A DNA stretch of 64,000 nucleotides from assembly GCA_028753945.1 (NCBI GenBank), contig JAPNXP010000013.1, positions 744,001-808,000 on the forward strand. Reading direction: 5' to 3'. This stretch comes from Hexactinellida sp. DTS-2022. Lineage: Eukaryota; Porifera; Hexactinellida. Every line of letters starts with the position of its first letter. The stretch's first letter is position 1. Below the pieces are notes generated by a model. It was not told the DNA's origin. It made no database searches and saw nothing but the letters and a program-made list of their open reading frames with translations. Below, piece by piece: positions 1-64,000 of this stretch. The position numbers and the translations under genes are program-made.

Positions 1-129
1 GCTCAATTAAGGACATAACTACGTAGTGAGTCATTAAATCGATTGTACATTATAAACTCATAACTCCTAGTTTATACGTATATGCTCTGGCAGAAAATAA
101 ATTGTACATTGAATTAGTTGAATTAGTTG
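1..129. other. Left-edge AT-rich sequence, nothing recognised
   Basis: AT-rich sequence with frequent stops on both strands. The same holds for 177-760: a short minus-strand frame at 486-740 shows no domain features and is best read as chance. Confidence 0.5.
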
Positions 130-176
130 AGCTTTGTGGATTTTGTGGATTTTGTGGATTTTGTGGATTTTCCAAA
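130..176. repeat. Short tandem repeat (11 bp unit)
   Basis: The unit TTTTGTGGATT is repeated about four times in a row. No gene was recognised in the surrounding positions 1-760. Confidence 0.8.
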
Positions 177-763
177 TATAAGCAGACAAACCACTGTGTT
201 CATGTATGTAAATAACTAAGTACGACATTTTTAAAATGAGAAAACGGCATAGTCAAAAAGTCAAATAATTAAATTATTGTTGTAAAATGTACTTCATAGT
301 AATTATCCCCCTAATTAATTGCGAAGACTGTAATACTTTTCTGAGATGTTTAAACATGATTATGAACCTGAGTTAACAATTATGGAACTTTGAGAAGCCT
401 GTTACCCACCCCCAGCATTTTTTCAAGTTGGAAATCATACAAGTTCAGAGTTCCTCGAACAATTCTGCACCAAAAATCATCTAATTTAATATAATATATG
501 TAAGCTGTGAAAGAACAGTCCACAACAGTCCGCACTCTTCCTGGGTCTCAAAGAAGGAAAATACAAACACACGTACATTAATGAGATACAAAAGCATAAA
601 GATTTAAAATACATAGTGATCTTAAAACAAGTGTTAATAATACCGAAAATGACAATAATTTTTTCATTCGAACACATGTAAACATAGAAGAATTCATAAA
701 CTGCAGTATAACAAAACTGAGCAGGAAATACTATCCTCATAGTAGTCAGGTATCAGGTATCCA

Positions 764-995
764 AATATGCAAAGAAGAACAAACAAGAACTGAAGATTGG
801 GAAAGTGGAATCATCCAACACTCCTATCCTTTTAACCTCTTCCTCAATGGGAGACGGATACCCAAGACTGAATCCAAAAATGAAAGAAATTCGACTAAGT
901 GCTATTGATGCTATAAGGACTGGAGATATAATATCCTAGCTTGTTCCTTGTGGATATTTGTGATTTATTATCCGTTTCTTATCAATAGTTATATA
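764..995 (-). pseudogene. 5' fragment of the SLC2-like transporter gene
   Basis: Read on the minus strand this matches the start-codon region and about the first 60 codons of the intact transporters at 6697 and 23039. It includes the stretches for GFxxGYPSPIEEE and GVLDDSTFPIFSS. The start codon is lost and frameshifts are present. It breaks off after the codons for FFxxFG. It is a truncated, dead member of the local family, in the opposite orientation to the other copies. Confidence 0.8.
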
Positions 996-1524
996 TGCGG
1001 ATTAATTATATTTATTAGTTTATAACATCAATTTTTACTAAATGCTAAAATGATGTTTCTCCATCAGAATTATTACTGTTAAATGTCAACTACTATTCAT
1101 GCAAGTCTATCCGATAGAATCTAAGTCATTTAACTCAATTTACATATTAGTTATCAAGGTGGAACCAAGTCTACTTACATTTGTTTAAAGTACCGCCCAC
1201 CCAACTCTTCGAACCAAGATATAAAATTATTGTGCAATTACATCAAAACCTTTGAAGTAAAACTTAATTTTATCGGGTGACTTAAATTTCCCGGCAGTGG
1301 CGGATCTCCTGGAGGAGCGGTTGACCCCTAAATAATAATTTAATTAACGACATTTTCGTGCACCAGCCAAAATGAATGTGGACGGTGGAGGTGAAACAGG
1401 TTCCTACCAACTGTGTTCTAATATCAAGAAATCCAATGAGAGAAATGAATTCACTAGACAGATAGGGAGAACTGAACAAATATTGACCCCCCACCAATAT
1501 TTTAAAGAAATACGCCTATGATAC

Positions 1525-1797
1525 ACCGGGATTGATTGGTCCTCTCACCTGGCTTCTGATTGCCAAAATCAATCGATTGCAACTGAATTCTTAAATGTTA
1601 TCGATGACCTATTCCTCTATCAACATATTACCGAATCTATACGCAAGAAGTTTCGACTTATTGGCAATACTGCTTCATATAAAGCCATACGGGAACTAAT
1701 ATTCACAAATATTCAGTATCAGTTCAGCAAATTATTGTACAGTATAGACCTCTCAGTGGATGCGATCACGATAGTATCTTCTTCAACTACCACACCA
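1525..1797 (+). pseudogene. LINE endonuclease-domain fragment
   Basis: The frame reads DWSSHLASDCQNQS then FLNVIDDLFLYQHITES, the pattern of the C-terminal half of an APE-type endonuclease of a non-LTR retrotransposon. After two frame changes it reads CDHDSIFFNYH, which matches the conserved SDH motif region of these enzymes. It is a short, frameshifted relic. The clade (CR1, RTE or other) cannot be decided from this piece. Confidence 0.6.
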
Positions 1798-1811
1798 TAG
1801 TTCCAAAAATG

Positions 1812-2446
1812 CCAAATTGTAGCCTGTGCCGACGCATTTCCCTTTGGAGGCACTACATTTGGTGGTTGGGTAACTAAGTAGTGCTGTTGCGTCTGATTTT
1901 AACTCGCGACTGATCTTAACTCGTTACTATAGCAGTACCATGGATGTTGTTATACTGTCTGATTTTAACTCGTTCTTGATAACTTAATAATACTTTCAGT
2001 AATATATTGAGCCATACAGTTCAAGATTAATTCTTCTCAAAGAATTGATCAACTAACACAGGATGTTTACTATATATTTTAATTCTTGCGTAATTAAACT
2101 CTATTTTAGTTCCAATAACCTTTGTCTATTATGAAGTTTTCGAAGTTATTCTGACTAACAAATTCCTTCGCTTTTGGGTAATGAATATTTTGCAAACAAT
2201 GATTACAAGCAAATTATGAAATCATACTTTTATTATTGCCGTTTGCGCAATATATTATAATTCAATTACTACGTACCACTATTCAACACAGGGGCAGTTA
2301 ATGTTATCAAGAACGAGTTAAAATCAGACGGTATAACAGTATCCATGGTACTACTATAGTAACGAGTTAAGATCAGTCGCGAGTTAAAATCAGACGCAAC
2401 AGTGCCTCCAAAGGGAAATACTTTCGGCACAGGCTGCAATTTTTGA
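1812..2446. mobile_element. Foldback element with ~150-bp inverted ends
   Basis: The left arm (1812-1985) and right arm (2298-2446) are inverted copies. Shared blocks include GCCTGTGCCGA, TTTCCCTTTGGAGGCACT, and repeats of TGATTTTAACTCG and TGATCTTAACTCG. The left arm has an extra insertion of about 35 bp relative to the right. No coding capacity is seen in the loop. It is a non-autonomous DNA element of unknown superfamily. Confidence 0.75.
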
Positions 2447-2474
2447 TTATTTTCGACATCTCATGAACGCCTCA

Positions 2475-2705
2475 AGGTGTTTATGTTGCAGTGTATATGC
2501 ACTTTGAGAAGTCACTTTTAATTAAGTGCATATACACCAGTGTAAACGCACTGGAAGTATATATTTTAGATGATGGGCGGCTAAAATATAAACTTTTGAA
2601 CAATAACTAAATAACAATGTGTCCAATCATATTTGTCAAATTTCTAGATTATAATCGGTTTATATTGAATATCTACCGTATACCGTATTGTTGACTACTT
2701 TTTCG
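2475..2705 (+). repeat. Dispersed repeat, copy 1
   Basis: This is homologous, in opposite orientation, to 11615-11830. Shared blocks include CTTTGAGAAGTCACTTTTAATTAAG (in two overlapping parts) and the block around TCCAATCATATTTGTCAAATTTC. It also has several GTGTATATGCACT-like short palindromes. Class unknown. Confidence 0.7.
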
Positions 2706-3239
2706 TTTGTTGTAAAATTGTGAGAAAATATATACGTCAAATTAACTACCGTTGTCATTATTTATTAGTTCCCTACTCCCTAGTGTTCTAGATTAATCTG
2801 CAATCTTGCACATTTCAATCACATTCCATTCAAAGCGTTGTTCAAGGTCAAAAGCAAGACTAAAATGCAACAATGACTTACTCGTTGCAAAAAGTAATTG
2901 CACACTACTTTGAAGATAAGGACATCTTCTCTTGGTAAAAGTAATCAAGATATATCGTATAGTGATCAACTTGGTTTACTTCAAAAGCTATATTTAAATA
3001 ATTTCGCATTCTAAGTAACAAGTCTCAATTTACACAATGTTTTTATTATTTTCATTTTCATTTTTTCTCCTCAATCCCAGTTTTTATCAAAACTCCCCCA
3101 GTTTTTATCAAAACTCCCCATGTTTTTTCAAAACTTCCCAGACGTTTCCCCTAGCTATCGAACTAACCCAGCGTCCTTTAAAGAAACCCGTGGAAAATCT
3201 ACAATATCTTTTGATTAAAGGTCTCCTACAACGATTAAT

Positions 3240-3725
3240 TTAACATCTCCACTCACTAACTATCGCCATACACCCAAATTTTTTGTCCTCAATATTACTT
3301 ATCCATTTAACAAAAGGTGTAACAATAAACAAAATCAATTAAGTCCACCTTCTCTAAACCACCTTCAAAATATATTTAATTTTAAGATTATTTTGTAAAT
3401 ATTCTTGTTTTATCTGGTGATATTGAATCAAACCCTGGGGCCCACAAGATATGAGGAATTTACAGAGAAATTGGACAAAGTGCTCACTTTGAAAAACTCA
3501 ACTTGTCAGATATTCTCTCGGGAGGACATAAATAAGAAAATCAGTTCACTACTAGTGTCAAGATCAATTGAAACGAACGAGATTGAAAAATGGACATGAG
3601 TTCAAAAAAATTATAATCTGGTATCTTATCAGGGGACTCATATTCTCTATAGAAAGGAAAGCACATGTAAGACATGTCATCTAAAGAAAGCTAAGAAATC
3701 CCTCAAATCAGTAGTTACTAAACCT
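3240..3725 (+). pseudogene. Retroelement 5' relic with 2A-like motif
   Basis: At 3400-3450 one frame reads LVLSGDIESNPGA, matching the 2A-like motif (GDIExNPG) found near the N-terminus of some non-LTR retrotransposons. Downstream, in another frame, are EEFTEKLDKVLTLK, INKKISSLLVSRS and, after a stop, NYNLVSYQGTHILYRKE. These look like decayed coding sequence but I cannot name the domain. A piece of the same 5' sequence (CATCTCCACTCACxAACTATC) recurs at 10670-10720. LINE assignment is inferred from the motif only. Confidence 0.4.
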
Positions 3726-3984
3726 ATTGCGTAGCATAAACACATGACATGACGATTTTATAGGCACCCATATTGACAGTATGCAAGTTGTTAAGAGTAT
3801 AAATAGTTTTTGTTGGCTTTTAATATTGCGTTCTAGCTCATCTAGTGTATGACGAATGCTCTACGTAAAGCTGAGGTCCAACCATCGAAGCTTTGTGAAC
3901 ATACTGCTTAAATCGGCTTTCATCCGCTGTCCTATCATTGGACAGGAGAGCTAGACACTTTTTTCTCTTTTTTTTCTTTTTAAT

Positions 3985-4150
3985 AAAATTATAGTCTTAA
4001 CTTTTATGCAAGAGTATTTCTTGCAGATGGAAATATACTCACATAAATTGTCGTTGTTATGGAATGTATAATCTTAATTTTCAATATAATTATTACAAGT
4101 TGAAACAATAGAATTAGATTTAACACTTTTAACTGAACTGAAGAGCGCAC
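3985..4150 (+). repeat. Dispersed ~160-bp repeat, copy 1
   Basis: It is homologous to 20130-20325. Shared blocks include TTCTTGCAGA, GTTGTTATGGAATG and AACAATAGAATT with the following ATTTAACAC. No coding potential was recognised. Confidence 0.6.
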
Positions 4151-4221
4151 TCTTGCGAAATTTCAAAACGAGAACCCTTTGGTAAGTAAGCTAGACGATT
4201 ATTTATTTAAATATTAAGAGT

Positions 4222-5354
4222 ACGAGCCCTTCGGTCTCGGTCGCTTCGCGACGGATCACTCTCTCACAAAAGTCGCTTCGCGACTTTTGTTCGTTCGTGT
4301 TAGGCACTACGCGATACAATTAACGGCCGCTTCGCGGCCTTTCCCTCCCCAAAAGCAATCACATTAATAATGAGTTTAAACTTTTAATAGCTCAATAAAT
4401 TTTAGTTGCACGATAAGAAAGCTCGAATCAAAATAATACTAAAGAAAAACAGGCAATAGAATAGACAAATGATTGATTGGTTAAATGAATTCATTTTCAA
4501 TCAATCAAATTGGAGCCTCAGAAAATATTTCTATTATCAGTGCTGCCAACCCTCCCGCTTTCGGCGGGAGGGTCCCGCTTTTTGATGTTTCCTCCCGCTC
4601 TCCCGCCTCCCCTCTCAAACCTCCCGCTTTTTGGATGATTGTATATGTAAATATTAGAATCTTAATTTTATAATTACAAGCAATATATTTTAGTAGTCTT
4701 CACTTAACTAATTTAATCTAACCCGAGAAACAAATTTGTCTCTTTTAAAATACCATAATTCTGTATATTATCTTGTATTTCCAATTTTCCATTCTGACAC
4801 ATCATTTAGGGAATTTTTACAACACATCATTTAGGAAATTTTTATTTATTTATATATTTTATAATAATAATAAAATGCTCACTGCTACCTTATATTCAAT
4901 ATTAGAGGGTAGAAACTAATTGATAGGTAGAGAAATGTTTTTATACTGCCTTTTATTCAGGTATTCTTGCTAATTTAACTAAAATACTGACCTCCCGCTT
5001 TTTCTCCCGCTTTTAGAGTATCTACCTCCCGCTTTTAGATGAAACTCCCGCCACAGGTCCCACTTTTGGGATATTTTAGGTTGGCAGCACTGCTATTATG
5101 CACAATCTATTTATACTAATTGATGAAATCTGTTAATCCATACTAGCAAACCCTCGAATTTAATTGGCTAACATATTTTGTCACCTTCAAATGTGAATAT
5201 TTCTCCTCAAAAACCAATAGATCGTTGTCGCAGTATAAAATTACCCCTGTATACAAATTTTCAGCTTTCTGGGACTCGTACTCTTTCCAATTAATTCTGG
5301 ACAAACAAACAAACACACAAACACACAAACAAACAACAATTCCTCTTTTTATAT
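4222..5354 (-). mobile_element. Helitron/Helentron-like element, tandem copy B
   Basis: Read on the minus strand it starts ATATAAAAAGAGGAATTGTTG, has a TTTG-rich run, and ends with GC-rich hairpins (AAAAGTCGC...GCGACTTTT and CGAGACCGAAGGGCTCG). It has no terminal inverted repeats. It is interrupted by a hAT-like MITE at 4538-5092. Its 5' end abuts the 3' end of copy A (5355-5937), giving a head-to-tail array. The superfamily assignment is inferred from these end structures. No Rep/helicase is encoded. Confidence 0.5.
4538..5092. mobile_element. hAT-like MITE inside the Helitron-like copy
   Basis: The ends are CAGTGCTGCCAACC and its reverse complement. The flanks carry CTATTAT on both sides, a 7 to 8-bp target duplication. 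The internal sequence repeats CTCCCGCTTTT-like blocks in both halves. The neighbouring copy at 5355-5937 has the uninterrupted site (TTTCTATTATGCAC), which confirms the boundaries. No transposase is encoded. Confidence 0.85.
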
Positions 5355-5937
5355 ACGAGCCCTTCGGTCTCGGTCGCTTCGCGACGGATCACTCTCTCAC
5401 AAAAGTCGCGAAGCGACTTTTGTTCGTTCGTGTTAAGCACTACGCGATGCAATTAACGGCCGCTTCGCGGCCTTTCCCTTCCCAAAAAGCAATCAAATTA
5501 ATAATGAGTTTTAATAGCTCAATAAATTTCAGTTGCACGATAAGAAAGCTCGAATCAAAATAATACTAAAAGAAAAACAGGCAATAGAATAGACAAATGA
5601 TTGATTGGTTAAATGAATTAATTTTCAATCAATCAGATTGCAGCCTCATAAAATATTTCTATTATGCACAAACTATTTATACTAATTGATGAAATCTGCT
5701 AATCCATACTCAAAAACCCTCGAATTTAATTGGCTAACATATTTTGTCACCTTCAAATGTGAATATTTCTCTTCAAAAACCAATAGATCGTTGTCGCAGT
5801 ACAAAATTACCCCTGTATACATATTTTCAGCTTTCTGGGACTCGTAGTCTTTTCAATCAATTCTGGACAAACACACAAACAAACAAACAAACAAACAAAC
5901 AAACACACACACAACAATTCCTATTTTTATATATAGA
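5355..5937 (-). mobile_element. Helitron/Helentron-like element, tandem copy A
   Basis: On the minus strand it begins TCTATATATAAAAATAGG, followed by a (TTTG)n run and TCCAGAATTGATTGAAAAG, and ends with the same hairpin-rich segment as copy B (GGCCGCGAAGCGGCCG, then CCGAGACCGAAGGGCTCGT). About 580 bp, non-coding. A GATA microsatellite (5933-5952) follows its 5' end. Confidence 0.5.
5878..5912. repeat. AAAC/AC microsatellite
   Basis: A run of ACAAACAAAC units ending in ACACACAC. It is part of the Helitron-like element's 5' region. The equivalent position in copy B is 5305-5335. Confidence 0.85.
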
Positions 5938-6070
5938 TAGATAGATAGATAATATCCCACAGACTACGATAATATCCCATTGAGATATGTTTAGCTATTC
6001 TATCTATTGTTATTTATTATTTAGAGCCATTCATTGTATTCATTTCGCAGTTTATAACAATCTATATTCA

Positions 6071-6307
6071 TGTGATGACGGGCTGACAGGAGTGCACTAG
6101 AGGGATCCTAGTGTAGGTGGGTTATGCTTAGTACCTGTGGTAGGAGAACGGCATGGCTCACTGGTAACTAGAACTGGAGTAGACCAGTTGTAGTGTGGTC
6201 GAGGGTTACCCTCCTGATGAGTCCTTGTGATAGGACGAAACCACTTCCACCACATGTAGTATCCTGGTGGGTGTGAGATACATTTACGGTGTCTCATGCT
6301 CACCACA
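6071..6307 (+). mobile_element. Ribozyme element copy A (LTR-like, divergent)
   Basis: This 237-bp segment carries a hammerhead ribozyme at 6195-6244. Its ends are TGTGATG and CACCACA, an imperfect TG...CA inverted pair. The flanks TTCA and TCCA match at three of four bases. Only the ribozyme core and the following hairpin align well with copies B and C, so it is either an older or a different subfamily. Confidence 0.5.
6195..6244 (+). ncRNA. Type III hammerhead ribozyme A
   Basis: Order: stem III strand GTGGT, cleavage triplet GTC (6198-6200), closed stem I hairpin GAGGG-TTA-CCCTC, conserved CTGATGA (6214-6220), stem II GTCC-8 nt loop-GGAC, GAAA, and the second stem III strand CCAC. All invariant core positions are present and every stem is fully paired. 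Predicted self-cleavage is after C6200. Stems I and II are closed and stem III is open, which defines type III. Confidence 0.88.
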
Positions 6308-6321
6308 TCCATATTATATGG

Positions 6322-6465
6322 TTGTAAATGCGAAATTCGAAAACTTCATACTTGTCTGCCTATTAAAACATTGGAAGTTAGTTCCATCTCATTTAAAAAT
6401 GCGGTTTATATTCCCCCCCATCACTTACATACAAACAAACAACTATCGAGGTTTAATAATATAGA
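6322..6465 (-). mobile_element. Helitron-like element, 5' fragment
   Basis: On the minus strand it starts TCTATATTATTAAACCTCGAT, followed by a TTTG-rich run and a G-rich stretch, matching the 5' parts of 19029-19637 and 28557-29161. The hairpin-rich 3' end is missing. Confidence 0.5.
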
Positions 6466-6696
6466 TAATTATTCAATTACAGTCATGACACTAAACCAAG
6501 AAGTTAGAGCATGGGTTTGAACAACTTTATGAAAGTGATGATGAAAATTCTGCAAGCATACCTTGTGATTAATATCCTGAAAGTAAATTACTATTTAGGA
6601 AATCTGATGGGAGTAACGTATGTCCCAACATATAGTATAAATTGATCTTCTTAAAATAACAATAATCAGAAAACATAAATATCTTTTTGATAATTA

Positions 6697-8211
6697 ATGG
6701 ATAAAAAATCACAAATATCCAACAAGGAACAAGCTAGGATATCCCCAGTCCTTATAGCCTCAATAGCATCTAGTCTAAGTTCATTCGTTCTTGGATTCAG
6801 CATAGGGTATCTGTCTCCCATTGAGGAAGAGATTAAAAGGATTGGAGTATTGGATGATTCCACTTTCCCAATCTTCAGTTCTTGTTTGTTCTTCGTTGCA
6901 GCCATCGGTTCAGCATCTGTTTCCTTCTTTACAGAAAGGTTAGGAGCGAAAGCTCTCATCATCCTACTCTCTCTTCCCAACGCATTAGGATGGTTACTCA
7001 TAGCTTTTGGTGATCATTGGGCAGTTATGTTGTTAGGTAGAGTTCTGACTGGTGTGGCGATTGGTGGCATTTCAGGTCTCATTTCTGTTTATATATCAGA
7101 CATGGCCCCCAAACAATCCAAAGGATTCTATGGTAGCATTTTCCAACATGCATTTGGTTCCGGAGTATTGTGCAGTCACCTACTTGGTGCATTCATTTCA
7201 TTTCGATGGCTTGCTCTGGTGCCAGTAGTAGTACTACTGATACAGTGTTTGATTCTTTCCTGGCAGCCGTATTCCCCGAGATGGCTAGCTTTCAGAGGGT
7301 TGGAGAAGGATGCGTTGAACACTCTGAAGTATCTGAGAGGTCCTAACTACGATTATCAGTCGGAGTATGAGGAGATGCGACGGGTTATAAAGGAGAGCAG
7401 TGATTGGACTTTCTTGCAACGCATTCGAAGCCTGTTTTTAGAACTGCAGAACTTGAAGATTCTTGTTATAATCTCTCTTGTGTTCGTAGGGGTGGAACTC
7501 ACTGGTATATCAATTGTTGCCTCCTATTCTTCTACAATTCTAAAGTCGAGTCGCCTGGTTTCTCCAAATGTTGCATCTTTCATTCCCACATCTGTTCAGT
7601 CAGTATCAGTCCTACTTTTCACATTTATCGTGGATAGAATTGGAAGGAAGCCTCTGTTGTTATTCTCCGGAGCTGGCATTGCTCTGAGTCACGTAATACT
7701 GTCTGTCTATTCGTTCGGTTCCTCTCATGTCTGGTCTCAGTGCTCTGAATTGGATGCTGCAACATCCAGCCTAACTAACTCTAGTGGTATTCACACACTC
7801 GTGAGTTCAGAATTCTGTGATTACATCACTCTCGTGCCTATGGCAGCTCTGATTTTACTTAGAATTGTGTATGGACTGGGATGGGGCCCTATCCCATATA
7901 TTCTCTTAGGAGAGTCTTTTCCGGTTAAAATTCGCTCTATTGCAGCTTCTGTTTGCATTTCCGTTTTCGGGTTTGTTACTGCACTGGTTGTCCTTGTATT
8001 TCCATTTCTTGAACAGTTGTTGGGAGTTCACTATATCTTCTCAATATTTGCGCTTTTGAATACCTCTACGTGTGTGTTTGTCTTTCTCTTCATTCCGGAA
8101 ACAACAGGACTGAGTCTGGAGCAGGTGGAGGAGTTGTTTAAATATAAAATTATTTTTGTTAAATGTCGGAATCCTTTCACGAGGAAATATGTGTATGATG
8201 CTTTTATGTAG
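6697..8211 (+). CDS. SLC2-like (GLUT family) sugar transporter, copy 1
   Basis: A 504-residue, intronless major facilitator superfamily protein with about 12 predicted membrane segments. Family features seen: GRVLTGVAIGG before TM4, SPRW after TM6, DRIGRKPLL between TM8 and TM9, GLGWGPIPYILLGESFP at TM10, and PETTGLSLEQVEELF after TM12. This pattern is closest to class III GLUT (GLUT6/8-like) and insect trehalose-transporter-like proteins. The loop motif after TM2 is degenerate (FFTERLGAK instead of DRxGRR), and TM7 has VELTGISIV instead of QQLSGIN, so substrate prediction is unsafe. The start follows CTTTTTGATAATTA, a context shared with copy 2 at 23039. The two proteins are nearly identical across most of their length. 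Expected role: facilitated hexose or related solute transport across a membrane. Confidence 0.9.
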   Translation: MDKKSQISNKEQARISPVLIASIASSLSSFVLGFSIGYLSPIEEEIKRIGVLDDSTFPIFSSCLFFVAAIGSASVSFFTERLGAKALIILLSLPNALGWLLIAFGDHWAVMLLGRVLTGVAIGGISGLISVYISDMAPKQSKGFYGSIFQHAFGSGVLCSHLLGAFISFRWLALVPVVVLLIQCLILSWQPYSPRWLAFRGLEKDALNTLKYLRGPNYDYQSEYEEMRRVIKESSDWTFLQRIRSLFLELQNLKILVIISLVFVGVELTGISIVASYSSTILKSSRLVSPNVASFIPTSVQSVSVLLFTFIVDRIGRKPLLLFSGAGIALSHVILSVYSFGSSHVWSQCSELDAATSSLTNSSGIHTLVSSEFCDYITLVPMAALILLRIVYGLGWGPIPYILLGESFPVKIRSIAASVCISVFGFVTALVVLVFPFLEQLLGVHYIFSIFALLNTSTCVFVFLFIPETTGLSLEQVEELFKYKIIFVKCRNPFTRKYVYDAFM

Positions 8212-9000
8212 GTATAGTTTTCCTTATTTGGTTGCAATTATTTCTTATTCATTGATTATATTAATCCCTGTATAACTTTTCTTGAAGTTTGTTTATAATA
8301 TCAAAATTTGTAAATGTAAAAATATATTATATTTACTACTAAGATATTACTCTTATCGCTCGTTTAATTACAACGATCCCATTTATTTCGGTCGCTTCGC
8401 GATGGAATACTCCTTCATAAAATCCACAAACTGCTTGTAGATTGGTGTTAGACTCTTTGTACCTCAATTTTAGCCGCTACGTTGCTTTTAGTGTCCATTT
8501 ATATATCAATCTTTTAGGTTAAAAGTGTTGTAACTTTGTTTGTTTGTCTAGAATTTATAAAATAATGCTTAGCTGATAACTTCAGTAATGCGACAAGGGC
8601 CTATTGGTCTTCTCTGCGATTAACCACTTAGCGACACATTTGCGATACCAGACTATTTATTTGGTCTAAAATCCCAAACTGTCAAAATTATATGCATCGT
8701 ATCAAAATATTTTACACCTGATGCTTGTTTACGATTTTCCATATTTCCTCTATTCGCGCAATGGTTATTGAATTTAATTGTCTGTAAACAACCATATTAG
8801 TCACAATTTACAAACAATTTGTGAAATAACTTATCTCGTGACCTTCGTTATATAGGGCCTTACTACTGAGTAGATTTTGCTGGACCATGGATTACTTAAA
8901 GGTCATTGATTATTAGCTGACAAATCTTTATCTCAATAGCTAGTAATGACAGACCTGAGAAATGCATTATAATTATTTGGGAAAGTGAGGAACATGATAT
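8212..9000. other. Gene-free stretch with Helitron-like 3'-end relics
   Basis: No gene is seen. At 8385-8410 (TTTCGGTCGCTTCGCGATGG) and near 8590-8640 there are decayed copies of the GC-rich hairpin segment that ends the Helitron-like elements. The rest is AT-rich. Confidence 0.5.
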
Positions 9001-9002
9001 CA

Positions 9003-9245
9003 ACTTGCATACATGGGTTCAATTCCGATTTAATTCCCTGAATTCCCAATCTTAATGGGATTCCCTGATTTAATTCCCAGTCGCAGTCTTTCATTTTCGT
9101 CAATTCCGGACTTAAGTCCCATTCCCACTCCCTAGTATAGGACTTAATTCCCAGTCACAGTCTTTCAAATCCTGGAATTCAGGGCTTAAGTCCCATTCCC
9201 ATTCCCTAGGATAGGACTTAATTCCCAGTCACAGTCTTTCAAATC
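9003..9245. repeat. Tandem repeat (~90 bp unit, ~3 copies)
   Basis: Repeated blocks: TTAATTCCCAGTC-CAGTCTTTC and TTAAGTCCCATTCCCA with CCCTAGxATAGGACT. The third unit is near-identical to the second; the first is degenerate. Confidence 0.75.
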
Positions 9246-9386
9246 AGGTGTAGCAGCCCAGATTAACCCCCCATCAGTATATACCCGGATATAATCTGTC
9301 CTAGGCCAGAATATATCCGGGAGTATATTCTGTCCTAGGCCAGATTATACCCGGGTATGAAGTGGGCTAGCCCAAAATATACCCCT

Positions 9387-9428
9387 CTAGCCCAGATTAT
9401 ACCCCCTTGGGGGTATAATCTGGGCTAG
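9387..9428. repeat. 42-bp near-perfect palindrome
   Basis: Two 20-bp arms (CTAGCCCAGATTATACCCCC and its exact complement) flank a central TT. It sits at the right end of a cluster (9255-9450) of diverged direct and inverted versions of the same words (CAGATTATACCC, CTGTCCTAGGCCAGA). A second copy is at 10572-10615. Confidence 0.9.
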
Positions 9429-9505
9429 GACAGAATATATCCCTCTCTTATTGGGTATGCCTAATTTTCGGGACGGGACAGTAGTAGTAGGTTACCAAAT
9501 ATGTA

Positions 9506-9895
9506 GTCAGTAGATGTCGGATATAAGCACGCCGGTTATAAGAACATATCGGATATAAGAACACTATAGTCAACTCCGCTTAATAGAGCCACCGATTAAT
9601 CGGTTTTTCCGCTTAATCGGGTCAAGATTTCACAGGATTTATAGGACAGAATTACAGTTTGGCTTACAATATTTTCGGTTAATCGGTTTCTCCGCTTAAT
9701 CGGGTCAAAACAATCTGGTCCCGAGGTGGCACTATTAAGCGGAGTCGACTGTATTTTGGAAAACGGTTGCCACTTGCCATATACCGGTTATTATACCCTA
9801 TATAATTATGTCGCTTATAAGAACATGCCGGTTATAACTTATAAGCACATCAAGTGCAGTTCCCGACGATGTGTTTATAACCGGCATCCACTGTA
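9506..9895. mobile_element. pogo-like MITE (GGTTATAAG family), interrupted
   Basis: Left end CAGTAGATGTCGGATATAAG and right end CTTATAACCGGCATCCACTGTA region are inverted repeats. The words GGTTATAAGAACA and GATATAAG recur inside. It is interrupted by another MITE at 9565-9753. Related copies: 33622-33799 and 40977-41538. TA-flanked CAGT-type ends and lack of coding sequence suggest a Tc1/mariner-pogo type non-autonomous element. Confidence 0.75.
9565..9753. mobile_element. pogo-like MITE (CCGCTTAAT family), nested
   Basis: Ends TATAGTCAACTCCGCTTAAT and the complementary ATTAAGCGGAGTCGACTGTA, with TA at the borders. Internal words TTAATCGGxTTxTCCGCTTAAT are repeated. It is inserted in the MITE at 9506-9895. 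Sister copies: 31316-31425 and 52731-52922. Confidence 0.85.
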
Positions 9896-9977
9896 TTTCG
9901 AATGACGATTGAACAAAAAAACCAACACAAGTTTATATTATGTGGTTTTAATTTTTATAACTAAATACGTACTAATT

Positions 9978-10190
9978 CATTGAAAAAAAATGACAAATAA
10001 TTGTGAATAGATTATAAACTATTCTTTTTGCCGAATCATCCATTATTGGTTGTTAAAACTACCAAGAGAACTAATATTTGATCGAAAAAAATGGCAAATA
10101 ATTGTGAATAGATCATAAACTATTCTTTTTGCCGAATAACATTATTGATTGTTAAAACTACCAAGAGAACAAATATTTGATCAAATTCAA
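9978..10190. repeat. Tandem duplication, ~105-bp unit x2
   Basis: The block AAATGACAAATAATTGTGAATAGAT... through ...ACTACCAAGAGAACTAATATTTGATC occurs twice, back to back, with few differences. Confidence 0.8.
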
Positions 10191-10571
10191 CTTCTCTTCA
10201 GGTAAACTTCGCAAATAAACTATCCATATCGCGAATACCCAAAATTTGCCAAAAAGTTAATAGTTCATGAATAATTCGTTATATTCAAGAATTATTCAAC
10301 TTAGAGTGGGACATACGTTTATTTGTTTATATACGAAGAAAATTTGATAGTAGAACAAAGTTGCATCGTATATTTGGAATGTTGCATACAAATTTGTTTT
10401 GCGATATTTCATGCGAATTGTTGAGTATTCGATATTCATTCAAAATTGTTGCACCTTGTATGTTACAATGTTGCATGCAACATTTATGCATACATATACG
10501 TATAAGTTATCACACCACACGCGCACCACATTTTCGCACATGACATAATGAGGCCAGGGAGTATATTCTGT

Positions 10572-10615
10572 CCTAGCCCAGATTATACCCCCATGGGGGT
10601 ATAATCTGGGCTAGG
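10572..10615. repeat. 44-bp perfect palindrome
   Basis: Every base pairs from CCTAGCCCAGATTATACCCC outward from a central CCATGG to its complement ending GGGCTAGG. It is the second copy of the palindrome at 9387-9428, with the centre changed from TT to AT. Confidence 0.92.
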
Positions 10616-10620
10616 GGGGC

Positions 10621-11600
10621 CGACATCTACTGTAATACACTCATTATCTCAAAAAACAATTTCATCTCCACTCACCAACTATCACTATACACCCGAATTT
10701 TTGTCCTCAATATTATTGAGAACAAGAATATTCATACTCGAATAGGCCGAATTTCGAATCAACGAGTACAACGAGTCAAGCACATATATGTCCGGGATGT
10801 TTCAGATACATACACATACACATCATCTGTGGTCGCCTTGATGCTGAAGGAGAAGAAGGAATTGGTTGCTCAGTTTGGTGCCAGCATGTGATATGAGAAA
10901 AAAGAATGAGAGGTGGAATGAATTGAGATTGGGGATCAATTGAAGCCAAGAAAAACTCCATACTAGGATGCTTAGTAATTCTAGTAAAAATTCAAACAAG
11001 CACAGATAGGTGACTCAATTCTCATACCTATAACTTGTCCTGACAAGATGAACTCAATTGGCCCAAGAAATTTAACAGGCTGTATTACACAAAGAGACAA
11101 TGATCTATACACTTTGGAACAGTTTAGGGCACTCTTTCAACCAAGTACTTAAGGAATCAATTTAATATATGTCCATCTCATTTAGTTTCACCTGAAGATG
11201 TACCCCTCAGAACAATATCGCAAACAGAAACGATGCGCAAATCCTCACTAGGCATTGAGTCGGGTTCTGCGTGTAGATACAAGATAATATACAGAACAAA
11301 CAGATGCCCTTGCAAAAAAAGCATAGCGAAAATGCAACAGTAAATGCCCTGGAGGAAAAACATGCTTCAATTAATAAACATATAGATTTGGGAGCAGCTA
11401 GATAGCGTATTTTATATGTAGCCTTAAATAATATATTACTAGTTAACAATAAATGAATTGTTTGGGCATTAACTTTTAACAAACATATTTTGTTTTTTTG
11501 AAAAGTTGGGATTAGAGAAAATGTATTTAGAATTAGACGGGAGATTGACCTCCTAGGTTGAGCTCCATGTCACAGAATCTTTGACTGTATCTATATTAAC
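10621..11600. other. Gene-free stretch
   Basis: No gene is supported. At 10670-10720 there is a second copy of the sequence that precedes the 2A-like retroelement relic (see 3240-3725). Short minus-strand frames at 10776-11482 show no domain signatures. Confidence 0.5.
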
Positions 11601-11614
11601 AATTACAAATATTA

Positions 11615-11830
11615 AATGAATATAACCCGATTGTAATCTAGAAATTTGACAAATATGATTGGACACGTTGTTATCAAGTAATTGATCAAAAGTTTACAAT
11701 TTAGCAGCCCATTATCTAAAATATGTACTTCCAGTGTGTGTACACTTGTTGTAATGCACTTAATTAAAAGTGACTTCTCAAAGTGCATATACAACCAGTG
11801 TACGTACATGTACACCGACAGTGCATATAC
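11615..11830 (-). repeat. Dispersed repeat, copy 2
   Basis: Inverted copy of 2475-2705, sharing GATTGTAATCTAGAAATTTG, TATGATTGGACACG and AATTAAAAGTGACTTCTC. Confidence 0.7.
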
Positions 11831-12133
11831 ACTGCACAGTGTACACTTAATTAACTAAGTACATACTATAATTACCTACGTGTAAGATACAACAATATCT
11901 ATTAGTGAATCTGGCGGTAGATAATATTTACGTAACTAATTTATAATAGCTCGTAATAAAATAACCCGATTGTTGTGTTTGTCTGTTTGTTCAGATTCCG
12001 TTTGTCAATTTGGATAAATAGCAAATAACATTGAGCACTCAACAAAAGTTCGTAGTGTGACAAACCAACAACATATGATAGTCACTTAAATTGATTACAA
12101 ATATAACATGGCAACAACCTTATATGTATTTTG

Positions 12134-12225
12134 AATGGCGGAACTTTCGTCCCCGGAATCTTCTTCCCGGAATCTTCGCCCCGGAATTTTCGTCCCGTGG
12201 AATTTTCGTCCCCGGTATGGTCCCC
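12134..12225. repeat. CCCGGAATTTTCGTC tandem words
   Basis: Four to five degenerate copies of a ~17-bp word CCCCGGAATCTTCGT. Related words (GGTCCCxGACCAATTTTCC) form a larger repeat cluster at 17430-17960 and at 13915-13990. Confidence 0.65.
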
Positions 12226-12289
12226 TTAGGAAATGACTTAATTTAATATAGTTTAATTAATAATTGAGTATACAAACGAAAATAAGTAA

Positions 12290-12802
12290 TTAAAAGCTAA
12301 AGTTGTAGGCAATACCCCTATGGTAAGTTAAAGTATCTCGATTTTCATAATCGGATACGAATGCTTGAATGCGCTCATTGCGGTCAATTTCCTTCTTTGT
12401 GTGAACCCTTGTCTCACCAGCCTCCCATTTTGTTAAAATTGCTTCCTGAAGCAACTGTTCACGCTGCAATACTTTAAGTAATTTACAGATTGTAGGGTGG
12501 GAGCAGGCAATACTGGTCTGAAATGCATTATGCCATCCCTCAACATTATTTGTAGTGCGGGATAGATGTTCTTTGACCCTTTGATACATGCTCCAAATTC
12601 TAATGGGAATTGGGGGATTCGTCTACTTTGATCATGGAGCCGTTTTCCTATGTACGTTTCCTCAAAATATTGTGCAACAGTGATCGCTTGCTCCGGGAAT
12701 TCTGTCATCAGGCTAATAAAGCAATCAGGAACATCTTGCTCAGGGACGAAAGCAAGACGTGGGCTAAAGAATCTTAAGAATATCCAGGTGGCCTTGTCCT
12801 GC
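12290..12802 (-). pseudogene. MULE transposase C-terminal relic
   Basis: The minus strand reads SPRLAFVPEQDVPDCF, then VAQYFEETYIGKR, then, after a one-base frame change, SMYQRVKEHLSRTTNNVEGWH. This is the C-terminal part of the Mutator-like (MULE) transposase domain often found with FLYWCH zinc fingers; the RTNN-x-EGWH motif is diagnostic. The N-terminal zinc finger and the first catalytic residues are absent, and the frame is broken near 12590. A second relic of the same class lies at 25680-26960. Confidence 0.8.
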
Positions 12803-12829
12803 AGAAAGTCGTTGTACTAGATACGATGG

Positions 12830-13590
12830 TGATTTTTTTCTCGTTTAGTTTATATGTCGATCTATGCAACCGCAGGTGGAATAAGCTTTTCACACGTTTT
12901 ACAAATTATATTGTCTAATAGTACTTCGTTGCTCCGGAATGTCAAAGTCAAACTGAAACTTAATTCAATTTCAATTGAAAGTGAAAATGGATTTTTCTAT
13001 TTATACCTTTTACCCCAGGGCAACGAAAGTTAAATCGTCATGAAATTCCTTGAAATCTCAAGAAAAAATGTTCGTAAATCACGAGAACTTTTGAAGATAA
13101 ATAAGTCTGCTACATCTACGTATATCTAATAATAAAACATACTTATAGAAAATTATAATTCATTGATCTAACTATTTCGATTTTGCTGTATTATTGCATA
13201 CATTGGGTCAATACGAGATTCGCAGGAAGAAATTTGGTTGATATAAGTACAAAAATAAGCGTATGCTAATTGTAGATATTTTAATATGCTAAATACTGAT
13301 ATTGCATCGTTCTATTCATGATAGATTCAAACAAATAGCATATATTTTCAGTCTCCCACTTTTCACCCGCTTTTTCATCTTCGACCTCCCGATTTTTTGG
13401 TAAAACTCCCGTCAAAAATGATAAAACCTCTCGATTTTTGGTTTCTAGAGGTTGGCATCCCTGTCTAATCTAATGCGCAAGCGCACTGTATATTTTAGTA
13501 AAAAATTGTTGGAAATTTCGTCCTTCTGTGGAAAATGGGTCCTCTGATGTTTACGTTTTTTTAGTAAATCAATAATTAACTATAATCAAC
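12830..13590. other. Gene-free stretch with hAT-MITE remnant
   Basis: No gene. At 13350-13462 CTCCCGxTTTT words and a terminal AGGTTGGCATCCCTG resemble a diverged copy of the hAT-like MITE at 4538-5092. Confidence 0.5.
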
Positions 13591-13591
13591 T

Positions 13592-13910
13592 GGATGGAAG
13601 ATGAGATTTTGGAGGCTCAAGATCTGATACAAGACGTATACCATTTCCTGAAAAGTGGATCTTACCCTCAAACTCTACAACGTGTCAATCACTACATACG
13701 TATCATACATTTTTATGAAGAAGGATTGGAAAATACGGGTCATTGTTAATGCTGAAGAGTTGCACAATATATTAAATGCTTGTCACGTTCACCCGACTGC
13801 TGGCCACTTGCGAAAATCGAGAACAATCTACAGTTCTAATAAAGGAACGGTTTATGCGGAATGGGATTGCCAAGGATGTAAGGACTATGGTGAGAAACCA
13901 AATTTTTAAG
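13592..13910 (+). pseudogene. Integrase zinc-binding (H2C2) domain fragment
   Basis: The frame reads ILEAQDLIQDVYHFLKSGSYP, then after a frameshift VIVNAEELHNILNACHVHP and TAGHLRKSRTIY, then a C-rich tail (WDCQGCKDYG). The order HxxxxH...CxxC, with NILxACHxxPTxGH, is the zinc-binding region before the catalytic core of retroviral-type integrases as found in gypsy or Ginger-type elements. The catalytic domain is missing; the sequence runs into an unrelated repeat after 13910. It is a dead fragment. Confidence 0.65.
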
Positions 13911-14229
13911 TGAAAAATGGTCCTAGGACCAAAATTCCATGGAATATATTGGTTCCCTGAACAGTTTTCCCAAAGATTGGTCCGGGTACCAAATTAATTA
14001 TCCAGTCTCAGGCCTACTACGTAGTAGTCAGCACAGTAAAAATCACAAAAATCAAAACATCTTCGTTTCTTTCTAAGAAAGCTAGATACTCTTCTACTCT
14101 GTACCGACTACTTGCATTTTCCCATTTTTGAAATCATTTCGATGGTTAGTTATTATTCTGATTTCTATCGAAGCACAAAGAAAATCAATTGCGAGACATT
14201 ACAGAGAAGTTGAAATATCTTGAGAAGTA

Positions 14230-14730
14230 TCTTTAGAGCAATAATTATAAATGAATTAATAAAGTGGCTGAGAGACGGTATTGAAAGATAACGAGAATCG
14301 TATTGAGCATTATAATGAACAATGAATTAATAAGGTGTGGCAAGATAATATTGAAATATAACTTTTGAGAAGCGTGTTCAGCAATAATTATTAATGAATT
14401 AATAATGTGCGGCTGAGAGACGGTATTGAGAGATAATGAGAAGCTTATTGAGCAATTTATAATGAACAATGAATTAATAATGTGTGGCAAGATAGTATTG
14501 AAATATAACATTTGAGAAGCTTGTTAAGTAATAATGAATAATGAATTAATAATGTGCGGCTGAGAGACGGTATTGAGAGATAATGAGAAGCTTATTGAGC
14601 AATTTATAATGAACAATGAATTAATAATGTGTGGCAAGATAGTATTGAAATAATACATTTGAGAAGCTTGTTAAGTAATAATGAATAATGAATTAATAAT
14701 GTGTGGCTGAGATACAGCATTTGAAGATAA
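14230..14730. repeat. 147-bp tandem repeat, ~3.4 copies
   Basis: The word GGCTGAGA starts at 14265, 14411, 14558 and 14705, spaced 146, 147 and 147 bp. Each unit carries two half-similar parts with ATGAATTAATAATGTG and GAGAAGCTT-GTTAA or TATTGAGC. No coding role is seen. Confidence 0.88.
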
Positions 14731-14980
14731 TAATTAAGGGAAAATTCCAAAAATACTCAACTTTTTTAAAAAATTCCAAATATACTCAACTTTTTACCGA
14801 CACTCAAATATAAAACTAGATATTTCCGAATCTACTCAAGTTTTTAAAAATAATTCCAATTCTACTCAAGTTTTTCAAAATAATTCCAATTCTGCACAAG
14901 TTTTTTTAATAAATTCCAAATCTACTCAACTTTTTAGTAAATTCACAGATCTACTCAGGTTTAGAAAGGCTATATTTGGT

Positions 14981-15245
14981 CTATTTTATATATTAAATCA
15001 CAATGTTTTTGTGTTTGTTTGTTTGTTTGTTTGTTCAGAATTGATTGAGGAACTGGTAAAAGCTACAGACTTGAAATTTGGCTGGGGGGGTAGGGAATAC
15101 TGTTTGTACAAATAAGTTCAATATCTAAAAATAATATTCACATCTTCCATCACAAAATGTGTCAAAACCTTTAGCCAATTAAATTCAAGGGTTGTCCAGT
15201 ATGGATTAGCAGCTAGCATTTAATTAGTATAATTGAATGCTTTAG
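14981..15245 (+). mobile_element. Helitron-like element, 5' fragment
   Basis: Starts TCTATTTTATATATTAAATC, followed by (TTTG)n and TCAGAATTGATTGAGG. Further on, GCCAATTAAATTCAAGGGTT matches the tandem copies at 4222-5937. The hairpin-rich 3' end was not found. Confidence 0.5.
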
Positions 15246-15765
15246 TGTCTGTCAATTGTTAAGTGTGCATTATAGAATACTGAGACAGTAATCTAATTGG
15301 TCGAGAGGAAGTTCAGGCATCGAATCAGTTATTTGTGTTCTGTCTTTCTAGCCATACATTTCTAACATTCCATTGTGTTATTTGATATCAAATTATTATC
15401 AATCAATTCAATAACTTCTCCACATCCCAAAGTTAGGAGTCCACTGGGTCAGTGTCTTAATGATATTTAATTTTATATTTGGAGTGGTTACGGACAAGCT
15501 TTAATATCTAGAAAATTATCTGTTCAAATTAGCATAAATATCCAAATCATTTACTCTTTATAAACCTGTAGAGCTAGGATCCACGGATATAAATAGACAG
15601 CTAGGGCCACACATCAATAATGACATTTAATTTGAAAAGGAACATGCTTGAAATACAAGAGTGGGCCGCAGCCCCGAGTACAAGTTGTAAGGACGCGCGT
15701 AGTGCAGACGAGCACTTTGTACTAATAAATATTTGTGTATGGGATCTCCATACTAGTTTCAATAG

Positions 15766-15895
15766 TCCAATAAAACTTGAGCATATTTGGAATATTCCAA
15801 TAAAACTTGAGTATATTTGGAATAATCCAATAAAACTTGAGTATATTTGGAATAATCCAATAAAACTTGAGTATATTTGGAAAAACTTGAGTATA
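15766..15895. repeat. 30-bp tandem repeat x4
   Basis: Unit CCAATAAAACTTGAGTATAT plus TTGGAATAAT, four near-identical copies. It is part of the right arm region of the foldback element. Confidence 0.9.
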
Positions 15896-15924
15896 TTTAC
15901 AAATTAGTTGAGTATTGTTGAGTA

Positions 15925-16473
15925 TACAGTCTACTCCGCTTAATTGGGACACGTTTGTTCCAGGCCTCTTGTCCCAATTAAGCGGAGATCCCAATTAACC
16001 GAAAATATTCTGCAAAGTAGTGATCTACCTACGATTTACCACAATTTTAGTTTTAAACATGTTATAACGATTCCACCAATCCTGCGTAAACTTGATTCTA
16101 CTCAAACGCATAGCATGACCCTTAATATTCTGTGGACCGTTTTAAATTATGCCTGAACCAAAGTTCATAATCCCATGTGAATTTCGATTTACACAATTTC
16201 AATAATAAAATTGGCCCTATTAGGTATTTTGTCATGCCTTAATGAGAATTGACCAAGATTATTTAAATTTGTTTTGATCAATATTAACTTTATATTTTTC
16301 GAGGACAATTTTGTACCCAATTTGTTGATTTTGTCCCAATTAAGCGGAGTTTGTCCCGATTAACCGAATATTTTAGTATTAGCTTCTATGGAAAGGATTC
16401 GGTTCTTGGGGAGTTGTCCCAATTAAGCGGCTGTCCCGATTAACCGGTGTCCCAATTAAGCGGAGTACACTGA
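15925..16473. mobile_element. pogo-like MITE (CCCAATTAAG family)
   Basis: Left end TACAGTCTACTCCGCTTAAT and right end ATTAAGCGGAGTACACTGA. The words CCCAATTAAGCGGAG and CCGATTAACCG recur several times inside. It lies in the foldback element at 14738-16516. Confidence 0.75.
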
Positions 16474-16519
16474 TTTGGAAATTTTCAAAAAAGTTGAGTA
16501 TTTTTGGAATTTTCCCTAA

Positions 16520-17430
16520 TAATTAATAATACATAGTATGTATATAACGCTGTGACTGAGATACATGCTGACCATAATAATCAACAGCTGGACACTGTGA
16601 GCTGAGGGATTTAAAGATCCTGATGTTCCTTAAAATCACCACAAACATGTTTTGGAGATACATACTATATAGAAATATTTGTAGTTATTTCTCCCAGATA
16701 TCTCAAGGTCCAACGTTTGCTTGTTCTTGTTATGGATGCCTCCATTTCAGGAAAAGAGTATCTTCTTAAGTAAGTATGAAATAGAGACTAGCACTAGCGA
16801 GACGATGGTATAGTTGAATTTACTATATAGGCAGCATTTCACAAGAATAAAAAATCTGCCCCCAAAAATACCCACAGGCCACAGTAACTCATTTTGGGGG
16901 AGTCCCCCTCAAATTTTTGTTTTGATTTGTAGAATTTGGGATTTCCCCAAGGATTTTTAGAGTGTTTGTTGCAGTGTAAACGCGTACCCAATATAAACGC
17001 GTTGAGACCTGTACAGGGATCTATTGATGCTATTAAATTCAACTTAATGAGTTCATACTTGCAAATCTATTTGAGTCATTTCCCTGTACAGGCTCCAATT
17101 TTCCCCAGTACATTGGCTAAGATCCCTGGACGCCCCCAAATCCTTTTCTTCCCCGCTTCGCTCGCTCGTCTAGGATGTCAATCTACACTTATACTGAAAC
17201 GAATTAAACTTTACCAAAACCTTTTATGACGTGTGTCAAGATATACGATCATGTTATTTATTCTTTTTAAGTTAATCAAAATAATCACTTAGGAACGGAG
17301 AAAATATTTAATAATATAGACTGTAGAGGGAATCCCTGTAGTCTTGAATAGGGAGATGCTAATTTATACAAAACAAACTGCTACATTTTGAGGGTGTAGG
17401 CATTTTAGGTATTATTCGACAGACTGTCAC
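16520..17430. other. Gene-free stretch
   Basis: No gene. Frames on both strands at 16839-17229 overlap each other and show no domain features. The rest is AT-rich spacer. Confidence 0.45.
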
Positions 17431-17960
17431 TGGAAAATTGATCCTGGGGACAATATTCCAAGAAAACTGATCCTAGGCAGTGGCGTAACCAGGATTTTCA
17501 TAAGGGGGGTACTAAGGGCCGAATTTAAGGGGGGTGCTATGGGTGTTGAAACTTAGGGCCTGCACCGAAGCCCATCTGACTATTAATACAGCCGTGCTTG
17601 ATCACCCAGCTAAGGGGGGTGCTCTAGCACCCTGAGCACCCCCCCTGGATAAGCCACTGCTAGGACCATTTTTCCATGGAATATTGGTCCCAGATACTAA
17701 TTCTTTCGGGAAAAATTGGTCAATGGGATTAATATTCCATGGAATTTTGGTCCCGGATCAATTTTTGGGGGCCAAATTTCCAGTGACAGGCTAATTCAAA
17801 AAGGTTTTTGGTCCCAATATTGTGAAAAATCGCCTAGGCTACTATTCTAGTAAATACGTTAACTAAATTAACACAAACCTCAGAGGGATCAATTTTCCAC
17901 AGAAGAACCAAATTTCCATGAAAACTTTGGTCCCCGGACCAATTTTCCAAGGGGACCAAA
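17430..17960. repeat. GGTCC-GGACCAATTTTCC repeat cluster with nested MITE
   Basis: Degenerate words such as GGTCCCGGACCAATTTTCCATGGAA recur in both orientations. A MITE at 17468-17650 splits one of them: ends CAGTGGCGTAACCAGG and CCTGGATAAGCCACTG, with CTAGG repeated in the flanks, hAT-like. Confidence 0.6.
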
Positions 17961-18522
17961 ATATCCGTGACAGGACAAATGTCAATCAATAATTTTTCCA
18001 AAATAGTAATCCATATACAAATTTAATGCATCCCTAAATAATACGCCTGGACAGAACAACCAAAATGGTTGAAATCCCTGTAGAGTACAGGAATCCCTGT
18101 ACGGTTCACAGGAATGGACTGTTAGTCATATAATAGTTACACCTTATAGAATATTCTTAGTTATTTTGGAAATTTTGGTTCATACTTCTAAACAGATGTT
18201 TTACAAACTCAATGCATTTATTACTCTAGAACTGTTACCTGTGATTATAGCTAGAAGTTTTTTTTATGGCTGAACGAATATTCGAAATGTAACGAATGAA
18301 CCTTTTTTCTAACGAAAGAATATTCGAATATTCGTTCGTTTTATGACTAAGCATTAAATAAAATTTAAGACTCAAAATACATTACATAGGTTGAACCGAA
18401 TATTATTTTCCGAATATTTGATATTTGGTTGCCAACCTGATATCACTGTATCAGTATTGGTACACTGTTCTGTTTCGTTCTCCCGACCGAATATTATCAT
18501 AATTCGTATTCGTTAGTGTATT

Positions 18523-18700
18523 ATACGGCCATTTGTAAATACGCTCCTAATCCTGGCTGATCCAATTTTCATACGCCTAAATCACATATTAATGTTACAG
18601 TATAGGAAAAGATTCCAATTTTTCGCGATCCTAATTTTTTTTTCCCAAAAATCATAATCCAAAGGAGCGCGCACTACCCTCACTGGAGCGCACTCCTTTT
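18523..18700. mobile_element. MITE-like repeat (CGCTCCTAAT family), copy 1
   Basis: Homologous to 53750-53915 in the LOXL gene. Shared blocks include GCCATTTGTAAATACGCTCC, TACGCCTAAATCAC and GGAGCGCG near the end. GGAGCG and CGCTCC words at the two ends are inverted. No coding sequence. Confidence 0.65.
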
Positions 18701-18927
18701 AAAATATAACTAATCCAATACAAAATTACCTAGAGTAACCACGAAACATCGATAGATTGGATAATTAGAGCATGAAGAACGTACAATTACATCATATAAA
18801 CTAGGGCACGTGTAATTTGGTATTAATTATTTATAAATAATGTAATAATATGAACCTAACAAAGTTACCATGCGGTTTCCGCAGTTTTTTAGCGCGAATC
18901 AGAATTAGTTAATTAGATTTATTTAAC

Positions 18928-19015
18928 ACGAGCCCTTCGGCCTCGGTCGCTTTACAACTGATCGGTGCTACGCACCTCAAGTTAACGGCCGCTATTAGGC
19001 CTTTCTCCTCACAAA
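18928..19015 (-). mobile_element. Helitron-like element, 3'-end fragment
   Basis: ACGAGCCCTTCGGCCTCGG, then GTGCTACGCACCTCAAGTTAA and GGCCGC, is the reverse of the 3' end of the element at 19029-19637. It lies head-on to that element. Confidence 0.55.
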
Positions 19016-19028
19016 ACAATTGACTACA

Positions 19029-19637
19029 TCTATATTATTAAATCTCGATTGTTGTTTGTTTGTGTGTGTGTGTGTGTTTGTTTGTTTGTCCGGATTGTAT
19101 TAAAGTGATTGGGGGAATAGAAACCGCAATTAATATTGGAATATAAACTACTTTCAAATGTTATAATAGGTAAACAAATGTTATTAAGGTAAACAAGTAT
19201 GCTGAACACGAATTTCGCGTTTATAAATTTCTCATATTAATATTTGTTGTTGTTGTTTACACAAACAGGTAAACAAATTTATGAAATTCGAAATCAACCT
19301 AGAAGTTTGCTTTCAAAGGGTATTATAGGTAAACAAGTGTGCTGAACACGAATTTCGCATTTTTTAATTTCAAATATGAATATTTGTTGTTGTTATGTTG
19401 TTTACCAAAAATATGTAAACAAATTAACGAAAAATTCAAAATCATTCTAGAAGTTTGCTTCCGACGGGAATTATTCGTAAACAAGTTAAAACTATGGAAA
19501 TGGTAGAAAGAGTTGTATATAACTTCCTCTAACATTTTCCATGGTAGCAATGGTGGGGAGTAAGGCCGCATAGCGGTCGTTAACTTGAGGTGCGTAGCAT
19601 CGATCTGTCGCAAAGCGACCGAGACCGAAGGGCTCGT
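19029..19637 (+). mobile_element. Helitron/Helentron-like element, complete
   Basis: Starts TCTATATTATTAAATCTCG, followed by TG/TTTG runs. It carries two ~140-bp subrepeats (GGTAAACAAGTATGCTGAAC..., TTGTTGTTGTTTACACAAA) and ends in a structured segment: CTTAACTTGAGGTGCGTAGC, CGCAAAGCG and a terminal CGAGACCGAAGGGCTCG hairpin. No terminal inverted repeats and no ORF. A full reverse-strand copy is at 28557-29161. Confidence 0.55.
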
Positions 19638-19639
19638 AA

Positions 19640-19965
19640 GTAATATTTGCCATGGTTATATACTTATAATACCCATTGAAAGCTAACTTCTAGGATTATT
19701 TTAATTTTATTAATTTGTTTACCTATTTTGTGTAAACAACAACAACAAATATTTATATTATAAATTTTGTGAATACGAAATTTGAGTTTAGCATACTTAT
19801 TTCCTATAATACCCGCTGAAAGCGAACTTCTAGGTTGATTTTGAATTTTCAGAAATTGTTTACTTATTTGTGTAAACAACAACAATAAATAATCACATTC
19901 GAAATTTGTAAATGCTAAATTCGAAATCAGCATACTTGTTTACCTATCATAACATTTATAATAGC
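19640..19965 (-). repeat. Subrepeats of the Helitron-like element, inverted
   Basis: Two ~140-bp units in reverse orientation (TTGTTTACCTATTTTGTGTAAACAACAAC and GCATACTTATTTCC... words) directly follow the complete element, so 19180-19965 can form a large imperfect inverted repeat. Confidence 0.6.
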
Positions 19966-20129
19966 CAATTATGCAAATTGTCTGGTTGGTATGATGGCAT
20001 TATGCAAATTGCTAAAAAAAACAGCATTTTGCATATTGCCTGGGCATTATGCAAAATGCCCAGTTTCGAAAATGCCCATAACATATAACTTATGTCAAAT
20101 ACAGAGTGAATGAAGTATAATTAATTACG

Positions 20130-20325
20130 TCAGTATATTTATAGTGCAAGAGGATTCTTGCAGAAGGAAATATAATCACATAATCTTTCGTTGTTATGGA
20201 ATGAAAATCTTAGTTTCAATTGGAAAATAAAAGCCTACTCGGTCTCACAAGTTGAATCAATATAATTATCGCAAGTTTGGAACAATAGAATTTGATTTAA
20301 CACCTTAAATTGAACTGAAGTGTTA
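20130..20325 (+). repeat. Dispersed ~160-bp repeat, copy 2
   Basis: Homologous to 3985-4150 with a ~30-bp insertion near 20235. No gene is seen from 19965 to 20650. Confidence 0.6.
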
Positions 20326-20661
20326 GTAAACAAAGGAAATTTGCAACCAATTCTGACACAAACGAAACCAATTTTATAATTCGTGCACTTTGACAAAGTG
20401 TGAATTAAATTATTTATCGAATGCATATAAATTGAATATTCGAGCACCATTTATTGTTCCGGTTGTTACATTAAACAGGTGTATAAATGTGTCCCAAAAA
20501 TGTAATCAAAAATCGTGACCCCAGGTGCACATCTGTATCCCAGGAGACACCTATCCTGAAAATTAAGTTCTTAGTTAATAAACTCTGTTCTGTTGAGAGG
20601 ATACGGACTAATAAGTAACCAAGGTAGTAAGATTAGAACTGGGCCACTATAGTATAGTAAT

Positions 20662-20950
20662 AATATGAGTGTTGGATGATTCCACTTTCCCAATCTTCAG
20701 TTCTTGTTTGTTATTCTTTGCAGCCATCGGTTCAGCATCTGTTTCCTTCTTTACAGAAAGGTTAGGAGCGAAATCTCTCATCATCCTACTCCTTCCCAAC
20801 GCATTAGGATGGTTACTCATAGCTTTTGGTGATCATTGGGCAGTTATGTTGTTAGGTAGAGTTCTGACTGGTGTGGCGATTGGTGGTATTACAGGTCTCA
20901 TTTCTTTCTATATATCAGACTTGGCTACCAAAGGGAGGTCTAGGTCCTAA
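20662..20950 (+). pseudogene. SLC2-like transporter internal fragment
   Basis: It matches residues ~48-140 of the intact transporters (VLDDSTFPIFSS through YISDLATK), with one codon deleted in the LPNALGW region. It ends abruptly in unrelated sequence followed by a stop. It lacks the start region and everything after TM4, so it is non-functional. It is closest to copy 1 (AFGDHWAVMLLGRVLTGVAIGG is shared). Confidence 0.9.
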
Positions 20951-21427
20951 CTCGATAATTACATTTTATGAATGTCGTGAGTCGTAAATGACAACTTTTT
21001 TGTACATTGACTTGAAAAAAGTGGTACCTTACTTCTGTAAGCCTAGTATGTGTTACAGAATTTACTGATTCTAATAACTAGTTTTCCTGACCTTGTAAAA
21101 GTTTTCAAGCAATTTCCCTAATTACAAACAGGCTTTGGCGATCGGCTTGTAAGTATATAAATTTGTATATTCGGTATTATTAATTTATTATTTATGAAGA
21201 AATACGTGTTAAAATGCTTCGGTTCTGTTTAGGAGTGTAATAATTAGCAAATTATATTTTCCTAAGTTTATTTCAGTACTGACATTTCAGTTTTTTTTGT
21301 TTTTTTGAACTTGCATATTTCAAATCCATAAATCCATTGAACCTATTACTGTGATGCTTAACTGGCGAATGCGGTCCTAATCCTCATCTTTTCATTAGTC
21401 TAGTCCAGAATAGATTTATTCCTAACT

Positions 21428-22412
21428 GTAGTTCTGTTGTATGACAGTTTTACTACCATGACAGACTTACTACCTCTATTACTAGTACCATGGATGTTCT
21501 CTATCCATGACAGATTTACTACCTTACATGACAGAATTACTACCCTTTGATCTTGACTTGACTATTACTATGCACTTTGAATGGTTTCTTTCTTTCTTTC
21601 TTTCTTCTACTTGACTAAATACAAACAGCATGTATTCAATATAGGAAATGGTAATTCATTTATATTATTTATTCTACTCATCGATTTAAGAAAGTACACA
21701 AATTATAGTCTTGATTCAAGAAATTACATACAATAATGAATATCTCTGAATATTCAAAGCTTGTGAATTTCTTTCCCATGTGATTTTGCCGAGCGATTTA
21801 TTGAACTCAATAAAATTCGCGAGACGAAATTTTAAAATGCCAGCCTCAGGCTATCAACTTAGTGAAGTTATTGACAGGATACATTGTCGTACTACAACTT
21901 TTTTTTACACAGACGGCTTCAGCAATGCAATGATCATTGAGTAGAGGCTGTAGAGCGATACGGTTTTTGACAGCTAATATAATCTCAGATTCCCAATAGG
22001 TTATGTATTGTTAAATCCATTAAAAGGTCGTATCTCCGATGTTAAAATAATTATCTATACCGTTCACAATGCTATACATATTAATTAACCTAGTAAATAA
22101 TGAATACGGGGAAGGCGGATGTGGAAATGTCAATTATATAGATGATTGTGCAAGTCAAATTCAATAAAATTTTTAAAAGATACAAGTAAATACTTCCTAT
22201 ATTGAATACATGCTGTTTGTATTTAGTCAAGTAGAAGAAAGAAAGAAAGAAAGAAACCATTAAAATTGCATAGTAATACTCAAGTCATGATCAAAGGGTA
22301 GTAATTCTGTCATGTAAGGTAGTAAATCTGTCATGGATAGAGAACATCCATGGTACTAGTAATAGAGGTAGTAAGTCTGTCATGGTAGTAAAACTGTCAT
22401 ACAACAGTTCTA
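21428..22412. mobile_element. 1-kb foldback element with ~220-bp arms
   Basis: Arms 21428-21648 and 22196-22412 are near-perfect inverted copies. They include TATGACAGTTTTACTACC, TCCATGACAGATTTACTACC, a (TTTC)5 run and AATACAAACAGCATGTATTC. The ~550-bp loop has no ORF. It could fold into a long hairpin if transcribed. Confidence 0.85.
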
Positions 22413-22717
22413 ACAGAAGTATAAATATGTGTGGGCCACTGATTTTGTTGTTATTAATATAAAATGGCCCTCTTCCACAATCTTTTGGGTATCTATACCT
22501 TATAATATTCAAAATCATGATTCAATTCATTATCTATTTGCTCTCAATGCTGCTTAAACGAACACTATTATTCATTTTTCTGGAGCAGTATTGGATGCCT
22601 TAAATGGATTATTTCAATAATATTTCTAGATTTGATGCATATTTTATTGATTTAATTAAATATTCAATTACGGTCATGACTCATGACATGTAACCAAAGT
22701 TAGAGCATGGGTTTACG

Positions 22718-22870
22718 CAGGTCCGGCTTTAGGCACAAGCAACACAAGCAACCGCGTGGGGCGCCATGATTTAGGGGGAGAAAAATTACACATTCAAATA
22801 GTATTTGATGGAAAACTCGGGCGCCTAGATACTTTTGCGTGGGGCGCCGAAAGAGCTAAATACCGCACTG
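22718..22870. mobile_element. hAT-like MITE upstream of transporter copy 2
   Basis: A 153-bp insertion with ends CAGGTCCGG and CCGCACTG, flanked by GGTTTACG and GGTTTACA (8 bp, one mismatch). The homologous region upstream of copy 1 (near 6510-6520, GCATGGGTTTGAACAAC) lacks it. Contains GTGGGGCGCC words in both halves. Confidence 0.8.
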
Positions 22871-23038
22871 GGTTTACAATGGAAATTCTGCAAGCATAGC
22901 TGTTAATAATATAATGAAAAGTAAAATTACTATTCAGGAAATCTGACTGGAATAACGTAGTATGCTCCAACATATTAGTATAAATAGAAATCTTAAACTA
23001 ACAATAATCAGAAAACATAAATATCTTTTTGATAATAA

Positions 23039-24553
23039 ATGGCTAAAAAATCACAAACATCCAACAAAGAACAAGCTAGGATATTCTCTGTCCTTATAGC
23101 ATCAATCGCATCTAGTCTAAGCTCATTCATCTTTGGATTCAGTCTTGGGTATCCATCTCCCATTGAGGAAGAGATTAAAATATTAGGAGTGTTGGATGAT
23201 TCCACTTTCCCAATCTTCAGTTCTTGTTTGTTCTTCTTTGCGATATTTGGCTCTGCATCTGTTTCTTTCTTCACAGAAAGGTTAGGAGCGAAAGCTCTCA
23301 TCATCCTACTATCTCTTCCCAATGCATTAGGATGGTTACTCGTAGCTTTTGGTTACCATTGGGCAGTTATGGTGTTAGGCAGAGCTGTATCTGGTATGGC
23401 GATTGGTGGTTCTTCTGCTCTCATTTCTGTTTATATATCAGACATGGCACCCAAACAATCCAAAGGATTATATGGTAGCATTTTCCAACACGCATTTATA
23501 TCCGGTGTGTTATGTAGTCACCTATTTGGTGCATTCATTTCATTTCGATGGCTTGCTCTGGTGCCAGTAGTAGTACTACTAATACAGAGTTTGATTCTTT
23601 CCTGGCAGCCGTATTCCCCGAAATGGCTAGCTTCCAGAGGGTTGAAGAAGGATGCGTTGAACACTCTGAAGTATCTGAGAGGTCCTAACTACGATTATCA
23701 GTCGGAGTATGAGGAGATGCAACTGGTTATAAAGGAGAGCAGTGATTGGACTTTCTTGCAACGCATTCGAAGCCTGTTTTTGGAGCTGCAAAACTTGAAG
23801 ATACTCGTCGTCATCTGTCTTGTGTTCGTAGGGGTGGAACTCACTGGTATATCAATTGTTGCCTCCTATTCTTCTACAATTCTAAGGTCAAGTCGCCTGG
23901 TTTCTCCAAATGTTGCATCTTTCATTCCCACATCTGTTCAGTCAGTATCAGTCCTACTCTTCACATTTATCGTGGATAGAATTGGAAGGAAGCCTCTGTT
24001 GTTATTCTCGGGAGCTGGCATTGCTCTGAGTCACGTAATACTGTCTGTCTATTCGTTCGGTTCCTCTCATGTCTGGTCTCAGTGCTCTGAATTGGATGCT
24101 GCAACATCCAGTCTAACTAACTCTAGTGGTATTCACACACTCGTGAGTGTAGAGTTCTGTGATTACATCACTCTCGTGCCTATGGCAGCTCTGATTTTAC
24201 TTAGATTTGTGTACGGACTGGGATGGGGCCCTATCCCATTTATTCTCTTAGGAGAGTCTTTTCCGGTTAAAATACGCTCCATTGCAGCTTCTGTTTGCAT
24301 TTCCGTTTTCGTTTTTGCTACTGCACTGGTTGTCCTTGTATTTCCATATCTTGAGCAGTTGTTGGAAGTTCACTATATCTTCTCAATATTTGCGCTTTTG
24401 AATATCTCTACGTGTGTGTTTGTGTTTCTCTTCATTCCAGAGACAACAGGACTGAGTTTGGAGGAAGTGGAAGTGTTGTTTAAGGTTAAAATTATTTTTG
24501 TTAATTGTCAGAATCCTTTTCCAAGAAAATATGTCTATAATGCTGTTGTTTAG
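23039..24553 (+). CDS. SLC2-like (GLUT family) sugar transporter, copy 2
   Basis: A 504-residue, intronless paralogue of the gene at 6697, with the same motifs: GRAVSGMAIGG before TM4, SPKW after TM6, DRIGRKPLL, GLGWGPIPFILLGESFP and PETTGLSLEEVEVLF. Differences cluster in TM1-TM4 (for example AFGYHWAVMVLGRAVSGMAIGGSS against AFGDHWAVMLLGRVLTGVAIGG, compared in short parts) and at the C-terminus, while residues ~200-420 are almost unchanged. That pattern could reflect recent gene conversion or selection on the N-terminal half. Homology extends ~370 bp upstream but stops soon after the stop codon. Both full copies keep an open frame, so both are probably functional. Confidence 0.9.
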   Translation: MAKKSQTSNKEQARIFSVLIASIASSLSSFIFGFSLGYPSPIEEEIKILGVLDDSTFPIFSSCLFFFAIFGSASVSFFTERLGAKALIILLSLPNALGWLLVAFGYHWAVMVLGRAVSGMAIGGSSALISVYISDMAPKQSKGLYGSIFQHAFISGVLCSHLFGAFISFRWLALVPVVVLLIQSLILSWQPYSPKWLASRGLKKDALNTLKYLRGPNYDYQSEYEEMQLVIKESSDWTFLQRIRSLFLELQNLKILVVICLVFVGVELTGISIVASYSSTILRSSRLVSPNVASFIPTSVQSVSVLLFTFIVDRIGRKPLLLFSGAGIALSHVILSVYSFGSSHVWSQCSELDAATSSLTNSSGIHTLVSVEFCDYITLVPMAALILLRFVYGLGWGPIPFILLGESFPVKIRSIAASVCISVFVFATALVVLVFPYLEQLLEVHYIFSIFALLNISTCVFVFLFIPETTGLSLEEVEVLFKVKIIFVNCQNPFPRKYVYNAVV

Positions 24554-24775
24554 GTTTTTTTGCTTTTTTGATTGTAATTTCCTCTATATTAATTATATAT
24601 TTTTTAATCATTGGAAATCATTTACATCCTTTCTGTCTCTTGACAGCTTATTTTTCTATTAACTGTAAACAATGTACTACAGTGTATTAGTGGGGGAGCT
24701 TTGTTAAGACGTACCACACTCGGTTAAGACGTACCACCCTGGGAAACAAGAAAAAGTACGTATTAACCGAGGTAC

Positions 24776-25105
24776 TGTTATAGATATCACCTGTAGCCTT
24801 CAGGAGTATAGTCCTTGGGAAAGACTATAGGTGGCAGTACGGGCAGACTCATAGGTAAGTGAGTATTCACAGGCCGGCAGTACGACTGGTAACCATAGTC
24901 TAGGACTATGGAGTACATGGGCAGTACGGCACTCGCAGGAGCTGCGGGCTGGAGCGAGAGGTGCGACAGTACGCATGGTGGTCGAGGGTTACCCTCCTGA
25001 TGAGTCTCTGCAATGGGACGAAACCACACACGTAACATCCTTACGGGATGTGGTCAGCTAGAGCGGCTAGTCTTCGATACTAGGACGTGGCCTCATCTCG
25101 TAACA
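24776..25105 (+). mobile_element. Ribozyme element copy B (solo-LTR-like)
   Basis: A 330-bp element beginning TGTTATAGATATCACC and ending CTCATCTCGTAACA: TG...CA ends with a 5-bp inverted TGTTA/TAACA. It is flanked by GTAC on both sides (24772-24775 and 25106-25109). Removing the element and one GTAC restores the host MITE word GAGGTAC-TTCTTATCCG. It contains a hammerhead ribozyme at 24978-25027, then a ~60-nt hairpin. It aligns along its length with copy C (30627-30925, minus). No coding capacity. The structure is that of a solo LTR. Confidence 0.8.
24978..25027 (+). ncRNA. Type III hammerhead ribozyme B
   Basis: GTGGTC (24978-24983), stem I hairpin GAGGG-TTA-CCCTC, CTGATGA (24997-25003), stem II GTCT-CTGCAATG-GGAC (one U-G wobble), GAAA, CCAC. 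Stem III is 5 bp and open. Predicted cleavage is after C24983. All invariant core bases are present. Confidence 0.88.
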
Positions 25106-25679
25106 GTACTTCTTATCCGTATGCATAATCCACAAGTCAAAATAGTGACTTGTTCACTGATATGAATACCTTGTAGAGATATACAAGTCTCTAACATACT
25201 TAACAATAAGATTACAGTATTTTAGTTGTCGCCTACTCACTTAAACCAAATACTAACTGAGTTCTGCTGATAGTTTTCTAAAGTACGTACTAACCGAGTT
25301 AAAAATAAATACATTTTTGTTTACTTGGATATATAATTTGGTACGTCTTATCCGAGGTACGTCTTATCCGAGTACGTATTAACCGAATCATTTATAATGG
25401 ATCAGATAAGAGAAAAAATCGGTTATTAGGGAACAGTACGTAATATCCGAGAGTACGTCTTAAGCCGAGTACGTACAAGCGAGTTCCACTGTATTATGTT
25501 AGAATTTGTCCATCTCCCAAATTTACAGAGGTCATTTTGTATGGGGATACAAATTCCTTTATAATTAAGGTCCCCAAAACCCCACTTCCACGCTTATAGA
25601 GGATCATTTGTATGGAAATGAAGGAATATGGACCAAAATTTCCCCGCTTATAGAGGTTGTTTCTTTCAGCAATATTGTT

Positions 25680-26965
25680 TAAGATACTCTTAATTCGTTC
25701 ATCACAACATTGATATTTTTCCTTTTTGACGGAGGCTCATGGCCTCCGATGAGCTGCTGCTCTTTTAACATCTGCTGCTTCCCTAGAACCTCGATGAAAC
25801 GAAAGACGTTTAGTACTTGAGCACGAATAAGGGACTGAAATCCGCGATGACATTCCTCGATTTGGTTATTGGTACGATCTTCATCCTCAACTGTACGCTG
25901 ATGCATGTCCAACGATCTATTGGGAACAATAGGGCTAACGGTTTAGACGGCGGTAAGGACGTACAATGTATGTGTCCTCGAAGTAGTTCGCAATTTCCAG
26001 TCCTCGGGGATCAAATCCGTCTGCTGAGAGTAGATCGTCAAATGCTTGTTCTACTTCACCAGGAGGTAAGAATGCTAAAGCTGGAAGGCAACGCAGCCAT
26101 GAAGCGAAATCAGGATCGATTTGGTAGCCGTGCTGCAAACCTGCGGCTTGTATTCGTCGCCAAACACTATGACTAAAATGAAAAAGCAGCCTGTACAGTT
26201 TAGTCCGGGAAACGCTTCTTGGAATGCTCGGATTGCACCTTTTTCGAAGCCAGTCATTAAGCTATCTGGGTTGAGTCCAGGTTGGAGCTCATTCAGTGTC
26301 TGATGCATGACCTCATAGCATAGGTTGCAAAAAGCAAAATACAGTAGACAAGTGGAAAAATCTGCTTCCCAAAAACTCGGCCATGAATTGTATGCACCTG
26401 CTGAAATATATTTGGAGAAATTTTAAATATTCCATCAGCATACCATTTTCTGCATTGTGCGAGTAATGTTAGATTATGCCTCGGGGTGAATATTAAAATT
26501 CGATTGTGGCCAGGGCCAGAGTCGTGAAGTAGGAAATCTGTGCCATTTGGTAGAATAGTGTATTCTACTGGAATATTTAAAGATAGAAGGTCAACAGGCT
26601 GTGGAGGGAATTTTTATGTTGGTTTCTCTTCCAATGTACAGTTCTTTTCATACAAATTTTGAGGGTAATTGTGCTGCAGAAGAATCAGGAATGTTGTCGT
26701 GGTTTCGGCGATTATAGTCTGTGTTGGTTCCTGAGTAGTGGTTGCTCTTTCGCGTAACGCCTGCAGCGCTATCAACACAGGCGTCTTTGAAGCATCACCC
26801 GCGTGATTGTGTTCACCCACGTACTTTATAATTACATCGCCACTCAAATGCAATCGTCCACGACACTTTGTTTTGGTTTATGGTCACAGTACCAGCTAGT
26901 ATTGCCAGGAAGAGACAAGTCTCTATCTTGGTGTAGAAAATCAATCTTTTTCAATTTTAAGTTTC
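25680..26965 (-). pseudogene. FLYWCH-MULE transposase pseudogene
   Basis: Minus-strand order, N to C: FLYWCH zinc-finger tail (CRGRLHLSGDVIIKYVGEHN, then H), a linker, the MULE N-terminal block (HNLTLLAQCRKWYADGIFKI then FQQVHTIHGR), TGFEKGAIRAFQEAFPG with CFFH, a WLRCLPALAFLPPGEVEQAF block, NYFEDTYI, and TNNQIEECHRGFQ. This is the full domain order of FLYWCH-MULE transposases. At least four frame changes and several stops make it non-functional. Diverged from the relic at 12290-12802, so it is a separate family. Confidence 0.82.
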
Positions 26966-27117
26966 CATTTCTCTGACAATAGTTTGCGGAACATTTAGTC
27001 AACTATATGACCACTGCATTTACCCGTAGCTTTTATACAATTTTCCTCTTTGCCATTGTTAAATGGCAAGAAAGGTTGTAAGACCAATTGACACTTGCGA
27101 AGCTTACAGTGATGAAT

Positions 27118-27200
27118 TATCACCTACGATGAATTTTTGTGACGAATTATCACCTATGATGAATTTTTGTGACGAATTATCACCTATGATGAATTGTTCG
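27118..27200. repeat. 30-bp tandem repeat x2.8
   Basis: Unit GAATTATCACCTATGATG plus AATTTTTGTGAC, nearly identical copies. Confidence 0.9.
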
Positions 27201-27244
27201 TGATCAATTGTCTTTTTCCGTCTGATCAAATGGTGATTAGTCCT

Positions 27245-27465
27245 ACATTCTCGGGAGATGACGGAGTCCCTTTCAGAAGGTAAAGAAAATGTTCACCACA
27301 TTCGGAAAATATTGACAACACAAAACGCACTCTATTAGAAAGGGAGGAGCAAAATATTAACGAATATAGGAAATGATTTGAAGCTTATAGTAGAACAACT
27401 GCAGGAACTAAAGTCACTCCCAGAAATGATCAGAAACAGTAAATGATAATATCCCTACTGAGTCA
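27245..27465 (+). pseudogene. Possible Harbinger accessory (Myb-like) protein tail
   Basis: With stops removed the frame reads GKENVHHIRKILTTQNALY and NDLKLIVEQLQELKSLPEM, a helical, charged C-terminal segment. Harbinger elements usually carry a second, divergently placed Myb/SANT-type gene, and a Harbinger transposase relic lies next door on the minus strand. The link is inferred from position; no SANT motif is visible. Confidence 0.3.
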
Positions 27466-27585
27466 ACAGTCCTGCTACCCTAATATTTTAGGACTTTATG
27501 TTGTACCTAGCGTACTCAAAAATTATTCTAATTTCCCATTATTGCCACTTCCTGCTGATAATTTATAATACATAATGCTGGCAAT

Positions 27586-27771
27586 CAGTGTTTTTTTTAA
27601 GGATTTGCTTAGAGGGCCCTACCAACAATTAGAGGCCCTCGCCCCAACAATTAGAGGCCCTCACTCTACATTTCATGATATTGAGTACTTAGCACGTTAA
27701 AAATTAGAGGCCCATTGAGAAAAATTAGAAGACCATTTTGGGCCTCTAATTTGCCTTAAAAAAAACACTGC
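27586..27771. mobile_element. hAT-like MITE with perfect 8-bp TSD
   Basis: A 186-bp element with ends CAGTGTTTTTTTTAAGG and CCTTAAAAAAAACACTG. CTGGCAAT flanks both sides exactly. Internal words AATTAGAGGCCC recur. Confidence 0.92.
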
Positions 27772-28556
27772 TGGCAATCAATGAATTAATTACAATACTT
27801 ATCAAAATAAATATTGTCAATCATTCTTTATTTGATAGAATAAATAAATCAGCGTTACTTGCAAATCAAAATAATTCGATACAATTTCTTGTCTCATGAT
27901 CACTCCATTTGCTGAAGGTTCCGGGGGATCAATATCTAGCGTGTATTCTTCATCAATATCGATAACCGTTCATAGGCCATGGTTGATACAACACATGTTA
28001 TGTAATAACAGTGGCCAAGATGATTTTACAAACCCTTTCTGGAGTACGCCAGTTCTATCAATCGATCTTCACGACTTTCCAAATCCCGAACGGGAATTCG
28101 ATGGTTTTTCGAACTTTTACAAATGCGCTCGATTAAACTTTCTTTGCCCAGGAGTGATGAGAGAAGGTATGGGAGTAGTTAGATTAGTTCGTAATCCATA
28201 CGCACTGTCACCCAAAACCACCCATGGACAGTAGAAATATCACCACTTCCTATTTTACGGTTTAAACACGATTTCCGCCATATAAATGCATCATCAGTCT
28301 GCCGGGCCACTTAACGACAGCATCAATGAAGCGAAATTCGTGGTCACAAATAGTTGTATATTAATAGAATGGAATAAGTTTCGTCATTGCACGAGGGAGC
28401 TATGATAGGAATATGTGAGCCATCTATCAGTAAAAAACTAAAGGAAATCCGCCTATATGTGAGCCATCTATACAGCCAAAAACTAAATGAAATCCGCTTT
28501 GTTGAAAAAGGATTCTTAGATAATCTTTTGTAGAGTTTCATTTGGAAATTTAATAT

Positions 28557-29161
28557 ATACGAGCCCTTCGGTCTCGGTCGCTTTGCGACTGATCGATGCT
28601 ACGCACCTCAAGTTAACGGCCGCTGTGCGGCCTTACACCTCACCCTTTCTGCCATGGAAAATGGTAGAAAGGTACGTTTTATACAACCCTTTCTACCATT
28701 TTCCATAGTTTTAACTTGTTTACCAATAATACCCGTCAGAAGCTAACTTCTAGGTCGATTTTGAATTTTCATTAATTTGTTTACCTATTTTGTGTAAACA
28801 ACAACAACAAATATTAATATTATTAATTTATAAACGCGAAATTCGTGTTCAGCATACTGTTTACTTATAATACCCGTTGAAAGCTAACTTATAGGTTGAT
28901 TTTGAATTTTCATTAATTTGTTTACCATTTTTGTGTAAACAACAACAACAAATATTCATATTACAAATTTATAAACGCGAAATTCGAAATCAGCATACTT
29001 GTTTACCTATTATAACATTTGTTTACCCATTATAACATTTGGAAGTTAGTTTATATCTCATATATAAATGCGGTTTCTATTCCCCCATCATTTTAATACA
29101 ATCCGGACAAACAAACACACAAACACACAAACACACAACAATCGAGATTTAATAATATAGA
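28557..29161 (-). mobile_element. Helitron/Helentron-like element, complete
   Basis: Reverse-strand counterpart of 19029-19637. The minus strand starts TCTATATTATTAAATCTCG and ends ...CGAGACCGAAGGGCTCGT, with the same two ~140-bp subrepeats. It separates two parts of the Harbinger pseudogene, so it inserted after that element had landed. Confidence 0.55.
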
Positions 29162-29335
29162 TATATACGGTATGCGCAATAGAAGCTAAACCATCACACA
29201 CAGCTGTAACGCATCTTGATACATACGTCTGTGAAACTCCATGAGCAGATGCAACAACAATCTGAAATGTGCCCGTAGCTAAGAATTGTAGTGCTACTGC
29301 AAATTGTGTTGTTGCAGGAATAGAATAGGAGCGAG

Positions 29336-29495
29336 CAGAGGCGTAGCTAGGCCTGCATGAAGGTGCGGCACTGGTAGATTATGGTTGCGGCGCGGCATTT
29401 CCGCACTATAGTTTTATACTAATGGGCATTTTTGTGGGCACAAATTTTTAGGGTGCGGCCTGTGCCCCAAGTGCCGCACCCTGGCTACGCCTCTG
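29336..29495. mobile_element. hAT-like MITE (CAGAGGCGTAGCTAGG)
   Basis: A 160-bp element with ends CAGAGGCGTAGCTAGG and CTGGCTACGCCTCTG, flanked by GGAGCGAG and CGAGCGAG (seven of eight bases equal). It is inserted in the Harbinger transposase relic. Confidence 0.85.
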
Positions 29496-29654
29496 CGAGC
29501 GAGTAGTTGATGAACTTTACTAGAAATCTGATCCAGAATTTCAATGAACATGTACCGCTTAATTATGTACCAGGTAATAAATTCTCTATCTGAATATCCC
29601 TCTAAGGGGGTAAGTCAATCTCTAACTCTTTGACGACGTAAGCTAATTTCAATT

Positions 29655-30415
29655 TAAAGTTCAAGTATATGCAGCGCTGATGCTATCGTCGTGTGTGAAT
29701 ATAGAATAAAAGTACTCTGAGGAATTAGATTTGAATTAACAGTATTTCTTTTATAAATAAATCTAACTACCGATTAAACTCAAAACGCTAGTATCCATTT
29801 TCAGGCATAAACTATGTTTTTAATACGCTGTTAGAAGATTATTGTGTCTACATTACAATCCCTATTGTTCATAAATATTTTGGCCAGGGAGTGTATGATG
29901 CCTTACTACTTGGTGTATTAATCACTAAAGTACAACTTCCTGACTCCAGAATTAATTTCTCCACGTCTATAATTGTATACTTAAGATTGGACATATTTTT
30001 ACAACAGGACATATTTACAGCATATCCATGTTTTTGTAAAATACTGTCCATATTTATTCTTGGACATAATTTTACGAAACAGGCCTACAATATCGAGAGA
30101 TGCTCCCATATACTGAATACAAGAGGACTAATCTAGGCGTACAAAATGAAAACTGAACGAGCTCTAACAAAATCTAGGAGCGGGGTAATTATTTCCTGGA
30201 TGAAAGCCTGGTATGTAGTATGTACTAATACAAATTTAATCTAAGTATACATTGATTTCAAAGACGAGCGAGCTCAGCGAGAAAGAAAAATTTTTGGTGT
30301 GAAGAGGTTTTTCAAATATCATTGAATATTACTAAATAATTTGAGGATAACATTATTATATTTTTGATTTTAGGGGAGATAAAATATGAGAAGCACGAAA
30401 TATTTGTTGGCAGGT
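29655..30415. other. Gene-free stretch
   Basis: Overlapping short frames on both strands at 29869-30136 give no recognisable domain. Otherwise AT-rich spacer. Confidence 0.45.
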
Positions 30416-30626
30416 TGACTGAATAGGATCGACCTCTGAATTTATTTAATGGAATAAGATCGACCCATTGCCAAGACTGGAATAAGATCGACCCATTTTC
30501 ACGTCTAGAATAAGATAGGCTCTTTTGGTGTGTATTATGGCTCATTTCACGTCTAGAATAAGAACGACCTATTGTTAATCTGATATTGATCTAATGTAAT
30601 ACATTCACTGATCTCTTAGATGAAGC

Positions 30627-30925
30627 TGTTATGAGATGAGGCCACGGCTCAGTATGAAGACTAGCCGCTATCTCGGCCGACCTCATCCCATAGGGAAGTT
30701 ATGTGTGTGGTTTCGTCCCATTGCAGGGACTCATCAGGAGGGTAACCCTCGACCTACTTATTGCACCTAGCACCAGGTACCTTTACGCATACCAGTTACC
30801 AGTCCGTACTGCCGGCCTGTGAATACATCACTAACTCACACTGCGTGAGTCTGCCCGTACTGCCAACCTACCCAGGGCTCCTCAACCCCAAGTACTCCCG
30901 AGGACTCCAGGTAATGTCTATAACA
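30627..30925 (-). mobile_element. Ribozyme element copy C (solo-LTR-like)
   Basis: A 299-bp element on the minus strand, beginning TGTTATAGACATTACCTGG and ending CTCATCTCATAACA. It is flanked by AAGC on both sides (30623-30626 and 30926-30929). Shared with copy B: GGCAGTACGGGCAGACTCA, TATTCACAGGCCGGCAGTAC, the ribozyme and the downstream hairpin. TG...CA ends and a 4-bp target duplication indicate an LTR-like insertion. Confidence 0.82.
30707..30755 (-). ncRNA. Hammerhead ribozyme C (stem III degenerate)
   Basis: The minus strand reads AGGTC, stem I hairpin GAGGG-TTA-CCCTC, CTGATGA, stem II GTCC-CTGCAATG-GGAC (fully paired, where copy B has a wobble), GAAA, CCAC. Core bases are intact, but the upstream stem III strand is TAGGT instead of GTGGT, leaving about three pairs with ACCAC. 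Activity is therefore doubtful. Confidence 0.75.
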
Positions 30926-31315
30926 AAGCTATACCTAAGGTGTCAGAGTGCTGCAGTAAGATCGAATTAATAATATCTTATTCCAGCCGTGAAAATGGGT
31001 CGATCTTATTCCAGTCGTGAAAATGGGTCGATCATATTCCAGCCGTGAAAATGGGTCGATCATATTCCAGTCGATCCTATTCAGGTTACCCGGATCGACG
31101 CCCTTGCTTAAGGACCATGGTTATTAATACATTGTATTATTAAATATTGCTTTCCCAGATGTTTGTTTTAGTATACCAGTCGTCTATCTTATCCTTGGTG
31201 CAAAATAACCATTCTTTGTATATGTATTCGAATGGTTACTTTAGTTTAACCTGATCTTGTGTATGTGAACAAAGGAAAAAACGTTATTTTGGGTTTTTCA
31301 ATACTTACATTTAAC

Positions 31316-31425
31316 TACAGTCGACTCCGCTTAATAGAGCCACCGGTTAATATATTTCTCCGCTTAATTAATCGGGTCAAAACAACCTGGTCCCGAGGTA
31401 ACTCTATTAAGCGGAATCGACTGTA
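31316..31425. mobile_element. pogo-like MITE (CCGCTTAAT family)
   Basis: A 110-bp element with ends TACAGTCGACTCCGCTTAAT and ATTAAGCGGAATCGACTGTA. A deletion derivative of the family at 9565-9753 and 52731-52922. Confidence 0.88.
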
Positions 31426-31429
31426 TATA

Positions 31430-32390
31430 GATTGCATGGCATACCTGCTAAATTAGCCTATACAAACCACTGAACGTATGCCAAGAATTTCCCTGGACAT
31501 TCGCTCACTTCCGTGGACACATTTAAATACCATTAATTAACCTGTTAACCAGCTCCCTCAAGTACTTAAGCATTGTTTATTCACGATTATTAATTTTCAA
31601 CCCCTTACGTGGCGATTATTCGAGCAAAAACTTATTTTGAATCTTAGTTTGCTTGAACATTAAATATAGCATTTTATAATATCTGCGAGCATAATTTCAC
31701 ATTAAGGATCGCGAAATTGGAATCACTCCACATACAAAACAATCGTTTAGGGGTACGTAATTACACAATTAATGAAAATGGCTTTAGGTTTTTAGATTAT
31801 CATTATATGTATAATATAATTATTACTCAGAATTCAACTCAGGAATTACTTTTATCAGCTGAACTACAAACTATTAAATTTAATTTTTCTAATTAGTAGC
31901 CACTAATTGATGTTCTTATTTATCGGCTTGAATTGAATCTTTCTTGATATTAAATTTCAAATGTATCCATATCCACAATTTATAATGTAAGCTTATCAAT
32001 GAATTTCTATTAATTAATATTCTTCATCATAACAAGTATAAGTTGTATTTATAATGTGCGCTACTAAGCTATTATCCACCTGTTTAGTTGTATAGCATAA
32101 CATTTTAGGTAATTCCAATTATTCTAAATATAGTGTCTATTGGACGTTATATATAGTTACATTTGTACCTGATTACTAATCAGAAAACTATTCCTGGAAT
32201 TAATAATTTTCTAAACTAACAGCTTACGTAAGTACGATTAGGACATTTTAATACAAATCCCACCAGCAGTGAAACTATTCTTAGCCACTTCCTTGTACTA
32301 AATTTAGATAATTTGGAGTTCACAATACGTATAAATAGTTGTAAAGTTATATTTTACACCAATATTGTTTATTGTTATTTGACGAATTTT
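31430..32390. other. Spacer upstream of the RBFOX-like gene
   Basis: No gene or repeat recognised; AT-rich. It probably holds the 5' UTR and promoter of the gene at 32391, but no defined motif can be claimed. Confidence 0.45.
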
Positions 32391-33323
32391 ATGGTTGACT
32401 TTAGCAAAATGTCAAACCAACACACTTTATACTTTGAATCTTCAACACAATCCAACGAATTCACTGGCAACATTTCACTCTCCCGCTCGTGTACACCTCC
32501 CCTAGCGCGCTCTATTTCTATCGAATCTGAGAAAGAAGGCCAGCCTATTTCATGTGTGACCAGCACATCCAATCCCTACGCAGACATTCCTCTCGCTAAA
32601 TCAAACTCTGTCCTTTCAGAAGAGACGCCTACTCTCACCTCACAGCGTTCTAACGCTTCCTCCACATCCTCGCACTCGCAGCCCAAGCGACTGCACGTCA
32701 GCAACATCCCATTCAGAATGCGGGAGCCGGATCTGAGACAGATATTCGGAGTGTTCGGGGAAATAACAGACGTGGAGATTATTTTCAACGAAAAAGGATC
32801 AAAAGGCTTTGGCTTCCTAACTTTCAAGAATTCAGAAGACGCACAGAGAGCTAAGGACACGATGCACAAGCGGCTTATAGAGGGCCGCGTCATCGAAGTT
32901 AACAACGCCACTCCTCGCTCCGGCCGCAGCAGAAGCCACTCGCACTCGCGACACAGAAACTCATTCTACCGAACTCCCGCTTCTGACGCTTCTATTCCCC
33001 CGCCTCACTTCACGACTGCCTACCACACAACAGAAGCAGCCTACGCTTGGGCCAATCTAGTCCAGCAGTCTCTCTACCAACAGGCGCTATACCAGTCCCC
33101 ACAGTTCTACTCGCAGTACCCCACGCCCCCGCCCTCGGTGCAGAGCGGGGGTTTCAGTGTGCACTCCAGTCCCAGCTGGTCACAGGGCAGTCCCAGCTGG
33201 TCCCCGAGCAGTGGGTGGGGACAGCCGAGTCCAAACTGGTCTCCATACCACTCTCTGACCAACAGCCCCGCGCCCTACAGAAGCCCGGTTCAGAGCAACG
33301 ATGTGCGGTACACACCGTACTAG
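32391..33323 (+). CDS. RBFOX-like RNA-binding splicing regulator
   Basis: A 310-residue, intronless protein with a single RRM at about residues 98-174 (from this start). RNP2 is LHVSNI and RNP1 is KGFGFLTF. The segment [21 protein letters not shown] followed by KGSKGFGF and [11 protein letters not shown] (read in parts) is the RBFOX signature; RBFOX proteins bind UGCAUG and regulate alternative splicing in the nucleus. The N-terminus is Ser/Thr-rich, the C-terminus rich in Ser, Pro, Tyr and Gln with a short RS-like patch (RSHSHSRHR) after the RRM. The frame stays open upstream to 32313, but that part looks like translated UTR. ATG at 32391 or 32409 is more plausible. GC content is much higher than the flanks. 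Confidence 0.88.
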
Positions 33324-33621
33324 TTTTATTCATAATTTCAATACGCTGCCCTGACTTATATTTATATCGATTTGGTCACAGAATTCCAGTCATTTCACTC
33401 TTTCTAAAGAAATCCTTCAATCATGGATCGTTTAGGTTCAATTTATATTTGTACATCTTTATTATAACTCATTCCATTCGCCCCTATCCATCTCTGGCCC
33501 TGATCTTATAGCTTAGCTTATTTATGCATGGATTATTATTCTCTCTTTCATTCAAAGATTCAGATAATTGATATAATGTTGAATACCGCAAATAAACTCA
33601 GTTCACTATATCAAATTGTTT

Positions 33622-33799
33622 TACAGTGGATGCCGGTTATAAGCACATCGTCGGGAACTGCACTTATGGTGCTTATAACTGGCATGTGCTTATAACCGAC
33701 ATAAATTATACAGGGTAGATGGCAAAAGTTTTTCAACATAGTGTGCTTATATCTGATATGTTCTTATAACCGGTGTGCTTATATCCGACATCTACTGTA
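33622..33799. mobile_element. pogo-like MITE (GGTTATAAG family)
   Basis: A 178-bp element with ends TACAGTGGATGCCGGTTATAAG (first 20 bases shared with 40977) and ATATCCGACATCTACTGTA, TA borders. Lies ~300 bp after the RBFOX-like stop codon. Confidence 0.88.
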
Positions 33800-34820
33800 T
33801 TATTAGTTAGGAAAGGCTTAAGTATTTATTTAAGTTATAATGATATGTCCCTCTTCATGTATTGAGGAATATCATAATTATTTATTACAAAGTATTATAA
33901 AATATCCAATTATAATTGATTAGATGGAGAATTACTTGTTCCCATTAGGAGTACATCTTATGATAAATAACTTATTGATTTTTTGGTGAGAATTTCACAA
34001 TATTATTCGTTACTATGTTGACTATATTGAAATATTATTGTATTAGTCACGTTGCATGAAGAAAATGAAAAATAATTATCTCTATACAACTCAATCACAT
34101 TTTATCTGTAATTATTCCCAATAATTGTACTTCATCCATTTCAACATATATTAGAGGGAGATATAAATTCTGGGTTTATTCATTAAATGGTAGTAGGTGT
34201 ATTATTGGCGCTAAAAGGTGTACTCTCTTTTATTAATTTATATCTCGTGTAATTCATAGAATGTCTGGTGCCACTTTTGAACTGTATTGTGCTATAATTA
34301 GATGAACCTTTGTTCGGATGTCATGGTATACACTCCATTTTATATGTAATGAGTTCATAAAATTATTCAAGTAAATTTTTTAATCAACGTATACATACGA
34401 GGCATTTTTGTAGCCTTAATTAATTCGTCATAAAACTGATACATACTTGTATAATATTTTAACAGTTAAAGCAAAACTTAGTTAATCATCTGTTTGACTC
34501 AGCTATTTATTAATCATGATGCCATTTTAGTTGTATTTTATTGGATATTTATTTCTAATTATATAATTTGCTTAAATGATTATTGGTAATATTTCCAATT
34601 ATAATGTTTCTATTGTTCAATCGAGAAACCTGAAATTTACCGTTGGATTTCTGTCTATTTCAGGATTTCTCACCTTGTACTCTTACTGGACTTTGAACAT
34701 GTGGAGGATTCCCATTGGACAGCTAATACAAGAAATACGTTCAATATATTGCATCATCAACACTGATTATATATTAGTCTAAATATTTACTATTCTAATT
34801 TAATGTATTAATTTAGTGTA
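33800..34820. other. AT-rich spacer, nothing recognised
   Basis: A 68-codon frame at 34576-34782 shows no features. No repeats or genes supported. Confidence 0.45.
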
Positions 34821-34822
34821 CA

Positions 34823-35000
34823 TACAGCGAACTCTCGTTATAACGAAGTGCTTAGGACATGTAAATTCCTTCATTACATCCGGATATTCGTTATAAGCGG
34901 ATAATTATTGATTTATTTAGTGGTCTGGGAGGAAATATCAATTTCGTTATAAGCGATTATTTCGTTATATTCGACTTGATTATAACGGCAGTTTACTGTA
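34823..35000. mobile_element. pogo-like MITE (CGTTATAACGA family)
   Basis: Ends TACAGCGAACTCTCGTTATAAC and GATTATAACGGCAGTTTACTGTA (inner parts shown), with internal TTCGTTATAAGCG words. Sister copy at 39345-39523. Confidence 0.85.
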
Positions 35001-36530
35001 CTTACATATTTTAATCTTGTATCAAACACTGTCTGAATACAAGTGAGCAGCTATCAAATATTCTTAAGGTTAATTCGATTAGTACTAAGAGGACTGTCTA
35101 TCCTAAGGAATTTAACTCTCCCGTTCCCTTCAACTTAGTTAGCTACTCATACATTGACCTATTTGCCATGATAACTGGAGGCCCGATTGGCATATTTTAT
35201 TGGTCCCGAGACATAGGGCAACTGTCCCCCTGACCTCCTTATAAATACAACTTGATAGTACTTATAATAATACTTTCCTTCCTCAGGTGTATATTATCCG
35301 AATTTTATTGAAAGAAGGAATGATAATAGCATTGAATGGAACATGTCGTGGTTGTAATTTAATCCCAAACTTAATTGTAAATACATGACTTGTATTACTA
35401 AGTTAATTAGTCTCTAAAATGCAGTATCTTATTACGTAATACAAAATTGTCATTGTAATTCTTTAATGAACATGTGCTCGTTTAAGGAGTTGCAAAAGAG
35501 GTCACTAGATCTAAGTACCTCTCCCATTCGTTTGAGACACGTATCGACTAGTTCTATTTCTGGCTATGTATTACTCATATTGTAGTATTCTTAGTAACAA
35601 TTCATTCTCTGTTATCACGAGTGGATAGTTACCATTGAAATGTCCCTGTGTTGGGCAATTTATAACTATCCATTCCTGAGGTTTTAAGTCTGCCCTTTGG
35701 CAACTTTCCAGGAAGGAATTAATGGTCTAATCAGAATGGAATTCTTTTTGCTTAGAATCCAAGTCTGGTTGGCAATTTGTACATAATTTATTATTAATTA
35801 ATCACTTTGCTAACTATTCAACCCACGCTTGGTAAGAATTATCAAACGATTCAATTAATGATGTAAGGCTATATGAGCAAATAATTATCTATTTCATTAA
35901 TTAGAGTATCTGGAATACATTTCTTTCTTTGAAAAAATTGTTTTATTGAATATAATCATGCGAATCTTTGTTGTAATGAAAGTCTAACTGCAAAAAATAA
36001 ATACACTTAATTGGGACAATGTTAATGGGACAGACTATATTGTACAAATATATCACGTACTCCAATTGTTCACTTAATTTATCACGTACTCCAATTGTTC
36101 ACTTAATTTATCACGTACTCCAATTGTTCACTTAATTTATCAAACTCCTTTAAATATCTGCAACTCATTTAGTATTTAATTTTCTATTTGTTCAATACTA
36201 TTTTATTGCAAACGAAATGATGCGTATACCTGGTAACGAATAGAAGCATTGCTATGTAACAATTCCTGATGTTTACTATTTATTTTGATGGATCATTTAA
36301 ATATATAAGGTGTCATGAACATTGTGATGACTGTAAACATTGCACAACTATAAAGAATGAGCTGTGAATTTCCTATGAGAAACTCTATCATTCCACTTGT
36401 AGCAGCTAGTAACTAAGATTATAAATGTGAGAACTTCAAAATTACTTTCTAAATAGGATCAAATTACTATACATTCCGTCATAACCTAATTAGTAATCTA
36501 AATACTGTGATGTAATTTCAGCAGCTATCA
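35001..36530. other. Spacer upstream of WARS2, with a 31-bp tandem repeat
   Basis: At 36046-36140 the unit TATCACGTACTCCAATTGTT plus CACTTAATT is repeated three times without change. No gene is seen. A splice acceptor-like TTTCAG just before 36520 could end a 5' UTR or leader-peptide intron of WARS2. Confidence 0.55.
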
Positions 36531-37535
36531 ATGCGTAGAGTATTTTCTGGTATCCAGCCTTCAGGTGTACCTCACATCGGTAACTACCTAGGAGCTCTCA
36601 AGAACTGGATTTCCCTTCAGGACACCGAAACCGATCTCCCACCCATATACTGCATTGTAGACTTACACGCTCTCACAACACTATACGGACAACCACGGAT
36701 TCTACGACAACAGATTATAGAGTCAACAGCAAGTCTTATAGCCTGTGGACTTGATCCTAAAAAGAGTATTATATTCCAACAATCTTCAGTGCACCACCAC
36801 ACCCAGTTAGCTTGGATATTTTCATGTCTCGCCTCAACTGGCACGCTAGGGAGAATGACACAGTGGAAATCTAGACAGAAAACACACATGAGTACACTTG
36901 GCTTATTCTCCTATCCAGTTCTAATGTGTGCGGATATTTTGCTGTACAAAACAACACACGTGCCTGTAGGAGATGACCAGATACAGCATTTAGAGTTAGC
37001 TAGAAATATGGCAGAGAATTTCAATAAAACTTATTCAACTGATTTTCTAAATATACCCGAGCTGATTCTACCCATTGAATCAGGCGCTTGTCGAGTAATG
37101 AATCTAAGGGAACCGCTCGAGAAAATGAGTAAATCTAATCAGAGTCAATATTCGCGAATAAACCTTACAGACTCTCCGTCTGCTATAAAGAGTAAGGTTT
37201 TAATGGCTGTCACCGACGACACTTCTAAAGTTAGTTTCGAGCCTCAGACGAGACCTGGCGTTAGCAATTTAGTCTCAATTTATGCTAGTTTTAGTGAAAA
37301 ATCAATTGAAAATGTTTGTAAAGACTTTGAAGGCAAATCAACACACGAGTTTAAGGTTGCACTACATAACTTATTAATAGAGAAACTACAGGTATACCAA
37401 ACTGAATACAAACGTGTTATACAGGATAAGGCGTATATACTAACCGTATTAGAACAAGGTAGAGAACAAGCATTAGAGATTGCTGATCACAATATGAAAC
37501 AAATTATCAAACTAACAGGATTAGTTAATGATTGA
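36531..37535 (+). CDS. WARS2: Mitochondrial-type tryptophanyl-tRNA synthetase
   Basis: A 334-residue class I aminoacyl-tRNA synthetase that joins tryptophan to tRNA-Trp. The HIGH-type signature is HIGN at residues 15-18 within GIQPSGVPHIGNYLGAL, the KMSKS loop is at 198-202, and VGDDQIQHLELAR is typical of bacterial and mitochondrial TrpRS. Length equals bacterial TrpS and is slightly shorter than human WARS2 because no targeting peptide is seen. Translation may begin here, or a short upstream exon may supply the leader: TTTCAG ends 11 bases before the ATG, and an in-frame TAA stands just before that site. Intronless body. It is followed 286 bp on by NAA20 in the same direction. Confidence 0.93.
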   Translation: MRRVFSGIQPSGVPHIGNYLGALKNWISLQDTETDLPPIYCIVDLHALTTLYGQPRILRQQIIESTASLIACGLDPKKSIIFQQSSVHHHTQLAWIFSCLASTGTLGRMTQWKSRQKTHMSTLGLFSYPVLMCADILLYKTTHVPVGDDQIQHLELARNMAENFNKTYSTDFLNIPELILPIESGACRVMNLREPLEKMSKSNQSQYSRINLTDSPSAIKSKVLMAVTDDTSKVSFEPQTRPGVSNLVSIYASFSEKSIENVCKDFEGKSTHEFKVALHNLLIEKLQVYQTEYKRVIQDKAYILTVLEQGREQALEIADHNMKQIIKLTGLVND

Positions 37536-37821
37536 TTTACTTAACATTTTACGAATTCCATACACATTAAATGTTGTATATAACATGTCATATGATGTGC
37601 GACACAGGCTTCATTGAATGCACTTTTAAACAAAACAGTAGACACTATTATGTTGGCTGTTTCGCGACTTTATCAGCTGGTTAATTCTGATTTTTTTGGC
37701 CTCGCTAGTGTGAGTTTTGAAAGAATTTAAATCTTTGAATTTGCGTGTAATCATTCTGGTGTGATGTAATTTGTTAACATATTGATAACGTTATAAAGGA
37801 TTTATTAATTTACATATTAGA

Positions 37822-38355
37822 ATGACTATTTACCGTCCATTCACTTGTGATGACTTTTTTAAATACAATAATATAAATCTTGATCCGTTAACTGAGAACT
37901 ATGGAATTCCATTCTACCTCTCCTATATATCTCAATGGCCAGAATACTTCCGTATGGCTGAATCTGCGTCTGGTAAGCTAGTCGGGTATATAATGGGGAA
38001 ATCAGAGAGCAAGAATGGGAATGATGATTGGCACGGACATATAACAGCCGTGACTGTATCACCTGATTATAGGAAGCTTGGAATAGGTGCTAGCCTTATT
38101 CAATTCCTTGAAGATGTTTCTGAAATGAAAAAATGCTTTTTCGTAGATTTATACGTACGTGCTTCAAATGCAATAGCAGTTGGTTTGTACGAAAAGCTAG
38201 GCTATATTATATACAGGAGAGTTATTGGGTATTATTCTACGCCTGGACAGCCAGATGAAGACGGGCTAGATATGAGGAAAGCTCTTTCTAGGGACGTTAA
38301 TAAGAAATCTATGATCCCTATATCTGAACCTGTTAGTCCAGAGGATGTTACGTAG
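37822..38355 (+). CDS. NAA20: N-alpha-acetyltransferase 20, NatB catalytic subunit
   Basis: A 177-residue GNAT-fold protein, the same length as human NAA20. It begins MTIYRPFTCDDFFKYNNINLD (first 20 residues conserved in the family). The acetyl-CoA loop RKLGIGASL lies near residue 88, and the ending VGLYEKLGYIIYRRVIGYYS is characteristic. NatB acetylates nascent proteins starting Met-Asp, Met-Glu, Met-Asn or Met-Gln at the ribosome, together with NAA25. Intronless; strong family match; no unusual residues noticed. Confidence 0.95.
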   Translation: MTIYRPFTCDDFFKYNNINLDPLTENYGIPFYLSYISQWPEYFRMAESASGKLVGYIMGKSESKNGNDDWHGHITAVTVSPDYRKLGIGASLIQFLEDVSEMKKCFFVDLYVRASNAIAVGLYEKLGYIIYRRVIGYYSTPGQPDEDGLDMRKALSRDVNKKSMIPISEPVSPEDVT

Positions 38356-38497
38356 TTGTTAGTTGGATTAGAGTTTGGTGTAGAATTATTGTATAGTATT
38401 ACTCGGCTCCAGGTATTATAATGTAGTAGAAGTTTTGAATAGTTAATTCGTTGGTATTATCTTTAATAAAGTAGTTAACTATAGCATTATACACAAA

Positions 38498-38631
38498 TAC
38501 AGTAGACTCCACTTAATTGTTTCAATATTCCACAGAATTTACGAAACGGAATAACAGTTGGCTTGCGATATTTTCGGTTAATTGGGATAAAACGATCCAA
38601 AGTGACCCAATTAAGCAATCTATCTACTGTA
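38498..38631. mobile_element. pogo-like MITE (CCCAATTAAG family)
   Basis: Ends TACAGTAGACTCCACTTAATT and CAATTAAGCAATCTATCTACTGTA (inner bases shortened), TA borders; middle TTTTCGGTTAATTGGG. It lies between NAA20 and LOXL. Confidence 0.75.
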
Positions 38632-38863
38632 ATTTTGAATAATTCAAAAACTACTAACGAAGCATTGTTTAAATACTATACAGAGTCACAGACTATACAT
38701 TCTGTTTAACAGAGTATTATTATTGCATTTCAAATCCACAAATTATTAATTAATCAAGGAATGTGGTCTACCATAACATGTTGTTGAATAGTTGTATTTC
38801 TCTACTGAAATACAGCAATTAAATATAGCATTGAATAATCTATTGAGCTAGATATATCTGATA

Positions 38864-41800
38864 ATGTTATTTGTCTTAAGTTTAATTTTGCAGGGAGTTT
38901 TACTCTCTATTGTTCTCGCATATCAACATGGGGAAGTACGGCTTGCTGATCAGCATTATCGCTTTTCCACACACTACAACAGACAGTATGTGTTTGGTCG
39001 CGTGGAGATTATATGCGATACATGGGGAACTGTGTGTTGGAACAGATGGAGCTATTACGAGTCTAGAACTGTGTGTAGAGAGCTGGGGTATGATGGCACT
39101 TCGGATTGGAGGAGAACCCGGTTGGATAGAGTTATAGATGATAAAGAAATACTGCTAGATTATGTGTATTGCGACAGGGAAGAGAGAATGTGGGATTGCA
39201 GACACAATGACTGTTATAGAGTCAAATATACCTGCACGCATTATGATGACGTGTGGGTAGAATGCTATAGAAATTTCCCTGCACCAATATCAGGTATAGG
39301 GTTGTCAAATTTGTATTAATTTTTAATTTTTTGATAATTTATACTACAATGAACTCCCGTTATAACCAAGTCGGATATAACGAAATAGCTGCTTACAACG
39401 AAATGTAGATTTTTCTTAGGCACTAATTGCATTATTAATTATTATTCGCTTATAACGAATATCCGGATATAACGAAGGAATTTACATCTCCCAAGCACTT
39501 CGTTATAACGAGACTTTACTGTATTCAATAGATTTACCAATCAGGCTATCTAACCCAGAATCACTCATTGGATACGACAGCGATAGCAACAGCTTTCTGA
39601 ATGAACACAGAGTGCTACATGCCGGGTTATTACAAGCTAATATAAATGGTGACTGGCATTACCTATCTGGAGTAGGTTGGGGCATTATAGCCGCTACGGT
39701 AGCATGTGGGCAAATAGGCTATCCTTCTGTTAATTCTATTGCGGAGTATAATCCTGATCTCATCACAGAAAGACAGGTTATTACAATGTCAATGAGGAAC
39801 TTAGATTGTCATGGTAACGAGAGAGAGATTAAGGAATGCTATCATGAGGGTTGGGAAATTGAGGATTATGAAATAGAAGTTTTAGCTGCTGTTGATTGTA
39901 CGACTAGGGATCAGTTCCTGTCTGGCAAACAAACGGTATATAGTTATTCTCTATTATTTTATTATACAGTCAGGTTCTTTTATTATGAACATTCAAGGGA
40001 CCAAAAGTTGTGTTCATAACAGAGAGACTTCATAATAAGCGAACTCAACTTATACAAACCCTATGTAAGTTGTTAAATTGGGACCATAGGGCTTGTTCAT
40101 AATAAAAACATTTCATATTATCAGACGAAAAATTGTTCACAATAAGCAGACCTGACTGTATTATTTAATGACTATTAGTATTATTACAGTCACGTCTGCT
40201 TATTGTGAACAATTTTGTGTCTGCTTTATATGAAATCTTTTATTATGAACAAGCCCTATGGTCCCAATTTACAACTTACATAGGGTTTGAGTTTGCTTAT
40301 CATGATTTCTCTTTATTATGAATTTTTTGGTTAAATAATTGAATAATTGAATAATAACAGAAACTGACTTTATCTTGCTCAATTTACAGTACAATATCCG
40401 CTTATATTAACAACCTTATGTAGCTAAATACATTGCAACCTTACTCTGTTGTTTGTTAGGCAATCCATTTAATGAAACAGTTCTGATTGCAGCATTCTTG
40501 TGCAATTATTACAAAATACTTGTGAGCCAAATTAGATAATTACAAGCTCAGTTCCCTATTTGAGTCTTAGTTCTTTGCATAAGAGAATTGTAGCTAAATT
40601 GTTAATACTACTAACTTGTGAGAGATAATTATAAGGTGAAACAGCTTAAACCGAATACCGAATACGTAGTTCGGTTTACCAAATATTTATACAAAATATA
40701 CAAATAGCTTATCAAATTTACAGAGATTAAAGTTTTCTGAACATATGATTCGTTTGAAATAAATAGTGCATATTATAAACTAAATATATTCGGTTTATAA
40801 CCAAAAACCAACAGAATATCACTCCAGTTAACATCCGTTAATATGAACATTCGCTAATTCGACCAAAGTTCATATTAACGCATGTTGACTGTACTTATTT
40901 TCCAAATAGTTTTTAATCCAACCTAATATTGAATTATTCGGTTATAACCTTGATTAATTAATACTTAGCTAGCTAATACAGTGGATACCAGTTATAAGAA
41001 CATCGTCGGGAACTGAAAATAATGTTATTATAACTGGGATAAATTATATAGGGGTATATGGCAACCGTTTTCCAGTAGAATGTTCTTATACCCGGTGTTC
41101 TTATACACGGTGTACTTATAACCGGTGTACAGGTAAACCTCCTAAAGCGGCACCTCCGAGTAGCGGCAACCTCCGAGAAGCGGCACAAAATCATTCTCCC
41201 GATGGGTGCCGCTTTGGGAGTTTTACCTTACGAGCAACCTCCCAAAGCGGCAACCTCCGAGAAGCGGCACAAAATCATTCTCCCGATGGGCGCCGCTTTG
41301 GGAGGTTTACCTGTACTTATAACCAATGTTCTTATATCCACTGGAGCATCCTTATATGTAGACCGTCTAGAAATAGACGGTCTATAAAAGCCCATACAAA
41401 TAAGCCAAAAATTTGTAGACCGTCTATAAATTCTGTAGACCACTTGCCCTGCTTTTTATGGGTAATACTAATGCATAGGGAATAAAACCTGGTCTATTTC
41501 TAGACGGTCTACATATAAGATATCTCATATCCACTGTAACTTAATAAGGATCTCGTTAGTCATTCCGCTTGCGAGGCAGCAGCAGCTACTGGGAGGGACG
41601 ATTGGAAGTTCTGTACGATCTCTCCTGGGGCTCCGTTTGTGGGAAGAGATTCTCACTCACGCACGCAGACATCGCTTGTAAGAGCTTAGGAGTAGGGAGA
41701 GCTGAGGAGGTGTTTGAAACCGCGAGTCGAGGCTTTGGTCGCGGGATAGGCAGGGTATGGCTTGGAGACTTTAAGTGCGGAGAGCAGATATCAGCTGACT

Positions 41801-43153
41801 CGCTATTGGACTGCGAACACAGCAGATGGAGGCACTCCAGCTGTGGAGCGGACCACGGATGGGACGTAGGCATCAGGTGCAGGGTACCCAGACCCGACAG
41901 AGAGGTAGAGCTTATGCTCTATTCTATATACAGTAGAACCTCGTTAGTACGAACACGGTTAATCCGAAATGAAGAAACACCTAATATTGATTTGCTAGAA
42001 TGCGCAAACTATTTGTTGTTGTTGATAGTTAGATAACTGTGGACTTTCGCTAATACGAACACGCTTAGTAGTTATTACTTAGTACTCCTCGGATAAGACG
42101 AATAAATTTTCAGCCCTCTTGAGTCCCCTTCAATGTCTTTAAAATAAATTTCATTTCGGTTAAGACGAATTCCTGTTAGTAGAAATTTCGACAGTCCCTT
42201 GGTGTTCGTCTTAACAAGATTCCATTGTAATTATTAACGATACCTTACAAACATTATAGATTCGTGTATTACGAGAGTTCACCCCTCGCTCCCACACCCC
42301 CCCTGGAGTTAGCTTCTACTTCACAGAGGTGTACAGCGGAGACGGCTGGAGCTCTCCCTGCTGCTACACACTGCTGACCAGTCTCAACACAGACAGACTC
42401 TGTAGAGAGCTAGGTACTCCCCTAGTTAACTAACTTATAAAGTAAAACTTTTAGAAAGTGAACACCCTGGGGACCAGCCAAAACGTTCACTTTTCATGAT
42501 TTATCATAAAGTGTGTCTAAAGCAATTTGGGACCGAGAAAAAGTGTTAATATTTTGGTGCTGTTCATCTTTTGGAGGTTTACTGTAGTAATATGATCTAC
42601 AGGGAATTTCCCAAGCGAAGTTACTTTTTATTGGACTTTTTATTAGAGTAGTATATCAGCCAACACTTTTTATAATGCAATTTTTATCACTTTTTATGAA
42701 GGCACTGGCGGTTTATTTTTTAGCATCAAAATTCACATTTGCAATGCCCAGTTTTTATATTGTTGGAAGTACCTCGTTAGTAGAACCTCGTTAGTACGAA
42801 CACCAGGGGACTGTCAAAGTTCGTTCGCCTTATCTGGATTTCGTATTAACCAATATAATTTGTATTGAAAAGGCATTGATGGGGACTGAATTAGTGTTCG
42901 TATTAACTGGAATTCGTATTAACCATGTTCGCACTAACGATATTCTACTGCATATGTAAGCCTATTTTATTAGGTTTGGGATTCGGTGTGAATTACCAAA
43001 GTCGCTGTGAGTTCGATCCCTACACCCAGAGCTTATCTGGAGTGATTGGATATATCTATTGTAAGGATGGGGAATACTTTTCTGAAAACTGTCAGAAGAT
43101 TCTACAGCCAAGTCAGTGTAACGACGGATATGACGTATTAGCCTGTGCAGAGA
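38864..43153 (+). CDS. LOXL-type lysyl oxidase, exons 1-5 (four SRCR domains)
   Basis: Five exons with matching phases: 38864-39293, 39532-39935, 41560-41904, 42260-42413, 42974-43153. A signal peptide opens exon 1 (MLFVLSLILQGVLLSIVLAY). Exon 1 encodes SRCR1 (VCWNRWSYYESRTVCRELGY), exon 2 a diverged SRCR2 (ATVACGQIGYPS), exon 3 SRCR3 (EGRLEVLYDLSWGSVCGKR), exons 4-5 SRCR4 (SFYFTEVYSGDGW, DRLCREL|GLGFG, YDVLACAE). Donors and acceptors are GT/AG; phases are 1, 0, 0, 1, 1. Four SRCR domains ahead of a lysyl oxidase domain is the LOXL2/3/4 architecture. Exon 5 ends at GTAAGT and joins in phase with the catalytic exons at 52093, about 8.9 kb away. Introns carry pogo-like MITEs. Human orthology within LOXL2/3/4 cannot be set. 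Confidence 0.82.
39345..39523. mobile_element. pogo-like MITE in LOXL intron 1
   Basis: Ends TACAATGAACTCCCGTTATAAC and CGTTATAACGAGACTTTACTGTA (outer bases), TA borders; internal GGATATAACGAA words. It ends 8 bp before the exon 2 acceptor AG. Confidence 0.85.
39965..40160. mobile_element. pogo-like MITE (TACAGTCAGGTTC family), intron 2
   Basis: A 196-bp element with ends TACAGTCAGGTTCTTTTATT and AATAAGCAGACCTGACTGTA. Sister copies: 50451-50619, 51870-52067, and an inverted truncated one at 40185-40335. Confidence 0.9.
40185..40335. mobile_element. Inverted truncated copy of the same MITE
   Basis: Begins TACAGTCACGTCTGCTTATT and runs in the reverse sense to 39965-40160, 25 bp from it, losing its other end near CTTTATTATGAAT. 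The pair can fold into a ~150-bp hairpin in the LOXL pre-mRNA. Confidence 0.8.
41128..41315. mobile_element. Nested MITE (TACAGGTAAACCTCC family)
   Basis: Ends TACAGGTAAACCTCCTAAAG and GGGAGGTTTACCTGTA. The interior is made of two ~85-bp near-identical direct halves, each with ACCTCCGAGAAGCGGC and TTCTCCCGATGGG. GC-rich against its surroundings. Confidence 0.9.
41354..41515. mobile_element. Nested MITE (TATGTAGACCGTCTAG family)
   Basis: Ends TATGTAGACCGTCTAG and CTAGACGGTCTACATA with the word AGACCGTCTA repeated five times in both orientations. Confidence 0.8.
41929..42229. mobile_element. pogo-like MITE (TAGAACCTCGTTAGTACGAAC), intron 3
   Basis: Left end TACAGTAGAACCTCGTTAGT; right end GTTCGTCTTAACAAGATTCC then ATTGTA. 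Internal GGTTAAGACGAA words. Relatives at ~42760-42951 and 61291-61396. Confidence 0.8.
42439..42589. mobile_element. MITE-like insertion, LOXL intron 4
   Basis: AGTAAAACTTTTAGAAAGTGAACACC faces GTTCATCTTTTGGAGGTTTACTGTA in inverted orientation (parts shown), with GTTCACTTTT words inside. Boundaries approximate. Confidence 0.6.
42760..42951. mobile_element. pogo-like MITE, LOXL intron 4
   Basis: TAGAACCTCGTTAGTACGAA at the left and TTCGCACTAACGATATTCTA at the right are inverted. Internal TTCGTATTAACC words. It ends just ahead of the exon 5 acceptor at 42973. Confidence 0.7.
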
Positions 43154-43798
43154 GTAAGTATATGTACTTTATATATTAAATTCTCTATTTATAATCTTAA
43201 TTCTGCTTAAATACAGGATATTATAATCATATCTGTACCAACTGACTCCGAAATAATAAACCAATTACATTGTATTAAATAATAAATAGCACTATAATAG
43301 TAATAATTTATTAATAATTATAACTCATTACCAAGGCAAAACGAATTTAGATTGTACACTAACATAGATGCATTAGATTTGTGCTATGTGTCTGTTTAAT
43401 ATGAATTTGGTTTCTCGAGTAACAACAAGATTTATTGTTACTGTATTGCAAATACAATCAATGCAAATCTTTTATTACTGAAAATTTATTCGTAATATAA
43501 CCATGGATTTATCGAGTTTAACACTAGCTGTCTCTTTTAGTTTATTTATATTCTAATACTTGGGTTATTAATGTTTAATTTAATTCATTTACTTAAAGCA
43601 ATATGTTGCAAACTATCAACCTCTCAGGTTACCGTTTAATTGGACAAATAACATTCTGTTCATTGGTGTCTACCTGTTAATTAACTACACATAACCCACT
43701 GAAATATGCGTTCAATGATTCACTAAATTGTATAAAATGATGTACTGTATTATTCCTAGAAGTTAGTCATATTTTTGTTTACTCGATGATAAGTTGAA

Positions 43799-44821
43799 AT
43801 GTGGGATAGAAGATTCCATGTACACACTAAATGGGTGTATGCGTGCTTAGGTACTCTAATAGGATTATGTATTTTATTATATCTAATGAATGGACAAGTA
43901 AACGAGCACCAAACTATAGTTAAACAATTCAGAAGAGAATCAAAGATTCTCTCAGTAATAAACATTACTTGTCAAGACCCAAATAGACCAATTCAAGATT
44001 GTGAGTCTCTATTGAAACTTGTCAGTAGATTCCCTCGCATATTTATATTAGGATTTGGTAAAGCGGGCACGCGAGCTTTGCTTAATTTCCTATTAACGCA
44101 TCCGTCTATACAAGGGCCTCCTGTTGAAGTCAACTATTTTGACGATTTTTACAAAACTGAAGGTTTACAGTCGTATTTAGAAACTTTCCCTCCTAATAAA
44201 TCAAACAAAAGTAACATAGAAAAAAGCCCGAGATATATAATCACACCAGAAGCACCAATTAGACTCATTTTAACTCTTAAAGCACTGAGTATCCCTAAAA
44301 ATACACTAAAGTTAGTGGTTGTAATGAGAAATCCAATCACGAGAGGAATATCAGAATATGTAGAATGGAATTTACAGAGGATTAGAGATAACTACGTACA
44401 GTTACCATCTTTTGATGAAATGATTCTAAACAGTGAATCCCTGCCCTTATTCATATCCACTTCTGAATACGATCAGCATATTTCTAACTGGCTACAGTAT
44501 TTCCCATTGAAACAATTCTGTTTTGTAGATGGAGATATGTTTATAGAAAATCCTTTTCAAGTATTGGAAGAGTTGGAGAATTGCCTCGGTATACCAAGGC
44601 ACTTTAAAAAAGATAATTTTGTACTTAATAGTAAGAAAGGATTTTATTGTTACAGAGAGAATAGCACTATGCAATGTCTCGGGAAATCCAAAGGCAGAAC
44701 TCATCCTGATATTAGTGTTAAAACCAAAGAGTATTTAGTCAAACACTTCAGGCCTCATGATATTCATTTGAATGAGCTGACTGGTAGGAGATTCACATGG
44801 ATGGAACACGATATAATATAA
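43799..44821 (+). CDS. Heparan sulfate 3-O-sulfotransferase-like
   Basis: A 340-residue type II membrane protein: short cytosolic tail, one membrane anchor at about residues 12-31, and a luminal sulfotransferase domain. PAPS-binding 5' loop GFGKAGTRALL at 85-95; 3'-phosphate site VVMRNPITRGISEY; and near the end the disulfide-loop region YCYRENSTMQCLGKSKGRTH followed by P, as in HS3ST enzymes. These Golgi enzymes transfer sulfate from PAPS to the 3-OH of glucosamine in heparan sulfate. Intronless, as many HS3ST catalytic domains are. It lies entirely inside LOXL intron 5, same strand. The isoform class cannot be assigned. Confidence 0.88.
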   Translation: MWDRRFHVHTKWVYACLGTLIGLCILLYLMNGQVNEHQTIVKQFRRESKILSVINITCQDPNRPIQDCESLLKLVSRFPRIFILGFGKAGTRALLNFLLTHPSIQGPPVEVNYFDDFYKTEGLQSYLETFPPNKSNKSNIEKSPRYIITPEAPIRLILTLKALSIPKNTLKLVVVMRNPITRGISEYVEWNLQRIRDNYVQLPSFDEMILNSESLPLFISTSEYDQHISNWLQYFPLKQFCFVDGDMFIENPFQVLEELENCLGIPRHFKKDNFVLNSKKGFYCYRENSTMQCLGKSKGRTHPDISVKTKEYLVKHFRPHDIHLNELTGRRFTWMEHDII

Positions 44822-44924
44822 TTTATATTTTATTTGCATGATATATATTGATAGATACACAGTAATTAAATAAATCTATTAATATTGAAATGCTCCAATC
44901 TCCAGTATTTACTCTCGAATGGTA

Positions 44925-45253
44925 ACACAGTGGTGTTCGCCTAATAGCAAGTCGCTTTTGCACGAAACTTCCTTACTAATGCCGAACTTGCTATTAGAAG
45001 AACAAATTTAACATTAAATGCTCGCTTGGGGACAGAAAATAACTTGCTAATACAGTCGAAATCGGGTTTTTTTGCCCCCCAAAATGCACGACAAAAGGAG
45101 GCAAAAAAACCCAATAAGCAAAAAAACCCGATGGAAAACACATTAAGATATCACATTTTTGCACGACAAAAAGGAGGCAAAAAAACCCAATAAGCAAAAA
45201 AACCCGTGGCAAAAAAACCCGATTTCGACTGTAGAGCAATTGCTATTACTGTA
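44925..45253. mobile_element. pogo-like MITE (GCAAxTTGCTATTA family), interrupted
   Basis: Left ACACAGTGGTGTTCGCCTAATAG and right GCAATTGCTATTACTGTA (parts) are inverted ends. It is interrupted by the MITE at 45051-45233. Confidence 0.65.
45051..45233. mobile_element. Nested MITE (TACAGTCGAAATCGGG family)
   Basis: A 183-bp element with ends TACAGTCGAAATCGGGTTTT and AAAACCCGATTTCGACTGTA, TA borders. A GCAAAAAAACCCxAT word and a TTTGCACGACAAAA block are each repeated. Confidence 0.9.
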
Positions 45254-45675
45254 TAGTAAATTAATAATCGCCTGGGCTACTATTCGAGTAAATACTGCAG
45301 TGATAACTTAGTGTGGAAGTCAAAATGTGTATTTTGGAACTAATCTACCTAACACCAAAATGCAGATAGTAATTTATCCGACTCAAGCTATATCGTCTAG
45401 ACAAATTGCTCAATATTAAATTATACAAAGCCTTAGCGGTTAGCCAATTAATGATTCTTTCTGTATGACTTTTAATACAATAGAATCTTACAAACTCCAT
45501 CCTATCCACATTATAATTAAATTAGTAGAAATGTTTATTAGATAATTATTATCACAACTTCATACAATCAGATGTATTGCAATCCTATTGTAGCAATAAT
45601 ACCCAGTAGGCCTATTCAAAGCCAGCTTAAATCCTGTATGAATCAGATTGTTAGAAATGTTAAACTAAGGAACTG

Positions 45676-46491
45676 ATGGAAAATAGCGAGTTTTTGTACA
45701 AAGATAGAAATGGACCCGAATTTAAATTTGGAAAAATAGATAATGCGAATGGGTTCGCTAGTATGCCAGTGGGGATTGCATTCAATACAATGGAAACTAT
45801 ATTATTTGTAGCTGATATGCAAATGAGTAGAATACATTCGTTTACAACAGAAGGTTATTTCGTGACATCATTTGTGAGTGAGCATCTAAAGAAGCCGTGT
45901 GGAATCACTGTGTACAGGGACACACTTTATGTAACCGATGTTAGAATACATTCCTTAGTACAGTTCCTTGACTACAGTGTGAAGTCTACTGGCAAATTTG
46001 GAACTCGAATTAGACAATTGCAATTTCCACGAAGCGTGACCTGTGATAGTAAGGGTGATGTGTTCGTAACAGACACTAGCAATATACGGATTGTAGTGTA
46101 TAACGAGGAGCTGCAACTGAAACAAGTTATTCACAGCAAAATTTCCTGGAGCCCTATTGATTCTAGAATATTCAATGAGGAGCTTATTATATTATCAGAA
46201 CACAAGCCGTATATCCACTGTTACAACTTTGTTACAAAGTCTGCAAGGTATATTAAACAGGTGGATCAACATGTTATTACTCCCTGCTTTTTCTGTATAG
46301 ATAAATTCGGTAATTTCATTATCAATGATGCTGGCTCGAAGAGAATTGTTATTACAAATCATAATGGCAAACTATTGAATATAATTGGTGAGATAAATAC
46401 ATTTCCTCCAATGTTTGCTACACAGATATCATCTTTTAACAAAATATTTGTTGTGCTTTATAATATGCCAGAGTTTATCAATGTTATTTAA
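45676..46491 (+). CDS. NHL-repeat beta-propeller protein
   Basis: A 271-residue intronless protein made of NHL-type repeats. Blades are marked by MPVGIAFNTMETILFVADM, KKPCGITVYRDTLYVTDV, FPRSVTCDSKGDVFVTDTSN and FCIDKFGNFIINDAG, each followed by a RIxxF or VxxYN-type strand. No RING, B-box or coiled coil precedes it, so it is either a stand-alone propeller or the C-terminal half of a TRIM-NHL-like protein whose N-terminal exons lie elsewhere. No function can be assigned. A decayed relative lies at 61690-62830. Its stop is 116 bp from the convergent RPAP1 stop. Confidence 0.75.
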   Translation: MENSEFLYKDRNGPEFKFGKIDNANGFASMPVGIAFNTMETILFVADMQMSRIHSFTTEGYFVTSFVSEHLKKPCGITVYRDTLYVTDVRIHSLVQFLDYSVKSTGKFGTRIRQLQFPRSVTCDSKGDVFVTDTSNIRIVVYNEELQLKQVIHSKISWSPIDSRIFNEELIILSEHKPYIHCYNFVTKSARYIKQVDQHVITPCFFCIDKFGNFIINDAGSKRIVITNHNGKLLNIIGEINTFPPMFATQISSFNKIFVVLYNMPEFINVI

Positions 46492-46606
46492 CTATAGTAT
46501 AAACTTAGTAATTGTATTTATTTGTTAATATCTAGCAATACTACATACTGTAACAAAAACTATAATGCAAGTTATAAATTCTATAATGTCTTATTTGTAT
46601 AATAAA

Positions 46607-49600
46607 TCAATTGAATATAATAAAACATTTTCTATCAATTCCAATTCCGCTTCCTATATTATCGAATGCTTCCTTATAAACAGCATTAATCCTGAGCGTA
46701 GCTTCTGAAATATCTCTCTTCTTGAAACTCATTTCACTCAAACTCAAAGTTTCATCATAACAAACGAAATCTTCAAACAAACTATTTTCAGCCCCCATCA
46801 ATGCAATTATAAAATTATTCCCCATTAACTTCCCATTTGAGTCGCTAGGCTCTGTACTAACAAAGTGCGTGATATGGTGTATGGCCATGAAATAGAATAC
46901 CGGAGACCACGAGTATTTCAGCTTACTTTGTAACAGCATTTGTATCATCGCAGAGAGAACTCTCGTATCGGTTTCAAAGGGTTTTAACAGACCGTCAATT
47001 GGTAGGGAAATATCATTAATTGGTATTGGGAATAATCTAAATATCTCAACATTATTCTTCCAAATAATTAGTTTTATATTTGTGGATGGATTTGAGATTA
47101 GCGGTATCAAAAGAAATTGCGAAAAAGTTGGGTCTCCAAATGAAACAGAAGTGTAATGAGCACACAATTCAGAATATAACTCACAAAAATTAGTGACACC
47201 TTGAATAGCAGAAAAGTCAAGTGTTTTAATAAACTCTCTTCCCGAATACGTCTGTAGTATACTAGCTAACTCCTGGTTAATTTCATCTGTAAGGAACATA
47301 TCTCCCAACAGAAAAGCTAGCATTATTCTGGCTACTCTTGTACTAGAGTGTAATGTGCTCAAGAAATGAATTTTGTTCGATTCAGCCCAGTTGTAGTACT
47401 TAAGACAGTCTGTTAAAAACCGCACATTCGTTTGGAAACCCGAGGGTATATTTGGCTTAGATTCTTCTTTGTTGTAGAGTACGAATATTGGCATTGTAAT
47501 CCAATCTATTGGAAAGAGAGGTCCAGTGAAAGACTGGAGAGATAGTGTGTGAATGTTGACTCCATTTCTGTTGTAAAGCAGTTGAGAATTGTCAATGGTT
47601 ACTTGTGTGATGTTTAGGAACTGTAATAGAGCTGAGTAGGTCTGGTGAATCGATTTGAGTTCCTCTGTTGTGAGATTTGATTCGTGTTTACTATAAAACT
47701 TTGGTGAAAATAAGTATTTATTGATTAGGGTATTCAGATAGAAATCCTGTCCAGTCTGTAGATTCGATATTAAAAAGATAATTATATTCTGACACAATAT
47801 AGTTTGGTCAGAATTTGCTTCAATTTCACTCTCGCACAAAATCAGTAGCTTGTAAATTAGAGGGATTTCTAATAGGAAGAATGCACATGTTGAGTTTGTT
47901 CTGTTATGTTGCGTAACAACTGACTGCAAGTATTTAATAATGACGTCATAGAGACCAGGGATACTTAATGGGGATTTTAGTTTCAAGTGTTTGAGCTGAG
48001 TACTTATCAACAAATGGAAATTAACCAAGTTGTACAAGAGATCTGACGTCACAACGTAGTTAGCATCAACTTCTTTGTTCTGTAGAAGTGTATTAAATGA
48101 AGAGTACTGAGTTATACTGTCTGGATTTGTTGTTGTTGTTGTTGTTAAGTTAATTAACAGCTGTTTCATAAGCTTGTTTTGATACAGAGGCGTGTATTGT
48201 GCTGTTGTGAAAGATTCTAACTGAGATATGAGGTCAACTGGAGAATTAAACTTGGCTATAATTGATTTATTCGTTAGGGTCGAGAATAAATGTAGAATAG
48301 CAGATAGGATTCTCTGTTGACTTGTATTCAAATTAATTCTCAAATGGAGAGTTGCCTTCTGACTAATCCCTAATACTAGGTTGATAATGGGATTAAGAAG
48401 TTCTATACTGTGTTCTCTGCTAGAAGCTAAACACAGGGATAGCTCGCTCATGTATTGGATTAGAGATGTTAAACAGTTCGATTCATTCTCGTCGATTTCT
48501 GTGAATTTAACTAGAAAGTACTGGAGTTTGTTTACAAAAGTCTCATAACCTGTTTGGAAGTAGTCTAAGCCGATTCCATAACAAGCCAAAGCTCTTAAAG
48601 TTTGTAGACTGTAAATTATATATTCTGTAATCCGTTCTTTATTATCTGTGAAATTCCTAGTTTCTAGCAGTGCGAATTGTAACAGTATTTCCATTAACCT
48701 TTCTTTCCCAGTCAATAGAGTAGCTATTGATTTGCTTGCTACAATCAAGTGATAGAAGAACTTCATACTTTCCACACAGGGTTGTCCATAGGATCCTAAT
48801 TCTTTCTCAAAAGTCAATTCAAACGGGAGAAAATAATTGAGAATTAATGAAATTAGCTTTTCAGTATTTACTATTAGTGTTGCAATTGATTTCGCGTATC
48901 GACTGAAATAAGTTAGTATTTCTATACAGCATATAACTGCAGTTGGAGGCGGTTTAACTGATTCTAGTATGTATTTGATTCTAGTCAGTATATTCGTTTT
49001 GATAAGACCTTGTACCAGATCTTGTTGTAGTATTTCTAATTCAGAAGATTCTTGTTCACTTTCTTTCAAAGGTTGTAAAGTTGATTTGATTAAAGGTAGG
49101 CTAACTCCTAGTGTTGTCAATTGGAATGTTTGTAGGAATTCACAATCAGTTTTATTGACTAACAAATTCCTGACACCCAGAATGCCTAAGCACATTATTG
49201 AAACCGTAGTGCTATCCATGGCAACGCGGAATACCAAAGGAATGCCGATATCCACTAATATTTTGAGAAGACTCGCTTCAAGACGCTCATTAATAGAATT
49301 ATAATTCTGTGCGTTTTTCGCAATACACGCTAAAGTTTGTAAACTTATAATCTTCTGGGATTGCAGAGAACTGTCGGAGAGATTTATAAGTTCCTCGAGT
49401 GTGTACCCAGGGCGGTCGACTTCCTCTCCGTGATGGAACAAACCTGTTTCAGCCGGCATGTCTGCACCCAATGGAATTAGATGTCCTTCGAAGTCAAATC
49501 TAGGTTTCTGAAATTCTTTCTTTTCCAATTCGCTTTTGTTGGTTTGCATCCATTCTAGTTTTTCATTTTCAATCAAATCAAAGTGTTTCCATTTCTGTTT

Positions 49601-50350
49601 CTTGGCTTCTCCTATCAGTCCTTGTACATCTTCGCTTAAATCTGAGCTCTCGAGTGACGTCACAGTCTTTTCTGATTGATCAGCTGTTTCGTGTTTTCGC
49701 TTCCGTTTTTGTAGAAAATCCAACAAATTCGGGTCTAAACTAGCTCGCAGCTTTTCCTGTTCTTCAAGTATTTCTTCCTTCGTCATAGACTTTATTCTAT
49801 CGATATTCTCCTGATGGATCTTATCCACTTCCCTCTGACTGTCCATTGAGCTTCCAACCAGTCCCTCTCCCGTAAGAAGCGAGTCAAAGCTAGAAACTTG
49901 TCCCTGCAGTGCTATTATATCTCTAGACACATTAACCTGTGGAGTCTGTAATTGCGTTCCTAGAATTTCTCCTTTTCCTTGTTTCTCCATGTGCAGTGCG
50001 AATAAGCTCTTCTTTCCCTTGCCGTCTGATACGACAGATTTCTGTAGCAGTTTATAATCTATACTGACTGCTTTAGGAAAAGGTAAGCTAGATTCCTGAG
50101 GCAAATTCGGTAATTGAGTATTCGATATTTCTGTGACCTTGGAAATAATGGGTGGTAGAGTATCATTGTTTTTAAATATCAGTTCTTCTATCATAGGTAA
50201 TTCTGTCTCATTATCGTCAACCTTGATAAGTTCAGCTGAAATGTTTGATTGGAAGTTAGGATCTTTTTTTTTTCTGTTTTCGAAATCTTGTTGGAATTTC
50301 AATAAATCTTCTTCAGTATCTTTGTTGGAGGGTCTCTTTATTCCATGCAT
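46607..50350 (-). CDS. RPAP1: RNA polymerase II-associated protein 1
   Basis: A 1247-residue intronless protein. RPAP1 N-terminal domain at about 175-220 (IHQENIDRIKSMTKEEILEE then LDPNLLDFLQ); RPAP1 C-terminal-type domain at about 280-345 (KPRFDFEGHLIPLGADM, YTLEELINLSDSSLQSQKII in parts). The rest is helical and repeat-like, as in the human protein of about 1390 residues. RPAP1 takes part in assembly and nuclear import of RNA polymerase II and its link to Mediator. It lies wholly inside LOXL intron 5 on the opposite strand. The start is the first Met of the open frame and gives a family-typical N-terminus (MHGIKRPSNKDTEEDLLKFQ). Confidence 0.92.
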   Translation of the reverse strand: MHGIKRPSNKDTEEDLLKFQQDFENRKKKDPNFQSNISAELIKVDDNETELPMIEELIFKNNDTLPPIISKVTEISNTQLPNLPQESSLPFPKAVSIDYKLLQKSVVSDGKGKKSLFALHMEKQGKGEILGTQLQTPQVNVSRDIIALQGQVSSFDSLLTGEGLVGSSMDSQREVDKIHQENIDRIKSMTKEEILEEQEKLRASLDPNLLDFLQKRKRKHETADQSEKTVTSLESSDLSEDVQGLIGEAKKQKWKHFDLIENEKLEWMQTNKSELEKKEFQKPRFDFEGHLIPLGADMPAETGLFHHGEEVDRPGYTLEELINLSDSSLQSQKIISLQTLACIAKNAQNYNSINERLEASLLKILVDIGIPLVFRVAMDSTTVSIMCLGILGVRNLLVNKTDCEFLQTFQLTTLGVSLPLIKSTLQPLKESEQESSELEILQQDLVQGLIKTNILTRIKYILESVKPPPTAVICCIEILTYFSRYAKSIATLIVNTEKLISLILNYFLPFELTFEKELGSYGQPCVESMKFFYHLIVASKSIATLLTGKERLMEILLQFALLETRNFTDNKERITEYIIYSLQTLRALACYGIGLDYFQTGYETFVNKLQYFLVKFTEIDENESNCLTSLIQYMSELSLCLASSREHSIELLNPIINLVLGISQKATLHLRINLNTSQQRILSAILHLFSTLTNKSIIAKFNSPVDLISQLESFTTAQYTPLYQNKLMKQLLINLTTTTTTNPDSITQYSSFNTLLQNKEVDANYVVTSDLLYNLVNFHLLISTQLKHLKLKSPLSIPGLYDVIIKYLQSVVTQHNRTNSTCAFFLLEIPLIYKLLILCESEIEANSDQTILCQNIIIFLISNLQTGQDFYLNTLINKYLFSPKFYSKHESNLTTEELKSIHQTYSALLQFLNITQVTIDNSQLLYNRNGVNIHTLSLQSFTGPLFPIDWITMPIFVLYNKEESKPNIPSGFQTNVRFLTDCLKYYNWAESNKIHFLSTLHSSTRVARIMLAFLLGDMFLTDEINQELASILQTYSGREFIKTLDFSAIQGVTNFCELYSELCAHYTSVSFGDPTFSQFLLIPLISNPSTNIKLIIWKNNVEIFRLFPIPINDISLPIDGLLKPFETDTRVLSAMIQMLLQSKLKYSWSPVFYFMAIHHITHFVSTEPSDSNGKLMGNNFIIALMGAENSLFEDFVCYDETLSLSEMSFKKRDISEATLRINAVYKEAFDNIGSGIGIDRKCFIIFN

Positions 50351-50450
50351 TCTACGTAAATCTAATTATATTTAATACACAGTATTACCTGGATAGTAAT
50401 TGTAGGTGATTATTATTTATTATTTTCTGCACCACCGAGGGAAAAACAAA

Positions 50451-50619
50451 TACAGTCAGGTTCTTAATTATATACATTCAAGGGACCAAAATTTGTGTTC
50501 ATAATAAGCGAACTCAACTTAATACAAACCCTAGGATGTAGCTTGTTATATTGGGACGATAGGGCTTGTTATAATACAAAGTTTTCATATTAAACGACTT
50601 AAAATTAGACCAGACTGTA
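50451..50619. mobile_element. pogo-like MITE (TACAGTCAGGTTC family)
   Basis: Starts TACAGTCAGGTTCTTAATT and ends TAGACCAGACTGTA; the interior aligns with 39965-40160 with deletions. It separates the 5' ends of RPAP1 and the 3' end of FAIM. Confidence 0.82.
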
Positions 50620-50969
50620 ATAATATCCCATATAATTTAATCTAATAGTACAAGCGAATATGGTAACTATAATTTTCCTGATTTGGAAACAAATTTGCTC
50701 ACAGTTCAATAACTTATGTGCCTAATTTTAGCATTTACTATAACTAAATCATTTGATACAGATGGTTTAATTATAGTATACTGTATGTTCAAATTATGCG
50801 AACCTGCATATAAGCTACGAGTATAATGTTTGAATCCCCTTACTAATTTACAGTATAATATAACACAGCGTTATTAAGTGATTTCTTCTCAGTTATCCAG
50901 TGTAACGCTATAAAATAAATAATCCTGAGTTACATACGTAGAGAGATATGCATGTGTATGGAATATGCG

Positions 50970-51530
50970 TTACTCTTGTTCTATCGGGATAAACGATTCT
51001 TCTTCTCCAACATACAGCTCATAAATTAATCCTTTTCGACTAATACCAGAAGAGTATGTCTTTAGAAACGCCGGATCTTCACCAATTGAGAAATAAACAA
51101 TTGTACCTTCATCGCTAAACTCTGATTCTACATCCAACAATAGACCATCCACGTATATTTCCATTGAGACCTTATCAAGAGTGACTCGGTGCTTTATACT
51201 ATCCAACACAGGTGCCCATATTACGAGGGATCTCTTCATGGTTTGTGCGAATTTATCTAAAGGATTCCCATTTATATAGAGAGTGTATTCAAAGATTAAT
51301 CCATCAGGTTGGATGGTGATCATGATATTTTTATCTCCCATTTTGAATTCTTGAATTCCTACTAACGGGAGCATCCAGTTCTTTCGAAATATCTCTTTAC
51401 CGTCTACACTGATTACCCTCTTCCCAGATATTGTACCATGCACAAATTCCACCACATGCATGTTGTCTGCTAGTAACACATTCCATTTGGCAGAAGGTGT
51501 TTCCTTGGTAGCCGATTGTGATTGAGCCAT
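50970..51530 (-). CDS. FAIM: Fas apoptotic inhibitory molecule 1
   Basis: A 186-residue intronless protein, close to the human length (about 180-200). Conserved FAIM segments: KWNVLLADNMHVVEFVHGTI, SGKRVISVDGKEIFRKNWM, GLIFEYTLYINGNPLDKF, and a C-terminal VDGLLLDVESEF. FAIM is a cytosolic all-beta protein reported to inhibit death-receptor apoptosis and to protect against protein aggregation. It lies in LOXL intron 5 on the opposite strand, with its start ~560 bp before LOXL exon 6. Confidence 0.93.
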   Translation of the reverse strand: MAQSQSATKETPSAKWNVLLADNMHVVEFVHGTISGKRVISVDGKEIFRKNWMLPLVGIQEFKMGDKNIMITIQPDGLIFEYTLYINGNPLDKFAQTMKRSLVIWAPVLDSIKHRVTLDKVSMEIYVDGLLLDVESEFSDEGTIVYFSIGEDPAFLKTYSSGISRKGLIYELYVGEEESFIPIEQE

Positions 51531-51869
51531 GTTTATTATCGAGTCTTATTCTATAGAAATACTATTAGTAATTAGGCTATTACGTAGTCTCAAATTCCTT
51601 CAACTTTGTTTGAATTAGTTTGCTTCATAAAATTCTTCAAATCAGTTAAGATTATACTCTAGTTATTCGACACAGATAATACAACACACAGTTTTGATCC
51701 CTTTCTAATACTTAGAAACACCTGTTAACACAATTTCGATACGGCGAAAAACTTTGTGCGGTCACCTTGCATTTATAAACAAGAGTCCACTGTATTACTA
51801 ATTCAGTTTAATCTATTAGGAACTGATTATATTATACTAACCCCACTATACTGTACTATTTTATATTTA

Positions 51870-52067
51870 TACAGTCAGGTTCTTTTATTATGAACATTCA
51901 AGGGACCAAAAATTGTGTTCGCAATAGGGAGACTTCATAATAAGCGAACTCAACTTAATAAAAACCCTATGTAAGTTGTTAAATTGGGACCGTAGGGTTT
52001 GTTCATGATAAAAAATCTTCATATTAAGCAGACGAAATCTTGTTCATAATAAGCAGACCTGACTGTA
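51870..52067. mobile_element. pogo-like MITE (TACAGTCAGGTTC family)
   Basis: A 198-bp element with ends TACAGTCAGGTTCTTTTATT and AATAAGCAGACCTGACTGTA, near-identical to 39965-40160. It ends 25 bp before the LOXL exon 6 acceptor. Confidence 0.92.
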
Positions 52068-52092
52068 TTTATATTTACCAACGTACCTGTAG

Positions 52093-53733
52093 AGCTGCCT
52101 GACTTAGTTCCTAAGTTGTCGTATTTCGAGAGAAGCCTCAGGTTCTACCAACCAGAGACTGGAGCAGAGCTATTTGATGGGAGAGCTAGAAACCGTATAG
52201 ACTATAAAACAGTGGGAGATCTCACCTGTGCGCTTGATGACAGATGTCTGGCTAGCAGTGCTGATAGGAATAACCCGAGCCAAGAAATAAAATTGCTAAG
52301 GTAACTACTGGTTGAGAGGAAGAACACATATGTATTGAATATAGGGTTCTGTAATAAAGCTGTAAAGTAATAATCGTTCAAATGGCAATCTAATCTTAAC
52401 ATCTTCATATAGCTTTTACAGTTGCTTTATTTATACAGATTCATAATTATGACTTTATGAGGTAAAAGATTCAAAAATACTTGCCTAGCTACCCAGTTAA
52501 AATTCCGATGTAAATTAATTTAATATAACAATACCGTGTGTGGTTTCAGAAATCAATTTGAACTTGTGGCCCCAGTTGGAAAATCACTCGCTTTATTTTA
52601 GTTGTCAAAATGATAAATAAAGTTATAAAATGCTAAAAACTAAATACACTTAATATCAAAGTGTACATCTAACTCCAGTGTATTCACAAATACGTCACTC
52701 ACAGATATATTACGAAACTAATGCAATTAGTACAGTCGATTCTGCTTAATAGAGCCACCAATAGATATCTCCGCTTAATGGGGTCAAAATTTCACAGGAT
52801 TTATAGGACGGAATGAGTTTTGCTTAAAATATTTTCGGCTACTAGATTTCTCTGCTTAATCGGGTCAAAGTAACCTGGTCCCGAGGTGGCTCTATTAAGC
52901 GGAGTTGAGTCAGTCGACTGTACCATTAAATCACGTCCTTAAATGGAAGAATATCGATCTTACACTTTGATTCGCGGTAACTACAGGTTCGAATTACAAA
53001 TGCATATTTGTAGATTCTCAAGTCACACGGACAACTTCGGTCTCCTCCCCCTGCGCCCCCCTGCTCCCGAGAGAGACTGGGTATGGCACAACTGCCACGG
53101 GCATTTCCACTCAATGGAAGTATTCGTGACGTACCACCTGCTAGATATCAATGGGATCCGAGTGGCAGAGGGCCACAAGGCTAGCTTCTGTCTGGAAGAC
53201 AGTATCTGTGTTAACTCGGAAGATCGGTATTTCTCCTGCGACTTTTCACAGGGCATCTCTGTTAACTGCGGAGACCACTACGGAGCTGATCTAGACTGCC
53301 AGTGGATCGACATAACAAGTGTTCCACCTGGTAACTACACAGTAGAGGTGAGACTACTGTCACTTTGATATATAAGAATAGCTTATTTCTTGGGGATATT
53401 TTTTAAAAAGAATTTGAAAGGGACTGAAACACTATACATAACATCCGAATTTCGCATTAACCGTGTTCGTCAAAACGCGTTTTTGTAAATAGTTTGATAT
53501 TTGTGAACACCGTTAACATTATTACAAGTTAGTTTAACACCAAATTATCTAGAGAATACGGGATAAGGCCTAACACATAGTAATATACAATGAGCTTATC
53601 ATTTCTATTTCTCAGGTAAAAATCAACCCTTTCAGGACCATTCTTGAGAGTAACTATGACAACAACGTGCTCACATGCATGATAGACTATAACGAAGATG
53701 GATACTACTCCACCTACAACTGTCTACATTCAG
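52093..53733 (+). CDS. LOXL-type lysyl oxidase, exons 6-8 (catalytic domain)
   Basis: Exons 52093-52300, 53014-53347 and 53616-53733, phases 1, 2, 0, 1. Joined, they encode the lysyl oxidase domain: LPDLVPKLSYFERS, DLTCALDDRCLASSAD, LLR|FSSHTDNFG, the copper-binding WVWHNCHGHFHSMEVF, the LTQ lysine in AEGHKASFCLED, the LTQ tyrosine in HYGADLDCQWIDIT, and VE|VKINPF ... SNYDNNVLTCMIDY and TYNCLHS. All catalytic residues are kept, so an active copper amine oxidase is expected; it oxidises lysines in collagen-like matrix proteins. A possible last exon at 54660-54769 (in phase, ending TAA) would give ~760 residues, near LOXL2-4 length, but its sequence is not conserved. It is the continuation of 38864-43153. 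Confidence 0.88.
52731..52922. mobile_element. pogo-like MITE (CCGCTTAAT family), LOXL intron 6
   Basis: A 192-bp element with ends TACAGTCGATTCTGCTTAAT and ATTAAGCGGAGTTGAG then CAGTCGACTGTA. The middle matches 9565-9753 (TTTCACAGGATTTATAGGAC). Confidence 0.88.
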
Positions 53734-53749
53734 GTACATAACACTGTAT

Positions 53750-53915
53750 TATACAGCCATTTGTAAATACGCTCCTAATCCTGGTCTGATCCAAATTTCG
53801 TACGCCTAAATCACAATTAGTGTTACGGTATAGGAGAAGAAGCCAAATTTTCGCGCTCCTAATAATTTTTTTCCTAAAATCATAATACAAAAGGAGCGTC
53901 TCGCGCTCCTGGATA
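53750..53915. mobile_element. MITE-like repeat (CGCTCCTAAT family), copy 2
   Basis: Homologous to 18523-18700, including GCCATTTGTAAATACGCTCC and CGTACGCCTAAATCAC. It begins right after the exon 8 donor. Confidence 0.7.
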
Positions 53916-54029
53916 ATTTCCTGATAACACACTTTACTATTAGGCTTGCGGGACCACCTAAAGGCGAATAAATTTAAATATAATTAATTTATGGCAATAA
54001 ACCTAGGAAGTCAATACAGAATGTAACCC

Positions 54030-54225
54030 AAGCTTTCATCCAAGCATAATTTTCTGAGCGCCTAGATGAAGTTTGAGCTCGCTCACATATCACACGCGCC
54101 TAGAATACTCAATTTGTATTAGGTCTATGGGAGCATCTTTCAATTTCCCGCGCCTAGACAAGTTCCCTTTTAAAATTACGCCTAGAGGCGCGTCGCGCAC
54201 GTCTGGATGAAACCCTGAAATTTAA
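54030..54225. mobile_element. MITE-like repeat with CGCGCCTAG words
   Basis: GCTTTCATCCA at the left and TGGATGAAACC at the right are inverted. Inside, GCGCCTAGA/ACGCCTAGA words are repeated. A TGGATGAAAGCC end also occurs at 30197, so the family is dispersed. Confidence 0.6.
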
Positions 54226-54832
54226 CCTGTATAATCTTTATTACCATTAAACGCATACAATAGGATAGCTTGTGGCAAAACATGTTCAGATAGGATTACT
54301 GCTGTATTAATTACTCATTGTCGTAGCCAGGTCGCTTATTGATAACATTGTTATTAACAAACCCGCTAGTTACAATTTCAAACACCCTACTTGTAATAAA
54401 CCTGTGCGTTTCATTACCACACATACAAACTATATTTTATAATCAGATAATTATATGAAACTAAGCTTACTTGTAAATCAACTGCCATTAGTCATACAAG
54501 GAAATTTTAAAACAAAGTAAGAAACAAGTCACAAAATACATTGTTTGATAATTGGGTCAACATTTCACAGGATATACGGAAAGGAATTATTTTGCTTGCA
54601 ATATTTTCGGTCAAGTTTCATATAAATATTCCCATTTATAATTTATGAACAATTTCTAGAGCTCATAATATCCACGGGAGTCGGGACTGTATCAATAAGT
54701 GTAAGTAAATTCACAATTACGAAACTAAACACAAATGAATCAGGTCTTGAATACAAACGCCATACTTAATCCCTATATAATGTGTATTCATATGATACCG
54801 TGTGTAGTGTGAGCTATGCATACAGAATATAA

Positions 54833-55858
54833 CTAATGCTCTGAGTCCGAATCAACGGCAATCTCCTGATCACTTCCCTGCGAAATTTCTTCTTCATTCG
54901 TGTCCTCGTTCAACAGAATATACTCCCGTGTGCTGAATCCAAACCTCAACATGTCAGTCGCTTTCAGTTCGATGTATCTTTGTGGTTCAATCCGTTTGTT
55001 GTTCACATAAGTCCCGTTGGTAGAGTTCAGGTCGATAATGTATAGTTTTATTAGCCTGCACTTCCTCCCGTTGGGACCCTCAGTATCAACTAACCTGTAC
55101 TGTAGCACTGCGTGCTGCTTGGAGCAGGACGGATGGTGCACTGGGAAATCAGTCACCGCCCGGTCTCTGCCTACTAAGTACGCGCTCTGTCTGTGTATGT
55201 AGAGAGTGGGGAGGGACTCGTCTCCCTTGAAGGGGTACAGTCGCCATCTTTTCTTCGGCATTCTGGCTTCGGCTGGCTCGTTGTACTTGATAACGACACC
55301 TTTGTAAGTGTTGGTGTCCTCTGCTAGTTTCCCAGATAGAGAGAAGTTCGGCTTTTTAGAAGCATCGACATTTTTCACCGCCTCCACCTCTGCGGGCTTT
55401 TCCTTGTCCCCGTTGCTCCAGTCCCACTTCTCGTCTCTGCCCGTCTGTCCGCGCTTCGGACTCCCGGAGGCCGATCTATCTCTATGGCGGCGCCGGGGGC
55501 TCTCTGGAGACGGTCTGCTGCGCTTTTTCGCGGGATGTCTCTCTGGAGATTTCCCGCGGGTGTTCCTCTCGCGTCTGACAGGGGAGCGGGGGCTCCGGCT
55601 CCGATGTCTGGCCCTCCGACTGTGGCTCTCTTCTCGGAGATGTTGGGACCGCGGTCCGATGTCGCTCTTGCCCTCCTTTGTTCTAACCGGCGACCTAATT
55701 CGTCGAATTTCCTCAGCGCTCTTCGACCTCTCGCGGTTTAGTCGAGCTGACGAAAGTCGCGAGGAAATCCGGTTATAAAGTCTATGTTCTACCTCATCGA
55801 AACGAGGTTTATTTCGAATCGGGCTATGAGTCATAGATAGGAGAAAAAGATTAGTCAA
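54833..55858 (-). CDS. SNIP1: SNIP1-like FHA-domain protein
   Basis: A 341-residue intronless nuclear protein. The N-terminal ~150 residues are Arg/Ser-rich (RHRSRSPRSPVRRER and others), followed by NTYKGVVIKYNEPAEARMPK, the conserved lead-in to the SNIP1 FHA domain. FHA is at about 205-317 with GR at 230-231, SKQH near 246-249 and STNGTYVNN near 279-287, the phosphothreonine-binding residues. The tail is acidic. SNIP1 is linked to the spliceosome and miRNA biogenesis and to SMAD/CBP signalling. Two start candidates, 55858 and 55834 (MTHSPIRNK). The RS part is GC-rich. Convergent with LOXL. Confidence 0.92.
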   Translation of the reverse strand: MTNLFLLSMTHSPIRNKPRFDEVEHRLYNRISSRLSSARLNRERSKSAEEIRRIRSPVRTKEGKSDIGPRSQHLREESHSRRARHRSRSPRSPVRRERNTRGKSPERHPAKKRSRPSPESPRRRHRDRSASGSPKRGQTGRDEKWDWSNGDKEKPAEVEAVKNVDASKKPNFSLSGKLAEDTNTYKGVVIKYNEPAEARMPKKRWRLYPFKGDESLPTLYIHRQSAYLVGRDRAVTDFPVHHPSCSKQHAVLQYRLVDTEGPNGRKCRLIKLYIIDLNSTNGTYVNNKRIEPQRYIELKATDMLRFGFSTREYILLNEDTNEEEISQGSDQEIAVDSDSEH

Positions 55859-58202
55859 GTGCAGTGGTAATAGAAAACGAGAAATGGGATACTCGAGTGG
55901 AGAATGTTATGTGAAAATAAAGATAGATATGGTTTTATTAGAATAGCTATTCTGCCTATTGTGTAGTGAAGCTATACACTATTTTCCATAGAAATGTGAG
56001 TCAAACCATAACTTGTGGTTGTTGAGAAATAACCATGGTATATCTGTATAATGATACTGAAACAAAATTTGCATACGTTTGGTATTTCTTATCATTGCGT
56101 GAAATGCGTTGGGAAACCATTTCCTAGTACTAGACGGTTGACGTAGTTAAATTAAGGATTCGTCAGAGCAGGTAATGTTGGGTTCATTTTGGTCTAAATT
56201 AAGTGCCATTTGCATCCAATCATAAACTTATTGTCTTGGTGATTGACATAGAATTAAGTGCTATTTGCATCCAATCATAAACTTATTGTCTTGGTGATTG
56301 ACATAGAATTAATTTTTCTTTTTCAATAACTTCATTCTATTTTAATTTGGCATAACACAACTGGTTTATAATACTTCTCTATTTAGATCACATTCTCGAC
56401 AACACAGCTGACGAGCAATAGAAGTTTCATAAATCTAAGAACTTACTTTGTTGTCTGATTGTAATAACTTAAAAACTTCTGTATACATATCTATCTCTAT
56501 TGATATAATATATTTTATTTTGCATTATACTAACATTGTTGACACAGGGCTAATTCTTCTTGATTATAATTATCACAATAAATTTATGAATTACAGAATG
56601 GAAAATGCTTTATTGAGATTTTATTGCTTCTAATTGGATTATCTAAAATGTTTGAAACTTTGATATTTTCTTTCTCAATAATTAACTTAACTCTGTTGTC
56701 ATATTTTTCCCAAATATAATTAGTTAATTATTAGTTCAGCATTAATAATAATGACTTCGATCAATAAGAGGACATTCTCCATAAACAACTAGTAATCCAA
56801 ATATTATTCAAAATATGGAGGGACTTTTACTGTGTATACCTGGATGATAATTATTATAATTACAGAGTGTGTTGATTGTCTCAAATTCCAATATGGTATG
56901 GCTGTTCACTTACACCGAAAATATTTATGTTGCAGATATAAATACTTACAGAATCCAATGATAAATAATGAATGAAAACAACTTGTTCAAAGTGGTGAAA
57001 ATGGTATGATGAAATATCATTTTAGCATTCTTATACATTTTAGCATTCATTTTACATTCAAAGTACGTATATGTTCTGAATGGAAATTTTATTTAAAATC
57101 TCTTTAATATGTTAAATAATTGATTTGGTATGGCTATACAGGAAAATTTACGTACTTTTCTGGAGAAGATAAATAACTTATGTTCGATTATACATTATTA
57201 ATTAACCCGAGTTCAGAATGTCTCTGCACGTTTGTTCTGTCCATATTATTTTGTGATAGATGGAGCTGATGATATTATTATTTTGGAAGACATAACTATA
57301 TTTGACCTAACTGACAAAAAGTTTATTTAGTCATAGGCGTAGCACGCGGGCCGGACCACTTTTCATTTATTCTATTCTATTATATAGGAGGGTCCGGTTT
57401 TGGCCGGACCACTTTAACTGTTTGGCCGGAGAGTTTTCAGAGCCGTGCGACGCCCGTGTTAGTATATACTAACCATTCTACAGGAGTTACACAAAATAAT
57501 TATTACTGGATGTATTAAAAGCTTCTTAAATTAATTTTAGAATATCTTTCTCAATCCGAGTTTTTGTTGTTCTTTCAAGTTTTGTTATACATCTCAAATT
57601 GCAACTATTGATACAATTCACATAATTGAATTGATTCAACGCATTTGAAGAATTATCTCAAAACATTGGTCTAAAGGAATGTTGGATGCAATCATAATTT
57701 TCTGAGAATTTTCTTCATTCTGTTTGCATATTTAGCTTTATTAATGAATTTACTATTTTGTTTATAAATGCACCTATATTACTGGAAATTATCCACTATT
57801 GTATGTATATCTTACCTAAATCGTATTGCAATTAATGATATACTATTACAATATCCATTTGGGGGAATTAATTAACCAAGGTCAATGGACTTGTCCTATT
57901 GTTTTGTGTTACTTTAGTAATTGAATAATCTTCAGAATTTACCCACTATCCACATGTAAGAATTAGCTTATTCATTTGCAACGGCTGATATTACCATATA
58001 TGCTTACATAGACTTATTAATTAAATAATGTAGCAAATGTTTTCAGTAATAATTAACCTCAGTATAGTAAACTTCCTATATTTAAATTAGAAAAATTAGA
58101 AAATTTATGTAGTCAATCTATCATGACTGTTATATAAACGGAAACCAATAACTTCAATCAATTATTAAGAATTTGACATACTAAATAGCAAATTATTATT
58201 CT
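55859..58202. other. Gene-free spacer with a 54-bp duplication and a MITE
   Basis: At 56192-56310 a 54-bp unit (GTGCxATTTGCATCCAATCATAAAC...TTGACATAGAATTAA) occurs twice. At 57335-57465 ends ATAGGCGTAGCACGCGGG and CCGTGCGACGCCCGTG enclose GGCCGGACCACTTT words, a MITE-like insertion. Nothing else is recognised; the AT-rich remainder presumably includes the FERM-PTP promoter. Confidence 0.55.
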
Positions 58203-61052
58203 ATGTTTAACAAAAAGGATAAACAATTGAAATCAGCAACAAGAGGACTCCCTTATCAAGTCAAGATTACACATCTTGATAACACATCAATTGAATACAG
58301 ATTCGATAAAACTACGACTGGGAAAGAATGTCTTTTACATGCGGCTTACAAATTCAAAATATTAAAACATGACTACTTCTCTCTCAAATTCAAATCTCTA
58401 CGTGGCAAACGTAGATGGTTGTACATGAACAAATCAATCAAAAAACAACTCGAAAAGTACTCACTTGATGGATTAGCCGACGCATCTCTATCGCTCGAAG
58501 TCAAATTTTTCCCAATTTCAGTACATTTGATTGAAGATGAGGTTACACGTTATTTATTCTATTTACAACTCAAAATGGATGTGTTAGACGGCCGTTTGTT
58601 TTGCAGTCGGGACGAAGCTATAAAGCTAGCGGCCTATTCGGTACAAGCTGAGAACGGAGATTATGATGCGGACAAACACTCTCCAGCACAGCTCTGCGAG
58701 CTAAACTTGCTACCTGAGAAACACTGTAAGATGGAAGAGCTTAGCAAAATGCTGAGAGAAATATCCGGACAACACAAAATGCATAGAGGAATGGGGCCTA
58801 GTCTTTCTGAACAGAATTACCTGAAAATAACACATAATCTCTCGGATTACGGACAAGAAGGATTTGAAGTGATTGATGACAGCGGCGACAAACTCAGTAT
58901 TGGAGCTTGTGCGATTGGTATTTTCGTTAAAAACTTTATCGGCAAACCTCTTCTGTATATGAGATGGGAAGAATTGAGACGAGTTACTTGCAAAGATAAA
59001 TATTTCGGTGTTGAATCTCGAAAGGATAAAGAGACAATATTATTCAATACAACTGACCCTGATGTGGCTAAATACATAATGTGGTGTGTGAGTGAGCAAA
59101 ATCAGTTTTTCTTGAAACAATCTCAAGAAGTTGTGAACATGCATACAACTTCACCACCCAACAACACCATTGGAATGTTCCCTTGTGTGTCAGAGGAATT
59201 TCTCAGCTCGAGCACAAGCAGAACAGCTGATTTATCTCCAACACCTTTATCATTACAACACGCGTCTTCTACAATGAATTTTCCCATTAATTATTCTAAC
59301 CAAGTTATGTCCCGTTACCATAGTGACCACAACATGAATTTCCCATCCAGAGACTCCAGTCCGGGAAAGAAATTAAATACGGAATTAATCTCTCCTTCCA
59401 AACAGACCGGCAAATACAACAGCCCAATAAGACGGCCAAATACAACCACACGTCCTATTAACAAACCTGAGAAACGTCACACAACCGTTCTCGCTAAGAA
59501 CTCAGCAGAAAGCAATGCAAACAAACATTCCAATCGCCTCCCTCCGATGGCCACTTCCTCCCCAGTCCCTATTCTGCTCGGGTTCCGCAGACTCTCCTGC
59601 GAAGAGATAACTCAGACGCAAACCGAGTCTCAGTCGAGTCTCCCCAGCAGCAGGCGTAGCTCCGGCAGCTTTAACCATTTCTCGTTCTCCTCGAGTCCCG
59701 TGCCCGACACGCCCGACAACAGCACCGGGGCGGACCCCTCTCCCTCCACCTGTAAGGTTATATACGAGCGGGAAGAGGACCACACTCTCTCTAGCCTTAT
59801 ACCGCCCGAGGAGATGAAGGTGCTCTTGGGTAAGACGGTTATGGGACAGCCAGCGGACACCAACCATTCACACGTCTCTAAAACCATTTCAGTTCCAGTT
59901 ATCGACTCGGATAATAACTCGCCACTCCCCACTGCTAAGAGGCTGAACAGTACTCTCCCGAGACAGAAGCCACATCCGGATTCGGATATTAACGAGAGAG
60001 ATGAACTTATTAGAAGCAATACAGAAATTATAGATAAACCTGTTAGAACAAACAGGGTTAATGATTCCCATCCGACTGACAAATACAAATCTCCTTCGGA
60101 AACGAGACTCTCGCTACCGAGGAGATCTTCCTCTCTCGCTCAGAGATCAATATCAGACGATCCAGTCAAATACTACAAATTCCTAGCCTCGCTTTTCAAA
60201 CGGAAACACGAGGCTTGGTGTAAAGACGAATTTTCACACATAAAAAGCGAAAAACATTCGGTTACCCACGCGAAAAAGCCTGAAAATATTAATAAGAACC
60301 GAAACAGAGATATTCTTCCCTACAATAACTCTCGTGTTAAACTCGAAGTAATGAATAACACTGAATCTTCGGATTATATAAATGCTAGTCATGTCGTGTA
60401 CATTGTGAAAGACAAGAATTACCATTTCATAGCCGCACAAAGCCCTATGGCCCACACTTGTACTAACTTCTGGCAAATGATATGGGAACAGAATGTGCGA
60501 GTAATCGCGATGTTAAACGAAGGAACCAAGGATGAAATTAATCCCGCACATATTTATTTCCCCGCCTCTTCTGATCCCAATATTGATGACTTTGTTCAGT
60601 TCGATCAGTACAAGATTTCTATTCGCTCTTATCAGGAAAAAGGTGCATTTGTATTCAGACTTTTCTGCTTGAAGCACATTCCTACTGGGCAGAGTAAGGA
60701 AATTTGTCATCTCCAATTTCTGGAATGGGTCGACAATGATTCACCGAAAAACTACGATGGTTTTCAGTCTTATTTAGATTATATAAAAGGTATTCTGAGT
60801 AAACACACAACTCCACTGTTGGTGCATTGTAATTTCGGTATTGGCCCCTCAGGCGTGTTCATTCTAGTGTACCTGTTACAGGAGCATATCAAACTACAGG
60901 AAATACTGCATGTACAGAATGTATTGTCTATTCTATGCAGTCAACGTATGGAATTAGTAGCCACAAATGACCAGTTTAAATTCGTATACTTTGCGATGTA
61001 TAAATATACTCAATACTTGCTTACAATGGAGGAGAGACATACATTAATTTGA
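58203..61052 (+). CDS. FERM-domain tyrosine phosphatase (PTPN14/21-like), probable pseudophosphatase
   Basis: A 949-residue intronless protein. The FERM domain spans about residues 15-310 (ubiquitin-like F1, F2 around DEVTRYLFYLQLKMDVLDGR, F3 around GACAIGIFVKNFIGKPLLYM). A long disordered, Ser/Pro-rich linker follows, then a PTP fold at about 660-945. FERM plus C-terminal PTP without a PDZ matches PTPN14/PTPN21 (Pez). The PTP domain keeps the fold but loses key residues: the P-loop is HCNFGIGPSG (Cys876 kept, the catalytic Arg is Pro882, SA is NF), the WPD loop is WVD (842-844), the KNRY motif is KNRNRD (Asn701) and the Q-loop QT-QY is AT-QF. Catalysis is unlikely; a scaffolding role at membranes or junctions is inferred. 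Confidence 0.9.
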   Translation: MFNKKDKQLKSATRGLPYQVKITHLDNTSIEYRFDKTTTGKECLLHAAYKFKILKHDYFSLKFKSLRGKRRWLYMNKSIKKQLEKYSLDGLADASLSLEVKFFPISVHLIEDEVTRYLFYLQLKMDVLDGRLFCSRDEAIKLAAYSVQAENGDYDADKHSPAQLCELNLLPEKHCKMEELSKMLREISGQHKMHRGMGPSLSEQNYLKITHNLSDYGQEGFEVIDDSGDKLSIGACAIGIFVKNFIGKPLLYMRWEELRRVTCKDKYFGVESRKDKETILFNTTDPDVAKYIMWCVSEQNQFFLKQSQEVVNMHTTSPPNNTIGMFPCVSEEFLSSSTSRTADLSPTPLSLQHASSTMNFPINYSNQVMSRYHSDHNMNFPSRDSSPGKKLNTELISPSKQTGKYNSPIRRPNTTTRPINKPEKRHTTVLAKNSAESNANKHSNRLPPMATSSPVPILLGFRRLSCEEITQTQTESQSSLPSSRRSSGSFNHFSFSSSPVPDTPDNSTGADPSPSTCKVIYEREEDHTLSSLIPPEEMKVLLGKTVMGQPADTNHSHVSKTISVPVIDSDNNSPLPTAKRLNSTLPRQKPHPDSDINERDELIRSNTEIIDKPVRTNRVNDSHPTDKYKSPSETRLSLPRRSSSLAQRSISDDPVKYYKFLASLFKRKHEAWCKDEFSHIKSEKHSVTHAKKPENINKNRNRDILPYNNSRVKLEVMNNTESSDYINASHVVYIVKDKNYHFIAAQSPMAHTCTNFWQMIWEQNVRVIAMLNEGTKDEINPAHIYFPASSDPNIDDFVQFDQYKISIRSYQEKGAFVFRLFCLKHIPTGQSKEICHLQFLEWVDNDSPKNYDGFQSYLDYIKGILSKHTTPLLVHCNFGIGPSGVFILVYLLQEHIKLQEILHVQNVLSILCSQRMELVATNDQFKFVYFAMYKYTQYLLTMEERHTLI

Positions 61053-61290
61053 ATTGATTTGAAAAAACATTCCAAGGCTTGTATATAGTAACTGATTATA
61101 TTGAATAACCCTGTACTAGCCAGTTATCAAGTGTTAAATCTGATTTGTACTTGGGCATTACTAAAGTGCTCAGGACGTTTTGTATTGTATTTTCTATTTT
61201 GCTTTTAACTTTTACATATTAAATAATATAAAGATATTTTATAAATTAGCTTGTGGACAACCTAGTATATTTATTCATTGATCTGTGAAA

Positions 61291-61396
61291 TACAGTAGAA
61301 CCTCGTTAGTACGAACACCAGGTCAAATACTGTTCGTATTTAACTAAATTTTGTATAAACACCACGTTCGTACTATACTAACGAGGTTTTACTATA
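61291..61396. mobile_element. pogo-like MITE (TAGAACCTCGTTAGTACGAAC)
   Basis: A 106-bp element with ends TACAGTAGAACCTCGTTAGT and ACTAACGAGGTTTTACTATA. A short derivative of the family at 41929-42229. Confidence 0.85.
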
Positions 61397-61689
61397 TGTA
61401 TTCAATACTGTAAGATGCAAAATATACATTATGTACCATGGATAATCGGAAATCGCTAATAAAATCAATTTACTAATTTACCTTGAGCATTATGGATTAT
61501 GATATTTTATCAAATTGTTGATTTATATAAATTTTAACAATACGAATTTCTAATTAGTAATTATCCTTGGTCTCAGATTCTTTTTCACTGCAAATAATTT
61601 CGTTTCTATTAATGTTCCCTACATTTCTGCGGAAATATTAAGTTTTGAGGATCAGGTAATTAAGATAAGAAAATAAATACGTACAAACA

Positions 61690-62830
61690 TATTTCCAACT
61701 CTTTAAAATGGTTTGAGAGACAGCTTCTCACAGAATTTGAGGAGATCTAATCAGAAACAGAAGAGAGGAGGATCAACGGAAACAGTCTCTATCTGAGATA
61801 GAATTTATGCTAAAACATACACAGGAGAGTATTCACTCGAATCTTTTAGGGAAACACAAGTTGGAATTGTGGGAATACTATAGAATAACAACAGTGGGAA
61901 ATTTAATCTAAATTTAATTACGAACGCATCTTATTTGATTTTGACTATTCACTTTTATAGGATTAAATGTATTGGTGAGATAACTGTTAATAAGATCTCC
62001 AGTCTACCTTTACTAGATTATAAAGATAAAGTGAATACAGTGGTGAGTGTAGAAACAGGTACAAATGCTCGACAGTTAATCACCCATGGGGTGTAGCAGT
62101 AGACTACATGGCTGATGATATTTAGGTTGTAAATCAGCTTAACAATAGAATCCAGGTGTTGGATAGCAAATGGTAGATACTTGTTTATGTTTGGGGATCA
62201 AGGTAGTGTAGGGTAAATGAACTGTCCATTCTCTTTTGCTATTTCTAAAGAGAATGTGTTTGTGAGTCAGTATGTACATCACTGTCTATTTGTGTATGAT
62301 TTGAATGGAACTTTTATTAATCTAATAGGCCAGAAAGGTAGCTGTGAAGGACAATTTATAATTCATTCTGTATTGCTATTGATGGAGTTAATTGAGATGT
62401 TCATGTGTGTGATTGAAGGGAAATCGAGTACAAATATTCTCCAAAGATTAGATTACCCATTAATTTCTCAGTTTGAAAATTGTATTGTTGATCAATTCAT
62501 CCAAGGGACATTTTTTTGTTTGTAAATTTGTGCTTTGTGAACATTATCACTTTTGTTTACATTGATTACAATCTCACTCAATAAAAACAATATTTCTAAA
62601 TCAATTTCTACATACTTCAATCGTCCTTTCTGTATGGTGATTGATGGTGCTGGCAAACTGGTTATTTCTGACTGAAAGAGTGCCTCTGTTTTATTTTAAA
62701 TCCAAAAGGCAGATTTTATACAGATTAGCTCATAGTATTTCTGCACCTACTCGTGTTGCACTCGATTCAAAGGGATAATTGTTGTAGTGGGTGATATAAT
62801 CCAGTTCTCATTTTCTAATACCTTAATAAC
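61690..62830 (+). pseudogene. NHL-repeat gene relic
   Basis: Across frames it reads EFMLKHTQESIHSNLLGKHK (helical, like the segment before TRIM-NHL propellers), then PWGVAVDYMADDI and VVNQLNNRIQVLDS, MNCPFSFAISKENVFVSQYV, HHCLFVYDLNGTFINLIGQ, and after the stop at 62525 RFCMVIDGAGKLVIS-like and APTRVALDSKGIIVVVGD. These are NHL blades. At least five in-frame stops or frame changes separate them. The 102-codon open piece at 62217-62525 is only the middle. Confidence 0.75.
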
Positions 62831-63589
62831 TCTAATTATACTAATGTTTTCTGTTGATATTTATCAGTTATCTAGCAGTTCACTTTCTATTACTTTTTGT
62901 AGCTCAACTATAAATTTTACTCAATTAATTATTCTATAAACTATTCCCTGATTGCCTTTACTAGTATATTTTGGAAAACTCTAGTAAATGAATTTTTCAC
63001 TGATAACATTAATTAATTGATTAATAAGTTAATGAGAGTTAGTTTAAACTCAAACCAGAACTAAGAAATATTTAACCGAGTGACAAACCACTTCTATTAG
63101 GAATAATTCAATTTAATGTAACGAATCCATAAATTTATTTTCCGCTTAAGTACGTATGTATACAATTATAATATCAATACGGAGAATACGTATATATTTG
63201 GGGATCATCAAAATACCTGTTCTGATTGTATTTACTGATCCATAGAAATTAGTTCTCAACAGAATAGTTATGAAATTCAGAATTGATTTAATAGGTGACC
63301 TTCAAGATAATTTGATTCAGTACTCCCCAAGGATCTAGAACGCTTATCACATATGAACCCTAGATATATTTTAATTCTATTCAATTTAATTCAAAGCAAC
63401 AATGAATAAAATTGTTCCCTTCCTTTGTAAAAACCATTATCAAATTTATATGTTATGCCAGATAATATTTCTGATATAGGTTAATTTGAGACAGTCACAA
63501 GAAAATTCTTTTGAATTCAAACTTAGAAACGTACTTCTCAAATTACCTTAAAACTAAAATGAATATAATATAACTGTTAATACTGTTAA
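62831..63589. other. AT-rich spacer, nothing recognised
   Basis: No ORF, repeat or RNA gene supported. Confidence 0.4.
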
Positions 63590-64000
63590 CTTCACTCCTT
63601 CAAAATATACATTTCAAGTTCCTTCGACAAAACATTAAATGAATACTCATCAATCTCGGGATTTGCAGTTCTAAATTGGTCAGTTAATATTTTGAATTCA
63701 TTTGTTGAAAATATTGGGGGAATAATCCTCTATTTCAATTTGATATTTATCGTCATCCTCACCCTTTTATGGTCAGTTTGTATCATTCATCAAATCAACA
63801 AAGAACGTAAGAGTTATGCAATAATTTTGAATACACAATCCAGTTTACCTGCATATATATGCCAAAACAAATTAAGAAATTATTTAACAAAAATCAGAAT
63901 CAAACAATTCTTGCTAGCTATCTGTCTAAACGAATGTGTTTACATATTATCAATATTATTATCTGATAGCGCAGATAAATATATTTCGTTATCCAACAAC
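63590..64000 (+). CDS. Unidentified open frame with membrane segment, runs off the edge
   Basis: One frame stays open for 137 codons to the window end (from the TAA at 63587-63589), unlikely by chance in such AT-rich DNA. It reads ...SSISGFAVLNWSVNILNSF, VENIGGIILYFNLIFIVILT, LLWSVCIIHQINKER and so on. It has one clear hydrophobic span (about 22 residues, IGGIILYF to WSVCII) and a second moderate one (FLLAICLNECVYILSILL). No in-frame ATG was seen near its start, so it is probably an internal exon; TTTCAAG near 63617 or TTTGCAG near 63669 could be acceptors. I do not recognise the family. Confidence 0.5.

Follow-up and report, generated by a model that had tools for sequence, protein, structure and literature searches.

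Single-LTR insertions carrying type III hammerhead ribozymes in a glass-sponge genome: probable LTR-type retrozyme-like families with a junction hairpin

Introduction

Retrozymes are divided into an LTR type with type III hammerhead ribozymes in plants and a non-LTR type with type I hammerheads in animals (PMC4918200, PMC7229834; these and the other papers cited are represented by excerpts). Plant LTR retrozymes have two LTRs of about 300-400 bp, each with a hammerhead that is mostly of type III, together with a non-coding spacer, 4-bp duplications, a polypurine tract (PPT) and a tRNA-Met primer site, with a distance of 600-1000 nt between ribozymes (Cervera 2016, PMC4918200). Animal non-LTR retrozymes have type I hammerheads; the excerpt describes them as tandemly arrayed, with neither LTR, primer site nor PPT, and their duplications, if present, exceed 4 bp (Cervera 2020, PMC7229834).

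A hairpin in place of a primer site has been documented in fungal GalEa Copia elements, where a Conserved Hairpin Site lies right after the 5' LTR and the authors know of no model that fits it (PMC5445492). Self-primed LTR elements of the Tf1 type are mentioned in PMC6934838 and PMC5445492. Here we report copies from a glass-sponge genome that are, in our judgement, probably single-LTR insertions of three related non-coding LTR-type retrozyme-like families (A, B and C), and we propose a hairpin-primed cycle for them.

Results

The window, that is, the whole stretch of 64,000 nucleotides analysed, contains three copies (Table 1). One protein has 72% identity to Oopsacas minuta, in keeping with a glass-sponge host. 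An earlier note on this DNA had described two LTR-like copies with TG...CA ends and exact 4-bp duplications, and reading of the sequence bore this out: the copy at 24776 starts TGTTATAGA, ends CGTAACA and is flanked by GTAC/GTAC, while the family B copy is flanked by AAGC/AAGC, or GCTT/GCTT on its own strand. The divergent third copy of that note, at 6071, is indeed related but belongs to a separate family, C, and its 4-bp flanks (TTCA/TCCA) form an imperfect duplication. Aligned with the 24776 copy, it shares 45 of 51 ribozyme positions and, outside the ribozyme, 94 of 174 aligned positions, with 117 gapped columns; the alignment and the separate family ruled out a decayed copy of the same LTR. 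No tRNAs were found within the 64-kb window.

Table 1. Positions of LTR units, target-site duplications and ribozymes in the window
Feature	Position	Strand	Details
Family A single LTR unit	24776..25105	+	330 bp, TGTTATAGAT...CTCGTAACA
GTAC target-site duplication, both flanks of family A copy	24772..24775 and 25106..25109		exact
Type III hammerhead, family A copy	24976..25029	+	cmscan, Hammerhead_3 RF00008, 53.7 bits
Family B single LTR unit	30627..30925	-	299 bp, TGTTATAGA...CATAACA
AAGC (+ strand) duplication, both flanks of family B copy	30623..30626 and 30926..30929		
Type III hammerhead, short stem III, family B copy	30706..30758	-	RF00008, 50.9 bits
Family C single LTR unit	6071..6307	+	237 bp, TGTGATGAC...CTCACCACA
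Type III hammerhead, family C copy	6193..6246	+	RF00008, 58.3 bits

The hammerheads proposed in the earlier note were recovered by covariance model, all three window copies scoring above the Rfam type III cut-off (gathering score 48.5; E-values 2e-10 to 3e-8). From general knowledge of hammerheads, the family A ribozyme is predicted to cleave after position 24983 (GUC). Genome-wide, at least 68 RF00008 matches were obtained, 64 of these above the cut-off; the count is a lower bound because it omits the three in the window. Type I hammerheads (RF00163) gave no match in the genome, a result that tells little, as 14 controls were equally silent. In two of the three families the ribozyme has diverged less than the remainder of the LTR, with 84 mismatches in 2239 positions against 946 in 9518 in family A (P = 4e-24) and 12 in 864 against 101 in 2736 in family C (P = 5e-4), P values that are overstated because the copies are related. 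In family B the ribozyme was not detectably more conserved (19/934 against 94/3722, P = 0.48; 3/770 against 26/3270, P = 0.34, without the related loci L099 and L100).

All three families occur elsewhere in the genome. The family A window copy has full-length matches of 98-99% identity at six other places, two of which, on C15, are both LTRs of one element. Family B was found at 15 places with 97-100% identity, window copy included, and 13 copies at this identity are single; 11 of these were read and two were called single solely because no neighbour was listed. Besides the loci read, there is a partial family B match at C6:1403065. The search with family C gave 51 matches, 40 with at least 180 bases, counts in which the window copy, and at some two-unit loci both units, are included. 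Of the 45 copies with both ends read, 33 have perfect 4-bp duplications (A, 17/23; B, 10/13; C, 6/9, the nine including the window copy as L071) and 12 lack them, compared with 15 perfect matches among 1980 mismatched flank pairs. Single units make up 29 of the 33 perfectly duplicated copies.

We found direct LTR pairs with a PPT, as the earlier note had anticipated; the primer-binding site that it also expected was, in its tRNA-type form, absent from the junctions read. The pairs measure 486-504 bp from start to start, and equivalent points lie 504, 486 (527 once), 385 and 311 bp apart. The two-LTR element L009 has 330-bp LTRs identical at 329 of 330 positions, each with the 54 ribozyme letters of the window copy, a 174-bp spacer, the PPT AAAAAGGGAAGGTGA and the duplication TACT. 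L017 has 325-bp LTRs and five RF00008 matches. The spacers of both loci span 161-174 bp (one 202), with the PPT before the downstream LTR; a PPT precedes the 3' LTR in L091 and L101 as well and, in weaker form, in L033. Judged by their length, the spacers leave no room for genes of the usual enzymes. The spacer pattern GGTTGTGTGGRRGRCTAA, followed as a route to a coding partner, occurs at eight places, seven in known elements and the eighth at C11:6246362. Penelope-like elements have a coding region for reverse transcriptase with GIY-YIG and a minimal type I hammerhead; such an element was excluded, as 161-202 bp spacers cannot code for these enzymes and the ribozyme is of type III.

Paired LTRs, the PPT, duplications in 33 of 45 copies, type III ribozymes and short spacers thus support the claim of an LTR-type retrozyme-like family in an animal. 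With plant LTR retrozymes, as excerpted, the sponge elements share type III ribozymes in both LTRs, the non-coding spacer, 4-bp duplications, the PPT, isolated hammerheads in 300-400 bp units and, possibly, a box common to integrase-carrying LTR elements. They differ in the animal host, in the shorter units of families B (299 bp) and C (237 bp), in a ribozyme-to-ribozyme distance of 311-504 bp (527 once) instead of 600-1000, and in a covarying hairpin that takes the place of a tRNA-Met site at the junctions read. With animal non-LTR retrozymes they share the animal host and small non-coding hammerhead units of similar size, but type III ribozymes, LTRs, a PPT and 4-bp duplications set them apart in the comparison that the excerpt allows.

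The box formed by the PPT and the LTR start was located just downstream of an integrase match in 10 of 100 listed matches, where 0.1 were expected. The ten boxes lie 530-887 bp downstream on the same strand, and among the 100 listed matches none lay on the opposite strand or upstream of integrase within 1500 bp. One of the two boxes read starts with TGTTATAGAT, as family A does; one of the ten has ATATTA instead of TGTNA. The pattern itself is not enriched over its reversed control (130 against 210). The integrase-bearing elements next to these boxes are a possible helper. Copia is nearly absent from the genome, with one broken RVT_2 match, on which ground a Copia/GalEa helper was rejected.

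Two other origins for such small units are highly improbable. MITE-like non-autonomous DNA transposons, with TGTTA...TAACA as short inverted ends and the ribozyme as a passenger, would fit the imperfect inverted repeats at the ends of families A and B and the 29 single units among the perfectly duplicated copies. We rejected this reading because the LTRs occur in direct pairs and arrays that include a PPT; TG...CA termini flanked by 4-bp duplications and a PPT/LTR box also present beside integrase matches argue against it as well. Occasional DNA copies of an independent viroid-like or delta-like hammerhead RNA would match in unit size and circular logic, and delta-like RNAs of animals reportedly contain hammerheads (PMC7936874, excerpt); random capture should not, however, leave many copies with LTR-type ends, a PPT and precise 4-bp duplications.

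At the junctions read, no tRNA-Met-type primer site was present: they start TAAG, TTAG, TAAT, TCTG, TTAT or TCAT, never TGG. Instead, a covarying hairpin reaches from the LTR end into the start of the spacer. All nine sequences fold into it (z -7.4 to -9.9), 134 of 135 alignment cells are paired, nine of 15 pairs are changed on both sides, and none of 500 shuffles reached its covariation score. In the six rows in which a spacer follows, all 90 cells are paired and seven of 15 pairs are changed on both sides; no intact family B LTR-hairpin junction was seen. GalEa elements likewise have a hairpin, right after the 5' LTR, instead of a primer site, but, in the excerpt, these are coding fungal Copia elements with 9-bp conserved arms, whereas the outer stem in the sponge measures at least 14 bp, takes in the LTR end and covaries. 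Bivalve TRIM elements are also tiny non-autonomous animal LTR elements with no evident primer site; their hairpin lies inside the spacer, and the excerpt mentions no ribozyme for them (PMC6934838).

Arrays in inverted orientation also occur, some centred on the junction hairpin. Four of the five with tested outer ends (L017, L058, L102 and L103) are bounded as complete arrays by perfect 4-bp duplications, with LTR 5' ends at both outer sides; such arrays are not mentioned for plant LTR retrozymes in the excerpt of PMC4918200. The hairpin forms the centre of L017 and L058, and in L017 the two units facing across it agree with each other at one base at which they differ from the other three. Fold-back also happens elsewhere, since in L102 it lies away from the hairpin, L103 has a second one within the spacer, and L024, which lacks a perfect outer duplication, is off-centre. 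The exact palindromes could be a product of copy-back and not its cause. The hairpin in place of a tRNA-type site and the inverted arrays both point to hairpin-primed reverse transcription. The reverse order, in which chance cDNA end joining or fold-back made the hairpin, the copied arm was fixed in later templates and something else primes, is unlikely. It would account for the fold-backs elsewhere in L102 and L103, and copy-back alone would give matching changes on both arms; against it, all six spacer-followed rows keep the same hairpin exactly at the LTR/spacer junction, with internal mismatches and differing loops, and this junction is the place of the primer site in other LTR elements.

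No intact family B copy with LTR, hairpin, spacer and LTR was detected among the 40 of 377 candidates scored. At both two-unit loci of this family the upstream LTR is shortened, in a form common to the two although they lie at different sites (duplications CTAC and ATAG). The shortened upstream LTR of L091 and L095 could be a chance deletion, although family C has shortening of this kind at several loci. Recombination between LTRs often leaves single LTRs behind, and ordinary TRIM-like miniature LTR elements with a chance ribozyme, the usual two strand transfers, later recombination to singles and a hairpin for dimerisation or packaging would agree with it and with the two-LTR elements bearing a PPT and duplications. 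We consider this rather unlikely: 13 family B singles stand beside no intact two-LTR copy among the candidates scored, standard two-LTR regeneration would not preserve the shared shortened form, the junctions read have no tRNA site, and inverted arrays integrate whole. A role of the hairpin in packaging or dimerisation rather than priming could nevertheless apply. The window copies that the earlier note called solo LTRs may thus have arisen directly from copying, not as scars of recombination.

Discussion

On the hairpin-primed reading, a full element consisting of LTR with internal ribozyme, hairpin, short spacer, PPT and LTR would be transcribed as tandem units, and cleavage by the type III hammerheads of the LTRs would release RNAs of unit length, about 311-504 nt, that may then be joined into circles. 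Reverse transcription would start from the hairpin of LTR end and spacer, not from a tRNA, and the PPT would start the second strand. An integrase acting in trans, probably from a Ty3-like element in this genome with the PPT/LTR-start box in common, would insert the TG...CA-ended DNA and generate the 4-bp duplication. From a circle with one LTR, hairpin and PPT, a single copying round would yield a lone LTR correct at both ends, and the abundance of young single copies would follow from this. Direct arrays would come from further rounds, and inverted ones from extension that starts at the hairpin and runs onto the same or another cDNA. The primer of Tf1 is the 5' end of its own transcript, and the primer proposed here would also come from the element's own RNA; in the sponge, the complement adjoins the LTR as a local hairpin.

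We tentatively suggest that animal LTR retrozymes may have swapped the tRNA primer for a built-in covarying priming hairpin, so that a circle could give lone LTRs and direct or inverted arrays without two strand transfers, the duplication-flanked inverted arrays being its genomic record. The earlier description of the family as possibly undescribed agrees with our search of the open-access literature, which took in few subscription papers and no preprints, although insects with type III elements are mentioned in the excerpt of one review (PMC7761336).

With LTR-type elements bearing type III ribozymes in a sponge, the plant/animal rule for retrozymes no longer holds, and the LTR-retrozyme design extends to an early-branching lineage of animals. 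The junction hairpin and the inverted arrays make it possible to test how LTR elements without a tRNA site begin reverse transcription, a question left open in the excerpt in which the "conserved hairpin site" was described (PMC5445492), and also whether RNA circles directly yield single LTRs.

Full elements, target duplications and ribozymes

The genome searched comprised 112.4 Mb in 18 contigs, with the window on contig C5. The earlier note had described two LTR-like copies in the window, and both were recovered as described (families A and B in the table); all three window copies carry a hammerhead (58.3, 53.7 and 50.9 bits) above the Rfam type III cut-off (48.5). The third copy, presented as a divergent form of the same LTR, has the hammerhead but belongs to a separate 237-bp family, C, with at least 51 genome matches at E <= 0.001, at least 40 of them of 180 bases or more (40 of 318 candidates scored).

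The earlier reading called for paired LTRs in direct repeat, and these are present at loci L009 and L017. At L009, two 330-bp LTRs (329/330 identical), whose starts are 504 bp apart, enclose a spacer of 174 bp; a polypurine tract (PPT; AAAAAGGGAAGGTGA) immediately precedes the downstream LTR, and TACT flanks the element on each side. L017 has five LTRs of 325 bp, which follow one another within an arm at intervals of 486 bp, a 41-bp duplication widening one interval to 527; its spacers measure 161, 161 and 202 bp. Partial LTR-spacer forms were found at L029, L033, L035 and L081. Units are 385 bp apart in the two-unit family-B loci L091 and L095 (perfect duplications CTAC and ATAG) and 311 bp apart in the family-C locus L101 (AAAC); the family-C spacer is whole at three places and partial at two more. 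Of the 45 copies for which both ends were examined, 33 have perfect 4-bp target duplications (A 17/23, B 10/13, C 6/9), compared with 15/1980 matches when left and right flanks were paired across different copies. These 33 copies comprise 29 single units and four direct two-unit elements. Element anatomy is well supported. At locus L036, six successive 57-58-bp matches to one LTR 5'-half piece (CCGGCAGTACGACTGG...), on one strand in steps of about 44 bp and flanked by two longer matches, form a tandem array within a single LTR copy.

The Rfam type III model RF00008 gave at least 68 matches genome-wide, at least 64 above the cut-off (68 of 12319 first-look candidates scored), a lower bound, the window's own three hammerheads being absent from the 68. 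Eight hammerheads clustered on contig C1, five scoring equally, are absent from the listed matches of families A, B and C and are possibly a further family or segmental repeat.

Coordinates of features in the window and elsewhere in the genome
Feature	Location	Strand	Detail
Family-A copy	window 24776-25105	+	330 bp; GTAC/GTAC
Family-B copy	window 30627-30925	-	299 bp; own-strand flanks GCTT/GCTT
Family-C copy	window 6071-6307	+	
Long single-frame genes	window 6694-8211, 23039-24553		
Repeat hosting family-A copy	window 24690-24775		GGTTAAGACGTACCAC...
Repeat run beside family-B copy	window 30950-31100		GGAATA(A/T)GATCGACCCATTTTCAC-type
Predicted protein	window 50970-51530	-	
C1 hammerhead cluster	C1:13001772-13906673		0.9 Mb; RF00008 search: 13001772, 13051218, 13085778, 13134963, 13299429, 13359779, 13869902, 13906620
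Tandem array	L036:1767-2044		
Family-B singles without listed neighbour	C12:4086946, C7:1246427		
Weaker integrase-adjacent box	C6:2824149		

The conserved part of the LTR is the ribozyme, with family B showing no significant difference. When the window A and C copies were aligned, 45 of 51 ribozyme positions were identical, against 94 of 174 aligned positions outside it (117 gapped columns). Mismatches numbered 84/2239 in the ribozyme versus 946/9518 in the rest for family A (P = 4e-24) and 12/864 versus 101/2736 for family C (P = 5e-4), the P values overstating the significance because the copies are related. For family B the difference was not significant (19/934 versus 94/3722, P = 0.48), nor was it after removal of the related loci L099 and L100 (3/770 versus 26/3270, P = 0.34). 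Of the 40 A-set matches, one of them 65 bases long, 31 have the core GUC..CUGAUGA..GAAAC intact, as do 16/17 of B and 14/16 of C; five of the nine family-A exceptions carry CUGAGGA, altered at position 7 of the core, where hammerheads generally accept any base. By eye, stem III of the family-B ribozyme has only about three pairs, and this ribozyme may therefore work better as a dimer.

A hairpin at the usual primer-site position

A primer site for a tRNA 3' end would begin TGG, and the primer-binding site sought by the earlier note was not found: none of the junctions examined begins so. Instead, in the nine elements whose junctions were compared, a stem of at least 14 bp forms between the LTR's terminal seven bases, together with the bases that follow, and a 3' arm just downstream. 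All nine folded far better than their shuffles (z -7.4 to -9.9). Across the nine rows, 134/135 cells pair, and both sides have changed in 9 of 15 pairs. Out of 500 shuffles, none scored as high for covariation and six matched the count of further pair types. Shifting the partner by 1-3 columns lowered pairing to 57% or less. Because inverted arrays alone could create palindromes, we recounted the six rows with a spacer after the hairpin: 90/90 cells pair and 7/15 pairs changed on both sides, with further pair types within the shuffle range (97/500). No family-B hairpin junction was among the junctions examined.

The inverted arrays bear on how the hairpin may be used. L017 reads LTR-spacer-LTR-hairpin-LTR'-spacer'-LTR'-spacer'-LTR' (primes marking inverted orientation); its two outer ends are both LTR 5' ends, and CTAT flanks the entire array. 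The two units that face each other across its hairpin match exactly, and a single base sets them apart from the remaining three, from which we infer that a hairpin-ended strand was extended, before integration, either on its own LTR or on a sister molecule of the same origin. The sister template fits L017 at least as well as strict fold-back, because the arms are unequal (two versus three units). Between the third and fourth units, the 41-bp LTR-end duplication lies six bases inside the hairpin, as though synthesis had jumped back there. L058, a family-C relative, reads LTR-hairpin-LTR' between CGTA flanks, its arms identical to each other (231/231) and nearly so to L057 (230/231). More complex fold-backs occur at L103, flanked by ATAT, and at L102, flanked by CTAG, the turn in L102 lying away from the hairpin; L024 is an off-centre inverted array without a perfect duplication, and two further inversions centred on the hairpin, L099 and L100, are more diverged.

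Single LTRs

In family B, scoring of 40 of 377 candidates gave at least 13 single copies at 97-100% identity to the window copy, itself included, versus two loci of two units, each with its upstream LTR shortened; 11 singles were established from sequence, the others being called single only for want of a listed neighbour. A circle running from one hammerhead cut to the next would contain a single LTR, hairpin and PPT, so that one round of copying on it would yield a solo LTR correct at both ends. A passage of PMC11722881 suggests that single LTRs in plants reflect cDNA length. Recombination between LTRs is another possible source, and against circle-derived singles stand the family-B and -C two-unit loci L091, L095, L101 and L102, whose upstream LTR has lost its 3' end, so that their own circles would lack it. 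Hairpin priming with circle-derived single LTRs is the best reading, with a roughly even chance of being right. In the family-B and -C loci L091, L095, L101, L102 and L103, the upstream unit ends soon after the ribozyme, followed by a short stretch and the hairpin 3' arm; this join is copied as such, because it recurs at different sites.

Candidate helper and surroundings

The integrase model PF00665 gave at least 150 genome matches (150 of 706 candidates scored), and Copia reverse transcriptase one broken match; as Copia is nearly absent, our guess is a Ty3-like helper. The PPT/LTR-start box, which these LTR elements may share with integrase-bearing ones (GGAAGGTGATGTNA, one mismatch allowed), had 130 matches versus 210 for the reversed control, so matches by themselves mean nothing. 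Among 100 box matches listed, ten lay 530-887 bp downstream of an integrase match on the same strand (0.1 expected), one being a weaker box, and none lay upstream or on the opposite strand within 1500 bp. Two of the ten were examined in sequence: one, picked for starting TGTTA, continues TGTTATAGAT, ten bases identical to the family-A LTR start, and the other TGTCATGGAT. Compared by eye, none of the 68 hammerhead matches listed lay within 2 kb of the ten boxes. A parallel helper argument appears for plant LTR retrozymes in part of PMC4918200.

The predicted window protein had seven protein matches, including the glass sponge Oopsacas minuta at 72% identity, and three further matches at 94, 86 and 83%; O. 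minuta was the one species named among them, and on this single protein the host is probably a glass sponge (Hexactinellida). Other frames, judged by eye, we take to be a FERM-domain tyrosine phosphatase, SRCR-like domains and a sugar-transporter pair, all animal-looking. The pair, two long and very similar genes that presumably encode a sugar-transporter-like protein, is split between the two LTR copies: one gene lies downstream of the family-C copy, and the second ends shortly before the family-A copy. A repeat run adjoins the family-B copy. The repeat hosting the family-A copy resembles the flanks of the L034 copy, and some insertion targets may therefore themselves be repeats.

Relation to known retrozymes

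The pattern described in the relevant parts of PMC4918200 and PMC7229834 is LTR retrozymes with type III hammerheads in plants and non-LTR retrozymes with type I in animals, and passages of PMC7761336, PMC11722881, PMC9695139, PMC6155905, PMC3088659 and PMC10886601 give the same division, although PMC7761336 also mentions type III elements in insects. Our search of the open-access literature, preprints being outside its scope, found nothing relevant on hammerheads in sponges among the papers listed. In fungal GalEa elements a hairpin likewise replaces the primer site, by a mechanism that a section of PMC5445492 gives as not known. By membership rules the elements described here fall outside the plant-type LTR retrozyme class, because none of the junctions examined has the tRNA site that defines it; their predicted working is like that of a plant-type LTR retrozyme.
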